From Stygiolobus caldivivus (lineage in GTDB: Archaea > Thermoproteota > Thermoprotei_A > Sulfolobales > Sulfolobaceae): 64,000 nucleotides of DNA. Positions 1 to 64,000 of this stretch are shown piece by piece (positions within the stretch are counted from its first letter, which is position 1; every line of letters starts with the position of its first letter). Where the stretch lies: contig NZ_AP024597.1 of assembly GCF_019704315.1 (NCBI RefSeq), positions 744,001 through 808,000 of the forward strand. Reading direction: 5' to 3'. The notes under the pieces were generated by a model. The model was not told the DNA's origin. It saw only the letters and a list, made by a program, of their open reading frames with translations, and made no database searches. A program made the translations under genes and the position numbers.

Positions 1-601
1 TTATCTTTACTTTCCCGCCCAGTGAGTTAATGAGTTGGACAGTCATGTAAATGTAGCTTTTTGAAGAAATGGGTGGCGTTATTTCTATTTCTCCTCCGCC
101 CACTAAGGAAAGAGCATAGATAAACCCCGAAATATACTGACTACTCTCGCTCCCACTAATTGTGATGTGGTCTGTCTTAAGCCTTCCTTCCATTATTGTA
201 GGTAAGGTAGTCGAGGAAAAAGACACTTGAGGCTTTAATGCGTCTATTATCGCGTTTAGTGGTCTCCTCCTTAAACTGCTATCACCATCTAGCATTACCC
301 TACCTCCTAAAACAGCAAGAATGGGTATACCCATTCTAAGTGTTGTCGCGGAACCTCCAAAATAAAGTGAGGATGGCGACCTCAGTCTCTCTACCTTATT
401 GAAAGCAAAAGGTTTTTCCTCAATTACCCCCAACTCCTTGACGAAATTCCTCGCCACCTGGATGTCATCCGAGGGGTCAGAAACATTAAGTAACCTCACG
501 TTAGCAAGTAGCGAATAAAGTATTAACCTTATTCCGAAACTTTTTGAGGTGGGTGCTCTTACTTTTCCCCTTATTATTGATCTTTTAACCTCTGCTCGCA
601 T
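1..601 (-). CDS. aroA: 3-phosphoshikimate 1-carboxyvinyltransferase (EPSP synthase), N-terminal part
   Basis: Transfers enolpyruvate from PEP to shikimate-3-phosphate, the sixth shikimate pathway step. Only the first 200 codons lie in the window; the gene runs off the left edge. The translation from ATG 601 shows the family signatures: an SKS-type motif near residue 19, FGGSATTLR (the NAGT-like loop) near 82-90, DGDSSLRRRP near 105-114 and SSQY near 153. The start overlaps the end of aroK by 28 bp, in step with the rest of the operon, so it is translationally coupled. It is the last gene of the operon seen here; a dehydroquinate dehydratase gene is not in the window and may follow. Confidence 0.94.
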   Translation of the reverse strand, partial: MRAEVKRSIIRGKVRAPTSKSFGIRLILYSLLANVRLLNVSDPSDDIQVARNFVKELGVIEEKPFAFNKVERLRSPSSLYFGGSATTLRMGIPILAVLGGRVMLDGDSSLRRRPLNAIIDALKPQVSFSSTTLPTIMEGRLKTDHITISGSESSQYISGFIYALSLVGGGEIEITPPISSKSYIYMTVQLINSLGGKVKI

Positions 602-1383
602 AATTTCACCGGCTCTAACAGTAAAGGTTTTTCACCATTTTTTTCTAAAAAGTCTAGTATTGGTCCTTCATCTCCTTTTTTCGTGACTGAAAAAATTGAA
701 GGGCCATTTCCCGAAATACCGGAAGCCAGAGCTCCTCTTTTTAACATTTCGTTAATTAACGTTAGGTCGTACCCCAATATTGTACCTATTGTTATCCCGT
801 TAAGCTTCATAGCTGTGATCATATCCCTTCTAGCTAGCGCAAATATCTCCTTAAAAAGTAATTCAAATTTTCTCATATAGTTCATATTAATTTTTACACC
901 CCTATCCCCTTTAGCTATTAGTAGGACTGAAATGTCGAAGGGAGGTTCCCTTATCTCTATTATCTTAAATTCTTTATTATACGTGAAAGAGACCCCGCCA
1001 AAGAAAGACGATGTAGCATCGTCCAATGCTCCAGTATAGGATACCCCTGCCTTCAGGGATAGAATAGCGGATAACTTTGGTACCTCACTTAGCCTGATGG
1101 GTAACTTGAAATTCTTAATAATTTCAGCTATTAATGCAGTAGATACAGCACTACTACTCTTGAGACCACTCTTTTGGGGTATGTTCGAGCTTATGTCCAC
1201 ATCTATGCAAGGGATTGAATAGTTGTCCCTAAAGTATGAAATTATCTGGTCGATAAGGGGTGAGTACCCCTGACACACACTACTTTGCTTTATGTTTACA
1301 TCCAAAGTCAGATTAATTGCCATTGACGAGCCATACCAACTGGGCAGTGCGTTTACTATTGAGACCCCTGCATAGGCCTGCAA
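574..1383 (-). CDS. aroK: Archaeal shikimate kinase (GHMP family)
   Basis: Phosphorylates shikimate with ATP. This is the archaeal GHMP-type enzyme, unrelated to bacterial AroK. The GHMP ATP-binding loop P-x3-GLKSSSA is at residues about 69-79, and the N-terminal [14 protein letters not shown] segment is typical of crenarchaeal shikimate kinases, which supports the ATG used. The length of 269 residues is normal. It overlaps aroC upstream and aroA downstream by 28 bp each. Confidence 0.92.
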
Positions 1384-2528
1384 GACTCAACATACCTCTT
1401 CCATCTTTCTTCAATTAATCTTGATTGGTCTTCACTTAGTTTTACTGTGGGGATGTAATTAGCTCTCATGGCGTGGTCAGCTAAAACTATAGCTACCATT
1501 GCTTCCGCTACGGCAACCCCTCTAATCGCCACAGCCGGGTCATGCCTACCTATAACCGAAATCGTAGTCTCTTCGTATGTCCTTAAGTCTACTGTTTTTT
1601 GGGGTTTTCTTATAGAACTTGTAGGCTTAAACGCACAGCGAAGGACTATATCCTCGCCATTAGATAACCCACCTAAAATACCTCCTGAATAATTATTCTT
1701 CCACCTAAGTTTACCGTCCTTGACAATAATCTCGTCGTTAGCTTCACTCCCTTTCATTTTACCGGCTCTAAACCCTAGACCGTATTCAAATCCCATGACA
1801 GCGGGTATAGAAAGGATAGCTTTAGCTAAGTCCGCCTTAAGCTTGTCAAATACGGGTTCGCCAAGTCCTATAGGAGTGTTTTTAACGACTATTTCAGCTA
1901 TTCCTCCCCAACTATCCCCTTCTACAGTAGCTTGCTTAATCAGCTCCTCAAACTTCTCTTCTAAAGACTTTTTACTAGCCCTAACCGGGCTATATTTCGA
2001 ACATAAGATATCTTCGAAAGTGACCCCTTCGCTTAATTCTACTGGTCCCAAGCTCTTCAGGTGTCCTGCTATGATGGTGTCGCTGAGCATAAGTAGCTTC
2101 TTGGCAATTGCACTTGCAGCAACTCTACTTACCGTTTCTCTAGCACTCGCCCTCCCTCCGCCTCTATAGTCCCAGTTTTCATATCCGTATTTCATTATAT
2201 ACGGTAAATCAGCGTGGCCAGGTCTAGGTTTGTGCCTGACTTCCTCATACAATGAGGAGATTACGTCCGTGTTCTTCACTATAATCGCGATTGGTGTGCC
2301 GGTAGTCCTCCCGTTATAAACCCCGCTTAATATCTCCGGTTCGTCTTTCTCCCTTCTTCCTGTGACATACTGTCTACCGGGTCTCCTGAAGGAGAGTTCA
2401 AACTGGATGTCTTCTTTACTTAAATAAAGACCAGCTGGTACACCTTCTACTACTACTCCTACAGCTGGGCCGTGACTTTCGCCAAATGTAGTTACCCTAA
2501 ACAATTCACCTAATGAACTCCCTGGCAT
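1356..2528 (-). CDS. aroC: Chorismate synthase
   Basis: Converts EPSP to chorismate using reduced FMN, the last common step to Phe, Tyr and Trp. Signatures seen are GESHGPAVG at residues 16-24, the GGRASARET block in the first third and [10 protein letters not shown] near residue 325. At 390 residues it is the usual length. The gene overlaps aroE by 23 bp and aroK by 28 bp. A bacterial-type NADPH-dependent flavin reductase domain is not present, so FMN must be reduced by another protein. Confidence 0.96.
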
Positions 2529-3297
2529 ATAAGTACTTCACCACTTCTCCTCTCTCTAACCTCTTACCAAACCAGATTTTATCAGCTTCTAACGCTTGTT
2601 CTACTAAAATTTCGATCCCGTTAATTGTGCTTATCCCCTTTTTCTCAGCTTTAATGATCAGAGGTGTTTTTACCGGTTTATATACAAAATCTACTACTAA
2701 TTTACCATGAATACAACTATCCGGTACGAAATTGGGGTCAGGCGTCGTGTTAACCACTATATCGCTTTTAGGGCATGAATCTACTACATGCAAGCTGAAC
2801 CCCTTCTGTATAACCTCTTCTTTTAGCTTTTCAGCCCTCTCTCTGCTCCTGTTAATGACATATACTTCACACCCCATATTTAAGAGTGAATAAATTGCAG
2901 CTCTAGAAGCTCCTCCCGCACCGAAAACTGTACATGTCCGAGCTTCTTTTTCACTGATTTTTTCTTTAACGAGCATGTGTAGTGCTAAATAGTCTGTGTT
3001 ATACCCACGTCCTTCGAAAATCGTGTTTACTGCGCCCACGAGTTTAGCTTCCCCTTCAGGTTTCACGTATTTTATTACTTCCTCTTTATAAGGGATTGTG
3101 ACGTTCAGACCGTAGGTAATATTGAGTAAGCCTGGAAAAGTGATCGTGAATTTATCCCTTTTTATATCAAAGGCTAAATATACAGCGTTGATACTTAATT
3201 TCTGGAATACATAATTATGGATCGCCGGGGATAGAGTATATGCTATATTTTCACCTAAAACTCCGAGCAGTCTCGTATGATAGTCTATCTCAAGCAT
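2506..3297 (-). CDS. aroE: Shikimate dehydrogenase
   Basis: Reduces 3-dehydroshikimate to shikimate with NADPH. The substrate lysine is in NVTIPYKEE (K71), the partner aspartate in NTD at 100-102, and the dinucleotide loop is GAGGASRAA at about 129-137. At 263 residues it is a compact single-function AroE with no dehydroquinase domain fused. It overlaps aroB by 13 bp and aroC by 23 bp. Confidence 0.95.
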
Positions 3298-4346
3298 TGT
3301 TCCGCAAACCCCTTAAGTGTTTCTAGGGGTACATCTACTCTTTTCCAATCCCCTATCCTAGTAGGGAACGGCATTAGGAGTTTACCTCCCCTCACTTTTT
3401 TATCCTTAGTTATCGCCCCTATCGCCTTCTCTACGTCGATTTTCTCACTCAGCGAGTCGACACTTATAGGTAACTCGTAGTGAGAAAGGATCCATGTAGT
3501 ATCTTCGACTACACCTTCTTCAGCATACCCCATTTCCTCAGCTATTTTAGCTTCGCATACCATCCCTACTGAAATCGCGTAGCCGTGTGGGATTTTAAAG
3601 CCGGAGCCTGCTTCAACTGCGTGACCTATTGTGTGCCCGAAATTTAGCACAATCCTTATTCCTTTAGTCTCCCTTTCGTCCTCTTTAACAACCATTAGTT
3701 TATTTAGGGCTGATTTATAGACTACTGTCTCTAATACACTAAGGTCTTTATTATATATATCCTCTTTATGTAAAGCGAGGAAGTCATATAACTCTTTATC
3801 TAGCACTAAACCGTATTTAATAACTTCTGCTATCCCTTTTTTTATTTCTTCAACAGGGAGGGTCTTAACGAAATTGAGGTCGGCTATAATAACCGACGGT
3901 TGGTAAAAAGTGCCTAATACATTTTTGACATTTTCAAAGTTTACCCCAGTCTTCCCTCCTATTGCAGCGTCTACCATTCCTAAAATCGTAGTCGGGACAT
4001 TGACTAGGTTTAACCCTCTCATGTAAATCGATGCTATAAACCCCACTACGTCTGTTACAGTCCCTCCCCCTATTGCGACTACATAGTCCCCTCTATCAAA
4101 ACCCTTCTCAAATAGGTCCTTAATTAGTTTGAGTGAGTATGAAATATCTTTAGCTTCTTCTCCATCATCTATAGGGAAATCATAATAGTTCTTTAAGTAC
4201 TTTTTTACTTCATCTATTGAAATTTTCTTAGGATGAAAAACAGCTACTTTTTTGTTTTCACCTATTTCGGAAAGGTGAGAAATAGCGTTTTGACCAATAA
4301 TTACTTGGGTGGACGTATTACAAAAGTCCTCACTTATTTTTATCAT
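3285..4346 (-). CDS. aroB: 3-dehydroquinate synthase
   Basis: Cyclises DAHP to 3-dehydroquinate, using NAD and a divalent metal. The sequence shows GGGTVTD in the NAD domain, [19 protein letters not shown], and [10 protein letters not shown], which carries zinc-binding histidines. Length 353 is standard. It overlaps the DAHP synthase gene by 4 bp (ATGA type) and aroE by 13 bp, so translation is very likely coupled. Its presence shows that this organism uses the classical DAHP route, not the euryarchaeal AroA'/AroB' bypass. Confidence 0.96.
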
Positions 4347-5344
4347 GCAGTCCTACCCAAAGCGTTAGCTAACGCTTTAATCCTATTCATAAGGACTTCA
4401 AAGGACTCTGGGGTCAGTTGCTGTTCGGAGTCGCTAAGCGCTTTCTCTGGGTGTGGATGGACTTCAATTAGGAGCATATCAGCACCTGCAGCTACAGAAG
4501 CTAGTGCTAAGGAGTGCACTAATTCTCTTTTACCTGCTGGGTGGCTTGGGTCTGCACATATAGGTAGATGCGTCTGTAGTTTAGCTGCTACCATTCCGCC
4601 TATATCGATAGTGAACCTCGTAGCCTTCTCGAAGGTCCTTATCCCTCTCTCACATAACACTACGTTTCCATTACCTTCTGATAAAATATACTCGGATGTA
4701 AGTATCCATTCTTCTACTGTATTCCCCATTCCCCTTTTGAGGAGTACGGGTAATCCTGATTTACCAGCTTCCTTAAGGAGGTCAAAGTTTTGAGCATTCC
4801 TAGCCCCTATCTGTAACATATCTACATATTTCTTGAACATATCGATTTGCCTGGTGTCCATTATTTCTGAGACCACGGGGAGTCCTACCTCGTCTCCCAC
4901 TTTTCGGAGTATCTGTAGCCCCTTTTCACCAAGGCCTTGAAAAGAGTAAGGGCTTGTCCTAGGCTTAAACGCCCCACCTCTAAGGAGAGAAGCCCCTGCC
5001 CTTTTTACCGCCTTTGCTACTGTTAGGACTTGCTCCTCGTCTTCAACTGCACAAGGGCCAGCGGCTACTATTACTTTACTCCCCCCTATCTTAACTCCCT
5101 TTACGTCGACTTCTGTGGGTTCCCTTTTCCATTCATTGCTGGCTAACTGGAAAGGCCTTTTCGGTTTAACTGTAATTTCTATCGAAGGGTCCGTAATATT
5201 CTCTACATAGCTGTCCGGCCACGCTATTACGATTTTTTTACCGTATAAGTCTAGGATTTTGTATGAAGCTGAGGACTCTTTCAGTCTCTCATTTAGTGTA
5301 GAGTAATCTACCCCTTGTTTTAGGATAAATAACAACTTACTCAC
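4343..5344 (-). CDS. aroF: DAHP synthase (type I-beta, with N-terminal FL-like domain)
   Basis: Condenses PEP and erythrose-4-phosphate, the entry step of the pathway. Residues about 1-75 form a small extra N-terminal domain of the kind carried by I-beta enzymes such as that of Thermotoga. The barrel follows, with GPCAVE, the PEP-binding [15 protein letters not shown] and the [10 protein letters not shown] block. Length 333 fits the I-beta class. It sits directly after the chorismate mutase-prephenate dehydrogenase gene (8 bp overlap) and before aroB. The transketolase genes at the head of the operon can supply its erythrose-4-phosphate. Confidence 0.95.
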
Positions 5345-6371
5345 CTAGCTCGTCTTTAACTTGTTTTAGTTCTTTAATCCCTATTTCTCTAGCCTTATAA
5401 GCGTAAGGGTTAGTCTTTTGTATTTCTATAATTACTGGGTACAACTCGTTCACTCTAGATATTATTTTAGATACCTCTCTAAAGTTTGTGGTCTGGAGGT
5501 CCTTCAACACTTTATCATTGATTTCAAGTTCTTTTTGTAAGCTCGGTATTGCCTTATTTAACCCTAATATGAAAAAGTGGGAAAGGACTTGTACAATTGC
5601 CATAGCCTTTTCATGCTCTTCTACCGTAGTTAACACTGGTTGAAGACCGCTGTCCCTCCAAAATTCGACCACCTCGGATATATCTCCTGAAGTAACTGAC
5701 GGTATGATTGCTATCCTTTCGCCTACCGGGTATAAGATAGGCCCAAATAGGGGGTGTGTTGAGACGTATCTAAAACTATTTTTCTTAGAGATTTCCTCTA
5801 TTTCCTTAAAAAATGTCACTTTAGAAGAAAAAATGTCCATGACTACCTTATTATTAGGCACCTTAGAGAGGATGTTAAGGATATAGTCACGGGCGGAAGG
5901 TGAAAGTGCTAAAATTATGTATTCTCCCCAGTTTATCGCTTGTCCAGGTTCCATATAGACTGCATTAAATTCATTAGATAGTATCTGGGCTTTATGCGGG
6001 TTTCTCCCGGTTACAACAACGTTATGCCCGGCTAAAATAAGGAGTGATAATAATGAACGTGACATCCCCCCATATCCAAAAATAACTATTTTTTTCTTTT
6101 TCCCGGGGGAAATCTGGTATAGTTTAGAATAGGAGAATAAAATAGGTAAAATAAGGTTTACCATTGATTCGGGTATGCCTAAATACCTAGCTTTTTCAAG
6201 CCAATAAGCCTTCACGTATTCTTCTCTTTTAGTATCAGTAACGTCCTTGCCAGATTTTCTCTTTATTTCTCCTATTTTAGAGGATAACTTAAGCCTCCTT
6301 TGTAATAACTCTAAGATTTGACTGTCTACATCTTCTATTTCTTTCCTGAGTTTCTCCAGATCGGAGCTCAT
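5337..6371 (-). CDS. tyrA: Bifunctional chorismate mutase / prephenate dehydrogenase
   Basis: Residues about 1-85 are an AroQ-type chorismate mutase helix bundle (conserved RKEIEDVDSQILELLQRR and KIGEIK). From about residue 93 a Rossmann domain begins (VIFGYGGMSRS), with the dehydrogenase-specific STHPLFGP motif near residue 200. The protein therefore should turn chorismate into prephenate and oxidise it towards tyrosine. The fusion order, mutase first, is the T-protein arrangement. The start abuts the stop of the transketolase C gene with no spacer. I see no C-terminal ACT domain for tyrosine feedback. Confidence 0.93.
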   Translation of the reverse strand: MSSDLEKLRKEIEDVDSQILELLQRRLKLSSKIGEIKRKSGKDVTDTKREEYVKAYWLEKARYLGIPESMVNLILPILFSYSKLYQISPGKKKKIVIFGYGGMSRSLLSLLILAGHNVVVTGRNPHKAQILSNEFNAVYMEPGQAINWGEYIILALSPSARDYILNILSKVPNNKVVMDIFSSKVTFFKEIEEISKKNSFRYVSTHPLFGPILYPVGERIAIIPSVTSGDISEVVEFWRDSGLQPVLTTVEEHEKAMAIVQVLSHFFILGLNKAIPSLQKELEINDKVLKDLQTTNFREVSKIISRVNELYPVIIEIQKTNPYAYKAREIGIKELKQVKDELGE

Positions 6372-7313
6372 TCATTTCACTAACTCCAGCGCTGCGCTAA
6401 CCACGGACTTGTAATTTATTCCATAATAATCTAACAAATCTCTCTGGCTCCTAGCACTCCTACCAAAAGTAGTTGCTCCCACAAACCTCATTTTCGTTGG
6501 GTACCTCTTAGCTAATACTTCAGCCACAGCAGACCCTATACCTCCGTATATACTATGCTCTTCTATAGTCACTACCCTCCCCGTCTTTCTGGCATAATAT
6601 TCTATAGTGTCCTCATCTATTGGTTTAATCGAGAACAAATTAATAACTGCAGTGCTAATCCCCATTTTTTCGAGTTCTTCAGCAGCTTTTAAAGCGTCCC
6701 ATAGAACTACTCCTGCCCCCATTATAGCAATATCATCGCCGTCCTTTAGTACATATGCCTTACCTAACTTAAAGTCGTAATCCATACCCGTAGTAATAGA
6801 CGGAGAATACTCTCTTCCCATACGGTAGTATAATGGCCCCCTTAATTCTTGGACAACTACCGGTAAACTCCTTTTTATATCTTCAGGGTCTGCTGGGACT
6901 ATAACTTTCATGTTAGGTAATACCCTCATTAATGCTATATCTTCTAGGCTTTGATGGCTTGACCCGTCCCCACTATCGCTATAACCTGAGTGGGTCACTA
7001 GGATCTTTACATCCAAGTTCATTCTAGCTACTGAATTCCTAACCTGCTCCCAAGCCCTCATTACAAACATGGCAAAATTTACTATTAAAGGTTTGAAACC
7101 TACGGCCGACAGTCCAGCAGCGAAGTTAATCATATCTTGTTCCGATATCCCGACGTTGAAGTACCTATCTGGGAATTTTTCTCTGAAGTACATAGCCCTA
7201 GTAGAGTCACCAACATCCGCTGTTATCACTACAATATCTTTGTTCTTTTCTCCTAGTTCAACTAGGAGTTTTCCGAAAGTATCACGAATTGAGTAAGAAC
7301 TTCCTTGCATCAT
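6372..7313 (-). CDS. Transketolase, C-terminal subunit
   Basis: Carries the pyrimidine-binding and C-terminal domains of a thiamine-diphosphate transketolase split into two genes, as usual in archaea. The translation has the block around [21 protein letters not shown], where the Glu activates the cofactor, and [11 protein letters not shown]. It overlaps the N-subunit gene by 32 bp. A second ATG one codon in is equally possible. With no oxidative pentose phosphate pathway in these archaea, its position supports a role in making erythrose-4-phosphate for aromatic synthesis. Confidence 0.93.
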
Positions 7314-8103
7314 CAGGACTCGACCTCTGCCTCTTAGAATTTTCGATTACTGGGAAACCTTTACCTCTAAGGGTCTTTGCAAATATTACTACCGGTGCTT
7401 TTACTTTAAGAGCTTCGTCTATTGTATTTATCAGGCTTACGAAGTCATGACCATCGCAGTTTAATGTTTTCCAACCGACAGATTTCCATACGTCTGGCAA
7501 GAACTCTTTAGGCTTGACGTTAGAAGTAGAGTCATCCAGCTGGTAACCATTTAACTCTATGAAAGCAACTAGGTTATCTAGTTTTCTCGTTACTGCATGG
7601 GTCATAGCTTCCCAGATCTCTCCTTCGTCTTGTTCCCCGTCTCCCATTATTACAAATACTCTACCCGTCCCTCCTTTCATTTTGATTCCCTGAGCCACGC
7701 CTATACCGAAACTCAGCCCTTGCCCTAAACTACCGGTCGCCATATCTACACCGGGTATGAATATTTCCGGATGGCCTTGAAGTAGCCCTGAGATATCTTG
7801 TATCTTCCATAACTCGTCTTCGCTTATATATCCTTTTTCTGCAAGTACGGCGTATAGTGCAGGTGCTGCGTGCCCTTTGCTCAGTATTAACCAGTCCCTA
7901 TTTATAGGGTCTTTCCCTTCTCTTAAGTACTTAAAGAATAGAGTTGTTAATATTTCTATACTGCTTAGTGAAGAGCCCACGTGGATAGTCTGGTCATAGA
8001 ACAGCATCCTTATTACGTTTTTCCTTGCTCTTTCTGCTATTGACTTTAGCTTATTTAGCTCCTCTAATGATATTGGAGTTCCATCACTTCCACCTTTTTC
8101 CAT
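7282..8103 (-). CDS. Transketolase, N-terminal subunit
   Basis: Binds the thiamine diphosphate pyrophosphate and Mg. The TPP motif [13 protein letters not shown] through LNGYQLDD is complete near residues 150-180, and [20 protein letters not shown] is typical. At 273 residues it corresponds to the first half of a full transketolase. It is the first gene of the operon: a TATA-like element at about 8141-8150 lies some 40 bp upstream of the ATG and is shared with the divergent gene at 8173. Confidence 0.94.
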
Positions 8104-8140
8104 TGGTGCAAAATCAAGCCCCCATCACATCTTCTAAACA

Positions 8141-8151
8141 CTTAATTATAA
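8141..8151. promoter_or_regulatory. Shared divergent TATA region, transketolase operon / ThiF operon
   Basis: The AT-rich core taattataa is nearly symmetric. On the plus strand it lies 26-27 bp before GTG 8173, predicting a leaderless transcript for the E1-like gene. On the minus strand it lies about 40 bp before ATG 8103, giving a leader of about 15 nt for the aromatic operon. Confidence 0.55.
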
Positions 8152-8172
8152 GCTTTGTTATACAAGATTATT

Positions 8173-9048
8173 GTGGAAAGGTACTCAAGGCAAATACTAG
8201 TATTAGGTTTAGGTGTACAACAAAAGCTTACCGAATTGAAAGTAACAGTCGTAGGGTGCGGTGCCTTAGGTTCTGCAATAGCTGAATTACTGGCCAGGTT
8301 AGGGGTAGGTAATATTAGGCTCATTGATGCCGATATTGTAGAACTCAGTAACTTACATAGGACGAGGTTCTTCACCGAAGAGGACGTCGGAAGACCTAAG
8401 GCCCTAGTCTGTAAAGAAAGAATAGGCAAAATTAACTCGGGTGTAAATGTAGAGGCTATTATTGATATAGTTGATCAGAGCAACGTGGAAGAGTTAATAA
8501 AGGGTAGTGATTATGTCTTTGATGCTCTTGACAGCATATTTTATAGGATGGTACTAAATGACGCATGTGTTAAATCTAACATTCCGTTAATTTACGGCGG
8601 TATCATGGGTGAATATGCTTCAGTTAAGTTAATTATACCTAAGAAGACCTCGTGTTTGTCTTGCTTTATGAATTATGGAGGAGATGATGATCGTAATGCT
8701 TGTGAGACTATAGGTACTTTGAACACAGTAGTCGATATTACTGCCAGTTTGCAAGTACAGCTAATGATAAACCATTTAATGGGCGAAGAGGATAGGAACT
8801 TGTACTACTTAGATTTAAAAAGTCTCAGGTTGGATAAGATAAGAATTGAAAGGAATAGTCAGTGTCAAGCTTGTTCGAAGGGCGAGTTTATTTACCTAAA
8901 ATTACCGCATCAGACGACTTGTGGAATAGTGAGGGTTAAAGAGGAAGTGAAAAATAGTGCTAATTATGGTGTAAAAATAGAGAAAGTTAGAGATGGGCTA
9001 ATTATCTGTTATCCCGACGGAAAATGTTTTAAAAAAGTGTCTCGCTAA
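8173..9048 (+). CDS. E1-like adenylyltransferase (ThiF/MoeB/HesA family)
   Basis: Predicted to adenylate the C-terminal glycine of a ubiquitin-like or sulfur-carrier protein (MoaD, ThiS or Urm1-type). From GTG 8173 the protein starts MERYSRQI, the usual family start, and GCGALGS follows at residues 28-34. CLSC and CQAC are the two halves of the structural zinc site. A tail of about 55 residues follows the second pair. A TTG at 8155 would add six residues but would lie upstream of the predicted transcript start, so I prefer the GTG. It leads a four-gene set with a membrane protein, Cdc45-like protein and Pcc1. Confidence 0.88.
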   Translation: MERYSRQILVLGLGVQQKLTELKVTVVGCGALGSAIAELLARLGVGNIRLIDADIVELSNLHRTRFFTEEDVGRPKALVCKERIGKINSGVNVEAIIDIVDQSNVEELIKGSDYVFDALDSIFYRMVLNDACVKSNIPLIYGGIMGEYASVKLIIPKKTSCLSCFMNYGGDDDRNACETIGTLNTVVDITASLQVQLMINHLMGEEDRNLYYLDLKSLRLDKIRIERNSQCQACSKGEFIYLKLPHQTTCGIVRVKEEVKNSANYGVKIEKVRDGLIICYPDGKCFKKVSR

Positions 9049-9055
9049 TGTAGAC

Positions 9056-9967
9056 GTGGATAAAAAACTTATACTAGTGATATTTCTTCCGATAATCATT
9101 ATCGTGATCTATTCTATTATATTTAGGATTGATCTTCTTAACGTGTTTTTGAATCTTAACCCGTATTTTGTAATAGCTTTTTTCATAACGTATCTAGCTC
9201 AGCTGGGTATTGTGTCTATTAGAGATTCTAAGATTGCAGGAGTAGATTTCTTAACAGCTTTTAAAGCTAGGTTTTTCGCTAATAGTATAAGCTTAATTAT
9301 ACCCGGCGCAATGGGCCCAGATCTAGCTAGAGCAGTAATCTACTTAAGGAAAGGTCTTACCATAGACAGAGCTTTCTCTCTTTCATTGCTAGAGTCTTTT
9401 TACGACGTCAACGTAATAGCATTCATGTTTTTAGTCTTAATTTGGTTCAGATTTTCTCCTCTAGAGATAATTCTGATTTTAACTGCATTAGGTAACATAT
9501 TCATGTGGTTTCTTGGGATAGGTTACGTGTATGGTACATCCAATTATAACTTGAACCGAGTAGAGCAAAAGGTATTTTCGATAAAGTATCTTAAACCACT
9601 AGAAGAGGCTTACTTGAATGGGAAGGTAGAGATGAAGGAAAAATTAAAGAATCCTCTGTTAACGTTTTCATCAAGTATACTAACTCTAGTAGGGTATCTG
9701 GTTCAATCATTGCCCTTTTATTTGATTTCAAGGTCTTTTCTCCAAGCTATCATAATAAATACGACATACCAAGTAGCGCTATTAGTCCCTATACCGTCAG
9801 CTGCAGGGGTAGCTGAACTATCGTTAACAGCCCTTGTACCGCCACTTGTTGTACTCCAAATAAGAGTACTTGAACTAATTTCATACTCATTAGGGTTCGT
9901 CTACGTGAAAGAAATAAGTATCGATGAGATTAGAAAGGAGGTGAAGGAAGTGTGGAAAACTATCTAA
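9056..9967 (+). CDS. Polytopic membrane protein, YbhN/UPF0104 (lysylphosphatidylglycerol synthase TM) family
   Basis: An integral membrane protein of 303 residues with about seven to eight hydrophobic helices. The conserved core around FANSISLIIPGAMGPDLARAVIYLRKG and the late PIPSAAGVAELSLT resemble the AglD/YbhN group, whose members are linked to lipid or glycan-lipid handling. The function here is not known. GTG start 8 bp after the previous stop. It overlaps the next gene by 16 bp, and the strong SD for that gene (AGGAGGTGA at 9936-9944) lies inside this one. Confidence 0.75.
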   Translation: MDKKLILVIFLPIIIIVIYSIIFRIDLLNVFLNLNPYFVIAFFITYLAQLGIVSIRDSKIAGVDFLTAFKARFFANSISLIIPGAMGPDLARAVIYLRKGLTIDRAFSLSLLESFYDVNVIAFMFLVLIWFRFSPLEIILILTALGNIFMWFLGIGYVYGTSNYNLNRVEQKVFSIKYLKPLEEAYLNGKVEMKEKLKNPLLTFSSSILTLVGYLVQSLPFYLISRSFLQAIIINTTYQVALLVPIPSAAGVAELSLTALVPPLVVLQIRVLELISYSLGFVYVKEISIDEIRKEVKEVWKTI

Positions 9968-10989
9968 AAGAACCCGTCCCTGATAAGCAGATTTCTAGTG
10001 AAATAATTTCTTCTGGTACGAAATGCATTAGGATCCCTTATAATCCTGATTCTATTATATTTTCTTTCCTTATCTCCAAGTATACTAGTAATACCGACGG
10101 GTTTTATTTGACTTTTAAGGGTGAGTGTCCAGTAAAGCTTGACATTACTCCAAGTGGGAGGACTGTAAAAATCTTTGAGAGGCAGTATAATATAGGGCAG
10201 AACTCTTTTTCCTCTCTTTTTCCGATTTCGGTCGATGACATCATCCCCATATTGACAGGGATGTTTTCTTCTATCGTGCTGGAGAGGCGGTTAATGACAG
10301 AATATGAAAGGAACGTAATCTCTCAAATGGAAAACTTGGGGGTCACGATAGAGAAAAACATAAAGATCCCTAATTATAAGAACCTACCTCTCTTCTCGTC
10401 GCTGACAATGTCGATTGATCCGTTTATACCCGAGATCACCGGGAATAGAGAAGAGGCTATGAAAGCCCTGAAAGAGATAGGAATAGAGGCTACTGATAGA
10501 CTGGAAGACCTAGACGAGGCTAAAATTAATACCTTAATGATGAGGATAGCGTCGAGTGTAATGAAAATTAACCCTAAATTTGATAGGACTGATCTAGTTG
10601 CTGATAGAGTATATTTTATGGAATATGATACTTTAGAATTAGCATACACCGTACTATATTTCTTAGACTTGAAAGGGATAGGGGACTTATTTCAGCTGGT
10701 CTTTACACCTAATTACGCTGAGACCTTGGTAATGAAGTTTAGAGACGAAATGGTTAAGGGGTTTAAAATTAATGGTATAACGGAGAACTCTCAGTTTTAT
10801 GTAGTGGACTCTTCATTAAAATCGCCTATATTATTACAGTTGATATATTTACAACAAGGTCGCGTAAGAAGGGATAAGCCAATATTCGTTAAGCTTCAGG
10901 ACGGCCTTTATACCAGTCGTTACTTTTTAACCTCTTGGGCTAAAGAAGGGTTGAACAAAGTTGAGGATAAGTATTACGCTAAAGGTTAA
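9952..10989 (+). CDS. Cdc45-like protein (RecJ-family relative without DHH motif)
   Basis: 345 residues with no DHH or other nuclease signature. By gene order (transketolase, then this gene, Pcc1, L10e) and size it matches the Sulfolobus protein known as RecJdbh/Cdc45, which binds GINS and stimulates the MCM helicase; this is established for S. solfataricus SSO0295. I infer orthology from context and from the lack of catalytic residues, because the family cannot be proven by motif. GTG start with SD AGGAGGTGA 7 bp upstream. It overlaps pcc1 by 29 bp. Confidence 0.68.
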   Translation: MENYLKEPVPDKQISSEIISSGTKCIRIPYNPDSIIFSFLISKYTSNTDGFYLTFKGECPVKLDITPSGRTVKIFERQYNIGQNSFSSLFPISVDDIIPILTGMFSSIVLERRLMTEYERNVISQMENLGVTIEKNIKIPNYKNLPLFSSLTMSIDPFIPEITGNREEAMKALKEIGIEATDRLEDLDEAKINTLMMRIASSVMKINPKFDRTDLVADRVYFMEYDTLELAYTVLYFLDLKGIGDLFQLVFTPNYAETLVMKFRDEMVKGFKINGITENSQFYVVDSSLKSPILLQLIYLQQGRVRRDKPIFVKLQDGLYTSRYFLTSWAKEGLNKVEDKYYAKG

Positions 10990-11209
10990 GACCCCCTATG
11001 CACCGAATGTAGCGAAAATAGTCGCCGTAGACAATATTAGAGTCCCTGATGGAATGGACATTAAAGTGGAGAGTAGGGAAAGTGAGGTTATTGTAGAGGT
11101 GGTCATGGATATTAAACACCCGTCTGATATTTTAACACTTAAAAATACTGCTGATGATATACTCCAACAAATCAACGTAATAGAGAAGACTTTAGGCAAG
11201 GTAAGCTGA
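10961..11209 (+). CDS. pcc1: KEOPS complex subunit Pcc1
   Basis: A small 82-residue alpha/beta protein of the Pcc1/CTAG family. It is the dimerisation subunit of KEOPS, which makes the universal t6A37 modification of ANN-decoding tRNAs. The pattern of two beta strands followed by helices, with PDGMDIKVESRESEVIVEV and a C-terminal helix (LKNTADDILQQINVIEKTL), fits. The start is TTG 10961, inside the end of the upstream gene, so expression is probably by coupling. The other KEOPS genes (Kae1, Bud32, Cgi121) are not in the window. Confidence 0.8.
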   Translation: MRISITLKVKTPYAPNVAKIVAVDNIRVPDGMDIKVESRESEVIVEVVMDIKHPSDILTLKNTADDILQQINVIEKTLGKVS

Positions 11210-11223
11210 GCAACATAGAAAAG

Positions 11224-11231
11224 CTTTAAAT
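11224..11231 (+). promoter_or_regulatory. TATA box of the L10e operon
   Basis: CTTTAAAT centred about 26 bp before ATG 11254. The transcript should begin at or next to the start codon (leaderless). It lies only 15-30 bp downstream of the pcc1 stop, so L10e and the downstream genes form a separate transcription unit or an internally boosted one. Confidence 0.6.
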
Positions 11232-11253
11232 TAACCGCTATAACTGTGTATTT

Positions 11254-11784
11254 ATGCCACTAAGACCAGGTAGGTGTTACAGGCATTTCTCAGGTCCAGC
11301 TTATACCAGAAAGGAGTACATACCCGGTGTACCAATGCCGAAGATAACAAAGTTCACAATGGGAAATCCAAATAATGATTATGACTATGAGTTAAGGTTA
11401 GTAAGTAGTGAGGTAGGACAAATAAGGCATAACGCGTTAGAAGCTGCGCGTGTCTTAGCATTAAAATACCTAACAAAGAAACTGACTACTGAACAGAACT
11501 TCTTCCTCGTAGTTACGAAATACCCCCACCACGTAATAAGGGAGAACAAGATGATGGCCTTTGCAGGAGCAGATAGGCTTCAGGACGGTATGAGGTTATC
11601 GTTTGGGAAACCAATAGGTACCGCAGCAAGGGTTGAAAGGCTAGGTGACGTAATAATGTTCGTTAAGGTCAAAAAAGAACACGTAGAGGCCGCTAAACAA
11701 GCACTTAAAATGGCACAGTCTAAAATTTCTATAAGGACAAAGATTGAAATTGTGCCACTGAAAAAAGAGGCACCAGCACAGTGA
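11254..11784 (+). CDS. rpl10e: Large ribosomal subunit protein L10e (uL16 family)
   Basis: A 176-residue ribosomal protein at the peptidyl-transferase side of the 50S subunit. The N-terminal [26 protein letters not shown] and the core [21 protein letters not shown] are typical of archaeal L10e. The start follows a TATA box by 26 bp. It overlaps dph2 by 4 bp (GTGA). Confidence 0.97.
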
Positions 11785-12782
11785 ATTATGATTTTGAAAT
11801 CGGCAAGACTTTGGAAGAGATAAAAAATAGACATGCAAAGAGAGTCCTTTTGCAATTCCCTGAGGGATTAAAACCTTTTTCTATCAAAGTCGTAAGCGAA
11901 CTGAGGGAAAAATTACCGGATGTAGAGTTTATAGTGTCTACGGAGCCAAGTTGGGGAGCATGTGATGTTGCTGAAGACGAAGCCACTACCCTTAAAGTCG
12001 ATTTAATAATACATTATGGTCATACCCCATATACTTGGTATTACCCGAAATTTCCTACCGTGTTTATTGAGGTTAGGAGTAACCTCACTATCTCCGATGA
12101 GCAAGTTAGAGATTTAGTTTCAATCCTTAGAGATAAATACGGTGCCAGAAAGCTGTCTCTAACAGCTACTATACAACACGTACAATTAATTAAGGTCTTA
12201 AAGTCTAAACTCAACGAATTTCAAGTCCTCGTCGGAAAACCGTCTTCACCTTTTATGTACGACGGTCAGGTCTTAGGGTGTGACTATAAATCGGCTCAAA
12301 ACGTTGAAGCTGACGTATATTTGAACATATCGGGCGGCCTTTTTCACGCATTAGGAGTAGGCCTAGCTACTGGAAAACCTATAATAAAAGTTGACCCTTA
12401 TACCGGTAAAAATGAGGACTTAACAGATGAAGTATATAAAATACTGAAAGTAAGGTATGGAAAGATAATGAAGGCGTTAGATGCTAGGACGTGGGTCATA
12501 ATCCAAGGTGTAAAGACGGGGCAAAACAGGCCCTTAATGGTGAAATACTTTGAGAAGAAGCTCACTGAGAGGGGATATAAAGTGTACGTTATTTCAAACC
12601 GTTCTTTAAGTAAGGACACGTTGAGGAATATTGATAATAGTGAGGTCGACGTATTTATGGTGACGTCATGCCCTAGGTTACCGATAGATGACTTATACGA
12701 CTATGAGAAGCCCGTACTCACACCCGGTGAAGCGAAAATGATTATTAGTGGCAACCTGGATAAATACATATTCCCTTGGTGA
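11781..12782 (+). CDS. dph2: Diphthamide biosynthesis enzyme Dph2 (4Fe-4S, non-canonical radical SAM)
   Basis: Transfers the 3-amino-3-carboxypropyl group of SAM to the conserved histidine of EF-2, the first diphthamide step. Three well-spaced cysteines fit the cluster ligands: WGACDVA near residue 58, LGCDYKSA near 166 and TSCPRLP near 296. QFPEGLKPF and the [18 protein letters not shown] block are family marks. GTG start overlapping the L10e stop; 333 residues, normal length. The neighbouring ribosomal, exosome and RNA polymerase genes place it in an information-processing operon. Confidence 0.93.
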
Positions 12783-12788
12783 AAATTG

Positions 12789-13358
12789 ATGCTGAGAAGA
12801 CAAGGAGAAATTTTGCTTCCGGGCGATGAGCTAAACGTAATCGAGGAATTTATTCCCGGTGAGGGTACATACGACTTTAACGGTGTAGTATATTCCAGCG
12901 TAGTAGGGAAGGCGTTTTACGACATGATAAACAGGAAAGTCAACTCGATAGCGTTTAAGCGACCTGGGGTAACCACGATAAAAAAGGCTAAATACGTTTT
13001 GGGTGTCGTTACTGGGTTGAGGGAAGACTCGGCATTAGTAAATATTTACAGTATTGAAGACAAGCAGACTGAGCCAATAACGGCTTATTTGCATATTTCT
13101 CAGATTTCCAATAAGTATCTAAATAACATCGGTGAAGCTGTAAAAGTGGGTGATATAATTAGGGCGAAACCCCTAAACTCAACAATTCCGATTGCGTTAA
13201 CGGTAAAACAAAGGGATTTAGGTGTAGTATATTCTAGGTGTTCTATATGCGGTACTAAAATGGTGAAACAAGACGAAGAACATTTAAGATGTCCGAACTG
13301 TGGTAACATTGAACCGAGAAAAATAGCACTTTTACAGGTGAAGAAAGGTGGAAGTTAA
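12789..13358 (+). CDS. csl4: Exosome RNA-binding subunit Csl4
   Basis: A cap subunit of the archaeal exosome that binds RNA and the DnaG-like protein. It has an N-terminal barrel domain (RQGEILLPGDELNVIEEFIPGEGTY), a central S1 domain with AYLHISQIS near residue 100, and a C-terminal zinc ribbon with CSICG and CPNCG. Length 189 is usual. ATG 12789 is preferred over the in-frame TTG three bases upstream. It overlaps rpoL by 11 bp. Confidence 0.94.
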   Translation: MLRRQGEILLPGDELNVIEEFIPGEGTYDFNGVVYSSVVGKAFYDMINRKVNSIAFKRPGVTTIKKAKYVLGVVTGLREDSALVNIYSIEDKQTEPITAYLHISQISNKYLNNIGEAVKVGDIIRAKPLNSTIPIALTVKQRDLGVVYSRCSICGTKMVKQDEEHLRCPNCGNIEPRKIALLQVKKGGS

Positions 13359-13632
13359 AATATTGAAAGAAACGGACGAATACTTAGAAATACAGTTAGA
13401 CGGAGAAGACCACACGTTAGGGAACCTGCTGAAAGGAATGCTCCTAATGGTACCCGGAGTGAAGTTTGCTTCCTATACACAGCCTCACCCCTTGATAGAC
13501 AGTATAATAATAAAGACAATGACTGATGGGAGTATAAAACCCAGAGACGCTCTAAAGAAAGCAATAGAACTAGCTGAAAACTATGCAAATAAATTTATTG
13601 ATGAGGTTAAGAGTGTTGAAAAAGGAAACTAG
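13348..13632 (+). CDS. rpoL: DNA-directed RNA polymerase subunit L (Rpo11)
   Basis: The 94-residue Rpo11, partner of Rpo3 in the assembly platform. LDGEDHTLGNLLKGMLL near residues 18-34 and the YTQPHPLIDSIIIKT block are diagnostic. GTG start inside the csl4 end; the next small ORF starts within its last 20 bp. Tight packing with csl4 and tfs indicates one transcript. Confidence 0.97.
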   Translation: MEVKILKETDEYLEIQLDGEDHTLGNLLKGMLLMVPGVKFASYTQPHPLIDSIIIKTMTDGSIKPRDALKKAIELAENYANKFIDEVKSVEKGN

Positions 13633-13866
13633 AAAAGCTGTACTTTCATCATATAATGACAAGTTATACGCTATTTGTATTTTTAGAAATTTTTTCTAGA
13701 GAAAATTTTCTTCGGTAGTACTAAGGAAGAAGTAATGGGAGTCTTCAATTCATCGAGTGTAAAGGAGGAAGTGAAAGCTTTTGTAAATTCTGGGGAAGAG
13801 GTCCAAATTTGCAACTCCTTAGTCGAGCAAATTGGAAGAAAATTAAATAAACTATGGAGTAACTAG
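13616..13866 (+). CDS. Small protein in two frames, possible -1 frameshift (or broken gene)
   Basis: From TTG 13616 (or GTG 13613) the zero frame stops at TAG 13697-13699 after about 28 codons. The -1 frame is open from just before that stop to TAG 13864-13866. Between them at 13687-13693 is the heptamer A AAT TTT in the zero frame, of the canonical X-XXY-YYZ slippery type. Slippage would give a basic protein of about 84 residues rich in Lys, Glu and Phe. Alternatives are a one-base indel in the T6 run (mutation or sequencing error) or two tiny genes, with an ATG at 13735 opening a 43-residue product. No family recognised. It fills the space between rpoL and tfs exactly. Confidence 0.45.
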
Positions 13867-13889
13867 CTATTTCTATTGGTGACTCTTTT

Positions 13890-14225
13890 ATGAAGTTCTG
13901 TCCCAAGTGTGGTTCTATAATGGTTCCTAAAAAGGACGGAGGTAAAACGGTATATAAATGCTCTAAATGCGGATATGAGGAGTCTGCGGGACAACAGTCG
14001 GTAAAGATCACTACGACAGTAAAGCATTCAATTAAGGAGAAGACTTTGATATTAGAAAGCGACGTCCCGCCGACAGGTGCACAGTTAACAAAAGGAGTAT
14101 CGTGTCCAGCATGCGGTAATGATGAGGCTTATTTCTGGATGTTGCAGACGAGAAGAGCAGATGAACCCCCTACAAGGTTTTATAAGTGTGCTAAATGCGG
14201 AAAAGTATGGCGTGAATACGAGTAA
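13890..14225 (+). CDS. tfs: Transcription factor S (RNA polymerase cleavage factor TFS)
   Basis: A 111-residue TFIIS-like factor that stimulates RNA cleavage by backtracked RNA polymerase. It has an N-terminal zinc ribbon (CPKCG, then CSKCGYE) and a C-terminal ribbon (CPACG, then CAKCGKVW) carrying QTRRADEPPT, with the essential acidic DE pair intact. The intact pair argues for an active TFS1-type factor rather than an inhibitory paralogue. GGTGA at 13879-13883 gives a ribosome binding site before ATG 13890. Confidence 0.95.
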   Translation: MKFCPKCGSIMVPKKDGGKTVYKCSKCGYEESAGQQSVKITTTVKHSIKEKTLILESDVPPTGAQLTKGVSCPACGNDEAYFWMLQTRRADEPPTRFYKCAKCGKVWREYE

Positions 14226-14226
14226 C

Positions 14227-14505
14227 TCAACCTTCATGGACCGAAACTCTAAGCTGGTGGCTCCTAGGGAATTCATCATCAAAAATTCTTTTTAACAGCA
14301 TTTTTAGGTCTTTAAAAGTTACTCTTTCGTAAGTGGCTTTCTTAAACCCACTTTCGACTACCTTAAATGAGTCAGTATCCTCCTTAACTATCTCGACCCA
14401 CCTATCCCCTTTAAAGCTCTCTACCCTTAGGGCCTTACCTACTTCAAGTTTACCTAACTGACCTAAAACTAACTTATCCGCAGACTTTGCCGAAATCCAA
14501 GGCAT
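14227..14505 (-). CDS. Conserved crenarchaeal hypothetical protein, about 92 residues
   Basis: A small, charged, soluble protein with no family I can name. It is basic in the second half (FKKATYERVTFKDLKMLLKRIF) and could be a small nucleic-acid-binding protein, but nothing proves this. An upstream ATG at 14529 would add eight residues. I prefer ATG 14505 because a TATA-like ttaaaag lies about 30 bp before it. It converges on tfs with 1 bp between stops. Confidence 0.6.
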   Translation of the reverse strand: MPWISAKSADKLVLGQLGKLEVGKALRVESFKGDRWVEIVKEDTDSFKVVESGFKKATYERVTFKDLKMLLKRIFDDEFPRSHQLRVSVHEG

Positions 14506-14582
14506 AATCAATATCCTCAGAATTTGCATTAATAGCTTTTAACATAATGGGTTTAGGGGTAGGAGTCCCTACCTTGACGGAT

Positions 14583-14846
14583 AGCTCCCTCATAAGGACA
14601 TTTTATACTTCTAGGTTTTTTAACCTCGGCTGTAAGACCTGGGTCGTAACCTGGGAACCGGGTGCCTTAAACTTGCAGAGAGGGAAACCCTCCGTAACCA
14701 CTCTACCACACGGACATTAGAGAACGGTTCTGATCGGTGGGGCCTCCGCCATGTGTGCGGTTGGTCTGGGAGGCAGGAAATCTCGGTCACGAGGTAGAGA
14801 TACGCCCGTCCGTGAGGGCGGAAGTATTTCACTGTGATTGGGAGCT
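14583..14846 (+). ncRNA. Structured non-coding RNA candidate of about 264 nt, family unassigned
   Basis: A GC-rich island in AT-rich DNA, closed by two long-range perfect helices: 14583-14589 with 14840-14846 and 14605-14611 with 14821-14827. Inside are local hairpins at 14613-14626, 14628-14666, 14680-14692, 14701-14722, 14742-14774, 14782-14793 and 14803-14820. Hairpin two needs a U-G pair that would be A-C on the other strand, which supports the plus strand. A T6 tract follows at 14881-14886. A TATA-like cttttaa lies at 14536-14542. Neither the SRP RNA helix-8 loop nor the RNase P CR-I/CR-V sequences are present. Pairings were found by eye, not by energy calculation. Confidence 0.6.
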
Positions 14847-15040
14847 CAGTATTCCATAACTGATTACTAACTGTCCTCAGTTTTTTACTAACGTGAGAGT
14901 TCTAGGGTTTCATGGTAGTTCTTCTTTTGTATCAAAAATAGATGTTAAGGATAAAGCGAACAGTACTCTTAATCGGACTAATCCTATATTTAATACACCG
15001 AAAAAGCTTTAAGTAATGTGAGACTCTTCAATTATGAGCT

Positions 15041-15132
<92 letters not shown>

Positions 15133-15553
15133 CTATACCCCCCACTTAAAATTTAAACTAAAACTCACTTTTAGACCTAGATTAGTTAAGTCAATATATG
15201 TTTAGATAAAATGACGTATACCCAGTTATATTCGACTGGCGTAAAGAGGAAAGACTACTGGTTGGTGAAAGTTATTACTAATGTCGTAGAGGCTGATCAT
15301 TATTAGTATAGATACACCAGATAAGACTAACCTAAATTCGTTGAAACTATTTTGTAACGGCTAAACCACCAGGCTAATAAACATTAGTAGTAATTAATCT
15401 GGAGCTAATTATTTAAAAATAATTAATTTCATACAGTTATTTATTATATTTTATATTTACGTTTTATATTGTTTTTGCTTCAATTAATTTAACGGTCTTT
15501 AGATAGATTTTGGCAAAAGTTTAAAAAGAAACTTAGGTAGATAACTAATCGTA
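15133..15553. other. Gene-poor AT-rich stretch downstream of tRNA-Arg
   Basis: No convincing gene in 421 bp. The only readable ORF with ATG is 15211-15306 (31 codons), with no recognisable family; it may be a remnant or chance. The last 100 bp are very AT-rich and include aaaagtttaaaaag near 15515-15530, about 25-30 bp before the gene at 15554, a plausible promoter. I looked for a repeat of the tRNA 3' end as a mark of integration and saw none. Confidence 0.5.
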
Positions 15554-15838
15554 ATGTTCCACGTTTGGATAATAAATATTGGTATTGTAATTATTTCATT
15601 GTTTATAGCAATTCTGTTGTCTTACGAGCTCATAAGTACGAGAAGTGCTGTAAAGAGTAAGCTTACATCCATGCTTTTAGGTTTAGGAGTTATCCTGATT
15701 TTACAAGAACTGCTGTTATTAGGCTCGTTTATGATGTGGTCATCAGATTCCGACCCAATGTATGTATACCCCTCACTCGGAATAGCAGTTTTAAGCTTGC
15801 TAGGTCTCTTAATTATATATTTAATAGTAAAATTGTAA
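15554..15838 (+). CDS. Small membrane protein, three predicted helices
   Basis: 94 residues, almost entirely hydrophobic, with helices at about 5-27, 38-63 and 72-93 and a polar loop WSSDSDPMYVYP between the last two. No family recognised. It is tail-to-tail with pibD, 14 bp between stops. A role with the pilin-processing membrane enzyme is possible but not shown. Confidence 0.6.
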   Translation: MFHVWIINIGIVIISLFIAILLSYELISTRSAVKSKLTSMLLGLGVILILQELLLLGSFMMWSSDSDPMYVYPSLGIAVLSLLGLLIIYLIVKL

Positions 15839-15852
15839 AACTTCTTTAACTC

Positions 15853-16566
15853 CTATAATGGAAGCCCTATTATAAGGCTCAACACATATCCTGCAAGTAT
15901 AAAAGGGATTACGGGCACTCCCCAGACGACCCAAATTTCATCGTCCTCTTTTATAATCCCTTTTTCTATGTATTCCTGAAATTTTTTCCTCCATTCTGCA
16001 TCATCCTCGTCTACTGAAAAAGAAGTCCTTATTGAGACTGTACCGTCCTCGTTTACCTGAGTCAGAGGGAATAAAAACTTAGAGTCCAGGAATTGCCTGA
16101 CTGTTATCTTCTTTCCTGAAATTAAGAGGCTTAACTTAGTGGAAAAAGGTAAATTTCTTTCCACTTTCCCTATATTCCTCAATAAGTTCATTATTGCAGA
16201 AATACCTATCAGCAGAGACGCGTAAAGGACTATAACTAAAGGTTCTATCCCCAATTCGGAAAACCTGGGGAAAAAGATAGGGTAGACAGCTGCGTTACTC
16301 AAAGACAATATTATAGATAGAAATAGATCCGCACCACCCATCAACGCTAGCCTGTAAAAAACGTAGATTAGTACATTAGTTGTCACCACGGAGTAGATAT
16401 ATAGTAACGGGATTACGTGCCTGTAGTCAAAATAAAGGAAAATTATCAGAGGAGAGTAGATTAACCATATCTTTAGATCTACTTCTCTTGTTTTAATGTC
16501 AAGGATCGAAGTATGGACTAACATAACTAGTGTTAACGCGACCTGAAGTACATATATAATGTTCAC
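15853..16566 (-). CDS. pibD: Archaeal type IV prepilin/prearchaellin peptidase PibD
   Basis: A membrane aspartic protease (A24/PibD class) that cleaves class III signal peptides of archaellins, pilins and sugar-binding proteins. The two catalytic aspartates are at D23 (TSILDIKTREVD) and D80 in the GGAD motif, the same positions reported for Sulfolobus PibD. Length 237 also matches. About six membrane helices, with a long cytoplasmic loop in the middle containing the segment SGKKITVRQFLDSKF. It is not next to any archaellum or pilus genes here. Confidence 0.9.
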   Translation of the reverse strand: MNIIYVLQVALTLVMLVHTSILDIKTREVDLKIWLIYSPLIIFLYFDYRHVIPLLYIYSVVTTNVLIYVFYRLALMGGADLFLSIILSLSNAAVYPIFFPRFSELGIEPLVIVLYASLLIGISAIMNLLRNIGKVERNLPFSTKLSLLISGKKITVRQFLDSKFLFPLTQVNEDGTVSIRTSFSVDEDDAEWRKKFQEYIEKGIIKEDDEIWVVWGVPVIPFILAGYVLSLIIGLPL

Positions 16567-16928
16567 GGCAGGAAGCCCTCCTCACACAGCCCTCTGCGAG
16601 GCAGTCAGAGGGCTAGATACCCCACACTGTAATCATTTGAAAACCTATATTTAACTCTAATTCTAGTTTGTCCTCCTTCAGGGACGAAGGGTTTTTAGCA
16701 TTGTGTTAACCTTGACGGAAAAAGCGGGGAGGCTATATAGAAGAGCTTTAAAAAGGGGAATGGGCACTTGTTCGGTAGGTTATACATTTATAATTATAAC
16801 CTTATACTCTACTTAGACAGATGGGAGTTACAAAAACCTGCGAACCTCCCAGTCACTTGGTCGGACTATCGTAAATTTTAGTTACTCTAAAATTTTATAT
16901 CGCTTAAACTCTTTATACCTAAATAGCC
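16567..16928. promoter_or_regulatory. 362-bp intergenic region with several inverted repeats
   Basis: Holds four perfect inverted repeats: AGCCCTCTG 16588-16596 with 16606-16614; AGGTTATA 16778-16785 with 16796-16803; TGGGAG 16823-16828 with 16847-16852; and AAATTTTAG 16873-16881 with 16887-16895. The last abuts a TATA box (ttttatatc 16893-16901) about 30 bp before the acyl-CoA dehydrogenase start, so it is placed like an operator. The GC-rich first repeat could be a small RNA hairpin or terminator. No gene seen. Confidence 0.5.
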
Positions 16929-18065
16929 ATGTTTGAACTCAGTAAGGAATTAGAAGAATATAGGAGTAAAATTAGAGAATATGCTCAGAAGACAGTTAGA
17001 GAATATGCAAAACAAATGGACGAAACAAATGATGGAGGAGATAAGATACTTAAAGATTTAGCTGAGATGAACCTACTGGGAATGAAGGAGCCTACTAAAT
17101 ACGGCGGATTAGGGCTCGGAGAAGTAGCATTCGCTATTGCCACTGAGGAGCTCGGAGCGGAAAGCGGAGGAGCTTCCCACTCTTTGCACACTCAACACAA
17201 CGCCTTACAGCTCTTAATTTCTATAGCTGGAGATGCAGCCCAAGAGTGGATAGAGAAAGGAGTCAAAGCCAAGGAGATATATGCGGTAGCACTCACTGAG
17301 CCACAAGCAGGTTCTGACTTAGGTGCACTACAGACTACCGCTAAACCTGATGGAAATGAATTAGTCTTGAACGGCGAGAAGATATTTACTAGTGCGGCAT
17401 CATTCTCTACAAAGATGGTAGTGCTAGCGAGGACTAGCGGAAACCCCGGGGACAGGCAAGGTATATCCCTCCTTATGGTAGACTCTAAGTTGCCTGGAGT
17501 GGAAATCCATAAACTCGATTTAATGGGAATCAGGGGGGCAGGTGTCTCATATGTTAAGTTTAATAATGTTAGGATACCTAAGGACAGTATAATAGGGAAA
17601 GAGGGCGACGCTTACAGAGGAGCATTAAAGGCGTTAATGATAGGTAGGAATGGGTATGCAGGTATAGCTGTCGGGATAGCGAGAGGGGCCCTAGACGAGG
17701 CAATATTAAGGGCTCAGTCCAGGAAACAGTTTGGTAAGCCTATAATTGAACAAGAGTGGATCGGTTTTAACTTAGCTGATGCATATATAAAAGTAGAAGC
17801 CGCAAGACTCCTAACCTGGAGAGCCGCATCAATGTTTGATAAAGGTCTTGAGGCTCTGACAGAAGCGTCAATGGCAAAATACTATGCAGCCACGACTTCA
17901 ACGGAGGTGACCAGATTAGCCCTCCACATATTTGGTGGACACGGACTGAATAGAGGCTCTAAGGTGGAAAGGTTATATAGAGATGCTAAGATTATGGAGA
18001 TAGCTGAGGGAACTAATGAAATGCAGTTAGTAGCTGTATCAAGGTTGTTCCAACCAAAGAAATAA
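16929..18065 (+). CDS. Acyl-CoA dehydrogenase
   Basis: An FAD enzyme oxidising acyl-CoA to the enoyl-CoA in fatty acid or branched-chain acid degradation. The ACAD signatures ALTEPQAGSDL near residue 120 and the late HIFGGHGLNRGSKVERLYRDAK followed by EGTNEMQ are complete, and the length is typical at 378. The chain specificity cannot be told. It stands alone after a palindrome-rich promoter region. TetR-type FadR regulation of acyl-CoA dehydrogenases is known in Sulfolobus, but no regulator gene is here. Its 3' end overlaps the opposite transporter gene by 53 bp. Confidence 0.93.
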   Translation: MFELSKELEEYRSKIREYAQKTVREYAKQMDETNDGGDKILKDLAEMNLLGMKEPTKYGGLGLGEVAFAIATEELGAESGGASHSLHTQHNALQLLISIAGDAAQEWIEKGVKAKEIYAVALTEPQAGSDLGALQTTAKPDGNELVLNGEKIFTSAASFSTKMVVLARTSGNPGDRQGISLLMVDSKLPGVEIHKLDLMGIRGAGVSYVKFNNVRIPKDSIIGKEGDAYRGALKALMIGRNGYAGIAVGIARGALDEAILRAQSRKQFGKPIIEQEWIGFNLADAYIKVEAARLLTWRAASMFDKGLEALTEASMAKYYAATTSTEVTRLALHIFGGHGLNRGSKVERLYRDAKIMEIAEGTNEMQLVAVSRLFQPKK

Positions 18066-19281
18066 ACACGTATAATACGACGAAATTAACTAGAAGTATA
18101 GGGAGCGAATATTTAATAAATTCAAAGAAATTAAAACTTTTTCCTCCTCTTATTTCTGATGCCTCCGAGATAATTACGTTACTTGCGGCTCCTAAGATAG
18201 TAAAGTTGCCAGCTATAGTACTCCCAGCGGCTAAAGCTAGCCAATTAATTGTGGTCCCTACTCCTAACTGCATTATCTCGGGTATGTAGATCGCCACCAA
18301 GGGGACGTTACTAAGCACCTGACTAAGGGCAACGCTTGAGACCATAATGGTTAAGACGTTAGTGGGCGGGGGTATAAAATGGTAAAGTAAGTCTATTACA
18401 CCTCCTCTGAACAAGCCTTCAGTGAAAATGAAGAGCCCTATGAAAAAAAGTATAGTACTCCAATCAATTCTCTGTATAATGTTCCTCCTTTCTCTGGCGA
18501 CCAGTAATAAAAGAGAAGAAGTAATCAGAGACCCTAAGACTATGTCTATTCTAATAGTACTTAATATTAAGAATAATACGACTGTCATTATTAATAAAGA
18601 TAACGATAAATAAGCTAATTTTCTGTCTTTAATTTCTACGGGTCTAATCTCGTCAATAACTGCATCTTTGACCTTATCCTTGAAGAGTAAAAGTAAAATA
18701 AAATAAGATAATACTAGGTTAACGAATGTAGGTATTGCGAGGACTCCTATAAAGGCTAAGTAGGATACGTGTGCTTCAAGTAAGATTAACAAGTTTTGCG
18801 GGTTTCCAGTGGGCATCATTACACTACCTATAGTAACTCCGAATGCAAGAGTGTAAAGAAACGGTAATTCGTCTATTTTCATTGCCTTAGAAGCTTCTAG
18901 TATGACTGGTGTCCAGCTGGAAGCTATCCCGTCATTTGTTACAAGGTTTGATAACAATCCAGAATAAAGTAATATAAAGAAAAGTACCTTTTTAGGGTGT
19001 CTATACGTAATGATTAACTTATATGCCAAATACCTAAGAAAGCCTGATAATTCTAGAGCAGAGGAAAAAGTAAATATTGTTATCAGGAATATTATTACAT
19101 CGAGGTTTATGCTAGAATATGCTTGGTTAACACTAATTACCCCGGTAACGATCATTAGCACCCCTCCGAAGAACATAGACGCCCAAGGAGGTACTTTTGT
19201 AATACTTCTAAATGCTATCATCAGATAAGTGAAAATAGCTATTAATAGAGCTACTAACTCCACAGTGAATATAAAGGGCAC
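18013..19281 (-). CDS. Anion permease of the ArsB/NhaD/CitMHS superfamily
   Basis: 422 residues with about eleven membrane helices. SNLVTNDGIASSWTPVILEASK and SVMMPTGNPQNLLI in the first half, with SNVPLVAIYIPE and GAASNVIISEASE in the second, are the paired hairpin motifs of the ion transporter superfamily. The substrate (arsenite, dicarboxylate, Na+/H+ exchange) is not predictable. No arsR or arsA neighbour, so I do not call it arsB. Confidence 0.82.
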   Translation of the reverse strand: MPFIFTVELVALLIAIFTYLMIAFRSITKVPPWASMFFGGVLMIVTGVISVNQAYSSINLDVIIFLITIFTFSSALELSGFLRYLAYKLIITYRHPKKVLFFILLYSGLLSNLVTNDGIASSWTPVILEASKAMKIDELPFLYTLAFGVTIGSVMMPTGNPQNLLILLEAHVSYLAFIGVLAIPTFVNLVLSYFILLLLFKDKVKDAVIDEIRPVEIKDRKLAYLSLSLLIMTVVLFLILSTIRIDIVLGSLITSSLLLLVARERRNIIQRIDWSTILFFIGLFIFTEGLFRGGVIDLLYHFIPPPTNVLTIMVSSVALSQVLSNVPLVAIYIPEIMQLGVGTTINWLALAAGSTIAGNFTILGAASNVIISEASEIRGGKSFNFFEFIKYSLPILLVNFVVLYVFISLVGTTLIQLLTAFH

Positions 19282-19340
19282 AAGGATAATGAAATTAAGC
19301 CCGACATCTTTTAGGCTTAACTTCCTTAAGCTGAGATATC

Positions 19341-20450
19341 GTGAAGATATTCCTAGGTCAGACCTTTATAGTAGCTGGACTAACTATGCTTTCCCTCCTT
19401 TATCCCATCTCACTTTTTGACGAAACCCATTCAACAGCTCTATTAGGGTTGAGTATAACGCTAAATAACCTAGCAGTAGCTATAGGTTCTTACGTGTGGG
19501 GCGTATTACTGGATAAAAGTAGAGAGAGGTATTTATATGCGTTATTACTTCCGCTAAGCGGTCTCTTAACCTCCTTTATAATTTTCAGGACTCCATTTGG
19601 ACTTGTGGGGTATTCATTAGTAGGGTTCTTTTCCGCGCTGGACTCTCCGCTTTACTCGGTCATTCTTCTAGAACAAATAGCTCCTGAAATGCTCGTTGTG
19701 GGCAACTCAAGGTTATCTCAACTTTCATTGGCAGGGAACATAACAGGTAGTCTATTAGGTGCGTTGTTCCCTCATTTTGAAGTACCTTTCGTATTATTTG
19801 GGCTGGGAGCACTAGTGAACTCTATAGCTATCCCCAAATATAAAGGGGATATAAGGGAAGATAGGGTAGAAAGGATAAAAGAATTTAAGGTAATGCTCAA
19901 ACCTCTAATTTCATTTTCTATGTTCAACTTATCGGCTGAGGTATTCTACGTAATGTTTATACCTCTCCTTACTATATATAGGTTGCCTTCATGGACTTAC
20001 TTCTTTTCTTACACGGTTCTCTACATAACTGATGAGTATGTCTACTATAAGTCCCCGCAAATGGTCAGGGATAACGAACTATATTATACATTTATAATAA
20101 TTTTCCTCCGTTCATCTATAGTTTTAACTTTAGGGCTACTGGTTTTCGCTTCTATCAATTTATCGTTCGGTATAATGCCAATATTTTTAGCTTTTGGTTC
20201 ATCGTATCCCTTATATAGTACTGCGTTTTTCTCGTTAATGTTTAAAAACTTAAGTAAAAATAGGGGGGCTATAATCGGTCTCTTTAATGCCGGAGAAAAC
20301 TTGGCAAGCGCAGGGGGTAGTATTTTATCAGCTTTTGTGAACCCCCACTCTATATCACAAGCGTATTTCATAAGTTTCTTCGGGTTTGTTATATCGTTCT
20401 TCTTATTTTACGACTATATAACTAGTGTGAAAGTAGTTTCTTCCTCCTAG
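19341..20450 (+). CDS. Major facilitator superfamily transporter
   Basis: 369 residues with about eleven to twelve membrane helices. The MFS loop motif is GVLLDKSRERY near residue 59, after the second helix, and a weaker echo lies in the second half (FKNLSKNRGAIIGLFNAGENL). GTG start. The substrate is unknown; drug or small-molecule efflux is likely but unproven. Its stop region overlaps the convergent thioesterase gene by 29 bp. Confidence 0.8.
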   Translation: MKIFLGQTFIVAGLTMLSLLYPISLFDETHSTALLGLSITLNNLAVAIGSYVWGVLLDKSRERYLYALLLPLSGLLTSFIIFRTPFGLVGYSLVGFFSALDSPLYSVILLEQIAPEMLVVGNSRLSQLSLAGNITGSLLGALFPHFEVPFVLFGLGALVNSIAIPKYKGDIREDRVERIKEFKVMLKPLISFSMFNLSAEVFYVMFIPLLTIYRLPSWTYFFSYTVLYITDEYVYYKSPQMVRDNELYYTFIIIFLRSSIVLTLGLLVFASINLSFGIMPIFLAFGSSYPLYSTAFFSLMFKNLSKNRGAIIGLFNAGENLASAGGSILSAFVNPHSISQAYFISFFGFVISFFLFYDYITSVKVVSSS

Positions 20451-21363
20451 CTAAAGCCTCCTCAAATACTTTCTTTTCGTTTTCATTCTGAGGAAGATGA
20501 GGCTTTAACCTTACCGGCTTGCCTGAGTTATCTATCCTCACGTAATTGAAATATGCTGTAGTGACGTGTTCTTTGTTCATATTTTCTGGGTCTATACGGA
20601 TCACGTTTATCATTGTTTCTAAGGACGTATTACCAACGTAACTTATACCAGCCCTAATTTCTAAGATATCACCCAACCTTACTGGTGTGTAAAAGCTCAT
20701 GCTGTTAGCTGATACTGTAACAACCGTATCTCCTTTACCGTATCCTTCATAACCTATATAGTTTAAACTAAGTGCTCCCCCCATATCGTCCATGACTTTT
20801 AACATCTTTCCTGCTGAGATGATCTTACCGTTATAAGTCATATCTGGCGTTACGTATATTGTAGAAACTAGTCTGTTTGAGAGACCTTCCGTGGGGTCAT
20901 TAACATTATAACGCAATGAATTATCTATCTTCCTACTTTTTCTCCTGCTTACAGCCGTCTCATATTTCTTTCTTTCCTCATCGCTTACGGGATATATTTT
21001 ACTATTCACGACAGTAGGTCTTAGTAGGTCGTCTACCTTAACATATACCCCAGTAGCTTCAACTAAAGTCTCTTGGCCTCTTACTGCCCTCATGCTTACC
21101 TCCATAGAGGTATTGCCGACGTATTGTGTTTCAGCTTCGACTGTAATTATATCACCTAAAAGGATAGGTTTTTTAAAGACTACGTCGTCGAGCGAAGCTA
21201 GGACAGCCAGTCCTTTAGATACTTTCATAGCCGAAAGCATCCCTATATCGACAAGGAAGTTGAGCATATCGCCCCCATGTAGTCTTCCCATATAGTTAGT
21301 GTGTTCATAATGTATTACTTTGATCGCCGTGACTTTAGTATCAGAGATTTTTAAAGACTGCAT
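20422..21363 (-). CDS. Acyl-CoA thioesterase with two hotdog domains
   Basis: About 313 residues built as a tandem repeat. The first half carries HYEHTNYMGRLHGGDMLNFLVD and the second TPDMTYNGKIISAGKMLKVMDD, each followed by a DI(I/L)-containing strand and a YVGNTSMEV or YVGNTSLET motif. This is the BFIT/ACOT double-hotdog plan. The first copy has the histidine and aspartate expected for catalysis (HGGDML, DIGM). The second has AGKML, so the active sites may be asymmetric. It overlaps the end of the small gene at 21341 and is last in the nurA/herA-like operon; a functional link is not evident. Confidence 0.82.
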   Translation of the reverse strand: MQSLKISDTKVTAIKVIHYEHTNYMGRLHGGDMLNFLVDIGMLSAMKVSKGLAVLASLDDVVFKKPILLGDIITVEAETQYVGNTSMEVSMRAVRGQETLVEATGVYVKVDDLLRPTVVNSKIYPVSDEERKKYETAVSRRKSRKIDNSLRYNVNDPTEGLSNRLVSTIYVTPDMTYNGKIISAGKMLKVMDDMGGALSLNYIGYEGYGKGDTVVTVSANSMSFYTPVRLGDILEIRAGISYVGNTSLETMINVIRIDPENMNKEHVTTAYFNYVRIDNSGKPVRLKPHLPQNENEKKVFEEALARRKKLLSH

Positions 21364-21733
21364 CGGTAATCTCATCTACTACTTTTGAGTACCTCTTATC
21401 AATTTTACTATAGTCCAATACGTAATCTCTCAGTTGGTCGAGGATCTCCTTCCAGTTATTTCTTACTATTTTTGCGACATCGTCTGGTAAACTATCCAAT
21501 TCAACTCTCTTTTCTGATGCAGAGAAGAAAGGCAAATACTCGTCTTCAGAAAGGCTTATAATTGCTAGCCCCCGTCTGTCGAGTACATATTCATGAGTCC
21601 CTTTTTTAGCTAAAGATATCCCTATATCATCAGATGGGGGGATTAATTTCATAACTACTTTTAAAAAATCTATTACAGACACTTTATCGCCTTTAATCTT
21701 CATTTTTTTGATAGCTGATATCAGTTCCTCCAT
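21341..21733 (-). CDS. Small conserved protein of the HerA/NurA-like operon
   Basis: 130 residues from ATG 21733, soluble, helix-rich and charged (MEELISAIKKMKIKGDKVSVIDFLKVV at the start, then many Lys/Asp/Asn). The start ATG 21733 directly abuts the herA-like stop. No family recognised. Its fixed place behind the HerA-like ATPase suggests a subunit or adaptor of that machine. An upstream in-frame start at 21766 would lie inside the ATPase gene and seems less likely. Confidence 0.65.
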   Translation of the reverse strand: MEELISAIKKMKIKGDKVSVIDFLKVVMKLIPPSDDIGISLAKKGTHEYVLDRRGLAIISLSEDEYLPFFSASEKRVELDSLPDDVAKIVRNNWKEILDQLRDYVLDYSKIDKRYSKVVDEITDAVFKNL

Positions 21734-21734
21734 T

Positions 21735-23558
21735 TTACGTCGCCTTTGATAAATCGTAATGCCCAAGAGGTGGTGGAACCGGGACTTTTATCTTTACCTT
21801 TCCCTCTCTTAGCCAAGGAGATATGAGATAGGCTATGCCGTTCTTCTCCCAACTTAACGTCTTAGCCTCACTCCTAGACAACCCCATCATTTCCGCTACT
21901 TCAGGTTTAATCCTGAAGATAACCTTAGTATTTGCGAGCTGGACTATAATGTCCGATAAGTCTGCTGGGTTATGGGTCGAGAATATGAAACCGATCTTTC
22001 TCCTCCTGCCTAACCTCATCATCATAGCTATCTTGCCTGCTACTCTCCTGACATAATTAGCGTCTTCTTCTCCCCCTTTTACGGAAGGGAAGAACTTATG
22101 CGCTTCATCTATAATCAAGACTAACCTGTCCTTCAATATACCGCTCTTCATTTGTTTCTCCCTGACTTCAAAGATTTTGTCGAGCATATAGTAAGTCAAG
22201 ATCTTTTGTGAGAAATCATCTATTTCACTGTTATATAAGTCTAATATGAGTAGTTTTTTATTATTGTTTAGAAGTAGGTCTGTGATCGGGACCCTCTCCG
22301 CTCCTACATCGAACATGCCCGTCTCCTTAAGCAAGTACAACCCCCTCAGGATATTCTCCTTGGTGCTCTTATGTATGCTTATGTGCTCTAGGTCTTCCTT
22401 TTCAAACCCCTCAATTAAATCCGAAAGTGACTCATACTTCTTACCTTCCCTTTTCATTAAGATCTTGAGGAACTGTGTGGCTTGTTCTGAGAAGTAAGGG
22501 TTCAGTTTAGGTAATACCCTCCTTACCTCTTTGAACCTGAAATAAAAAGGGTAGATCTCGGTTTCTGACCTCCACTCACTGTTTGATATAACTATCCTCC
22601 CCTTATCTACCGAGATATAAAACGTATAACCCTTTTTCTCTAAATATTTGACTATTGGTTCAACATAAATTTTGTAATACGCTGTAGTAATAGAGAGGAG
22701 GTCTTTTTTCCCGTTAGTGTATTTCTTAAGCCACCGCCTAGTTACTGGATATATTATGCCTAGGTCTACCCCGGTCATCTTGGAATATAAAGACTCAAAC
22801 ATCGCTACGCTTTGCTTTACAGTCTTATTACTTTTATCAGGAGGTAAGAAAATGTGGTAATAGTCACCGGTAGCGTCGAATACGAAGGCTTTAGTATCAT
22901 CAGTGGCCTTATAAATGCCTGCTATGAGGTCTTTGACGAAAGAGGTTTTCCCGGCTCCGGTAGTGCCCAGTAATAGCATGTGGTAGTTTAGGTCGTCTAG
23001 ACTTACCCCTACTTTTACGTTACTTGTGGGGTTATCAAGATAACCTAATTTTAATAGACCCCTGTTAGTGTCTAGAGACCTTTCGATTATTTCGGGTTGT
23101 GGTATTATGACTGGAGACTGTGGCTCGATCACTATATCAGCAGCTTCCGGTTCAGTGGATTCGAGCACGTTTACTTTCGTAAGCATCTCGCATTTTACTA
23201 CCACGTTAGATACGAGTGAACCAGGTTCTTCCTCTCCGGTATCATTTGATGATATTATGGGGGAATCCGAAAAGAGGAGGGAAGAGACATCACTCCTCTC
23301 ATACCCTACTACCCTAAGTAGTACGAAATACAAGGACTTTATATCAATAGCCCCGAGTAATACCCCAATTTTCCCTAAAAAAGGGTATTTGTAATAGGTC
23401 GATGCATCGACTATGACATTTGTGATATAATTTTCTTCATCAACTCTGCTAGGTATACTCCTTGCAACCCTCCCTACTATTACCCCTAACGTTATTGCTA
23501 AAGCCTTAGCCTTTTCGATCTTGTCCTTAATAGTATTAGATATGTCCTCAGACAACAT
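21735..23558 (-). CDS. HerA-like hexameric DNA translocase ATPase (paralogue)
   Basis: 607 residues. The N-terminal 180 residues contain a HAS-barrel-like part and an acidic, low-conservation linker (about 100-165). The FtsK/HerA ATPase core follows: Walker A GTTGAGKTS at 198-206, Walker B LVLIIDEAHKFFP near 480, then GRRRKIGFIFSTHNPADLSD, typical of HerA (arginine-finger region). It overlaps the NurA-like gene by 11 bp. Canonical HerA of Sulfolobus is about 500 residues and sits with mre11 and rad50, which are absent here, so I regard it as a second HerA/NurA pair. It should drive DNA through or around the nuclease. Confidence 0.85.
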   Translation of the reverse strand: MLSEDISNTIKDKIEKAKALAITLGVIVGRVARSIPSRVDEENYITNVIVDASTYYKYPFLGKIGVLLGAIDIKSLYFVLLRVVGYERSDVSSLLFSDSPIISSNDTGEEEPGSLVSNVVVKCEMLTKVNVLESTEPEAADIVIEPQSPVIIPQPEIIERSLDTNRGLLKLGYLDNPTSNVKVGVSLDDLNYHMLLLGTTGAGKTSFVKDLIAGIYKATDDTKAFVFDATGDYYHIFLPPDKSNKTVKQSVAMFESLYSKMTGVDLGIIYPVTRRWLKKYTNGKKDLLSITTAYYKIYVEPIVKYLEKKGYTFYISVDKGRIVISNSEWRSETEIYPFYFRFKEVRRVLPKLNPYFSEQATQFLKILMKREGKKYESLSDLIEGFEKEDLEHISIHKSTKENILRGLYLLKETGMFDVGAERVPITDLLLNNNKKLLILDLYNSEIDDFSQKILTYYMLDKIFEVREKQMKSGILKDRLVLIIDEAHKFFPSVKGGEEDANYVRRVAGKIAMMMRLGRRRKIGFIFSTHNPADLSDIIVQLANTKVIFRIKPEVAEMMGLSRSEAKTLSWEKNGIAYLISPWLREGKVKIKVPVPPPLGHYDLSKAT

Positions 23559-24636
23559 TTAGCACCTCAAATTTACCTCTAAAGCTTTCTTGTAGGCCGA
23601 TACGTTCTAATGAGAAGGCGATATAACGTAAAATCCCAGAAGATAGCTCTTTAGCCGTTTTATCGGCGAGCGCGAGTACCGTAGGTATACCATCAATCGT
23701 GAACTTTTGTGAAGCAACTAAGTTAACTCCGTCCCGGTTAAAGGACTCTATTCTTAAGAAGGAGAACTTAGGAACGTATCTATGAACAGGGTAAACGAGA
23801 TAATTAACGTAAATTTTAACCCCTTGGGCTATTTCTTTTATCAGGGGGCCTACAGTCAGTACTGGATAGGGTGGATTAAAATTAAACCTTACAAGCTGAA
23901 ACAGAAATGCTTCATCCGATATAAACCCCCTGGGGTCTACTTTGTACTTCACGGAAATTTCCTTAGCTCTGGAAGCTAGCGACTTAACTAGGAGGTCTGA
24001 TTTATCTAGCCTTTTTACAATTCCTATGTAATTGGAATCTAAGACTTTGAGCCTTTCATTTGTAAGTGCCTTCTTTACTTTTTCTGGTAAGAATGTATAT
24101 GAAGGGAATAAGGGGCCATCTACGATAATTACTCCTTGTCCTTTTAGCTTTTTCAACGCCTCGGTCTCTAGTATAGCCCTCAGCTCTGTCTCCACCCTTT
24201 CAGGTTCCGAAATAGATTGAAAAGGAGTACCATCTAAGGAAACTGTTGTAACATATTTCGAAGAATATAAATACGCGTTAATACCCTTGGAAAAAGACGA
24301 AGAAGCAAGTGCAACAAACGGTTTATCTAAATCTAAGTTTCTTATCCCAAAAAGCCCCGGATAAGCACCGTATAAGGGTTTTGATAATGAAGAGACGCCT
24401 AAAGTAACTATACTTATTATTCCCCCTGCCGATGTAATACTCCTACTACTCCCGTCTACCGCTAATACTTCTCTACTTACTTTGCTAGGTGTTACCTCAT
24501 TTATAAGGTCGTTAGATACTAGAGTTGCAGGGCTCTCACTTAAAGATGGGTCTATATTATAGATACTAAAGTATTCCCTGATGTATTTTTGTATTACTTC
24601 GTCGAGTATTACAATGAGCTCATTAGTATTACTCAT
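23548..24636 (-). CDS. NurA-domain nuclease (paralogue)
   Basis: 362 residues. The NurA RNase H-like fold is marked by VLAVDGSSRS (D61), VIIVDGPLFPSY (D173), and the C-terminal YVNYLVYPVHRYVPKFSFLRIES block that precedes the last catalytic region. Both acidic metal ligands I can see are intact, so nuclease activity is plausible. A TATA box (tatttaaatat, about 24664-24674 on the minus strand) lies 30-35 bp before ATG 24636, making this the first gene of the operon nurA-like, herA-like, small protein, thioesterase. Confidence 0.83.
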   Translation of the reverse strand: MSNTNELIVILDEVIQKYIREYFSIYNIDPSLSESPATLVSNDLINEVTPSKVSREVLAVDGSSRSITSAGGIISIVTLGVSSLSKPLYGAYPGLFGIRNLDLDKPFVALASSSFSKGINAYLYSSKYVTTVSLDGTPFQSISEPERVETELRAILETEALKKLKGQGVIIVDGPLFPSYTFLPEKVKKALTNERLKVLDSNYIGIVKRLDKSDLLVKSLASRAKEISVKYKVDPRGFISDEAFLFQLVRFNFNPPYPVLTVGPLIKEIAQGVKIYVNYLVYPVHRYVPKFSFLRIESFNRDGVNLVASQKFTIDGIPTVLALADKTAKELSSGILRYIAFSLERIGLQESFRGKFEVLNVV

Positions 24637-24701
24637 GCTTTGATAAACTTGATTAACGAAATATTTAAATATGGCGTATTACTCACGGGTATTACCCCTT
24701 C

Positions 24702-26018
24702 TTAATCTCTCATTAACTTCCTTATCGCTACGATAACCGGGTCCCATACTCTCGATATTGCCGGGAGATAGCCCATCTCTATGAAGAACGTATCCTCGAT
24801 AGTAAAACCCTTCATTATAGCTGCAGCCATCATGTCTATCCTCCCTAAGACTTCTTCCTCCCCTACAATTTGGGCTCCCAGAACCCTCTTGGTATCTTCA
24901 TCAGCAATAACTTTAACGTGGATATCCTTCGCACCCGGATAGTATCTGGCCCTAGTCTTACCTGAAATAGTTGCAGATACTGGGTGGAAGCCGTATTTTC
25001 TGGCTTCCTCCTCTTGTAGCCCTACTCTCCCGACAAAGTATTCCTTGTATTTGGTTATCTGGGTGTTGACGACTCCGGGGAACTTCATTGGCTCTCCTCC
25101 TATATTACTCCCCGCTACATAACCCATCTTATTTGCCACCGGAGCAAACGGGACCCAATACGGTTTACCCGTCACTATATTTACACTCTCAGTATTATCT
25201 CCAGCTGAGTAGACTTCTCTATAATTAGTACGCATATATTCATCAACTTTTATTGCACCAGTTTCGCCTAGTAGTAATTTTCCTTTAACGAGTTCTGTGT
25301 TTGGTTCTACTCCTACAGCAACTATTGTACCTTCCACTTCGTATTTTCCTTTATCTGTAACTATTGTCCTTCCCCCTTGTTTTATCTCCTTTACTGCTTC
25401 TCCTATTTTAACCTCTACGTCTCTAGAAACTCTGTCGGTTATTATTTTTCCTAGTTCCGCATCTAAGGTCTTATTGAGTAAGTATTTACCATGGTGGATT
25501 AGGATCACTTTTTTACCCCTTTCCGATAAAGCCTCGGCCGCCTCTACTCCTAAAATCCCCCCTCCAATAATTGCTATCGTGTTCAGAGACCATAACTTCT
25601 GTCTGAGGGTCACGGCCTCGGCTGGGTGGTGCATATAAAATACTCTGTCTTCACCTTCAGTTGGTAACCTTTTGGGCTTTGAACCGGTACTTATAACAAG
25701 GTAATCGTATTCACTCTTTGTTTTACCGTACTTTCCTTCCGCGTACACTATGCGTGAATTTAAGTCTATTTCCGTAACCTTCGTATTTGTTCTGACGTTT
25801 ATTTTTCTGTTTTCAATAAAAAACTCCGGAGTGTAGGTCATAAATAGTTCTTCATTATCGAACAGACCTTCTACAAAATAAGGTATTCCGCAAGGTGCAT
25901 GGCTTACCATCTTTGTGGCTTCGAATACTTCTATTTCCATCTGCGGTTTTAGCCTCCTAGCTTTGCTTGACGCGCTCATCCCAGCTGCTCCGCCACCTAT
26001 TACAATGAGTTTCTCCAT
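24702..26018 (-). CDS. CoA-disulfide reductase family flavoprotein
   Basis: An FAD- and NAD(P)H-dependent reductase with a single redox cysteine. GGGAAGMSASSKARR binds FAD at residues 8-22; APCGIPYFV places the active cysteine at C43, the CoADR pattern; GGGILGVEAAEAL binds NAD(P)H; EVYSAGDNTE is the second FAD motif. Likely substrates are CoA disulfide, polysulfide or elemental sulfur. ATG 26018 lies 25-30 bp after a TATA box. An in-frame start 17 codons further upstream would lie before the transcript start. Confidence 0.87.
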   Translation of the reverse strand: MEKLIVIGGGAAGMSASSKARRLKPQMEIEVFEATKMVSHAPCGIPYFVEGLFDNEELFMTYTPEFFIENRKINVRTNTKVTEIDLNSRIVYAEGKYGKTKSEYDYLVISTGSKPKRLPTEGEDRVFYMHHPAEAVTLRQKLWSLNTIAIIGGGILGVEAAEALSERGKKVILIHHGKYLLNKTLDAELGKIITDRVSRDVEVKIGEAVKEIKQGGRTIVTDKGKYEVEGTIVAVGVEPNTELVKGKLLLGETGAIKVDEYMRTNYREVYSAGDNTESVNIVTGKPYWVPFAPVANKMGYVAGSNIGGEPMKFPGVVNTQITKYKEYFVGRVGLQEEEARKYGFHPVSATISGKTRARYYPGAKDIHVKVIADEDTKRVLGAQIVGEEEVLGRIDMMAAAIMKGFTIEDTFFIEMGYLPAISRVWDPVIVAIRKLMRD

Positions 26019-26045
26019 ACTATCTATTTTGTAAAGAAAGACCTT

Positions 26046-26056
26046 TTTATACTGTG
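26046..26056. promoter_or_regulatory. Shared divergent TATA box between 26018 and 26072
   Basis: tttttatactg reads as a TATA box on both strands (cagtataaaaa on the minus). It is 22-26 bp before ATG 26072 on the plus strand and about 30 bp before ATG 26018 on the minus strand. Both transcripts should be leaderless or nearly so. Confidence 0.5.
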
Positions 26057-26071
26057 ATTGTAATATCAATT

Positions 26072-26512
26072 ATGGAGAAGGCTCTACTCTTCGATAATTT
26101 AATTAAAAAGTTAGACGAGTTAAGTTCTACATCACTGTCTTTTAATGAGAATGAGGTTGTGAAGTTTCTAAAAACTGAGACTAAAAAACAAAGGGACTTA
26201 CTAAAGCAATTTGAAGATTCTATATCTGCTCAGAAGTGGGACGAGGCATTAGCCAGCTTTATACTCTTGACGCAGAGGGTTAACATAATATTTATTTATA
26301 TATTTCAACCAGCCAATATTTCCTTATTAACTTCAGACAGTAAGGTCTCCCCATATATAGAAGAGTATCTCTCACTTGCTTCACTCGTAATATCCTCAAG
26401 TATCCTAGAATTAAGACCAAATCTTAAAAAGATAGGAGTTGAAAGCATAAACGCTTCAATATCCGCAAACCCACCATCCCTTAGCGTGAGTATGGTGGTT
26501 AAGAGTGAATAA
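26072..26512 (+). CDS. Hypothetical protein, helix-rich
   Basis: 146 residues from ATG 26072; an in-frame TTG at 26054 is upstream of the predicted transcript start. The N-terminal part is strongly helical ([31 protein letters not shown]), and the middle is hydrophobic ([15 protein letters not shown]). The end is rich in Ser, Val and Met. No family recognised. It overlaps the sugar isomerase gene by 8 bp, so the two are co-translated. Confidence 0.6.
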
Positions 26513-27431
26513 CCCTTATGAAAAGTGGGTCAATTTTTTCTCAGAAGCTATAAAGGCTGAAGTCCCAGAAATAGGGAAATCAGAAAAAATAGCTTATTTC
26601 GGGATAGGAGGAAGTGGAATACCAGGTGAGGCGCTGAAGCTACTAAACTTACCAGTTCATTATGAGGTATTTAGGGGGTATAAGGTAAGGGTAGACGAAA
26701 AGACGACAGTTTTTGCAGTCAGTTACTCCGGTAACACTACGGAGACCCTTGTAGCATTAAAGGAAGCTGAAAGACTAGGAGTAAGGAAAATAGCAATAAT
26801 TACCGGAGGGGGGAAGATACTAGAACTCGCGAAGTCCAAAGGTTACCCCGTCTTACTATTACCTAATGGCCTTCAGACTAGATATGTATTTCCGTTTATT
26901 TTTACCTTTTTAGTTAAGCTACTTAACGTAACTTTGGGAAAAATTTACAATGAGGTCGAATTACTGGAAGGAGTTAAGGAAAGTCTCAGCAAGGTAGACG
27001 GTCTTTCGTCCCAACTAGCCTCAGAAATCAAGGGTAAAATTCCAGTCTTTTACGCCTCGGAACTATTGCCTATAGCCGAGAGGTTTAAACAAGAGGTTAA
27101 TGAAAATGCAAAATACCCTGCATTTTTCTCCCAATTACCGGAGGCAAACCACAACGAAATCGAACTTTACTCTGAGGCTTACCCCTTTAAATTCCAGCCC
27201 ATAGTTATCCCGTCAGATGCGGTAGACGAGAAGACCGCGGAACTGATAGGTGCAGTTATCGTAAGGCCTTTTTACTCGTCACCCTTAAAACTAATCTCAA
27301 GTATGTTTTTGTTAGCCGGTTTCACTTCGGTAAGACTGGCGGACTTGCTCGGTGTAAAGCCAGAGCAACTAAGGTTAATCCCGAAAATAAGGGAAATGAC
27401 TTATAAAGTACTCGAGAGTGAGCTCAAATGA
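26505..27431 (+). CDS. Bifunctional phosphoglucose/phosphomannose isomerase
   Basis: Interconverts glucose-6-P or mannose-6-P with fructose-6-P. It is the crenarchaeal SIS-type enzyme, first described in Aeropyrum and Thermoplasma. [12 protein letters not shown] and [12 protein letters not shown] are the two SIS sugar-binding loops, and [15 protein letters not shown] carries the catalytic Glu/His region. 308 residues, normal. The 4-bp ATGA overlap with cysS links it to translation of that gene. Confidence 0.9.
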
Positions 27432-28831
27432 TAAGGATATATAACACTATGGGTAGAAAAGTGGAGGAGCTTAACACTGTAGAGCCTGACACTGTAAAAA
27501 TGTACGTCTGTGGCCCTACAGTGTACGATTATGTGCATATTGGTCACGGGAGGACCTTTGTCGCATTCGATGCTATGTTGAGGTACCTAAAGCTAAAGGG
27601 CTATAATGTCATCAGGGTTCAGAATATTACAGATATTGATGACAAAATAATAAAAAGGGCTAACGAGACCGGTAGGGACTGGACGGAAATCGTAGATTTT
27701 TATATGAAGGACTATTTAGACTCACTCTCACAGCTAAAAGTAGAAATAGACCAGCACCCTAGAGTATCGACCCATATAAAGGAAATAATAGAATTTATTA
27801 ACGGACTTATCGAGAAGGGAAACGCATATGTGGCCCAGAGCGGCAGTGTATACTTTGATGTAGAGAGTTTCCCCAGTTACGGGTTATTATCGGGGACCAG
27901 AAAGGAGGAATGGAACCAAGGCGAAGAGTTCGTAAAGGAGAAAAGACACCCTTACGATTTTGCCCTATGGAAAGCATGGAAACCTGGGGAGCCTTATTGG
28001 GAGTCCCCTTGGGGTAAGGGTAGGCCGGGTTGGCATATAGAATGTTCCACTATGTCTACGAGGTACCTCGGGGATCAGTTTGACATACACGGAGGAGGCG
28101 TAGACTTAGTATTCCCGCACCACGAAAATGAACGGGCCCAATCCGAGGCACTGTTGGGTAAAACTTGGGTAAGGTATTGGGTTCACGTATCGTATCTGAC
28201 CATTAATAAAGAGAAGATGAGCAAATCTTTAAAGAATATCATACCCTTGAACGAGGCGATTAAAAAATGGGGAGTGAACACTCTTAGGTATTGGTACCTA
28301 ACCGCTAAATATAGGAATACTATCGATTTCAGTGAAGATTCTTTGGCTCAAGCCTCGTCAGCGCTTCAGAGGCTAAAAGATGCAATGAGTATAATAAGGG
28401 GGGTCATTAAGAGCGGCCCTAAGTATTATTCTAATGATGAGCAAGTAAAAACTCAGAGGAAGATAATCTGGTTGATTCAAAAATTTCATGAATCTTTGAG
28501 TGATGATTTTGATACCGCAACAGCTTTATCACAAGTCCACGAAATAGCAACTATAGTTTTTAATGACCTACAGTCTTCCGAAGATTTCATGGGTGCTATG
28601 TTAGCGCTTGATGCCTTTAGGCAGTTCAATTATGTTTACGGGGTTATGGATGAGGAGTTTAACGCTGCCTATGAAAATTTGAATAAGGTCATTGACGCTG
28701 TAGTCGAGGTCAGAAATATCTTAAGGTCTAAGAAGATGTATGACCTAAGTGACCAGATTAGGGACGTACTTACTAGAGCGGGTGTTAGGTTACTAGACTC
28801 TAAGGACAAAACGACATGGAGGTTTGAATGA
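27428..28831 (+). CDS. cysS: Cysteinyl-tRNA synthetase
   Basis: Class I synthetase of 467 residues. The zinc cysteine lies in [19 protein letters not shown], which includes the HIGH motif; WHIECSTMS and [12 protein letters not shown] provide the remaining zinc ligands; [10 protein letters not shown] is the KMSKS loop. The presence of CysS means direct Cys-tRNA formation rather than the SepRS/SepCysS route. It follows the isomerase gene with a 4-bp overlap and ends just before a long gene-free stretch. Confidence 0.97.
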
Positions 28832-29410
28832 ACCAGCTAGGCCTTATGGTTTCCTAATAGTAACCCGATGGGGGGGGGGGGACTAATAAACCTAAGAACT
28901 TACCCTTACTTATCCAAATTTTTTAAAGGAGCTTCATAGAAGCCATGGTAAATGCCCGCTATCATTAATGTGTGAGCATTTGATATTTTCACTCTCAGCC
29001 ATTGAATTATCGTTATGAAAAAACATATTAAAATGCTCATCTCCACCATAAAAAGGCGCGGTTTTTAACCTTTTGTAAATACACATCTAAAAACTATTTA
29101 TTCTACAATTTTTCTGGACTCTTACCTTGATACTAACCGGTTATTAAAATACGTACGACAAGTCCTGATCACTTCAAGATAGAGAATTTACAGGGGTACT
29201 AGCAAGAGATTTCAGAGCTAAGAAACTTTTTAGGGTTTTTAGTAAGGTTATGAATCACGCCGACGACTGAAATACTTCTCTGCCCATATCCTGATCAATT
29301 GGACACAAAAGGCTAGAAAATGGTGCAAGGGGTACCGATCCCTTTTGAGTAGAACGGTGTTGTGGTTATAAAAATAAAAGGTTAAAGGCATTTGGTAAAG
29401 TTAGAACTTT
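28832..29410. other. 579-bp gene-free region with G12 tract and inverted repeat
   Basis: No gene seen on either strand. It contains a run of 12 G at 28870-28881, an inverted repeat TGAGCATTT 28973-28981 with AAATGCTCA 29031-29039 (about 50 bp between arms), a small GC hairpin and T/A-rich stretch at about 29053-29073 that could act as a terminator, and TTAGAACTTTCTAA near 29401. It may be a relic of a mobile element or hold an RNA gene, but nothing decides this. Confidence 0.5.
28870..28881 (+). repeat. Homopolymer run of 12 G
   Basis: Twelve consecutive G, 39 bp after the cysS stop, in AT-rich DNA. Such a run is hard for polymerases and sequencers, so its exact length is uncertain. Confidence 0.9.
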
Positions 29411-30679
29411 CTAAATCAGTCCTCTAACTTTCATAGCGTTTACCACTCTTTCCACTGCTAACGCCATAGCCGCCATCCTAAGGTCTTGGTCTCCTAACTT
29501 GTTAAACTCGTCATAAACACTGTTAAATGCTTTCTCCATCCTGGATATTATGAGTTTCTTAGCTTCTTCTTCCTCCATTATTTCACCCATTTTATTGTTA
29601 GCCCATTCTACATAACTACCTACTACACCTCCTGCATTAGCTAGTATGTCCGGTACGACTGGAATTCCTCTATTCTTCATTACTAAATCCGCATCAGCTG
29701 TTAGAGGACCGTTCGCCCCCTCTACTATCATTTTAGCCTTAACCTTATCCGCATTGAACTTATGTATAACGTTCTCTAATGCGGCGGGAATTAAAATATC
29801 GCATTCGGAAACCAACAGTTCGTCATTACTGACTTTTTTACCGCTAGGGTAATTTGTTACAGAACCGGTCCTCTCCTTTACTTCTAACGCCTTATTGACA
29901 TCAATCCCATTAGGGTCTATAACTCCACCCTTAGAATCACTGACACCTATAATTTTTGCCCCCATCTCTTGGAGGAATTTTGCAGCAAAAGTACCTACAT
30001 TACCGAAACCTTGAATTATTACTCTAGCCCCTTCTACTCCGCCTATGAACTTACTAGCTGCCTCTTTGGCAACTGTTGCAACACCTAGCCCCGTACTATA
30101 ATTCCTGGTTATCAACCCCCCGAGTTCAACCGGTTTACCCGTAAACGTGGCGTAATCCACCTTTCCGGTAATCTTTATGTATTCATCTATAAACCAGGCC
30201 ATAGTTTGAGGACTTGTGTTAACATCAGGTGCCGGTATATCAATATCACTACCTATATACTTGTAGAGTGCACCGACATACCTTCTTGACAACATTTCCA
30301 GTTCCTCTTTAGTTAATTTAGAGGGGTCTACTCTTATCCCGCCTTTTCCTCCTCCGTAAGGTAACAGTAATAAGGAGTTCTTCCATGTCATCATCATCGA
30401 CAATGCTATTACCTCGTCTTGTGTCACATTGGGGTGGTACCTTATACCCCCTTTATACGGACCTAACGCACTGTTGTGTTGTGACCTCCAGCCTAAGAAA
30501 GTCCTTACCTTACCGTCTTTTCCCTTGACCTCTATTTTAACTTGTATTACCCTTTCAGGCTGGGACAGAGTCTCTAAAACGTCTTCGTGTAGTCCTAAAA
30601 TTTCTCCTACTCTATATAGCTTTTTTACTTGTTGGTCATAAAGGTTTGAAGAAAGTGTAGCTTGAACAGTTTCTGTCAT
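29411..30679 (-). CDS. gdhA: Glutamate dehydrogenase
   Basis: Interconverts glutamate and 2-oxoglutarate plus ammonia with NAD(P). [13 protein letters not shown] holds the catalytic lysine, [13 protein letters not shown] and [13 protein letters not shown] (dinucleotide loop near residue 230) follow, and the C-terminal [13 protein letters not shown] is typical. At 422 residues it is the hexameric archaeal type. GTGAGG at about 30687-30692 (minus strand) offers a ribosome binding site, and ttaaattttt further up a TATA box. Standing alone, it is the main ammonia-assimilating enzyme visible here, since the GlnA-like protein at 39107 looks inactive. Confidence 0.97.
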
Positions 30680-30803
30680 AAGAACCTCACGTTATCTTCT
30701 CTCTTAGTAAAAATTTAACTTTTTCACTAGACTTGTATAAGTTATCCATAATTATCATGAAAAAATACTAGTTGTTCATTGTCTCTAAAAAAAGATATGA
30801 CGT

Positions 30804-32108
30804 TCATCTCTGCCTAAGTAATATAATTATGGCGGATAGAATTACAGAAAATATAATAGTTACTAGGATAGCTGTATCTAAATCTATCGGTTTAAAGGGT
30901 AATGTAGTATAAAGGGGCTTTGTCAAGGGCGGATAAGTAGCATTAGTACTTACGTACTCGTTGGATACAAAGCTGTACTCCAAAGTTACGTTCCCAAGCC
31001 CAACAGAATATACTTTTTCTAGCTCTAACTCTCCGTTATGCGAGAAATAAGTGTATATTGTATATGACGCTTGAGGTAGGGTTCCGTTTACAAAGTGTTT
31101 ATACAAGTACGTCTCTACCTGAGTCCCGTTCACGGTAGTAACATATGTCGTATTTACAAAAGTGAAATTATCGCCGTCCCAAATTATTGAAGAATTACCT
31201 ACATTATCAGTAAATGTTAACTGTTCATCGTAATACGGCTTGAACACTAGTACGAAGTTTACCGATACTGGTATATTACCTATATTAGCTGGTACGACTA
31301 TGTTCCCTGATTGTGGGTAGAGTAAATAGTTCACTTGAGCTAAATAGTCCCCTATCTGGAACGGGTAGTAGATTTCCACGTAATATTGAGGAGTTAGGCT
31401 ATTTATATTAGGGTTATATGCGAACTCTAAATAGAGATAAGGTCTATCTATCCCACTGAGGCTTGGCGTGTTAAAAGTTATATTCATCGGCTCAGAATAA
31501 GACGAAAGGGTTATCGTTAAGCTCGTACCGTTAGGTAAAGTATAAGTCGTATTGGCTACCAACCCGTTAGACAATACTTTAAAGAATTGAGAGTACGTAC
31601 TGTTAAAGTATACCACGTAATCCTGAGAAGTGACGTTACTCCCCATTAACAAGAATTTACTTGGGCCTATATACGAGATAGCATATTTTCCACTGTTTGT
31701 CTCTATACCGTAGGTAGTATTATATTCAAGGAATGGAGGGAAGAAGGGGTAATAGAGGGACAATAGGTTACTAAAGATGTTAGCTGTATGGTTACCTAAA
31801 CCCCCAATTAATTTACTGCTATTAGTGGTGAAATTACCTTGCAAATCAACTGTAAGCGTAGAGTTCTCGTTCCCGATAACCTCATAATTTAAGTAGTAAT
31901 AGTTAGTCAATTTAGTCTTATTTAAGGTAGTTTGAGTCACGACGTGATATGAGAGGTTTTTATAAATCGTCACTGTATTACTCTGAACTGTAGCATAATT
32001 ATTACTGGGGTAGTAATTAGTAGGGGTCACATTACTAGAAATGGCAGAAGTAATTACAGGGAATAACAGTAATACTACTAATAAACCTAGTAAATATCTT
32101 TTCATCAC
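30804..32108 (-). CDS. Secreted or membrane-anchored extracellular protein
   Basis: 434 residues with a cleavable-looking signal peptide (residues about 1-23, RYLLGLLVVLLLFPVITSA) and a C-terminal membrane helix at about 410-431 followed by RQR. The region between is rich in Tyr, Asn, Thr and Ser and has many N-x-S/T sites, as in glycosylated Sulfolobales surface proteins. No enzyme or binding motif seen, so it may be a cell-surface or S-layer-associated protein. A TATA box near 32130 precedes ATG 32108 by about 25 bp. Confidence 0.72.
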   Translation of the reverse strand: MMKRYLLGLLVVLLLFPVITSAISSNVTPTNYYPSNNYATVQSNTVTIYKNLSYHVVTQTTLNKTKLTNYYYLNYEVIGNENSTLTVDLQGNFTTNSSKLIGGLGNHTANIFSNLLSLYYPFFPPFLEYNTTYGIETNSGKYAISYIGPSKFLLMGSNVTSQDYVVYFNSTYSQFFKVLSNGLVANTTYTLPNGTSLTITLSSYSEPMNITFNTPSLSGIDRPYLYLEFAYNPNINSLTPQYYVEIYYPFQIGDYLAQVNYLLYPQSGNIVVPANIGNIPVSVNFVLVFKPYYDEQLTFTDNVGNSSIIWDGDNFTFVNTTYVTTVNGTQVETYLYKHFVNGTLPQASYTIYTYFSHNGELELEKVYSVGLGNVTLEYSFVSNEYVSTNATYPPLTKPLYTTLPFKPIDLDTAILVTIIFSVILSAIIILLRQR

Positions 32109-32165
32109 ACAATTCGAGTTAATAGGATATATTAACTTTTATCCAAGGTAGAACTTTTAATCCCT

Positions 32166-32588
32166 ATGAGTTTTCCCAAAGTTGCAGTAGGGTGTGTGAT
32201 ATTAGACTCGTCTAAGAGAGTTTTATTAGTCAAAAGGAAACACCCACCTAACCAAGGCTCTTGGGCAATCCCGGGAGGAAAAGTAAGTTATGGGGAACTA
32301 ATAGATGAGGCGCTAAAGAGGGAAATGAGGGAAGAACTATCCATAAATGTTATCCCTAAAGACCTGGTGGGGGTAGTAGAAATAATCAAGGAAGGTTTCC
32401 ATTATGTAATCCTAGATTTTCTATGCGAAATTGGGAGCGGGAAAATTATGGCAGGCTCAGACGCTGAAGAAGCAAAATTTTTCAATTTTGACGAGCTAAA
32501 GCATTTACCCATTAGTCCCACTACCGTGAATATGCTTGAGAGGTATTTTAAAGGTGAAAAATTACCACTCAGGATCGTAGAAAGATAA
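32166..32588 (+). CDS. Nudix hydrolase
   Basis: 140 residues with a full Nudix box at about 38-60: GGKVSYGELIDEALKREMREE, matching GX5EX7REUXEEXGU. ADP-ribose-type substrates are common for this size but the specificity is not visible. It is divergent from the secreted protein gene, with AT-rich promoter sequence (ggatatattaacttttatcc, 32126-32145) between them. Confidence 0.9.
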   Translation: MSFPKVAVGCVILDSSKRVLLVKRKHPPNQGSWAIPGGKVSYGELIDEALKREMREELSINVIPKDLVGVVEIIKEGFHYVILDFLCEIGSGKIMAGSDAEEAKFFNFDELKHLPISPTTVNMLERYFKGEKLPLRIVER

Positions 32589-32772
32589 AAGTGTCGGGTT
32601 CAAGTTGTTGACCCATGGTGTGGCTTATCCCTACTTTTATTCCTATTTCCACCACTGTATCTCCAACTCATTTAGGCTAGTCGAGGGAAACACCTATATA
32701 AAAATAAACCTTGATACGATAATATCGAGAAGCGGTTAAAAACATTTAAAAGTTATGTAAAATGCTTACAGC

Positions 32773-33321
32773 CTATCGTGTGACATCGAGTTGGATCATG
32801 TTGTATACTACATACGAAATAGTGACTAACGCGATAATTATATTCATAGCCTTTTCTATTTTTTCAGGTACGAAACTTAACATCAGTCCTACAACGAGCA
32901 TCGATACAGACGAAACTATTATAAATAATGCCACATATATCATTCCCACAATCAGCGACGCTTCAGCTGCTAAGATCGCGACCATGACTTTAGAGGGAGT
33001 AATTGCAAATGCGCCTTGCAGAACACCTGACCCCTTAGGGGACACCTCTAACTCTTTTCCCTTTATTTCTCCATATAAGAGCAGTAACGCAAAACCGATT
33101 GCTATTATGTCTCCAGCAAGTATGCCGTAAAACTGAAAGTAGCTAAAGAGCAGGATTAGTGGGACTGCGATCAGAGCAAAGCCGACGCCGTGGGTGACCC
33201 CGAATACCATGTAGTCCTTAGCTCCTTTCATCATCCTCATTGCTACTACGTGGTCTGGCTCTAAGGCGTGTGTAGCCCCGAGGAGGATCACAAGTCCCAA
33301 CACTATTAAGCTTAATTGCAT
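32773..33321 (-). CDS. NicO/UreH-type transition-metal transporter
   Basis: 182 residues with six predicted membrane helices. GATHALEPDHVVAM (H18, D23, H24) is the H-x4-D-H nickel/cobalt signature in the first helix, and THGVGFALIAVP repeats the histidine pattern. It probably moves Ni2+ or Co2+, though other metals are possible. A TATA box (ctttaaataataat, about 33345-33358) is placed for a leaderless start at ATG 33321. No metal enzyme or regulator is adjacent. Confidence 0.75.
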   Translation of the reverse strand: MQLSLIVLGLVILLGATHALEPDHVVAMRMMKGAKDYMVFGVTHGVGFALIAVPLILLFSYFQFYGILAGDIIAIGFALLLLYGEIKGKELEVSPKGSGVLQGAFAITPSKVMVAILAAEASLIVGMIYVALFIIVSSVSMLVVGLMLSFVPEKIEKAMNIIIALVTISYVVYNMIQLDVTR

Positions 33322-33466
33322 CTTATTTCGAATTTTTATCTAATTATTATTATTTAAAGCTGGGTGAGATAAAACACCTTAACTGGTAAGAATTCTCGAT
33401 AACCGGATATTAAAAGGCTGGACTTCAACAACATTTTTAATCTTTTGAGAAGAGAATATCTACTAT

Positions 33467-34462
33467 ATGAGTTATCCACCTCCAGGTTATCCACCATATG
33501 GTTCAGGCGGTTATCCACCAAGTGGCAGTTATCCCCCTATGGGTTATCCATCAACGCCAGGTTATCCTTATGGTGGTTCACCTCAAAACAACTCGATGTT
33601 CAATATGATGATGTGTATGCAGCCCATAGGGCTCGGCGGTAAACAGCAAATGATCCCTATCCAAAGACCTATAGATCTACAGCCTGTAATACAACAAGTT
33701 ATGATGTACTTAATGGGTCAAGGTTTTCAAGTGTTCCCTATGGTAGGGCAATACATGGCTGTAATTCAAGCTCAACACTCTAGTTTTCTAGGTGCGATTA
33801 CAGACTCGAACAAAGCTTACACTATAAGGATATGTGAAGGGCCTAACATGATAATGGTAGAGACCGGTATGACCAATTTACTGAAAGACCTAATACCTTT
33901 GGCGGCAGGAGCGGGAGTCGCGACCGTAGCGGACACAGACCTACATAATTCATTATTAACGCTTGCAGGTGGAGGGCTAAGCGCAGTAGACGCATATAAC
34001 TTAATCAAGGACTTCATGCAAGAAGACCAGATTATGAACACCATAATGATGGCTATTATGACCGCACAATCAATGTCTTCTCCTACGCCTTCTCCGTCCC
34101 CCTATCCACAAGGTGCTACTCAGCCCTCACCTTACCCTCAAAGTAGTCAACCATATCCTCCTTCTCCGTCCCCCTATCCCTCTCAGCAACCTACCACACC
34201 CCAGCAACCTGCTACTCAGCCTCCGCAGTCAACCTATTCTACTCAACCTACTTCCGTTCAGCCCTCAACTCAAACTCCGCAAGTCCAACTGCAGAAGGCA
34301 ATGACTAAATGTTGGAAGTGTGGGACACAAGTAGAATCTAGTTCAAAATTCTGTCCTAACTGTGGGGCTTCGTTATCCCCAATAACTTGTCCAAAATGCG
34401 GTAATGTAAACTCACCGGGATCAAAATACTGTAGTAAGTGCGGTGCTCAATTACAGTCTTAA
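33467..34462 (+). CDS. Pro/Tyr/Gly-rich protein with C-terminal double zinc ribbon
   Basis: 331 residues in four parts. Residues 1-40 are a repeat of YPP and GYP units; 41-200 form a folded domain of unknown family with QAQHSSFLGAI and LIPLAAGAGVATVADTD; about 205-275 is a Pro/Gln/Ser/Thr linker with SPSPYP repeats; 280-331 hold two zinc ribbons (CWKCG..CPNCG and CPKCG..CSKCG). Double ribbons of this kind often mediate protein binding. The two low-complexity arms suggest a scaffold or condensate-forming protein. A TATA box ends near 33441, about 25 bp before the start. Confidence 0.78.
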   Translation: MSYPPPGYPPYGSGGYPPSGSYPPMGYPSTPGYPYGGSPQNNSMFNMMMCMQPIGLGGKQQMIPIQRPIDLQPVIQQVMMYLMGQGFQVFPMVGQYMAVIQAQHSSFLGAITDSNKAYTIRICEGPNMIMVETGMTNLLKDLIPLAAGAGVATVADTDLHNSLLTLAGGGLSAVDAYNLIKDFMQEDQIMNTIMMAIMTAQSMSSPTPSPSPYPQGATQPSPYPQSSQPYPPSPSPYPSQQPTTPQQPATQPPQSTYSTQPTSVQPSTQTPQVQLQKAMTKCWKCGTQVESSSKFCPNCGASLSPITCPKCGNVNSPGSKYCSKCGAQLQS

Positions 34463-34478
34463 GGGCTTAAATATCTAA

Positions 34479-35219
34479 CTACTTACGTAAGTTTTCATTT
34501 TTAAAACCTACAAGTTCCATTAGAGTAACTACTTCACCTACTACAATGACTGCCGGTGATTTTATATTATACTTTTTAACTAGGTCGGGAAGTTGCTCTA
34601 ATTCCCCTAAGATGACCCGTTGGTCTCTAGTAGTACCCTTTTCGATTATTGCTACCTTTTCTTCTGCATTCCTCACTTTTAACAAAACCTTAGTTAATTC
34701 ATCTATTACGTGGATCCCCATTAATATTACGACTGTCCCTCTTTTAGGAATGTAGTCGTCGCTTATTAACCCACCGTCTCTCGTAGTCCCGGTTATTACT
34801 GTAAACCCGGAGGAATTAGGTACTACCCTACTAGTTACGGGGATCCCAGCGTATTCAGGTACGGCTATGGCGCTTGTGACCCCGGGTATAACTTCACACT
34901 TTATACCCTTACTCGTCACGTATATGCACTCTTCTTCTCCCCTTCCGAACACGAATGGGTCTCCACCCTTTAGTCTAACTACTTTTTTGCCTCCTTTTGC
35001 TTTTTCTACTAATAATTGATTTATTTTTTCCTGGAGAGGTGCGTCACCTATTTCTTTACCTACATATATTAATTCAGCAGAAAGCCCCTCTAATATTTCT
35101 TTGGAGATTAGTCTGTCGTAGACGACTACGTCTGCACTTTTAAGTATTCTAAGGGCTTTCACTGTAATTAGTTCAGGGTCTCCAGGACCTGCACCAACAA
35201 TATAGACTATCCCACTCAT
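34479..35219 (-). CDS. cobA: Uroporphyrinogen-III C-methyltransferase (SUMT)
   Basis: Methylates uroporphyrinogen III at C2 and C7 with SAM, forming precorrin-2 for siroheme, cobalamin or heme d1. [17 protein letters not shown] and VVYDRLIS at the N-terminus, [10 protein letters not shown] in the middle and the IPVTSR/GTTRDG block are all present. 246 residues is the single-domain form. It overlaps the upstream membrane protein gene by 4 bp. Cobalamin is needed by the methylmalonyl-CoA mutase encoded at 51359. Confidence 0.92.
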
Positions 35220-35803
35220 ATCGCGTTTACTCTTTTAATTACATAAAAGCCAAATAAAGCTCCTTCAGGGAACTTTATCCCATAAACCATAAGTAGAATG
35301 TAATTGACGATCTCTAGCTGGGGAATACCGAACATCTGTGAAGCAATATATATGACGAAGAAATATAGTATGTCTCCCACGAAACCTAAAGAGTAGAGGA
35401 TAACTTTTTCTATAAACTTAAAAGAAGACATGATATACCCTATTATAAAACCGCCCACTGCCATCGACGTGAATGATATAATGTATAGGAAGGGCTGGCT
35501 TTCTTCTATAACAAATAAAAAGGGCGTTAGCCAAGGGATAATCAGGACAATCCCTATTATGAGTCCCACTAATGCGTATTTTCTTATTAAGATTGCTGTT
35601 ACTGGTGCTCTGTCGCCGTTCTCAGACTCTACAATTTTGTCCTTACTCACTGAATTTAAAACATACCAACCTAGTATAGCCCCACCGATTACGGGACCTT
35701 GGTATGCTAATAATTTATCAATAGGGTCTCCTATGGCGTAAATAATTATCGATACCAATAGTATAAGGAATGATAAATACTTTGAGAATCTCAAGTAATC
35801 CAT
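35216..35803 (-). CDS. Integral membrane protein, six predicted helices
   Basis: 195 residues, hydrophobic, with helices at about 8-26, 32-50, 71-92, 101-122, 129-155 and 160-185. No family recognised. It overlaps the SUMT gene by 4 bp, so the two are co-expressed. A role in corrinoid or tetrapyrrole metabolism is only a guess from that link. Confidence 0.6.
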
Positions 35804-35853
35804 CTTAAGTCAATATTTATTTTACTTTTTAACCTTAAAAAATTCATTTAGCA

Positions 35854-36096
35854 TTACGGCAAATAGACTTTATATATTACCCTATCGCCTTCGTCTTGTT
35901 TTGACAGTATCTTAACGCCCCTGTCTTTCATAGCCTCAGCCCACATCTCCACTTGATCAGCCTGGATACCTTTAACCGCTATTATCTCAACTTCCTGGTT
36001 ACTCCCTTCCGAAAGCCAGAACCTCATTATCGATAGGGCAGGGGAACTACTTCCGCACTTAGTATCGCTTTCCCTTAAATCAAGAGTTTTTGTCAT
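35854..36096 (-). CDS. TusA/SirA-like small protein with atypical CG motif
   Basis: 80 residues with the TusA-fold pattern: an N-terminal LDLR strand, a cysteine at about residue 14, a following helix, and a last strand DEGDRVIYKVYL. The usual Cys-Pro pair of TusA is replaced by CGSSSP, so sulfur transfer is uncertain. The stop codon of the SIS gene lies next to its start, so it is second in that operon. Compare the related protein at 63679. Confidence 0.5.
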   Translation of the reverse strand: MTKTLDLRESDTKCGSSSPALSIMRFWLSEGSNQEVEIIAVKGIQADQVEMWAEAMKDRGVKILSKQDEGDRVIYKVYLP

Positions 36097-36927
36097 TTAA
36101 TATATCATCTCCGAACTAATATTTAGGATCTGTTTATCATCCACGAAGCAAATTCTATTCCAGTTCTCCTTCCTCATCCTCTCTACTATAGAATGTATTA
36201 TACTAAAAGCGTTGCAAAAAGCGTCATGACATTCTGTAAGGCTTACATCGGTAAAATTAATGAGCTCCTTCAGCTTTTTCTCTCTTTCGTCTTTACTGCT
36301 CAAGATCACTATCTGTCTCTTACGGGTTGAGAATATAGGAGAGTGTGGGAATAATTCGAGCTTTTCGTAATTAGCGGGTTCACAAAAGATCTCGTTCATT
36401 TTTAGAGTAGCATAATAGGCTATCCCATAATTCTCTCCTTGACCTATAAAGAAAGGCTGTTCTTTCAACATTATGGGTTTTGCTCTTTTATAGTCTTCTG
36501 TTAACTCCAGATTAAATAGGGAGTAAAGAGCAGACAAGGCTAATAAAAAGGACAGAGTCCCTGGTAGTGTCGTGTCAGCCTTATAAGGTACGATAATTAT
36601 TTCATCTGAATTTTGAGCTAAGGGTGACGAGGCGTTTGCTGTAATAGCTATTACTTTTCTTCCTTCTCTCTTTTTTACCTTAGCCAGCTCTATGTTGGTC
36701 TTCGTCTTCCCAGATATGGAGACAATGACATAAGGTTTATCTACGTTTAGGTTAATCGCCTCATAAGGGTCTAGTGCTATTGCTTTCCTTCGGGTCTTGC
36801 TCTCGACTACTAGTGCCGCTGCGTAAGAATCGCCGGCACCTACTACTACTCCCGAATCTATACTCTTGTCAGTCTCTAAGGGACTAAATTTCTTTAATTC
36901 TCCTTCTATCAACTCAGGGTAGTTCAT
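36097..36927 (-). CDS. SIS-domain protein (sugar-phosphate isomerase family)
   Basis: About 276 residues. The first SIS half has GVVVGAGDSYAAALV and VISISGKTKTNI-like sugar-phosphate loops; the second half is more diverged. Family members isomerise aminosugar or sugar phosphates, but the exact reaction is open. An upstream ATG at 36954 is possible, but a TATA-like tattatatg at about 36951-36959 (minus) lies 25-30 bp before ATG 36927, which favours the inner start. The divergent gene begins at 36963. Confidence 0.72.
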   Translation of the reverse strand: MNYPELIEGELKKFSPLETDKSIDSGVVVGAGDSYAAALVVESKTRRKAIALDPYEAINLNVDKPYVIVSISGKTKTNIELAKVKKREGRKVIAITANASSPLAQNSDEIIIVPYKADTTLPGTLSFLLALSALYSLFNLELTEDYKRAKPIMLKEQPFFIGQGENYGIAYYATLKMNEIFCEPANYEKLELFPHSPIFSTRKRQIVILSSKDEREKKLKELINFTDVSLTECHDAFCNAFSIIHSIVERMRKENWNRICFVDDKQILNISSEMIY

Positions 36928-36930
36928 CAG

Positions 36931-36960
36931 CCTTATATTTACCCGAAACTTCATATAATA
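36931..36960. promoter_or_regulatory. Compact divergent promoter, SIS gene / amidohydrolase-like gene
   Basis: Two TATA boxes lie head to head in 30 bp. ccttatattt (36930-36939) is 25-30 bp before ATG 36963 on the plus strand, and tattatatg (minus, about 36959-36951) is 25-30 bp before ATG 36927. Each box sits close to the other gene's transcript start, so the two promoters probably compete. Confidence 0.45.
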
Positions 36961-36962
36961 TC

Positions 36963-38108
36963 ATGAAAACAATAGTTAGGGCAGGGATAGCCTTAGGTGC
37001 TGGCAAACCTTTGAAGAGAGTTTATGTGGGGCTACAAGACTCGAAAATAGACGTTATATCCCATGAAGAACTTACGAGTTACGAAGACGCTGAATTAGAT
37101 ATCGGGGGATGGGACAGGATCATTAGCCCCGGGTTCATAACACTGCACACATATCTGTCCCTTTACCCTTTCAGGTTTAGAATATTCACAGCTAAAGAAA
37201 ATGCTAACGACCTTATATCTACTTTTAGCACAAACGATTCATACTACTTTTCTCTACTCGGTGCATATCATCTCTTAAAACAAGGCGTAACAACTGTCGG
37301 GTTCAGTGGGCCCCACCTAGATATAATGGCTAGGGCAGTCTCCGAGGTAGGGCTAAGACCTATAATAGTAGTCCCCGTAGGGTGTGGTAATTCTCCCCCT
37401 GATTGGGAGAGAGAGTTTAGAACGTTGTTCAGCAGGTGGTCACATAAAGGGGCCAATAACGTTATCCTTAAAGTATGTGACCAGGCCCAACTCAGGGACG
37501 TCTTAGAATTAGCTAGGGAAAACGAGGTCGCAGTCCTTATAGATAATACTGTGACTATCACGGACGATTTAGACTTTAACCAAATAATCGGGTTAGGAGG
37601 AGGTTCAAGGCTCGACTTGGACATAATTAAGAAAAAGGGCCTAAAGTTATCATTTACGCCGTCCTACGAGGTATCAAAATTCCCTTTAAGTGAATTCAAG
37701 CCGTCCGTTTCCTTAGACCTTGTCCCTTCATTTGACCTTAGACAGGAGGTCTCGTATTCCGCTACAAGGCTCTTATTGACTGTCGAAGAAGCTTTTAACT
37801 CAATGACCTCTTGGGGATATTCGCAACTGAAGATCAACTCCGGAGTCCTGAATACTGGGTATATAGCTGACCTAGTCGTATTTCAATATTCTGAACCTCC
37901 CTCTTTCCCCTTAGACTTCTCCTCCCCTTACGAAACTTTTCTTTACTCAAGCTATTCATTGGAGACGGTAATTGTTAATGGAGAGCCGGTCCTAGATGGC
38001 GGAGTCCCCCTTAATGTAGGGCTAAAAGACGTGGAGGAGGGGTTAAGGAGGTTAGAGGAGATTGATAGAAAAAGTAGCGAAAGAACTAGGTCTGTGGAAA
38101 AAGGTTGA
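36963..38108 (+). CDS. Amidohydrolase-superfamily-like protein lacking metal ligands
   Basis: 381 residues with the N- and C-terminal beta-sandwich strands and barrel of the amidohydrolase/cytosine deaminase type (SPGFITLHTYLS near residue 60, LNTGYIADLVVF near 300, VIVNGEPVLDGG near 340). The diagnostic HxH of the first barrel strand reads HTY, and I find no later His, His and Asp at the expected places (VAVLIDNTVT, then SLDLVPSFD). It is therefore probably not a metal hydrolase and may have a binding or structural role. It overlaps the methyltransferase gene by 47 bp. Confidence 0.68.
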   Translation: MKTIVRAGIALGAGKPLKRVYVGLQDSKIDVISHEELTSYEDAELDIGGWDRIISPGFITLHTYLSLYPFRFRIFTAKENANDLISTFSTNDSYYFSLLGAYHLLKQGVTTVGFSGPHLDIMARAVSEVGLRPIIVVPVGCGNSPPDWEREFRTLFSRWSHKGANNVILKVCDQAQLRDVLELARENEVAVLIDNTVTITDDLDFNQIIGLGGGSRLDLDIIKKKGLKLSFTPSYEVSKFPLSEFKPSVSLDLVPSFDLRQEVSYSATRLLLTVEEAFNSMTSWGYSQLKINSGVLNTGYIADLVVFQYSEPPSFPLDFSSPYETFLYSSYSLETVIVNGEPVLDGGVPLNVGLKDVEEGLRRLEEIDRKSSERTRSVEKG

Positions 38109-38841
38109 AATAGTAGGAGATATAGCGATAGTCGGTATACCTTTTGGCAAAGACGTAGAGGACGTAAAGGAGTATGCCCAACTCATCCTGAAAGAGATTC
38201 CTTATGTAAGGTCGGTCTGGGGGAAATATAGGGATATAAAGGGTGATTTTAGGCTCTCTACGTCAGTGCATCTAGCAGGAGAAAAGAGAAGTGAAACTAT
38301 ATATAAAGAATATGGCTGTAAATTCTTTCTTGATATAACTAAAGTGTTCTATTCCTCAAAGTTGTCTTACGAACATACAAGGGTAGCAAGGCTGGTCAGA
38401 AGAGGAGAAATCATAATAAACATGTTTTCAGGGTACGGACCTTTTTCTATAATGTCTTACGTTTTAGGTGGTGCGTCCATAGTTTACTCAATAGACATTA
38501 ACCCCTATGCTTATTACTACATGATGGCCAACATTGACTTAAACAAAGCTTACGGAGTAATACCAGTTTACGGAGACGCGTTTAAAAAGATGGATCACCT
38601 TCCTTACAACGTGGATAGGATTTTAGCCCCCTTACCGGAAAGGGCTAGGGAGGCCTATGAGATAGCAATTCCCCATCTGAGACGAGGCGGTGTATTACAC
38701 TTGTACACTGAAATTGAAGGCGAAGACCCTATTAAAATAGCTAAGTCGGTCTATCCTAATGTTGTTTTTGCCAGAGTTGTCAGGAGCGTAAAACCAAAAG
38801 TTTATCATGTAGTTGTTGACATTAAAAAAGATCAGGAATAG
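38062..38841 (+). CDS. Trm5/Taw2-family tRNA methyltransferase (class I, position 37)
   Basis: 259 residues. The N-terminal third has SVWGKYRDIKGDFR and the D-helix segment; the SAM domain follows with FLDITKVFYSSKLSYEHTRVA, INMFSGYGPFSI (motif I) and SIDINPYAYYYMMANI (motif II). The late APLPERAREAYEIA replaces the NxP-type motif of Trm5. It could make m1G37 (Trm5) or act in wyosine synthesis (Taw2 or Taw22), and motif reading alone does not separate these. TTG start inside the preceding gene. Confidence 0.82.
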   Translation: MIEKVAKELGLWKKVEIVGDIAIVGIPFGKDVEDVKEYAQLILKEIPYVRSVWGKYRDIKGDFRLSTSVHLAGEKRSETIYKEYGCKFFLDITKVFYSSKLSYEHTRVARLVRRGEIIINMFSGYGPFSIMSYVLGGASIVYSIDINPYAYYYMMANIDLNKAYGVIPVYGDAFKKMDHLPYNVDRILAPLPERAREAYEIAIPHLRRGGVLHLYTEIEGEDPIKIAKSVYPNVVFARVVRSVKPKVYHVVVDIKKDQE

Positions 38842-38843
38842 GT

Positions 38844-39074
38844 TTGACCGATATTTTTACTATTATGCTTCTAGGTCATCAGGTCTCCCAGAGGAAAAGC
38901 GTGAACTTAGGCGTTTATACGCTGAAATTCTATAGAAGAAAAGGGAAAAGGCCTGATCAATATTTATACATAGTAACCCTTATTAAGGACGGTAAGGTAG
39001 TGGAGTCTGGTATTTTCGGGGATTACAAGAATGCTGTGATCTATGCTGGCCAGATCTTTGTCCGTTTTCGGTGA
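38844..39074 (+). CDS. Small conserved hypothetical protein
   Basis: 76 residues from TTG 38844, or 69 from ATG 38865. It is basic and beta-rich (NLGVYTLKFYRRKGKRPDQYLYIVTLIKDGKVVESG), ending in IYAGQIFVRFR. It looks like a small RNA- or protein-binding barrel, but no family is recognised. It follows the tRNA methyltransferase gene by 2 bp and probably belongs to the same transcript. Confidence 0.6.
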   Translation: MTDIFTIMLLGHQVSQRKSVNLGVYTLKFYRRKGKRPDQYLYIVTLIKDGKVVESGIFGDYKNAVIYAGQIFVRFR

Positions 39075-39106
39075 ATACTTTTATATGAAGTAATAGTTAG
39101 GATACT

Positions 39107-40399
39107 TTGAGCAAATTGATCAGGGACGAGGTACTGGAAATACTAAAGTCCGGAAAGGTCGACTACGTGAGGGTCGTCTTCATAGATATATTAGGTAATG
39201 TTAGAGGTAGGTCCCTTAGGAGGGCTGAATTTGAGAAAATATTAGACGGTAAAGGTGTAGAGTATTCTGAATCGTTACTATTCTTAGACTATAAAGACAC
39301 GCCAATAAAACATAAATATGGGGACATGTTCGCTCAACCTGACATCTCTACGTTTGTCATGATACCCTATTTAGAGAGGACAGCTAGAGTGATGAGTTAC
39401 ATTACCGAGAGTGATGGTTCGCCTCATGCGTTATGTACAAGGTCTTTGCTTAACAGATCCATGGAGAAGTTAATTGATAGCGGGATAAAAATGGAAGTAG
39501 CGTTTGAACCCACGTTTTATTTAATAAACCTTAAAGATGGTAAACCCTTACCCGCGGACGAAGCTAGAGCTTTTTCATTGGAAGGCCTTATGGAACAGCA
39601 GAACTTCTTACGTGACCTGATTAAAAACCTGGAGACCGTTAATACTCAAGTCCAATATATTAATAAACATTATGGTCCGGGCCAATATGAGATAACTTTT
39701 AGCATGTCCGACGCTCTTTCGGCTTCTGACTCTCTGGTTACATCAAGGGAGATAATACGCGATACCGCTAGAAACTACAAGTTGTATTCAACCTTTATGC
39801 CTAAACCTTTCAAGAATTATCCTAGCAGCAGCATGGACGTTTACATTAAACTCCTTGACTTGACTGGCAAACCGATAGGTATAGATGTTAATGACCCTAA
39901 AGGGATGGGCTTAAGTAAACTATTTTACAACTTCTTAGCTGGAGTATTAGAGCACATTGGCTCTATATTGGCAATTGCGGCACCTACTGTTAATTCGTAC
40001 AAGAGGTTTAAGGAGATTGTTACACCTACGATAGCAGGAATAGGTAATGAAAGGCACTACATTATAAGGATCCCTTCTACTTATAAAGACTCAGGAGTAA
40101 TAGAGTTTAGACTTGCCGACCCACTCGCTAACCCGTACTTACTCTTATCTGCTTTAATCCACGCTGGACTTGATGGGATAGAAAGGGGACTTGATATTGA
40201 TGTTAACTATAGTGTAGCGTCTTTACCTACGAGTCTAAGAGGTGCAATAAATAGCCTAGACCGTGATACCAAGTTAAAATACTCACTAGGACAAGACTTA
40301 GTAGATACATTTATTGAAATTAAAAGGAAGGAAATAGACGACTATGAGAACGAAATTACTGACTGGGAAATATCCGCGTACTTGAAATCGGGATGGTAG
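39107..40399 (+). CDS. Glutamine synthetase-like paralogue with altered active site
   Basis: 430 residues with the full GS architecture (beta-grasp domain, then catalytic domain with YGPGQYEI and [16 protein letters not shown]). Several catalytic residues are changed. The ExE metal motif reads FEPTF instead of EPEF; the HxH of the GSGMHxH motif reads SSSMDVYI; and the GNRSA-type loop reads GNERHYI. It is thus unlikely to make glutamine. Known Sulfolobus genomes carry inactive or differently specific GlnA paralogues, and a gamma-glutamylation of another amine is possible. The start is TTG 39107. The alcohol dehydrogenase gene follows with no spacer. Confidence 0.82.
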
Positions 40400-41392
40400 A
40401 TGAGAGCAGCTGTTTTTTTAGAAAAAGGTAAACCTTTACAGCTTCAAGACGTCCCAACACCTAGAATAAAAGCCGGTGAAGTGCTCCTCAAAGTAAAAGC
40501 TTCCGGCTTGTGTCACGGTGATGTACATTTAATTTTCGGAGAATGGGAAAACGACATAGAAGTTAAGACTCCTATTATACTGGGACATGAGATAGTAGGC
40601 GAAGTAATTGAAGGTGGAAATAAGTTCAAAAGAGGTGAACAAGTCCTGGTCTACAGCTCTATAGGCTGTGGTAGTTGCAAGTATTGCAAGATAGGCGATA
40701 GACAGTTTTGTGAAAGTGTAAAGGTAATCGGTGTTCATACAGATGGTGGCTTTGCGGAATATGTTAAAGTACCTTCTGAAGAGTATTTATTTAGGGTTAA
40801 CGGTGACTATATTTCAGCTGCACCGTTGGCTGATGCTGGTATCACAGCTTATAACGCTACAAAAGGGGTATCTCAGGGAGATAAGGTATTAGTAGTGGGA
40901 GTGGGGTCTGTAGCACTGATTGCGATACAGTTACTTAAGCTGAAGAACGCGGAAGTGACCGTAATAGGGAGAAACCTGACCAGGCTAAGTAAGGCTGAAA
41001 ACTTGGGAGCCGATGAGGTTCTCGCTATGAAAAAGAGAGAACCACCCTTTTCTCCAGTGGCAGGAAAGAAGTTTGATTACATTTTAGACTTTGTTGGGGC
41101 TGACCAGACGTTAGTAGACACTCCATGGTTACTTAAGAGAGAGGGCGAGCTGAGGATAATAGGTGAATACGGGGGTCATCTAGAAATACCAGAACAATTA
41201 ATAGTCCTGAGAGGACTGAGGATAAAGGGTATATTATACGGTAATATGAACGATATGGTGGAGTTGATAAAGCTTTTTGAAGAAGGAAAAATAAAGACAT
41301 TACCTGTCCCGTATAGACTAGAAGAAATAAATGAAGCTATAGATGATCTATTGGAAGAGAGAATTGTAGGTAGGGCAGTAATCTTACCATAG
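40400..41392 (+). CDS. Zinc-dependent medium-chain alcohol dehydrogenase
   Basis: 330 residues. The structural zinc lobe is CGSCKYCKIGDRQFC near residues 92-106; the catalytic zinc ligands lie in GLCHGD (C37) and LGHEIVGE; the cofactor loop is VVGVGSVALIAIQ. NAD(P)H-dependent oxidation of an alcohol or reduction of an aldehyde is expected; the substrate is unknown. The ATG immediately follows the stop of the GlnA-like gene, so the two are one operon. Confidence 0.88.
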   Translation: MRAAVFLEKGKPLQLQDVPTPRIKAGEVLLKVKASGLCHGDVHLIFGEWENDIEVKTPIILGHEIVGEVIEGGNKFKRGEQVLVYSSIGCGSCKYCKIGDRQFCESVKVIGVHTDGGFAEYVKVPSEEYLFRVNGDYISAAPLADAGITAYNATKGVSQGDKVLVVGVGSVALIAIQLLKLKNAEVTVIGRNLTRLSKAENLGADEVLAMKKREPPFSPVAGKKFDYILDFVGADQTLVDTPWLLKREGELRIIGEYGGHLEIPEQLIVLRGLRIKGILYGNMNDMVELIKLFEEGKIKTLPVPYRLEEINEAIDDLLEERIVGRAVILP

Positions 41393-41541
41393 CCCTATAC
41401 TAATCACTGTATGTTTTGTCGGTAATGCTGTATTTATACTTGATCAGTGCATAAAGCACAAGAGCCCCTTCTAAAATTATGTTAAATCTTCTAACGGGTA
41501 GGGAAAAGACCTTTTGATCCTAACAGTGTGTAGTACACATA

Positions 41542-42558
41542 CTATTTGCTCCTCTTAGCCCTGAATTTAAACGGAGATTCGCCCATTAGTTCAATATCCA
41601 CGTTCAAGAACTTTTTTATGACCTCAGCATTGGTCTTAGCATGTTGTGTAAGATATGAAGACGAATACTCACCGTTATATAATGACGCGTAGAGCATTAA
41701 CATATCTCCCATATGGCTATCTGTAGCGGCTCCAGATTTCAGTTCTCTAAGTAGGTTCTCGGCAGCTTCTTCTCCTACCCTCTCTGCCCTCTTACCTTTC
41801 TCACCGAGCGCGTCAGCTCCAATAATACTTAACTCTCCTATCGCGCCTAGCGTAATCCCGCTCCCTTTACTTATCTCCTTTTCTCTGATGTCAAGGTCTA
41901 TGGATATCTCTACTCCTAATTGAGATAATTTGGAGGTCGCGGAGGATCTTTGTCTCTCCGCAATATGGGACGGTAACGACGATACGTGAGAAATGCCTAT
42001 AATTTTTACTAACTTTCCAAAGTTAGTAATAGAAAATGAGTTGGGTTGGCCTCTAAAGTTTCTTAATATTACTTCCCCTCCTCCTTCAGGGTAATGTCCC
42101 CTCTTATTTACTAATATATCTCCATTGATCCCTATCTTTTGCAGAATAGGTAGGAATATTAATCGGATATAATCTACAGAGGGAGATTTAGGGACATCAG
42201 TCCCCCCTATCAGTTTTACTTCTATTTGTCTGTTTAAGATTAGGGGCAAAATAGTCTGTAGCACAAGGGTAACGCTACCCGCTGTTCCTATATCAAAAGT
42301 GAAGTTGCCGCGTTCTGCTATTTCATAGGGCTCGAATAATAATTCTGTAGAACCTACGAAGTCCCCTTTGACTTTAGCATTAGTGAGGGCCTTTACAGCC
42401 TCTACTGCTGTCAAGTGCTGCCTTTGTAAACCTGGTTTTTGCCTCCTCGCCCTAATGTTATAAATCCTGAAAGGTTTTTTTGTTATCGCTGAGAGAGTTA
42501 ATGAAGTCCTTAATATCTGACCCCCACCTTCACCAAATGAGCCGTCTATCTCAATCAT
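41542..42558 (-). CDS. rtcA: RNA 3'-terminal phosphate cyclase
   Basis: Converts RNA 3'-phosphate to a 2',3'-cyclic phosphate through an enzyme-AMP intermediate. From ATG 42558 the protein starts [17 protein letters not shown], the standard family start; [11 protein letters not shown] follows near residue 150, and the adenylated-histidine region [10 protein letters not shown] lies near the C-terminus. 338 residues, as usual. A longer reading from 42627 would run into the divergent gene's coding region. The RtcB ligase gene is not in the window. Confidence 0.93.
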
Positions 42559-42574
42559 GCTAAGGTGATAAATT

Positions 42575-43015
42575 ATGAAAGTGAGAATAAAATCTGTCGT
42601 TAAAGTAGTGTCTGAAGAGGAACTCATAATAATTCCTTTAGCTCGTAAAGGTGACTTTATTGAGGCTCTAAACTTTTATGAAGACATCCCAGGCGGAAGG
42701 GCGGCGAGGCTGGTAATTATCCATGATAGGTATGACGAAATTAAAGAAGAGCCCACCCCGTTAGGCATTAGGGGCGGAAAAACCTACATAGAGGCCGAAG
42801 GTGTTATAGAAGACTTAGACAAAATAAAGGCTCTAATACCAATAGACCGTGTAGTTAGGAGTAAAGCAGTCCCACTCTATGTTGATATCCAGCTCTTGGG
42901 CGACTTAGACACTTCGAGCAAGGGGGTTAAAGGTTTCATAAACTATATTTCACGTTATGGCAGGCTGGACTTCAGTAAGTTGAAAAGATCGGTGGAACTA
43001 GAAGTACTGGTCTAA
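42575..43015 (+). CDS. Conserved hypothetical protein
   Basis: 146 residues, soluble, mixed alpha/beta. The start is supported by AAGGTGAT at 42562-42569, a strong ribosome binding site 5-8 bp before ATG 42575. No family recognised; [20 protein letters not shown] and [16 protein letters not shown] look like conserved loops. It is divergent from rtcA, with only 16 bp between starts, and its 3' end overlaps dpo4 by 18 bp. Confidence 0.65.
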
Positions 43016-44050
43016 CCCTTTAGTCTTAACTATGTCATCTAATCTTACTCCTATCCTCCTTATTTTTCTATTATCTTCATTAAGGATTTCCTCCAATAAC
43101 TCTTTCACCTTTTCATATGCGGTACCTTTACTCACTCCGTGTTTGAACTTTTTTCCCTTAGTTACGATATCTAAGTCTTCCATTACAGCGATTAACGCGA
43201 TCCTCATAGGTATACCACCTACTTTACTATAGGCCTCGTCCAAAGCCCTTTTAAGATATGGTAAAATAACCTCTTGTTTTCTAGTATTATAAGGTAAAGT
43301 TAAAATCCTACTATGCGGTTTTCTACTTTTGTCCTCAACCGGTTCATCATACTTATTTTGAGCCAATTTTAGAAGATATGTCGCTTTCGCCTTGCCTACT
43401 TCCTTTTCTAAGGCCTTAAAATCGACCTTAAGGACATCCGTCAATTTGTACACCCCAATAGACGCTAGTTTTTCTGCCAGTACTTTCCCTACACCCGGTA
43501 CTTCATCTATCTTCAGGTCATTGAGGAAGCTGGGTACGTCTTCAGGCCTCAGGACAGAGAGTCCATTTGGCTTGTTCTTATCAGCTATTATCTTAGCAAG
43601 GACTTTATTGGGTGCTATACCTATGGTTACCGTTATTTTTTCTTTTTCAAATATTTCCCCCTTTATCGTTCTGCCTAAGGTATAAGCCTCCTCATAGTCC
43701 TTTACTTTATCTGTAATATCCAGATACGCTTCGTCAATACTAGCTATTTCGAGCTTAGTTGAATATTTTCTGAGTATTCCTTCCATAACCCTGTTAGATA
43801 CCTCTTGATATATCTCTTTCCTCATCGGTACAAACACAGCCGAAGGTGCGAGTTCCATAGCCTTTATAATAGGCATACCGGCTTTAACACCCAGTTTCCT
43901 TGCTTCGTAATTCGCTGTGGCCACGGCACCGCTCGTCTTTGTCCTACCTGAGTATACACATACTACTAAAGGTTTTCCTTTGTATTGCGGGTTGAGTACT
44001 TCCTCTACTTGTGCGAAGAAGTAGTCAAAATCAATAAAGAGTATAATCAT
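42998..44050 (-). CDS. dpo4: Y-family translesion DNA polymerase Dpo4/Dbh
   Basis: 350 residues from ATG 44050 ([20 protein letters not shown]). Catalytic D7 lies in FIDFDYF, and D-E in SIDEAYLD near residue 105; the aromatic pair YFF is where Dpo4 has YFY. The palm, fingers, thumb (Hh[17 protein letters not shown]) and little finger are all present. The C-terminal GLDQYF resembles a PCNA-binding PIP box. The start overlaps the end of the PfkB kinase gene by 4 bp (ATGA). An ATG six bases upstream is possible but less like family members. Confidence 0.96.
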
Positions 44051-44913
44051 TTGCAATATACACTTGAATTATAAGATTTTAAGGCGTTTAACACTTCCGA
44101 AAGGGTAGGAGATGAGGTACCTCCTAGTCTTGTAACCTTAAGTGCTGACGAGATGATTGCTAATTTTAACGATTCCTCTATGCTGTGTCCTTCCATATAC
44201 CCGTAGTTAAAAGCCGCATCGAACACGTCTCCAGCACCGGTCGTGTCTACTACGTCCTTCACCCTATATGCTTCAGCTTCACATTCACTATCGTGAGAAA
44301 TCACTCTAGCGCCCCTATCACCCATCTTTATTACTATTATGTTGACCCCCCTTAGCTTGTTTATGTTTACCGCCTTGCTCTCTTTTTCGTTCAAGTAAAG
44401 TATATCTACGTTAACTGAGGAGTCCAACTTGGAGCTATTTGGGCCGGGATCATAAGTAACGAGCTCTGAATTGGGGTCTCTTACCACTATTTCTGGGGGA
44501 ACAGAGGCAAAGTGGATCACATCAAATAGGCCAAAATATTTTTTTACGTCTTCGCTGGAGAGCAGGAGGGAGGACCCTAATTTTCTTACAATGGAGACTT
44601 TTCCGTTATCCCTTAGGAGTACCAATGCCATGCTCTGCGGTGCATTGACCTCTTCCACGTAATCTAACCCTACTCCGGTCTCCGCTATTTTCTCTAAAAT
44701 AGGTCTCACTACCGGAGAGTCTTTTCCGACTTTAGCGAGTATTTTTACACTGTGCCCTAACTTATTCACGGCTATAGCATAGTTTACCGCAGCACCTCCA
44801 GGCTGAATGTCCATTGTTTCGGTGGTCAACGGTTCGTCCGGTTCAGGAAAATGATCTAATTTAACTAATATGTCGATATTTATTTTTCCTACCGATAGGT
44901 GGATGGGTTTCAT
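44047..44913 (-). CDS. PfkB-family carbohydrate or nucleoside kinase
   Basis: 288 residues. [18 protein letters not shown] near residue 40 is the first PfkB signature region, and [18 protein letters not shown] near 230 the second, with the catalytic aspartate in GAGD. The sugar or nucleoside substrate is not visible. GAGGTGA (minus strand) just upstream of ATG 44913 is a good ribosome binding site and decides against the ATG at 44946. It is co-transcribed with dpo4. Confidence 0.85.
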
Positions 44914-45124
44914 ATCACTCACCTCAGTTAGCCGCCACATCTTCACTGTTCAGCCCCAAAAGTCTTCATCATTAGTTGTAGAAAAGACGTTTGTAAATAA
45001 AAAGTGCTTCTTTCATGGTGGAAGCCACCACCTCGTTAACGAAGAGTTTACCCTAAGAGTAATTAGGATAGTTCGCCATATTAATCATGGCAAGATTTTA
45101 AATAGATAGGTTAACAAATTACTT

Positions 45125-45970
45125 GTGTATCCCCCTAAGATAGGATATGTAATTCCAGATAATTTAAGCGAAGCAATGGAGTTCTTAGAGCAGCATGAAG
45201 ACGCCCGACCCTTAGCAGGAGGTCACAGCTTAATCCCCGCATTAAAATTAAGGATAATAAGACCCTCATACCTTGTTGAAATCAGGAGGTTTCAAGAGTT
45301 AAACTACGTCAGAAAGGACGGTAATCTGTACAGAATAGGTGCACTAACTACGCATTATGATATGATAAAGTCTAATGTCCCGCTCTTGAGTGAGGCGGCA
45401 AAGACTATTGCTGACCCACAAGTAAGGAATATGGGTACAATAGGTGGTGTAATATCCCACCTTGACCCGGCTGCGGACTATCCAGCCTCATTAATAGCTA
45501 TGGACGCCAAAGTCATAGTAAAGAGCAGAAAAGGACAGAGAGTAGTCGACTTTAAGGATTTTGCAAAAGACATGTTCACTCCTGACCTAAATCCGGGTGA
45601 ACTAGTGGTAGAAGTCCAAGTGCCTGCTTATGACGGGTATAGGTTTTCATACCAGAAATTGGAAAGGAGAGCAGGAGATTATGCCATAGTTGGAGTTGCG
45701 GTTCTCCTAAAGCTTAATGGAGAAACGGTCGAAGACGCAAGGATAGGGTTAACGGCTGTAAATAACGTTGCTGTAAGGGCTAGAGGGGCAGAAGAAGAGC
45801 TAATAGGTAAGAGGTTAAATGACGAAGTAATCGAGAAAGCCTCTGCCAGAGCAATGGAAAGTGCAAACCCCACTTCCGATATAAGGGGTTCAGCTGAGTA
45901 TAAGAGGAAGATGGTAAAAGTATTAATTAAGAGAGGTATTAATCAGGCTTTAAAAGGTGATTCTAAATGA
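45125..45970 (+). CDS. Molybdenum hydroxylase FAD subunit (CoxM/CutB type)
   Basis: 281 residues. The FAD-binding motifs are [13 protein letters not shown] at about 32-44 and [16 protein letters not shown] at about 100-115. This is the medium subunit of the xanthine oxidase/CO dehydrogenase/aldehyde oxidase family. A TATA box (attttaaata, about 45095-45104) precedes GTG 45125 by 25 bp, so the transcript is leaderless. It is followed with 4-bp overlap by the 2Fe-2S subunit. The molybdopterin-binding large subunit is absent from this window. Confidence 0.9.
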
Positions 45971-46473
45971 AAATAATTGAAAAAGACCAAAAAGCTAAAA
46001 TAACGTTAAAGGTTAACGGAGAAGTACATCAAGTAGAAGTAGAGCCCAGAAGGCTTCTAGTTCATGTACTACGTGAACTAGGATATACCGGAGTCCATAT
46101 AGGATGTGACACTTCAAACTGCGGTGCATGCACTGTAATATTAAACGGTAGGTCGGTAAAGTCTTGTACATTGCTCGCAGTTGAGGCAGACGGTTCAGAG
46201 ATATTAACTGTTGAGGGTTTAAGCAAAGACGGGAAATTACACCCTATTCAAGAAGCTTTCTGGGATAACCACGGCTTACAGTGCGGGTATTGTACACCTG
46301 GTATGATAATGGAAGCTTATTGGCTCCTCAAAGAGAACCCTGACCCTACAGAAGAAGAGATTAGAGAAGGGATATCGGGTAACCTATGTAGGTGTACTGG
46401 ATATCAAAATATAATAAAAGCTATTAAGGACGCTTCACTGAGGCTAAGTCAGAAGGCGTATCCACATCAATAA
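45967..46473 (+). CDS. Molybdenum hydroxylase 2Fe-2S subunit (CoxS/CutC type)
   Basis: 168 residues with two [2Fe-2S] sites: the plant-ferredoxin-like [15 protein letters not shown]...SCT near residues 50-70, and the helical [12 protein letters not shown]...[11 protein letters not shown] near 105-145. It passes electrons from the Mo cofactor to FAD. It belongs with the CoxM-like gene; in Sulfolobus such subunits form a glyceraldehyde oxidoreductase. Its end overlaps the convergent MocA-like gene by 50 bp. Confidence 0.93.
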
Positions 46474-46981
46474 CTACTTCTTTACCGCATTCTATGTAGC
46501 ACACTTTTTTAACTTTCCCAAGGAGCTGTCTAGCCCCCACATCACCTTTGAGCTCCATGATCAAGCCATATGTCCTCTTGTTCAATATAACGGGGTTTCC
46601 CCGGGCTCCGTTATAAGTAGGCACTACCATGTCACATTCTACAGAGAAAGATGAAGTTAGCTTATTAACTGTCTCTTTGGACACCAGTGGCATGTCACCT
46701 AGCAGGACTATGACGCCGTCATAGTCTTGGAAAAACCTTATTCCCAGCTTTAAGGACGTAGAAATACCTTCTCTCCATAGAGGATTATAGATTACTATCT
46801 CGTCCTCAAGGACTCTGATGAGCTCTTGGTAGTACTTCCCTACTATGATTACTCTATCTAGACCCTCAGAAGCTTCAATCACTTTTCGAATTATTGGCTT
46901 ACCGTCTATTTCCGCTGTAAGTTTATTTCCACCAAACCTTTTTGCTTCGCCTGCTGCGAGTATAATTGCCCCGATTCTCAT
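46424..46981 (-). CDS. Molybdenum cofactor cytidylyltransferase-like protein (MocA/MobA family)
   Basis: 185 residues. [16 protein letters not shown] is the nucleotidyltransferase signature at residues about 6-21, and VLLGDMPLV carries the metal-binding aspartate. MocA makes the MCD form of Moco used by xanthine-oxidase-type enzymes, which fits its place beside the CoxM/CoxS-like genes. MobA (GMP transfer) is the alternative. It diverges from coxG with a 28-bp spacer. Confidence 0.83.
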
Positions 46982-47012
46982 AAATACTACTTATTCTAAA
47001 TAACTATTTATG
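46979..47012. promoter_or_regulatory. Mirror-symmetric divergent leaderless promoter
   Basis: CATAAATA (46979-46986) and TATTTATG (47005-47012) form an inverted repeat. Each arm contains one gene's start codon and, read on the other strand, the TATA box of the opposite gene at 25-28 bp from its start. Both transcripts are predicted to be leaderless, and polymerase binding for one should block the other. Confidence 0.55.
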
Positions 47013-47438
47013 AAATATGAAGGGGAGATCCCGGTTCAGATTGATTCTGAACAACTATGGAACTTTATAGTTAACCCTGAGAGAATGGCGTCTTGTTTCC
47101 CGGGGATAAAGACATTTACTAAGGAGGGCGATGAATATAAGGTAGTGGGGACAGCAGGCATAGGATTTATAAAGGGAGAATATAAGGCTGTAGTAAAATT
47201 TTTGGATATAGACACGCAGAAGAAGACGCTAAACCTTGTGGCTAAGGGGAATGGACTAAATAGTAACGTTGATATCTCGGCCCTGATACAAGTCCTAGAT
47301 AACCCGGTCAGGCTTAAGTATTCAGCGGACGTAAAGGTAGGCGGTGTAATCGCTTCCATAGGAGCGAGGTTAATGGATTCAGCTGTAGGGAAAATAGTTA
47401 ATGACTTATTTGAATGCGTGAAGACGAAGGTGAAATAA
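47010..47438 (+). CDS. CoxG-like protein (SRPBCC/START-like fold), copy 1
   Basis: 142 residues of the CO dehydrogenase subunit G family: YEGEIPVQIDSEQLWNFIVNPERMASCFPGIK at the start is diagnostic, and the C-terminal helix ARLMDSAVGKIVNDLFE is usual. CoxG proteins help membrane attachment or cofactor assembly of molybdenum hydroxylases. The second copy follows with no spacer. Leaderless start at ATG 47010. Confidence 0.82.
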   Translation: MKYEGEIPVQIDSEQLWNFIVNPERMASCFPGIKTFTKEGDEYKVVGTAGIGFIKGEYKAVVKFLDIDTQKKTLNLVAKGNGLNSNVDISALIQVLDNPVRLKYSADVKVGGVIASIGARLMDSAVGKIVNDLFECVKTKVK

Positions 47439-47843
47439 TTGAAGATAAGCGGAGAGGTAGACATTAAGAATGTAGATAGAGCGGAAAAGTTTCTAAGCTC
47501 TTATGAGAACTTAATAAATTGTCTACCCGGCGTAACGGAGGTCAAAGGTAGGGAATTCTCGGCTAAAGTTAAGATAGGCTTTTTGAGCCTTGAAGCTAAG
47601 GGTGAGGTTAAGTTTTATGATTTCAAGGGTAATATGTCGACATCAATTATTGAGGTAAAAGGAGTAGGAGTTAACTCGACTATAACCAGTAAGGTTAAGA
47701 TAGTAGGTAATAAATTATTATATGAAGTGGACTACGAAGCTCAAGTAAATATAAAGGGCCTGGAGAAGATAGTGGAAAAGCAAGCAAATAAAATATCAGA
47801 GGAGATAATTACGTGTACTAAACAGAGAATTAATGAGGGTTGA
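47439..47843 (+). CDS. CoxG-like protein, copy 2
   Basis: 134 residues, a shorter and diverged relative of the preceding protein: SYENLINCLPGVTEVKGREFSAKVKIGFLSLEAKGEV aligns with the LPG and strand pattern of copy 1. TTG start directly after the copy 1 stop. The pair probably forms a heterodimer or acts on two partners. Both sit beside the MocA-like and CoxM/CoxS-like genes, one Mo-enzyme neighbourhood. Confidence 0.72.
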   Translation: MKISGEVDIKNVDRAEKFLSSYENLINCLPGVTEVKGREFSAKVKIGFLSLEAKGEVKFYDFKGNMSTSIIEVKGVGVNSTITSKVKIVGNKLLYEVDYEAQVNIKGLEKIVEKQANKISEEIITCTKQRINEG

Positions 47844-48145
47844 GTCCTTTTCACGTTATAATAAGAAAATCCGTTTTTCCTAATGCTCACGTTAAATTTC
47901 TACGATAGTTCCTCACGCCAATGTGACGATGCTTAAAAAGATGCGGAGTGCACAGTTATGAGACTAGTGTAATTTAGCTCGAAGAGGTTTAGTGACCCAC
48001 CTATCCTTAAGCTGGACAGATGGACGAGGGTTAAGTCCCTACACTCGTTCGCTATGATAAAGGGTATAAAAATAATTAATGATAAAATATAAATAAATAG
48101 TGAAATCATTGGATACTTGGTTTTTCCCAGTAAAACCAAATCCTG
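47844..48145. other. 302-bp intergenic region, nothing definite
   Basis: Downstream of both the coxG pair and the GTPase gene, so mainly 3' sequence. A hairpin GACGAGGG...CCC...CTCGT (about 48021-48050) and a very AT-rich stretch (48061-48110) are present. A minus-strand reading frame of 68 codons at 47933-48139 starts like a signal peptide but has no support. No gene called. Confidence 0.4.
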
Positions 48146-49720
48146 TTATTCAAGCAACTCTGTTATAATACCTAACCCCCTAGTCCTCCCTTCCCTAAAG
48201 ACAAATATTTGCCCCTTCTCTATGTATTCTGGTCTATATAAGAATTCCATAATTACTTCTGCTGAGTCCCCTGTTCTAAGGTACTGAGATGATATCTTGA
48301 GGAACCTTACTGCTTGCCTTATAGTGTATAGGTGTAAAGTCGCTACATACCCTTCCCTGATGGTGGTTGGGTGGTGAAGGACTACTATCCTGGCTTTAAA
48401 TCTCTTGTAACTTTTTGGTTTCTCAGCAGTAATGACCATGCCTTTTCTGAGGTTTTCCTTTTCTACCCCTTGGACAGCAAAAGTCGCTATACAACCAGAG
48501 TTTACTGAGTCCACGAACACTCTATTTAACTGAATAGACTTTATTTTAACTATCTTAAACTCTCCCAGTTTAGTAGGTCCTATATAACAGCTGTCATTTA
48601 TCTTTACGTTCCCTCGTATTACTGACCCAAGGACTACAGTACCAACACCGCTTACATTATATATCTCGTCAATGTAGACTAAGGGAGGCTGGCTGTCTTC
48701 CTTAGTCACCTTCGGCTTAGGCGGTAAAATGTTAAGGAACTTTGTGAGCAAGTCCAAGCCCTTCCCTGTCACATTCGATACTTTAAAGATAGGTACTACC
48801 CTCTTAGTCCTCATTGCTAAGACGGCGTTTAATAGGTCTTCCTCCGACTCAACCTCCATTACCAACCTATTTATACCGGGGATCTTCAACACGTTCTTTA
48901 TATCATTTACTATATCTTGTACCCGTTTTTCGTCATATTTGTCTATTTTAGTAACGACTATGAACACGGGGAACTTCAGGATTGACGCTATTGCTAAGTG
49001 TTCCTTCCCCATGGCTGAAAGTCCATCGTCTGTGCCCACTACCAGCATTACGTAGTCTACTTCATAGCCTAGTAAGCCCTTTAGTGTAGTCCTTAAATAC
49101 CTTTCATGGCCTCCTAAGTCTATAAGCCTCACTATCTTTGTACTCTTTAGTGTTACTTCTGCCTCATCTAAAGGGTCTCTTAAGTCCCAGTTTACTATTT
49201 TCCCGTTGTCGTTAAAGCCTAAAAGCCTTAATGTGATTGACGATGTCCTCCCAGTTAGAACTTCATGTACGTGCCTGGCTACCATGGCCCTCAGAGTCCC
49301 GTTTCCGTCGTCCAGTTTACCCAATATTAGTGCTCCCGTAAGTGTACTTTTACCTGCGTTCACGTGACCCATTACAGCTACATTGACTTGTACGGGTATT
49401 TTATCTTTGAAGAGCCTGACCAGTATTTCACCTATAAATCGCCCTTTCTTCACCTCAACTACTCTCTTGTGTACAACCTTAGCGTTGACTGCATTAGCGA
49501 TCTTATCCAAAGTTTCTATACTTTTTTCGAGTTCCTCTTTAGGTAACCCTAAGACTTCTCCGTCGTCGCTTACACCTATGACGTAAAACGCTTCTCCACC
49601 GCCCTCCTCAAGCCTGTATTTCATCTGTGTAGCAAGAGTCTGTAACCTATCTTCATCCTTGCTGTTTATTAACAATTTGTACTCTATTTTTCCTATGTCG
49701 TTTTCTTTAGGATACTTCAT
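48146..49720 (-). CDS. GTPBP1-like translational GTPase
   Basis: 524 residues. After an N-terminal domain of about 110 residues comes an EF-Tu-type G domain: G1 GHVNAGKST near 118, G3 DLGGHERY near 200, G4 TKID near 255 and G5 SNVTGKG near 318. Two beta-barrel domains follow. Eukaryotic GTPBP1/2 act in ribosome rescue and mRNA decay; archaeal members are little studied. It is longer than EF-1A and lacks its tRNA-binding features, so it is not aEF1A. The divergent ZPR1 gene starts 61 bp away. Confidence 0.85.
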   Translation of the reverse strand: MKYPKENDIGKIEYKLLINSKDEDRLQTLATQMKYRLEEGGGEAFYVIGVSDDGEVLGLPKEELEKSIETLDKIANAVNAKVVHKRVVEVKKGRFIGEILVRLFKDKIPVQVNVAVMGHVNAGKSTLTGALILGKLDDGNGTLRAMVARHVHEVLTGRTSSITLRLLGFNDNGKIVNWDLRDPLDEAEVTLKSTKIVRLIDLGGHERYLRTTLKGLLGYEVDYVMLVVGTDDGLSAMGKEHLAIASILKFPVFIVVTKIDKYDEKRVQDIVNDIKNVLKIPGINRLVMEVESEEDLLNAVLAMRTKRVVPIFKVSNVTGKGLDLLTKFLNILPPKPKVTKEDSQPPLVYIDEIYNVSGVGTVVLGSVIRGNVKINDSCYIGPTKLGEFKIVKIKSIQLNRVFVDSVNSGCIATFAVQGVEKENLRKGMVITAEKPKSYKRFKARIVVLHHPTTIREGYVATLHLYTIRQAVRFLKISSQYLRTGDSAEVIMEFLYRPEYIEKGQIFVFREGRTRGLGIITELLE

Positions 49721-49780
49721 CCCACCACTTTTTACAAATAATAATTTGTATCCGAATAGATAAACTTTAATAAGATTAGA

Positions 49781-50275
49781 ATGGAACCCCAGTTACTCTA
49801 TGAAGGGAAACATAAATGTCCCATATGTCACGCAGACGAAATGATAATTAGGGAGTATTTATACGATGCACCAAACGTAGGTAAACTTGAGCTGTCTGTG
49901 TGGGAGTGCCAGAACTGTGGGTATAGGTTAAGAGATGTAAAGCCTTTAGAGTTTCTGACCCCCATCAAGCTAGAACTAAGGGTTGAAAAAGAAGAAGATT
50001 TAGGAACGGTTGTATACAGGTCTGCATTCGCTAACATAGTTATCCCAGAGCTCGAAATAGAAGTCACTGCAGGAGAGGCATATCAAGGTGTACTAACTAC
50101 GGTTGAAGGTGTCTTGGAGATCATTATAGACCAACTAGGGGAAAATTGTGAAGGCGAAAAATGTAAAAAACTCGAGGAAGCAAAAAATGGAAGAATTCCC
50201 TTTACTTTGATAATTAATGATGAGAGTGGTCTAAGTTTTATTCAGTCAGAAAAAGTTAGAATTACTCGACTTTGA
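49781..50275 (+). CDS. zpr1: ZPR1 zinc-finger protein
   Basis: 164 residues, a single ZPR1 module. The zinc ribbon CPICHADEM...CQNCGYR lies at about 14-50, followed by the beta-rich domain with RSAFANIVIPELEIEVTAGEAYQGVLTTVEGVLE, the family hallmark. Eukaryotic ZPR1 has two such modules and acts as a folding chaperone for eEF1A; archaeal ZPR1 is single. The neighbouring EF-Tu-like GTPase may be its client, but this is inference. Its 3' end overlaps the hsp20 gene by 14 bp. Confidence 0.93.
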   Translation: MEPQLLYEGKHKCPICHADEMIIREYLYDAPNVGKLELSVWECQNCGYRLRDVKPLEFLTPIKLELRVEKEEDLGTVVYRSAFANIVIPELEIEVTAGEAYQGVLTTVEGVLEIIIDQLGENCEGEKCKKLEEAKNGRIPFTLIINDESGLSFIQSEKVRITRL

Positions 50276-50783
50276 TTTCTTTTCCTTCTTCTTCCTTTCC
50301 CTTAACTTTTTTCAACACTACCTGCAATACTCCGTTATTATACGTAGCCTTGGCACTATTTTCGTCTACCTGAGCTGGTAAATCTATTTCTTTATAGTAC
50401 TTCCTATCATTACCTTCAGCCCTGATAATTAGGGTCTTCCCTCCGTTAGTTATCTTCACTTTAATACTGTTCTTATCTACACCCGGTACCTCAGCTATAA
50501 CCCTTATCTCGTCGCCTTTCTCTATTACATCTGCTAAAGGTTCTCTTTCTTCAGTAATTAATGGTTTTCCTTTATAGTTCTTTACATTTCCGAACTCTTC
50601 TACTATCGGTTTACCATCTGGACCTATCGTCACTCTAAAGCCGTAGACATAAGGCCCGAATGTCTTCGTCTCTCCTCCGCTACCTAACCTCATGAACTCT
50701 CTCTCGAACCTTTCAAACTCTTCTTCTATCTCCTTTATCATCTCGTCGAACAAATCAAACGGGTCTTTATACCTCTTTGACAT
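50262..50783 (-). CDS. Small heat shock protein (Hsp20/alpha-crystallin)
   Basis: 173 residues from ATG 50783 (SKRYKDPFDLFDEMIKEIEEEFERFEREF, an amphipathic N-terminal helix); an in-frame ATG at 50816 would add eleven residues. The alpha-crystallin domain spans about 85-165, with ADVIEKGDEIRVIAEVPGVDKNSIKVKI and YNNGVLQVVLKKVK. The last residues EIKVE can serve as the IxI/V anchor used in oligomer assembly. ATP-independent holdase for denatured proteins. Confidence 0.92.
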   Translation of the reverse strand: MSKRYKDPFDLFDEMIKEIEEEFERFEREFMRLGSGGETKTFGPYVYGFRVTIGPDGKPIVEEFGNVKNYKGKPLITEEREPLADVIEKGDEIRVIAEVPGVDKNSIKVKITNGGKTLIIRAEGNDRKYYKEIDLPAQVDENSAKATYNNGVLQVVLKKVKGKEEEGKEIKVE

Positions 50784-50848
50784 CCTTCTATCCCAAAAGA
50801 CTGTTATTGAATCCAACCTAAAAAAATCAACTCATTATATTATCTTAG

Positions 50849-51271
50849 CTATTCTCTCGGCTGTACTAGTTCTAAAAGCACCCCCATTACGCTTTTGGGG
50901 TGCACGAAAGCGACTAAATGCCCTCTTGCCCCCGGTCTCGGAGCTTTGTCGACGAGCTGAAGGCCATTTGATTCTAGGTCTTTAAGACTTTTTTCAATAT
51001 TTTCAACTTTTACCGCTAGGTGGTGCAATCCCGGTCCCCTGCTCTTTAGAAATTTAGCTACGGTGTTATTCATGTCCTCATGGTTTATTGGCTCTAAGAG
51101 CTCAACTGCAGTCTCTCCGTGAGTCCCGGTCAGGAAAGCTACCTTAATACCTCTGTCTTGCAGGTCTTCCCTGTGGACTAATTTCATGCCAAGTTTAGTC
51201 GTATAAAATTCTATAGCTTTATCTATATTTTCTACCACAACACCTATATGATCAATATTTTGTGTCTCCAT
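50849..51271 (-). CDS. mce: Methylmalonyl-CoA epimerase
   Basis: 140 residues of the glyoxalase/VOC fold. IDHIGVVVENIDKAIEFYTTKLG (metal His near residue 8) begins the first beta-alpha-beta-beta-beta unit and LHHLAVKVENIEKSLKDLES the second. It interconverts the (R) and (S) epimers of methylmalonyl-CoA and pairs with the divergent mutase gene at 51359. Both steps belong to the autotrophic 3-hydroxypropionate/4-hydroxybutyrate cycle of Sulfolobales and to propionate metabolism. Confidence 0.93.
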   Translation of the reverse strand: METQNIDHIGVVVENIDKAIEFYTTKLGMKLVHREDLQDRGIKVAFLTGTHGETAVELLEPINHEDMNNTVAKFLKSRGPGLHHLAVKVENIEKSLKDLESNGLQLVDKAPRPGARGHLVAFVHPKSVMGVLLELVQPRE

Positions 51272-51320
51272 GGCTAGTAATAATTCATTTTTAACTTATA
51301 AGTTTGTTTAAAAAGCAAAG

Positions 51321-51356
51321 ATTATATAGTGTTTAAACCAGTATAATCATGATACT
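51321..51356 (+). promoter_or_regulatory. Methylmalonyl-CoA mutase promoter with palindromic elements
   Basis: TATA-like attatatag at 51321-51329 is followed by the perfect palindrome GTTTAAAC (51331-51338) and the 17-bp near-palindrome AGTATAATCATGATACT (51340-51356, one mismatched pair). Both lie between TATA and ATG 51359, covering the likely transcription start, the usual place for an archaeal repressor site. Confidence 0.5.
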
Positions 51357-51358
51357 AT

Positions 51359-53032
51359 ATGGACACAGATGAAAAAATAAAAGAAAGCTTACAGAAATGG
51401 GAAGAAAAAGTGCTAAACCCTTGGCTGTCGAAGAGACCTGAGAGGAAGAAGAGCTTTATGACTCCCTCGGGTATTGAGGTAAATAGGCTTTATACACCTT
51501 TAGACCTTAAGGGAAGCTATAGTGAAAAAATAGGTTTCCCCGGGGAGTACCCCTTCACCAGGGGAATTTACCCTACAATGTATAGGGGCAGACTATGGAC
51601 AATAAGGCAATACGCGGGCTTCGGGTCTGCTGAAGATACTAATGCGAGGTTTAGGAAGCTCTTACAGGCAGGTCAGACCGGGTTAAGTATGGCGTTTGAC
51701 TTACCGACACAATTAGGTCTAGACCCAGACCACGTACTAGCATTTACTGAAGTAGGAGTAGTAGGGGTATCGATGTTCCATTGGAAAGAAATGGACCTCG
51801 TTATGTCAGGGATACCAATGGATAAAGTGACTACGTCGATGACCATTAACGCTACTGCGATAGAACTGTTATCTATGTATGTCGCGACAGCTGAATCGAG
51901 AGGTGTAAATAGGAATGTCCTAGACGGTACTGTACAGAACGACATTTTGAAAGAATATATTGCAAGAAAGAACTTTATTTATCCGCCAGAACCTTCAATG
52001 AGATATGCCATTGACCTAATAGAATATTCAGCTAAAAATATTCCTAAGTGGTACCCAATAAGTATAAGTGGGTACCACATAAGAGAGGCAGGTGCTGATG
52101 CTGTACTCGAAGTAGCCTTTACACTAGCTGACGGTATAGAATATGTCAGAAAAACGGCTGAAAGGGGGATCCCAGTAGACGATTTCGCGTCAAAGCTTTC
52201 CTTCTTCTTCGCCGGTTATACTAATATTTTCGAAGAGGTAGCCAAGTTTAGGGCTGCAAGGAGGATGTGGGCTAAGATAATGAAAGACTGGTTTAACGCT
52301 AAAAAACCGGACTCCATGATGTTAAGGTTTCACACGCAGACTGGCGGTGCGGAACTTACAGCTCAACAGCCAGAGATCAACATTATAAGGACTACGTTAC
52401 AAGCCCTTGCAGCAGTGTTGGGCGGGACGCAGAGTTTACACGTCAACTCTTATGACGAGGCATTAGCCTTACCTAGTGAGAAAGCAGCTAAGATCGCAAT
52501 TAGAGTCCAACAGATAATAGCATATGAGAGCGGAGCCGCTGAGTCTATTGACCCATTAGCGGGGTCTTATTACATCGAATGGCTCACAGATGAAATAGAA
52601 GAGAGGGCATGGAAAATAATTGATCAAATAGAAAAAATGGGCGGGATGATGAAGGCAATTGAAAGGGGCTATCCTCAGGCCGAAATAGCCAACAGTGCTT
52701 ATAGAATCCAGAAAATGATAGAGACGGGAGACATGGTAAAAGTTGGTGTTAACATGTTCTATGAGCCCGATTGGATAGGTACAACAGAAGTATTTAGGGT
52801 CAACCCTCAAATTAGGGACAGAATTATGGAGAGGCTTAAGAAGTATAGGACCGAAAGGGACGAGATTAAATGGAGGGACTCCCTTAACGAACTGAGGAAA
52901 GCAGCAGAGAAAGAGAGGGAAAACTTATTCCCGTATATACTTACTGCAATAAAGAGCGGAGCTACAGTAGGGGAGATAAGCTCTACCCTTAGAGAAGTGT
53001 GGGGAGAATACAAGGAACCGGCTATATTCTAA
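51359..53032 (+). CDS. mcmA1: Methylmalonyl-CoA mutase, catalytic (alpha) subunit
   Basis: 557 residues covering the substrate-binding barrel. RQYAGFGSAEDTNARFRKLL, GLSMAFDLPTQLGLDPDH and FHTQTGGAELTAQQPEINIIRTT are standard signatures. The cobalamin-binding domain (DxHxxG) is absent, so a separate small B12-binding subunit encoded elsewhere is required, as in other Sulfolobales. It rearranges (R)-methylmalonyl-CoA to succinyl-CoA. ATG 51359 follows the TATA box by about 33 bp. The 3' end overlaps the next gene's stop by 4 bp. Confidence 0.96.
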   Translation: MDTDEKIKESLQKWEEKVLNPWLSKRPERKKSFMTPSGIEVNRLYTPLDLKGSYSEKIGFPGEYPFTRGIYPTMYRGRLWTIRQYAGFGSAEDTNARFRKLLQAGQTGLSMAFDLPTQLGLDPDHVLAFTEVGVVGVSMFHWKEMDLVMSGIPMDKVTTSMTINATAIELLSMYVATAESRGVNRNVLDGTVQNDILKEYIARKNFIYPPEPSMRYAIDLIEYSAKNIPKWYPISISGYHIREAGADAVLEVAFTLADGIEYVRKTAERGIPVDDFASKLSFFFAGYTNIFEEVAKFRAARRMWAKIMKDWFNAKKPDSMMLRFHTQTGGAELTAQQPEINIIRTTLQALAAVLGGTQSLHVNSYDEALALPSEKAAKIAIRVQQIIAYESGAAESIDPLAGSYYIEWLTDEIEERAWKIIDQIEKMGGMMKAIERGYPQAEIANSAYRIQKMIETGDMVKVGVNMFYEPDWIGTTEVFRVNPQIRDRIMERLKKYRTERDEIKWRDSLNELRKAAEKERENLFPYILTAIKSGATVGEISSTLREVWGEYKEPAIF

Positions 53033-53565
53033 CCGGTCTTTCTTAATCTCTTCAAGATCTCTAAGAACCTTTCCTTTTTATCTACTGGTGCTTCAGTATT
53101 TTCTCTTACCACTTCCCATTTGTCCCACGGAAAGATAATCCATTTATCGACTACTTTATAATAATAATCAGGATATTTTCTAGACCACGGTTTTACAAAT
53201 ATTGTAGCTGTCCTTACCAAGGAGGGGTTAAACATCGCTATTACATTTCCTACAAAATCTAAAGTCTCTCCGGTATCTGATACATCGTCTATCACTAAGA
53301 CTTTTTTATTTTCTATGTTATCTACATATACGGCCCTAACTATAGGTTTACTTTCCCTATTTCCTACTCCCTTATAAAACTTGACATCTATGTACCTCAT
53401 GTTCTTTATCCCTAATACATCAGACATCAGTTTTGCTGGGATTACACCCCCGGTGAGTATAGCTACAATGACATCAGGGATAAAGTCCTCACTTAACATT
53501 CTTTCTGTCATATTTAGTATTCCTTCTTCTATTTCCTCCCACTTAGGAATGTAATATTCAACCAT
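53029..53565 (-). CDS. Purine phosphoribosyltransferase-like protein
   Basis: 178 residues. The PRPP loop VLVIDDVSDTGETLDFV near residues 92-108 is complete, and VIVAILTGGVIPAKLMSD near 33 is the pyrophosphate loop. The base could be guanine, xanthine or hypoxanthine (gpt-type), as in similar Sulfolobus proteins. Its start overlaps the end of the phosphodiesterase gene by 8 bp, so nucleotide salvage and phosphodiester cleavage may be linked. Confidence 0.85.
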   Translation of the reverse strand: MVEYYIPKWEEIEEGILNMTERMLSEDFIPDVIVAILTGGVIPAKLMSDVLGIKNMRYIDVKFYKGVGNRESKPIVRAVYVDNIENKKVLVIDDVSDTGETLDFVGNVIAMFNPSLVRTATIFVKPWSRKYPDYYYKVVDKWIIFPWDKWEVVRENTEAPVDKKERFLEILKRLRKTG

Positions 53566-54646
53566 TTATAATCACCAACGGGATTTTCATCTCATCTTCG
53601 CTGAGGCCCCCGTGGTGGCCTATTAATTTTGTGTAGTCATCTTGCTGTTGCTTAAATAAATAGACATAGGCCCTATCGTCTTTCGGCACGGCTATATAAT
53701 CAGCATAGGACCCTTCCCTTCCGAGTAATTTTTCGAACTCTGTCCTAGGGAAGACCTCTAAAGTAGGGTACTTAGAGTAGAGGTAAGTTTTCAAATCATA
53801 CCTACTGTGAAGAAATATAGCCCTAGAGTCACCGTAAGGTGGGACATCAATTTTATTGAGCAAGTCACTGTCGTTGTTGAATATAACGTGTTCATTAGTC
53901 TGAACATGACCGTGGTCTGCTATTATTACAAAGGTGTATTCTTTATTTTTCTCCGCTAATTTAACTAGTCTGTCATATATACTCCTTATAGCCTCTTTTA
54001 CCACATCGGTATTTGGGCCGTGTTTATGTGCTAGGGTATCAACGTCAGGTATATAAAAGTACACGAAGTCATAGTTCTCTTCAAGGGTCTTCCCTAGCAT
54101 ATAAAACGCGTCAAAATAATTACTGTAAGTCTTGGTATTACTAACTTTACCGTGAGTTACGTCAGTAAACTCAGTCCCTTCAAGGCCTTTAGGGATTACC
54201 TCAGCCGTCTTTTTATCTTTAACTTCTTGTGGATAACTCTGGAGTTTGGGAAAAGCTACGGAATACTTAACTTGTGAGGATATCGAATCCCTCGAGTCTA
54301 TAAGGGGATAGGTATATTTTAAAGTGTTTATCACACCCCCAAGCTTTTTAGAATATGTGGTATACCCTAACACACCGTGCTCGCCCGGGAGTTGAGCAGT
54401 GAAGAGTGTGGTTATTACTGTCGCCGTTGTTGAAGGGAAAACAGTAGTGATATACGAATCTACACTTATGCCTGCATTCTCCATCATCTTATATCCCATA
54501 CCGTCAACGAGGGCGAGGACAAGCCTTTTACCCGGTATACCGATTTTATTCCCTTTGCATACCCTTTCGACGCCTAAGAATTCGGCAATACCGCACGCTA
54601 AGTTATAAAGACTTTTTGATGTATATTCTGGGTATACGAGCTCCAT
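53558..54646 (-). CDS. Alkaline-phosphatase-superfamily phosphodiesterase (nucleotide pyrophosphatase type)
   Basis: 362 residues. LALVDGMGYKMM carries the first metal Asp, TVFPSTTATVITTLFTAQLPGEHGVLGY the nucleophile Thr region, YFYIPDVDTLAHKHGP the metal Asp/His, IIADHGHVQ the DHG motif and LIGHHGG the last His. All metal ligands appear intact. No signal peptide, so it is cytoplasmic. The substrate is not known; nucleotide or phosphonate diesters are typical. Confidence 0.83.
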   Translation of the reverse strand: MELVYPEYTSKSLYNLACGIAEFLGVERVCKGNKIGIPGKRLVLALVDGMGYKMMENAGISVDSYITTVFPSTTATVITTLFTAQLPGEHGVLGYTTYSKKLGGVINTLKYTYPLIDSRDSISSQVKYSVAFPKLQSYPQEVKDKKTAEVIPKGLEGTEFTDVTHGKVSNTKTYSNYFDAFYMLGKTLEENYDFVYFYIPDVDTLAHKHGPNTDVVKEAIRSIYDRLVKLAEKNKEYTFVIIADHGHVQTNEHVIFNNDSDLLNKIDVPPYGDSRAIFLHSRYDLKTYLYSKYPTLEVFPRTEFEKLLGREGSYADYIAVPKDDRAYVYLFKQQQDDYTKLIGHHGGLSEDEMKIPLVIING

Positions 54647-54680
54647 ACCAGTAAAGTTTTATCTGGGTTAATGAAGTTAT

Positions 54681-54830
54681 ATGATCATGGCCACCACAAT
54701 ACCTCCAGACGAGCTAGCAGCACAGAATATGGTTATGGTGCTCTCCTACCTCGCCATAGGTCTTGCCGTAGCAGGTGCAGTAATCGCGGGAATATTAAGG
54801 GTAAGAAGGGGTACTACTAAAAATGTATGA
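54681..54830 (+). CDS. Single-span small membrane protein, 49 residues
   Basis: A short gene from ATG 54681 (or ATG 54687): polar N-terminus ATTIPPDELAAQN, one hydrophobic helix MVMVLSYLAIGLAVAGAVIAGIL, then a basic tail RVRRGTTKN. TATA-like gttttatct at 54655-54663 is about 22-26 bp upstream, giving a leaderless start. Its stop overlaps the start of the FAD oxidoreductase gene by 8 bp. The positive-inside rule puts the C-terminus in the cytoplasm, so it may anchor the oxidoreductase to the membrane. Confidence 0.65.
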   Translation: MIMATTIPPDELAAQNMVMVLSYLAIGLAVAGAVIAGILRVRRGTTKNV

Positions 54831-56382
54831 TGTTGTGATAATAGGTGGAGGTCATAACGGGCTTGTTACGGCGTCTTATCTGGCTAAAGAAGGGCTAAGT
54901 GTAGCCTTATTTGAGAGGAGAGATATTATAGGTGGTGCAGCTGCTACCGAAGAACTATGGCCCGGTATAAGAGTATCTACTGGGTCTTACGTATTAAGTT
55001 TATTGAGGAAAAAAATTATTGATGACCTTGAGCTCGAGAAGCACGGGCTAAAGGTCTACGTGAAAGACCCCGGGTTATATGTACCTTTTGGAAAAGGCAA
55101 GGGTATTTCTATTTGGACAGACACTAAAAAGACCGTTAAAGAATTAGAAAGGTTCTCTAAAAAAGACGCTCTAAACTACGAGAAGTTTGTGAAACTTTTA
55201 GATACGTTCTCTTCATTAGCAGACTTATTTATGCTTAACAGACCTCCTAAGTTCTCTGAAGTCGAAGAACTGTTTTCATTTTTTAAGGGGATGAAGGTGG
55301 AGGAAGAGAAGGCACTAACGTTAGCTAGGATGTTCTTTCAAGACGGGAAGTCATTTCTTGATGAGTTCTTTGAAACCGAGGAAGTAAAATCGGCACTCAT
55401 AGAAGATGCGGTAGTGGGAACCTATGCTTCACCATCTACACCGGGTACGGCTTATGTATTCCTCCACCATAATATAGGGGAAGTTAACGGTATTAAGGGG
55501 GCTTGGGGTTACGTCGAAGGAGGTATGGGTGCTGTAAGTAAAGCCATAGCAAATGCAGCTAGAGAGTTAGGTGCCCACGTCTTTACCGGGACAGAAGTGG
55601 ACGAGATAGTAACTAAAAAAGACGTAGATGGCAAAGAAAAAGCTATCGGAGTTAGGTTAAAAAACGGTAAGGTAGTCGAAAGTAGGCTTGTAGTGTCAAA
55701 TGCAGACCCTAAAACGACTTTTTTACGTTTAACTAGAAATTCTGAACTGGAAGATGAATTCCTAAAAAGAGTAAGGGCATTAAAGACTACGGGTGTATCT
55801 TTCAAGATCAATGGATACATTGAAGAGTTACCGGACTTTGGTAAGGGAAAAGGTTTAACTGATGAACATAAGGCGTCGATACTAATAATGCCTTCAACAG
55901 AATATATAGAGAGGGCTTATGTCGATTCTAGGGTTTTGGGGTACTCCAGGAAGCCTTGGTTATCAATAAATATACCCTCTACAGTAGACCCTACTCTTGC
56001 CCCTCAAGGGAAATTTGTCTTTAACATTTTCGGGCAATACTTACCTTATTCGTCTAAACTTGACGAGATAAAGGATAAAATGGCTGAAATTGTCCTAGAT
56101 ACGGTGAAGGAGTATGCACCAAACTTTAAGCCAGTCAAAATGGAGTTTCTCACCCCACTTGATATTGAAAGGAGGTTTGGGATTTGGGGTGGTAACATTT
56201 TTCATCTGGATATGACCCCCGACCAGCTTTACTTCTTTAGGCCCCTCATAGGCTATTCAGATTATAGGACTCCCGTTAAGAACTTGTATTTATGCGGTTC
56301 TGGTACACACCCCGGAGGAGGTGTAACTGGGGCACCCGGATACAACGCAGCTATGGAAATTATTAGAGATTTGAAAAGCTAA
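54823..56382 (+). CDS. FAD-dependent oxidoreductase, phytoene desaturase/PYROXD2-like
   Basis: 519 residues. The FAD motif is IIGGGHNGLVTASYLAKEGLSVALFERR at residues about 6-33, and GGAAATEELWPG follows. The C-terminal NLYLCGSGTHPGGGVTGAPGYNAAMEI is the second flavin signature of the carotenoid desaturase superfamily. The closest architecture is PYROXD2-like rather than CrtI, and no carotenoid genes are near, so the substrate is open. It is translationally coupled to the small membrane protein gene. Confidence 0.82.
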   Translation: MYDVVIIGGGHNGLVTASYLAKEGLSVALFERRDIIGGAAATEELWPGIRVSTGSYVLSLLRKKIIDDLELEKHGLKVYVKDPGLYVPFGKGKGISIWTDTKKTVKELERFSKKDALNYEKFVKLLDTFSSLADLFMLNRPPKFSEVEELFSFFKGMKVEEEKALTLARMFFQDGKSFLDEFFETEEVKSALIEDAVVGTYASPSTPGTAYVFLHHNIGEVNGIKGAWGYVEGGMGAVSKAIANAARELGAHVFTGTEVDEIVTKKDVDGKEKAIGVRLKNGKVVESRLVVSNADPKTTFLRLTRNSELEDEFLKRVRALKTTGVSFKINGYIEELPDFGKGKGLTDEHKASILIMPSTEYIERAYVDSRVLGYSRKPWLSINIPSTVDPTLAPQGKFVFNIFGQYLPYSSKLDEIKDKMAEIVLDTVKEYAPNFKPVKMEFLTPLDIERRFGIWGGNIFHLDMTPDQLYFFRPLIGYSDYRTPVKNLYLCGSGTHPGGGVTGAPGYNAAMEIIRDLKS

Positions 56383-56423
56383 CTATGACTTAAATATTTG
56401 TAATTCCATAATGATGTTTGATT

Positions 56424-58244
56424 ATGGTTAATTCGCAAGGTTTAGAAACTATTATATCATTAGTGGGGGTACTTACGGTTATGATGGCATTATTATATAT
56501 GTTATTCAAAAAGAGCACCCAAAAGTTTATGCTCTCAGACAAGGCGATGCAACTGCAACAGAAAAGTGCCAAGAAGAAGGAGGATTTAGGAGAGAAGATA
56601 ACATGGGATATGATAGGGGGATATGAAGACGTAAAAAAGGAGATAAAAGAGTACATCGAATTGCCGTTAAGGCACAAAGAATTAGCTAAGAAGTACGGCC
56701 TTAGGCCCCCTAAGGGGATCCTGCTGTTTGGCCCTCCGGGTTGCGGGAAGTCGTTAATGATGAGGGCGATGGCTAATGAGGCTAAGATAAACTTCATTTA
56801 TGTTAACATAAGTGATATTATGAGTAAATGGTACGGAGAGAGTGAAGCTAGGCTTAGAGAACTTTTTGCGAATGCGAGGAAAAACGCACCGTGTATACTA
56901 TTCTTTGACGAGATAGACACCATAGGTGTGAAAAGAGAAAGCCACACTGGTGATTCGGTTACACCTAGGCTGTTGTCCCTCATGTTGTCCGAAATAGATG
57001 GGATCCACAGTGAAGACGGTGTAATAATAGTAGGTTCCACAAATGTCCCTCAGTTATTAGATAAGGCACTACTTAGAGCAGGGAGGTTTGATAAACTAAT
57101 TTACGTAGGCGTTCCCGATAAAAAGTCGAGAAAGGAGATCCTGAAGATACACTGTGCTGGTAAGCCGCTGGCTGAGAATGTAGACTTAGACAAAGTAGCT
57201 GAGATGACGGAGAGGTTTACCGGTGCTGACTTAGCTAACGTATGCCAAGAAGTAGCTAGGAAGGCAGCAATAGAAAGCCTTGAGTCTGGTAAAGAAAGGC
57301 AAATAACGATGGAAGATTTCGCGGAGGTCATAAAGAGGTATAAGCCTAGTGTAACTCTCCAGATGCTAGACGATTACGAGAAGTTTAGGATGGACTATGA
57401 AAGGAAATTTAAGGGCCCGGAGATACAAGAGGACGAAAGTGCTGAGAAGATTACATTAGATGATATAGGTGGGTACTTTACAGTAAAGAAAGAGTTATAC
57501 GACTTGTTAGAGGTACAGTTAAAGTACTCTAATCTGATGGAGCAGATGAAGATCCCTCCTATTAGGGGTATTTTACTTTACGGACCGCCAGGCGTAGGAA
57601 AGACAATGATGGCAAAGGCATTAGCGAGGACTTTAAAGGTCAAGCTAATCATGTTAAGCGGTGCAGAAATACTCTATAAGGGTTATGAAGGTGCTGTTAG
57701 TACTGTAAAAGAAGTCTTCAATAGAGCAAGGGAGAATAAGCCTTCAATAGTACTGTTAGACGAATTAGTTGCCATAGCCCCCAAGAGGGAAGGCCAGAAA
57801 GCTGAATTAGCTAAAATAGTGAACCAGCTGCTCACTGAGATGGACGGCATAAGGAGTCTCAAGGAAGTTGTAGTGATCGGGACGACAAATAGAATTGAGG
57901 ACATCGACCCTGCTTTAAAGAGGCCCGGTAGGTTTGACAGGATTATATATATGCCTTTACCAAACAAAGACGAAAGAGAGGATATACTGAAAAAGTATGT
58001 AGGGAAAGATGAGTGCCAACAAGTAAATTGTGGTAAAATTGCCGAAGTAACTGAAGGTTTTAGCGGTGCTGATTTAGCAGCTGTAGCTAGAGAGGCAAAG
58101 TTAAAGGTACTTAGAGAAATTATCAAAGGAAATGTAGAAAGGAAGTTAACTTATGAAGACCTTATAGAAGCGGTTCAGATGATTAAACCTTCTGTAAAGC
58201 AGAGGAAAGATAAGAACTCAGACTCGGCTCAAGAGACAGAATGA
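56424..58244 (+). CDS. Membrane-tethered double AAA+ ATPase, Cdc48-like
   Basis: 606 residues from ATG 56424. Residues about 8-27 are a membrane helix ([18 protein letters not shown]), then a charged linker and two AAA domains. D1 has Walker A GPPGCGKS at 103-110 and Walker B FFDEID; D2 has GPPGVGKT and LLDELVAI. The N-domain of Cdc48/VAT is missing and replaced by the membrane anchor, and no HbYX tail for proteasome docking is seen. It may extract or unfold membrane proteins. Its end overlaps the convergent phosphatase gene by 62 bp. Confidence 0.88.
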
Positions 58245-58977
58245 CTTCTTCTAATACACTTACTTTTTCTAAACTTGATTCGATGGCTTGTAGTTTTTTG
58301 TCTTGGGGTATTATTCCTAGCCTACTACAAAAGTTACTTGAGGCAGCTATATCTACATTCCTCAGCTTACCCCTGATATCAAAGAACATCGTAGCTTTAC
58401 CAAGGCAGACTAAGACCATGTCTAATGACGCACTCCCTAAACTCCTCAACTTATAGTCCTTTATTTGGCTCAAGAAATCTTTCACTACCTCAAATTTATT
58501 CCTAGAAAAATATGCTAATATTAACATCTTTTCAGGTTTATTAACTTGGACTATTGGTCTGTTATTAATATAAGAGCTTTTATCGTCGTATGAGAAGGTC
58601 TCTAGTGTAAAAATATTGGTTATAACCCCACTTATGGAATTTAATAGGTTAACCTCATTACTCTTATATACGGCTATGGACACTGAAGACCACGGTATGC
58701 CAGAGACAAAATTAGTGCTACCATCTATAGGGTCAATTATGGCTTTATACTCATAACCGTCACTTGTGACCGTCCCGGACTCTTCTGATATAAATTTGAA
58801 CTTATAGCCGGTGTTCCTCATAAGTTCAAAGATGTAATCTTCACTCTCCTTATCTATTTTTCTTGTTATATCGTTGTCGTGAGTAGCTATAATTTTTCCT
58901 ATATCTGCAGAGTCTTTTCTCTCCCTTAAGAATTTAGCTACTTCAGTTCCTATCCTCACTACTTCTTCTCTTTTCAT
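58183..58977 (-). CDS. Inositol monophosphatase/archaeal FBPase-family phosphatase
   Basis: 264 residues. [30 protein letters not shown] with the metal Glu, and DPIDGSTNF with the metal Asp pair are complete, and [11 protein letters not shown] near the end provides the last aspartate. Likely substrates are inositol-1-phosphate or fructose-1,6-bisphosphate. The start abuts the trxB stop, so it is co-transcribed after trxB. 62 bp of its 3' end lie antisense to the AAA gene. Confidence 0.87.
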
Positions 58978-59949
58978 TTATTTTTTCCTCTTCATTTCAT
59001 TCAGATACCTGAAAGCTGAGTGCGCGGCAACTGCCCCTTGGGCTGCAGATGTTATTATTTGCCTAAACCCGAGCCACATCCCAGTGCAATCTCCTGCAGC
59101 AAATACTCCCTGAATGTTAGTCCTCATCCATTCATCTACCTTTATATATCCGTTACTATCGACTTCAAGTCCATTAGTCCTTGCAAAGTCTGTAGGCGGT
59201 TCAAATCCTATTTCAACGAAAACACCGTTAACATTTAGTTCTTTAGTCTCTCCAGTCTTAACGTTCTTTACAGTAATAGACTTGACTATTTTTTCGCCCT
59301 TTATCTCCGTAACTACGGTATTTAGTATTATTTCGACATTGGACTTCGTCTTCAGGTTTTCAAGGTAAATGGGCTGCCCTCTGAATTCATCTCTCCTGTG
59401 AATTAGGTACACTTTAGACGCGTGCCTTGATAATATTTCTGCCCCTTCTAATGCTGAATCTCCACCCCCGATTATAGCTACTACTCTGTTCTTAAAGAGC
59501 GGGGCATCACATATAGCACAGTAAGATACTCCTCTCCCTGTGAACTCTGTCTCACCTGGGACATTTAATTTTCTCCTTTTAACACCGATAGCTACGATCA
59601 AGCTCCTTGCCTTAAATTCACCCTTTCTTTTTGTCTTTACAACAAACCAGTCTCCTTCTTTCCTGAACCACTCTACGTAATCTAGTATTACTGGGACGTT
59701 ATATTTTTCTATGTGTTTATTGAAGGTCTTTATCATGTCTTGAGCTTGAATCCCTATGAGGCCAAGGTAGTCATCTACTTCTCCGGCTTCCGTTAACTGT
59801 CCGCCGGGCGTCTCGCCGATTACGAGTGTTTTAAGTGTGTACCTTGCTGCATATAGTGCAGCACTATACGCGGCTGGTCCTAGTCCTATGACTATTAAGT
59901 CAAAATTCTCTCCGGGCTTAATTTCAGCCGATCTTGGTAAAAGACTCAT
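58978..59949 (-). CDS. trxB: Thioredoxin reductase
   Basis: 323 residues from ATG 59949 ([36 protein letters not shown]), which matches the start of the well-studied Sulfolobus enzyme. The redox motif is CAIC in [10 protein letters not shown], the NADPH loop [13 protein letters not shown] and the second FAD motif VFAAGDCTG. It recycles thioredoxin or protein disulfide oxidoreductase. An upstream in-frame start at 60063 would lie inside the divergent gene, so it is rejected. Confidence 0.95.
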
Positions 59950-59990
59950 ATTTACTCTCTTCTCCTCTTCTAATTTAAGGCTTTCTGAAC

Positions 59991-60003
59991 TCTCATTTAT
60001 AAA
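59991..60003. promoter_or_regulatory. Shared promoter between trxB and the DHPS-like gene
   Basis: catttataaag on the plus strand is 25-30 bp before ATG 60026, fitting a leaderless DHPS-like transcript. Read on the minus strand as ctttataaatg, it is 42-54 bp before ATG 59949, giving a short leader for trxB. The spacer between the two start codons is 76 bp. Confidence 0.5.
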
Positions 60004-60025
60004 GTACTTTGAGGATTTAAACTCT

Positions 60026-61555
60026 ATGAGAATACTCTTAGTCACCGGTAAGTTAGCTTCCAAAGCTGTTCATGACGTAGCTAAAAAAATAGGTGCCGAA
60101 ATAATAGTCTTAGATTACCCTGTGGCAGCTTTGATGACGGTGGACTATATAGCGGAGAATTTGAAAAGGTTCAGAGAGAGGATAAAAGATTATGATTACA
60201 TAATAATCCCCGGTTTAGCTAGCGGTGACGCAAAAGTAATTGAGGAGGAGGTTGGTGTTAAGACCTATAAAGGGACTGAAGATATCCATGACCTACCTTC
60301 TGCAGTTGACCTTATAAAAAAAGGGTATGAACTATCTACGGTCTACCCCGCTGATAAGCTCATCCAGCTAGAAAAGAGAAAAAACATCGAGGAAACTTTG
60401 AAACTCTTAGAGGAGCAAGGGAATTATAAGTTCGAGGTTAATAACGTAAAGATCCCTATTACTCCACCCCCTTTCAGAATATTCCTAGAAGTAAATGCTA
60501 CAAAACCAATAAAGAATTTGGAAGAAGAAATAGAAGAAAAAAGAGATTTTATAGATGTGGTGGTTTTAGGGTTCCCTAACGGACATAATGACTTAGATGA
60601 GGTCAGGAGTAAGGTATCCGCAATCGCAGAGCTCGTACCCGTTGCAATAGATTCAGCGTCTCCTAATGAGTTAGTGGAAGGAGTTAAGGCAGGAGCGTGT
60701 TTTGTGTTTAACCTTAACGAAGAAAATATCGATAAACTTGAGCTTGTCAAGAAAGACGCCTCTTTTGTAGTAGCCCCTTTCTCGTCCGAGAACAGAGCCG
60801 AAGTAACTATAAAGATCTATGAACAAGCAAAGCAAAGGGGCTATGATAGGTTAATCCTAGACCCTATAATCTCACCACCTCTTTATGGCGTCGTAGATAG
60901 TATTGTAGAGTTCAGGAAAGTCAGGCATAAGGTCAAGGACGAGCCTATGTTAATGGGGGTTCTCAACGTCACTGAGCTAATAGACGCGGACAGTGTCGGA
61001 GTAAACGCACTCATGACCACAATAGCTGGAGAGCTAGGTGTAGCAAACTTACTTATTATGGACAAAGGTAAAACGAGGGGGTCTGCAATAGAAGTTAAGA
61101 GGGCTTCCCAGATGGTGGGTGTAGCTATGAAAGAGCATAGGCTTCCCAAAGACCTAGGGATAGACTTATTGATACTCAAAGACAAGGGAAAGAGGGGCAT
61201 AGAAACCAGTTCACTTGATTTATACACACCTGAAGTTGTAGAAGGGCATATAGAACCGAGGAATATGGATAAAGGTTATGTAAAGATAGTAAAAGATGAC
61301 CGTTACATATACTTAAACTGGTACGGTAAAGAGAAGTTTACGTTAATAGGTAACGATGGGTTAAGTTTAGGGAGGAGGTTGTTAGAAAAGACCGCAGTTA
61401 ACCCCGAACACGCCCTTTACATAGGTTATGAATTAGCAAAAGCCGAAATTGCCCTCAATTTAGGTAAAGAATATATTCAAGATAAGCCACTCTTCAAACC
61501 GTATGGTTATAATAGCATCAATACCCTACGTAATAAAAAAGACAGCGAGAGATAA
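60026..61555 (+). CDS. Archaeal dihydropteroate synthase-like protein
   Basis: About 509 residues, much longer than bacterial FolP. An N-terminal domain of about 150 residues ([21 protein letters not shown]) precedes a TIM-barrel related to DHPS, with [25 protein letters not shown] near 310-335, and a C-terminal extension. Members of this archaeal family are linked to modified folates such as tetrahydromethanopterin. Sulfolobus makes a sulfopterin instead of folate, so this may join the pterin to its aryl part. ATG 60026 fits the TATA spacing; longer upstream readings overlap trxB. Confidence 0.8.
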
Positions 61556-61910
61556 GGAATTCCATGTTTATATAGCCGTAATCCCACCTGTTGTGGTCGA
61601 GGACGAATTTTTAACTAAACTAAAGGTTAACGATTTCAAACTGGAAGAAGCATGCGGCGGATATGATAAAGCTTTGTGTTACGTTAAATGTTTCGGAGGG
61701 GTCGCTATAAGTAACGGCAAAAATTTTATCCATTTTTCTATAGAAGGTTATGTACACGAAGGAGATAAAGGGGAGCTTTTCTCCCCTTACTCCTTTGAGA
61801 AAGACCCTTATACTTGTTATATGTTTGACGACAAGAGTATTTTGTGTTTTACTAGAGAAAAGAAGGGAAAGATGATAGATAACATTGGCCTGAGGCTCAT
61901 AATAGGCTAG
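61503..61910 (+). CDS. Hypothetical protein coupled to the DHPS-like gene
   Basis: 135 residues, overlapping the upstream gene by 53 bp in another frame. It has six cysteines (among them EEACGGYDKALCYVKCF and DPYTCYMF) and a beta-rich pattern, but no spaced CxxC pairs. No family recognised. The strong overlap implies co-expression with the DHPS-like protein, and a role in pterin metabolism is a reasonable guess. Confidence 0.62.
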   Translation: MVIIASIPYVIKKTARDKEFHVYIAVIPPVVVEDEFLTKLKVNDFKLEEACGGYDKALCYVKCFGGVAISNGKNFIHFSIEGYVHEGDKGELFSPYSFEKDPYTCYMFDDKSILCFTREKKGKMIDNIGLRLIIG

Positions 61911-61915
61911 CGTAT

Positions 61916-62335
61916 TTATGGATAATTAATGATAACGTAGCTCGCTTCTCCTTCATATATTTTTATCTCTATACTATATTTTCCTCCTAGCCTATCATAG
62001 ATCTCTTTAGCGATTTCAAAGCCTATATATTCGACGGTAGGATAGTTACCCTCTATTGTTTTAGTCTCGAGCTTAAACGGCCCTTTTATCGATACCTTTT
62101 CTACATCCCTTTTTGGTATGATTAGCTTATGATCCCATTCTTTTATAACTTCTAACACAATTTTCTTTAGTATCCCGAAGTCTACGACGAAACCTGTATC
62201 AGGGTCTATTCCATTACCTTCCACGGTAACAGACAGCTTATAAGTATGCCCGTGAAGTTGGTCATTACCCTCGGAGGAAAGAGTGTAGTGGGCTGAATCA
62301 AACGCTATTCCTTCAACTCCTACTCTTACTTTCAT
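61916..62335 (-). CDS. 6-pyruvoyltetrahydropterin synthase / QueD family
   Basis: 139 residues. Zinc ligands are H16 in FDSAHY and H28/H30 in LHGHTYKL; the Asp/His pair is in EWDHKLI and the Glu in [15 protein letters not shown]. There is no catalytic cysteine at the usual place after the first histidine, as in archaeal PTPS relatives that form 6-hydroxymethyl- or carboxy-type pterins or act in queuosine/archaeosine synthesis. Context with DHPS-like and MptE-like genes favours the pterin route. It is convergent with the hypothetical gene at 61503. Confidence 0.87.
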
Positions 62336-62819
62336 TTAAAGCCCTCCTTATATTTTTGTTAAGGTGTTCCCAAAGTGACTCACTTAAATACCTTATTTCG
62401 TGACAGAGGTTAACTAACTGGTCGTCTTTTTTTGCTTCTTCCACACTCTTGTATACTTTCATTACCTCGTCAAAGTTACCTTTAATTACTGTCCTATCGT
62501 TGAACGATAATGTATCTGACCCGATTACAAAGTCTCCTCCGTATTCTACTATTCTGTAGAATGAAAAAGTGAGCTCATCTATGTTAACTTTTATAGGCAT
62601 GCGCATCTCGAGTTCTCTCATTAATACTTCTACTCTGTCCTCTATTAGTGACTTCAGTGAGTCTATCACTTCTAGCTGTTGACTGAATCCTTCAATACGT
62701 AATAGTTCCTTAAACTTAGAGGATTTTATACACTCTGAACTACAAGGTATTTCTATTTCTAATACCTTTAACTTCTCTATTGGTGGCGAGTTTAAATAAT
62801 CGTCAATTATATTATTCAT
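62313..62819 (-). CDS. Hypothetical protein coupled to the PTPS-family gene
   Basis: 168 residues, helix-rich and charged, overlapping the PTPS-family gene by 23 bp. [21 protein letters not shown] and [23 protein letters not shown] are its most regular parts. Only two close cysteines (CSSEC), so no clear metal site. No family recognised. Its position as first gene of the pair makes a pterin-related or regulatory role possible. Confidence 0.6.
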
Positions 62820-62850
62820 AAATAACAGTTGGAAAGCTGAGTAATAAAGT

Positions 62851-63288
62851 ATGAAAGAGCTTTTTGATGTCCTTGAGGAATACCTTACTAAAATGATCCA
62901 GCATTACGCTACTAAGATAAAAGCCATAGTAATAGGGGGATCCGCATTAGAGTCAGAAGATATCAATAGGCCGCTGTTTGTCGTTGTGGTGATAGAAGGT
63001 GTTAAAAGGATATCCTTCCTAGCAAGGCAAGAAATAATAGAATACTTTATTAAAAAACTTGAGTCCGAGAAAGTTTACTCCAATTATGTGATCAGTACGG
63101 GGCATAGGCCCTTGATTTACTCCATCCTAGTTGACCCCCTAGAACTGGAGTACCACATACCGATAATTTCCTACGTCATCTCAAAGGGCAGGGTCATAAT
63201 CGGTGATATCCAAGAGAAAAAGTTCGATTACCTAGGGACAGTGTTAAAGATGGGAGAGGTCAATAAAGGAGACGTGGTGGACCTATGA
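62851..63288 (+). CDS. Nucleotidyltransferase-like (MNT-type) protein with degenerate active site
   Basis: 145 residues. KAIVIGGSALESEDINRPLFVVVVIEG resembles the GGSA(x)9-DxD strand-turn of minimal nucleotidyltransferases, but the DxD aspartates are replaced by N-R-P-L. It is thus a likely inactive MNT fold. It overlaps the HEPN-like gene by 4 bp (ATGA), the standard order and coupling of MNT/HEPN pairs. The function is unknown. Confidence 0.55.
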   Translation: MKELFDVLEEYLTKMIQHYATKIKAIVIGGSALESEDINRPLFVVVVIEGVKRISFLARQEIIEYFIKKLESEKVYSNYVISTGHRPLIYSILVDPLELEYHIPIISYVISKGRVIIGDIQEKKFDYLGTVLKMGEVNKGDVVDL

Positions 63289-63695
63289 ATAATAGTGCTT
63301 TGGCTTCAGAGTTCATGACTAGGGCTTTCAGGAGTTTAAACAACGCTAAAACCTCTTATGAAGAAGGCGATTTAACGGACGCGATTTCCTATCTCTATAG
63401 CGTTGTGGAGCTTTTGAGTGCAGCTCTATTAGGCCTTTATGGTTTCTACACCCCCTGTGAACACAAGGCCCAGATGTTAAACGTAATAGTCAGTAAGGTA
63501 AACGAAAAAGAAATAGCGCTAATAAGGAAACTCCAACTCCTAGAGCAGAGGCTCTACCCTACGTTATTAGTAGATGAGTCTTCACTAAAGGAAGGCTCAG
63601 TTGTGGCTAGAAACGTTGAGACAAAAAACTTGGTAAAAGAAGTTGAGGATTTATTTGAGTTAGCCAATAAAGTATTTGATGAGTTTCATAGTTGA
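63285..63695 (+). CDS. HEPN-like domain protein
   Basis: 136 residues, all-helical. EFMTRAFRSLNNAKTSYEEGDLTDAISYLYSVVELLSAALLGLYGFYTPCEHKAQML fits the HEPN pattern (helix with Leu/Ala spacing, Gly-Asp turn, helix, then a His). The RNase motif Rx4-6H of toxin HEPN proteins is not present. It pairs with the upstream MNT-like gene, and the next small gene starts inside its end. Confidence 0.55.
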   Translation: MNNSALASEFMTRAFRSLNNAKTSYEEGDLTDAISYLYSVVELLSAALLGLYGFYTPCEHKAQMLNVIVSKVNEKEIALIRKLQLLEQRLYPTLLVDESSLKEGSVVARNVETKNLVKEVEDLFELANKVFDEFHS

Positions 63696-63879
63696 CCTGG
63701 ATAAAGATACTTGCGGTAATGATGTTATTGAAGCATTGGGGAATTTCTCTTTAGGAGTGGTTTATAAAATAAGTAAGGATAACCCTTACCTCGAAGAGGT
63801 TCTCAAAAAATACAAAATCGAAGTTGTTAGGGAAGAAGGTGATGTGATTTATTTTCAGGTAATATCTTTTTCTGGTTAA
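63679..63879 (+). CDS. Small TusA-like protein with CG motif
   Basis: 66 residues from ATG 63679, overlapping the HEPN-like gene by 17 bp. The N-terminal VDLDKDTCGNDVIEAL and C-terminal EEGDVIYFQV echo the protein at 35854 (DTKCGSSSPAL and DEGDRVIYKV), so both appear to share a TusA-like fold with CG in place of CP. No established function. Confidence 0.5.
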   Translation: MSFIVDLDKDTCGNDVIEALGNFSLGVVYKISKDNPYLEEVLKKYKIEVVREEGDVIYFQVISFSG

Positions 63880-64000
63880 ATTTTTATAGTCAAGTTAGAA
63901 GATGGTTAGGATTTAAAGAAGAAGATGACTACCGATCAGCCTTACTACTGGACACGTTGTTAAGCGGGGTTGATGATTACACAGAGGACCTCGCCATAAC
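63864..64000 (+). CDS. Probable 6-hydroxymethylpterin diphosphokinase MptE-like protein, N-terminal fragment
   Basis: An open frame reaching the right edge, with FYSQVRRWLGFKEEDDYR followed by SALLLDTLLSG. This resembles the start of archaeal MptE-like (DUF115) proteins, which often begin with a short helix and an LGFSEEDDRRAAELL-type segment. No ATG, GTG or TTG is in frame before this, so the start is unresolved; 63864 marks an in-frame ATC only. The assignment is tentative but fits the neighbouring DHPS-like and PTPS genes. Confidence 0.4.
   Translation, partial: MFFWLNFYSQVRRWLGFKEEDDYRSALLLDTLLSGVDDYTEDLAI

Follow-up and report, generated by a model that had tools for sequence, protein, structure and literature searches.

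A probable SMN-type MITE relic in Stygiolobus caldivivus and the conserved, omegaRNA-related interior of its repeat family

SMN1 and SMN2 were reportedly described as MITEs of Sulfolobus by Berkner and Lipps in 2007. It is known for the IS200/IS605 family that TnpA, working on the ends of an element, transposes it in trans, and bacteria are reported to have standalone omegaRNA loci as well as PATEs that carry an omegaRNA. SMN1, a MITE of 320 bp in S. islandicus, is moved by the ISC1733 transposase, and its movement has been seen (PMC3718332); SMN2 is related to SMN1 (PMC3839810). The PATEs of Haloquadratum are short IS605-type derivatives with near-terminal palindromes (PMC3119063). The TnpB class of S. 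islandicus uses a TTTAA TAM, and its right end forms two hairpins that are part of the omegaRNA (PMC10640517).

The locus compared with these systems is a GC-rich island in the window, which here means the whole stretch of 64,000 nucleotides of S. caldivivus DNA that was analysed. An initial annotation of this DNA had named the island as GC-rich, and GC content reaches 0.58 there in AT-rich surroundings. The island at about 14544-14832 very probably represents a small non-autonomous IS200/IS605 element (MITE/PATE) of the SMN type, preserved as a decayed copy. It lies on the plus strand and belongs to a dispersed repeat of about 290-340 bp. Its borders were placed at about 14544 and 14832, behind TTTTAAC, because the aligned copies share the left flank and both ends. 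The insertion site lies between a small minus-strand gene and a tRNA-Arg gene, and the element-free junction would be expected to read TTTTAAC directly against TGTGATTGGG. The parts of the element are as follows:

14537-14543, plus strand: target TTTTAAC; most aligned copies are preceded by TTTAAC, and the border is good to about 1 nt on either side.
14544-14832, plus strand: the whole element, decayed, from alignment with copies elsewhere; absent in the sister species.
14549-14589, plus strand: left-end stem-loop, with GGG...CCC outside and GGGG/TCCC inside, from the consensus fold of alignment A2.
14622-14645, plus strand: 5' hairpin of the conserved RNA; this copy allows 7 of its 9 pairs, and across the family 7 of 9 show compensatory changes.
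14622-14775, plus strand: conserved RNA interior; its homologue is the omegaRNA segment overlapping the tnpB 3' end (models R1 and R2).
14679-14690, plus strand: 5' arm of the closing helix, which pairs with 14761-14767; several pairs are broken in this copy.
14691-14714, plus strand: hairpin CTCCGT...ACGG(A), from family covariation and the pairing state in the window.
14726-14744, plus strand: hairpin GGTTCT...GGTGGGGCC region; 6 of 6 pairs retained in the window, some as G-U.
14761-14767, plus strand: 3' arm of the closing helix, immediately ahead of the right end.
14771-14832, plus strand: right end with the GGCAGGAAATC block, hairpins at 14781-14800 and 14805-14822 and the terminal TTTCAC; common to tnpB-bearing insertion sequences.

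BLASTN with the island stretch matched 15 of 60 relatives, often at several places in a genome. With a better-conserved copy as the query, 22 of 31 family genomes were matched; the repeat then occupies seven places in one genome (G012; 87-91% identity, nearly full length) and about two dozen in another (G009; 69-89% identity), many of the shorter matches in this list being the ends of autonomous elements. The aligned copies have in common a TTTAAC left flank, the left-end hairpin, the interior and a right end closing in TTCAC. The window copy carries the TTTAAC-type target and the terminus as TTTTAAC and TTTCAC, with hairpins near both ends. The family has many copies at unrelated sites, and a transposase gene lies inside none of them. 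Both of its ends match, in like orientation, those of elements that carry a Y1 transposase gene together with tnpB. The left ends are 85-99% identical and the right ends 88-98% identical, the latter as matches of 62-78 bp to tnpB 3' ends, and the window copy aligns along both. The left-end hairpin is of the IS200/IS605 type, the left ends of tnpA-tnpB elements match that of the family, and the stem-loop in the window is shorter than in other copies.

Plasmids pHVE14 and pARN4 of S. islandicus also carry copies, at 90% identity to the family query, and another was found in Acidianus tailed spindle virus at KU645528.1 17239-17565. ATSV_D57, annotated on the opposite strand of this viral copy, is probably not a real gene. 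With a structure-fold model, copies were detected in further families of the same order. One of those families includes a genome (G086) with SMN copies of about 74% GC and a tnpB, at two loci (L203 and L211), that is 85-89% identical to the Sulfolobaceae one, probably through horizontal transfer. Three SMN-like loci of another genome (L149, L150 and L194 in G022) have a divergent right-end scaffold (CCAAGAAGCCCC), and the Y1 transposase was undetected there. Exact pattern scans of genome and viral contig collections, which may lack the records nearest to the window genome, gave no match.

The family thus described resembles SMN1 and SMN2 in its length of about 320 bp, its occurrence in Sulfolobales, its dependence on ISC1733 (IS200/IS605) and its presence on conjugative plasmids and viruses; the assignment to SMN1 is a probable one, made by description. 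Unlike SMN1 and SMN2, the window copy has diverged into a relic, and its genome lacks the transposase. In addition, PMC3718332 and PMC3839810 describe neither a conserved RNA nor a link to TnpB guide RNAs. Like PATEs, the family lacks terminal inverted repeats and target duplication, whereas PATEs come from other archaea, were described before omegaRNA was known and in several cases consist of ends only (PMC3119063).

The host genome holds one further full copy (C1:2331270-2331521), one left-end fragment and one right-end fragment. No Y1 transposase was found in it with a search that was positive in 13 of 19 SMN-bearing genomes, and the best of its four TnpB-like matches is 37% identical over 143 aa. 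Given a single further full copy and the lack of both a Y1 transposase and a close TnpB, the window copy is an orphan. It scores 82 bits with the structure model compared to 199 for intact copies. Of its conserved pairs, 27 of 36 can still form, the closing helix is broken and part of the interior is lost. Since the copy is degenerate and the genome lacks both the transposase and a close TnpB, it is most likely an old, immobile fossil, and its function has presumably been lost. Another explanation is that this copy is active or domesticated, being transcribed and either working with a distant host TnpB or regulating the neighbouring gene or tRNA. The retained pairs, a mostly intact right end and the four TnpB-like matches fit this idea, but the broken closing helix, the partial loss of the interior, the low bit score, the merely distant relationship of the host TnpBs and the lack of conservation in the sister species make it very unlikely. 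In that species no match to the family was found, and the intergenic space is much shorter and without the island. Its intergenic flank has diverged and, thus, the exact empty site was not recovered there.

The initial annotation had proposed a structured plus-strand RNA, possibly a new crenarchaeal one, which amounts to a host RNA of the interval from tfs to tRNA-Arg. A structured, plus-strand RNA outside Rfam is indeed present in this family, but it belongs to a MITE copy and not to the host interval. The local hairpins, the GC island and the lack of an Rfam match would suit a host RNA. However, the SMN RNA was found at none of the 19 other Sulfolobaceae tfs loci scanned, the helices said to enclose the island are unconserved, and the copies are dispersed at unrelated sites with common borders. 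The dispersed copies rule out the host RNA as originally worded, and any version of it is extremely improbable. The two enclosing helices are perfect complements as letters (AGCTCCC at 14583-14589 with GGGAGCT at 14840-14846, and ATACTTC at 14605-14611 with GAAGTAT at 14821-14827). As structure they fail: 40% of cells pair on 27 aligned copies (28.6% for the outer helix), which does not exceed the slid controls. The element ends at 14832, short of the 3' arm of the outer helix, and the 3' arm of the inner helix overlaps the right-end hairpin. When the surrounding 400 nt are shuffled, two nested 7-bp helices of such a span arise in 15% of cases, or in 0.2% with both end points taken as given. 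Several of the proposed local hairpins belong to the conserved fold (14623-14631/14637-14644, 14691-14695/14710-14714, 14726-14731/14739-14744, 14781-14788/14793-14800 and 14805-14811/14816-14822). The first reading therefore recognised a real structured RNA outside Rfam, was wrong about its long helices and missed its mobility.

The Rfam search that had been recommended brought no family to its cut-off at the locus; SraG, mir-4869 and sR5 gave weak matches of 12-17 bits, far below the cut-offs. A divergent RNase P or SRP RNA, which the initial annotation had already argued against, would agree with the locus in size and multibranched look only. Neither RF00373 nor RF01857 matches there, and both genes lie elsewhere in the same genome, the RNase P RNA at C1:1919050-1919362 (159 bits) and the SRP RNA at C1:466252-466559 (197 bits), so the chance of this explanation is close to nil.

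The interior of the family is a genuine conserved RNA, with compensatory changes far above shuffled and slid controls. When 12,090 column pairs in 39 interior sequences, with the window genome excluded, were scanned without guidance, one pair (69-163; AU 11, CG 10, GC 7, GU 3) stood far ahead of all others. This pair falls within the helix directly upstream of the GAAGCAGGAAATC block, that is, the closing helix, which has the strongest covariation of the family and differs between two genomes (GAGAGCAAACC/GGTTGCTCT versus GAGGGCGGCC/GGCCGCCCT). The fold was derived from a related alignment, and alignment A3 was fitted to the model. Over the full fold, 86.8% of cells pair, whereas slid controls reach 55% at most; double-sided changes occur in 38 cells compared to 14.9 ± 3.7 in shuffles. 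In a set of 23 sequences, to which other families in the order contribute 16, pairing is 88.8% and double-sided changes number 73 compared to 22 ± 4.1. The plus strand, named in the initial annotation, is favoured because G-U cells outnumber A-C cells 140 to 67. The fold z-score is -1.78 on this strand, mildly beyond the shuffles, and +0.78 on the minus strand. Default RNAalifold found no consensus structure on alignment A1. In the structure of the ISDra2 omegaRNA, the 3' terminus forms a pseudoknot with an upstream segment (PMC10097598). A candidate pseudoknot here, GGACU/AGUUC, pairs in 91% of cells with no covariation, and two other segments pair equally or nearly as well. The fold gives a structure with covariation support to an RNA that is missing from Rfam.

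A sequence-only model of the interior (R1), made without the right end and without the window genome, matches the window with an E value of 4.9e-22. Its non-SMN matches in 134 kb are four tnpB 3' ends only (E 1.9e-4 to 1.3e-3); they lie just 5' of the right end, which is the position of the omegaRNA. A structure model (R2), also made without the window genome, gives the window 81.8 bits (E 4.4e-18), repeats the tnpB matches and adds three loci (L107, L014 and L108), the last of which is a short element with a core near the tnpB form. The sequence match between the interior and the tnpB 3' ends is weak. The closing helix re-forms in the tnpB genes with compensatory changes, such as CAGG/CCTG and CGGG/CCCG. 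Compared with an omegaRNA (reRNA) such as that of SisTnpB1 of S. islandicus (PMC10640517), the family has the same two-hairpin right end, TTTAA TAM (which the TTTTAAC target in the window equals), GAAGCAGGAAATC block, closing helix upstream of that block and homologous sequence upstream. It differs in that no tnpB surrounds the SMN RNA and in that the scaffold is longer, owing to an extra 5' hairpin and extra hairpins within the closing helix. Because the interior model finds tnpB 3' ends where the omegaRNA lies, SMN elements are taken to be protein-free carriers of an enlarged omegaRNA scaffold that TnpB probably uses in trans.

Another possible explanation is that the interior fold was selected as single-stranded DNA for TnpA, its resemblance to the omegaRNA reflecting descent from a tnpB 3' end. 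It is established for the IS200/IS605 family that TnpA acts on single-stranded DNA hairpins, and no close TnpB was found in four SMN-bearing genomes (G022, G024, G028 and G030). On the other hand, known elements need only their terminal hairpins for TnpA, the excess of G-U over A-C cells favours one strand, and the closing helix stands at the same place in tnpB transcripts and covaries there too. We therefore regard selection as single-stranded DNA as unlikely.

For the omegaRNA-carrier reading, we propose the following mechanism. The element would have inserted 3' of its TTTTAAC target. Such elements are known to be moved in trans, as single strands, by TnpA (Y1), which recognises the end hairpins and the TTTAAC and TTCAC cleavage sites. 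The interior is read as an enlarged, structurally conserved form of the omegaRNA, the guide RNA of TnpB, which in the autonomous element overlaps the tnpB 3' end. In an intact copy, a plus-strand transcript running into the right flank would yield a scaffold with its guide RNA. TnpB supplied in trans might then bind the SMN RNA and cut the empty donor site, so that a copy would be retained; homology and conserved structure are what point to such guiding. The four SMN-bearing genomes with no close TnpB, and the lack of covariation in the candidate pseudoknot, speak against it. That SMN elements are widespread, protein-free mobile guide-RNA genes, whose intact copies make a trans-acting omegaRNA with the right flank as guide while a TnpB encoded elsewhere cuts empty donor sites, is a tentative reading with somewhat less than an even chance of being right. 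If true, a MITE gains RNA-guided retention without a nuclease gene of its own, and the plasmid and virus copies could spread by trans-guided retention.

The omegaRNA-carrier reading accounts for the long conserved interior of a protein-free MITE and would offer many natural omegaRNA scaffolds free of tnpB coding constraint. It suggests a link between a MITE known since 2007 and RNA-guided DNA cutting. No link between SMN elements and guide RNAs was found in the literature searched, which covers subscription journals only in part, and an earlier notice is possible. Trans-guided retention of non-autonomous transposons is testable in the genetically tractable S. islandicus. For annotation, caution is advised, as Sulfolobales GC islands like this one can be remnants of transposons and not host RNAs.

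Two neighbours of the element were also noted. The small minus-strand gene at 14227-14529 (about 92-100 aa) is conserved beside tfs in relatives and has no Pfam match; with the element a few dozen bases ahead of its start, the gene may have had its promoter displaced. On the other side, an intron-containing tRNA gene at 15043-15133, left unnamed by ARAGORN, was read as tRNA-Arg(TCT), and ARAGORN calls the same gene in relatives either tRNA-Pyl or tRNA-Arg.
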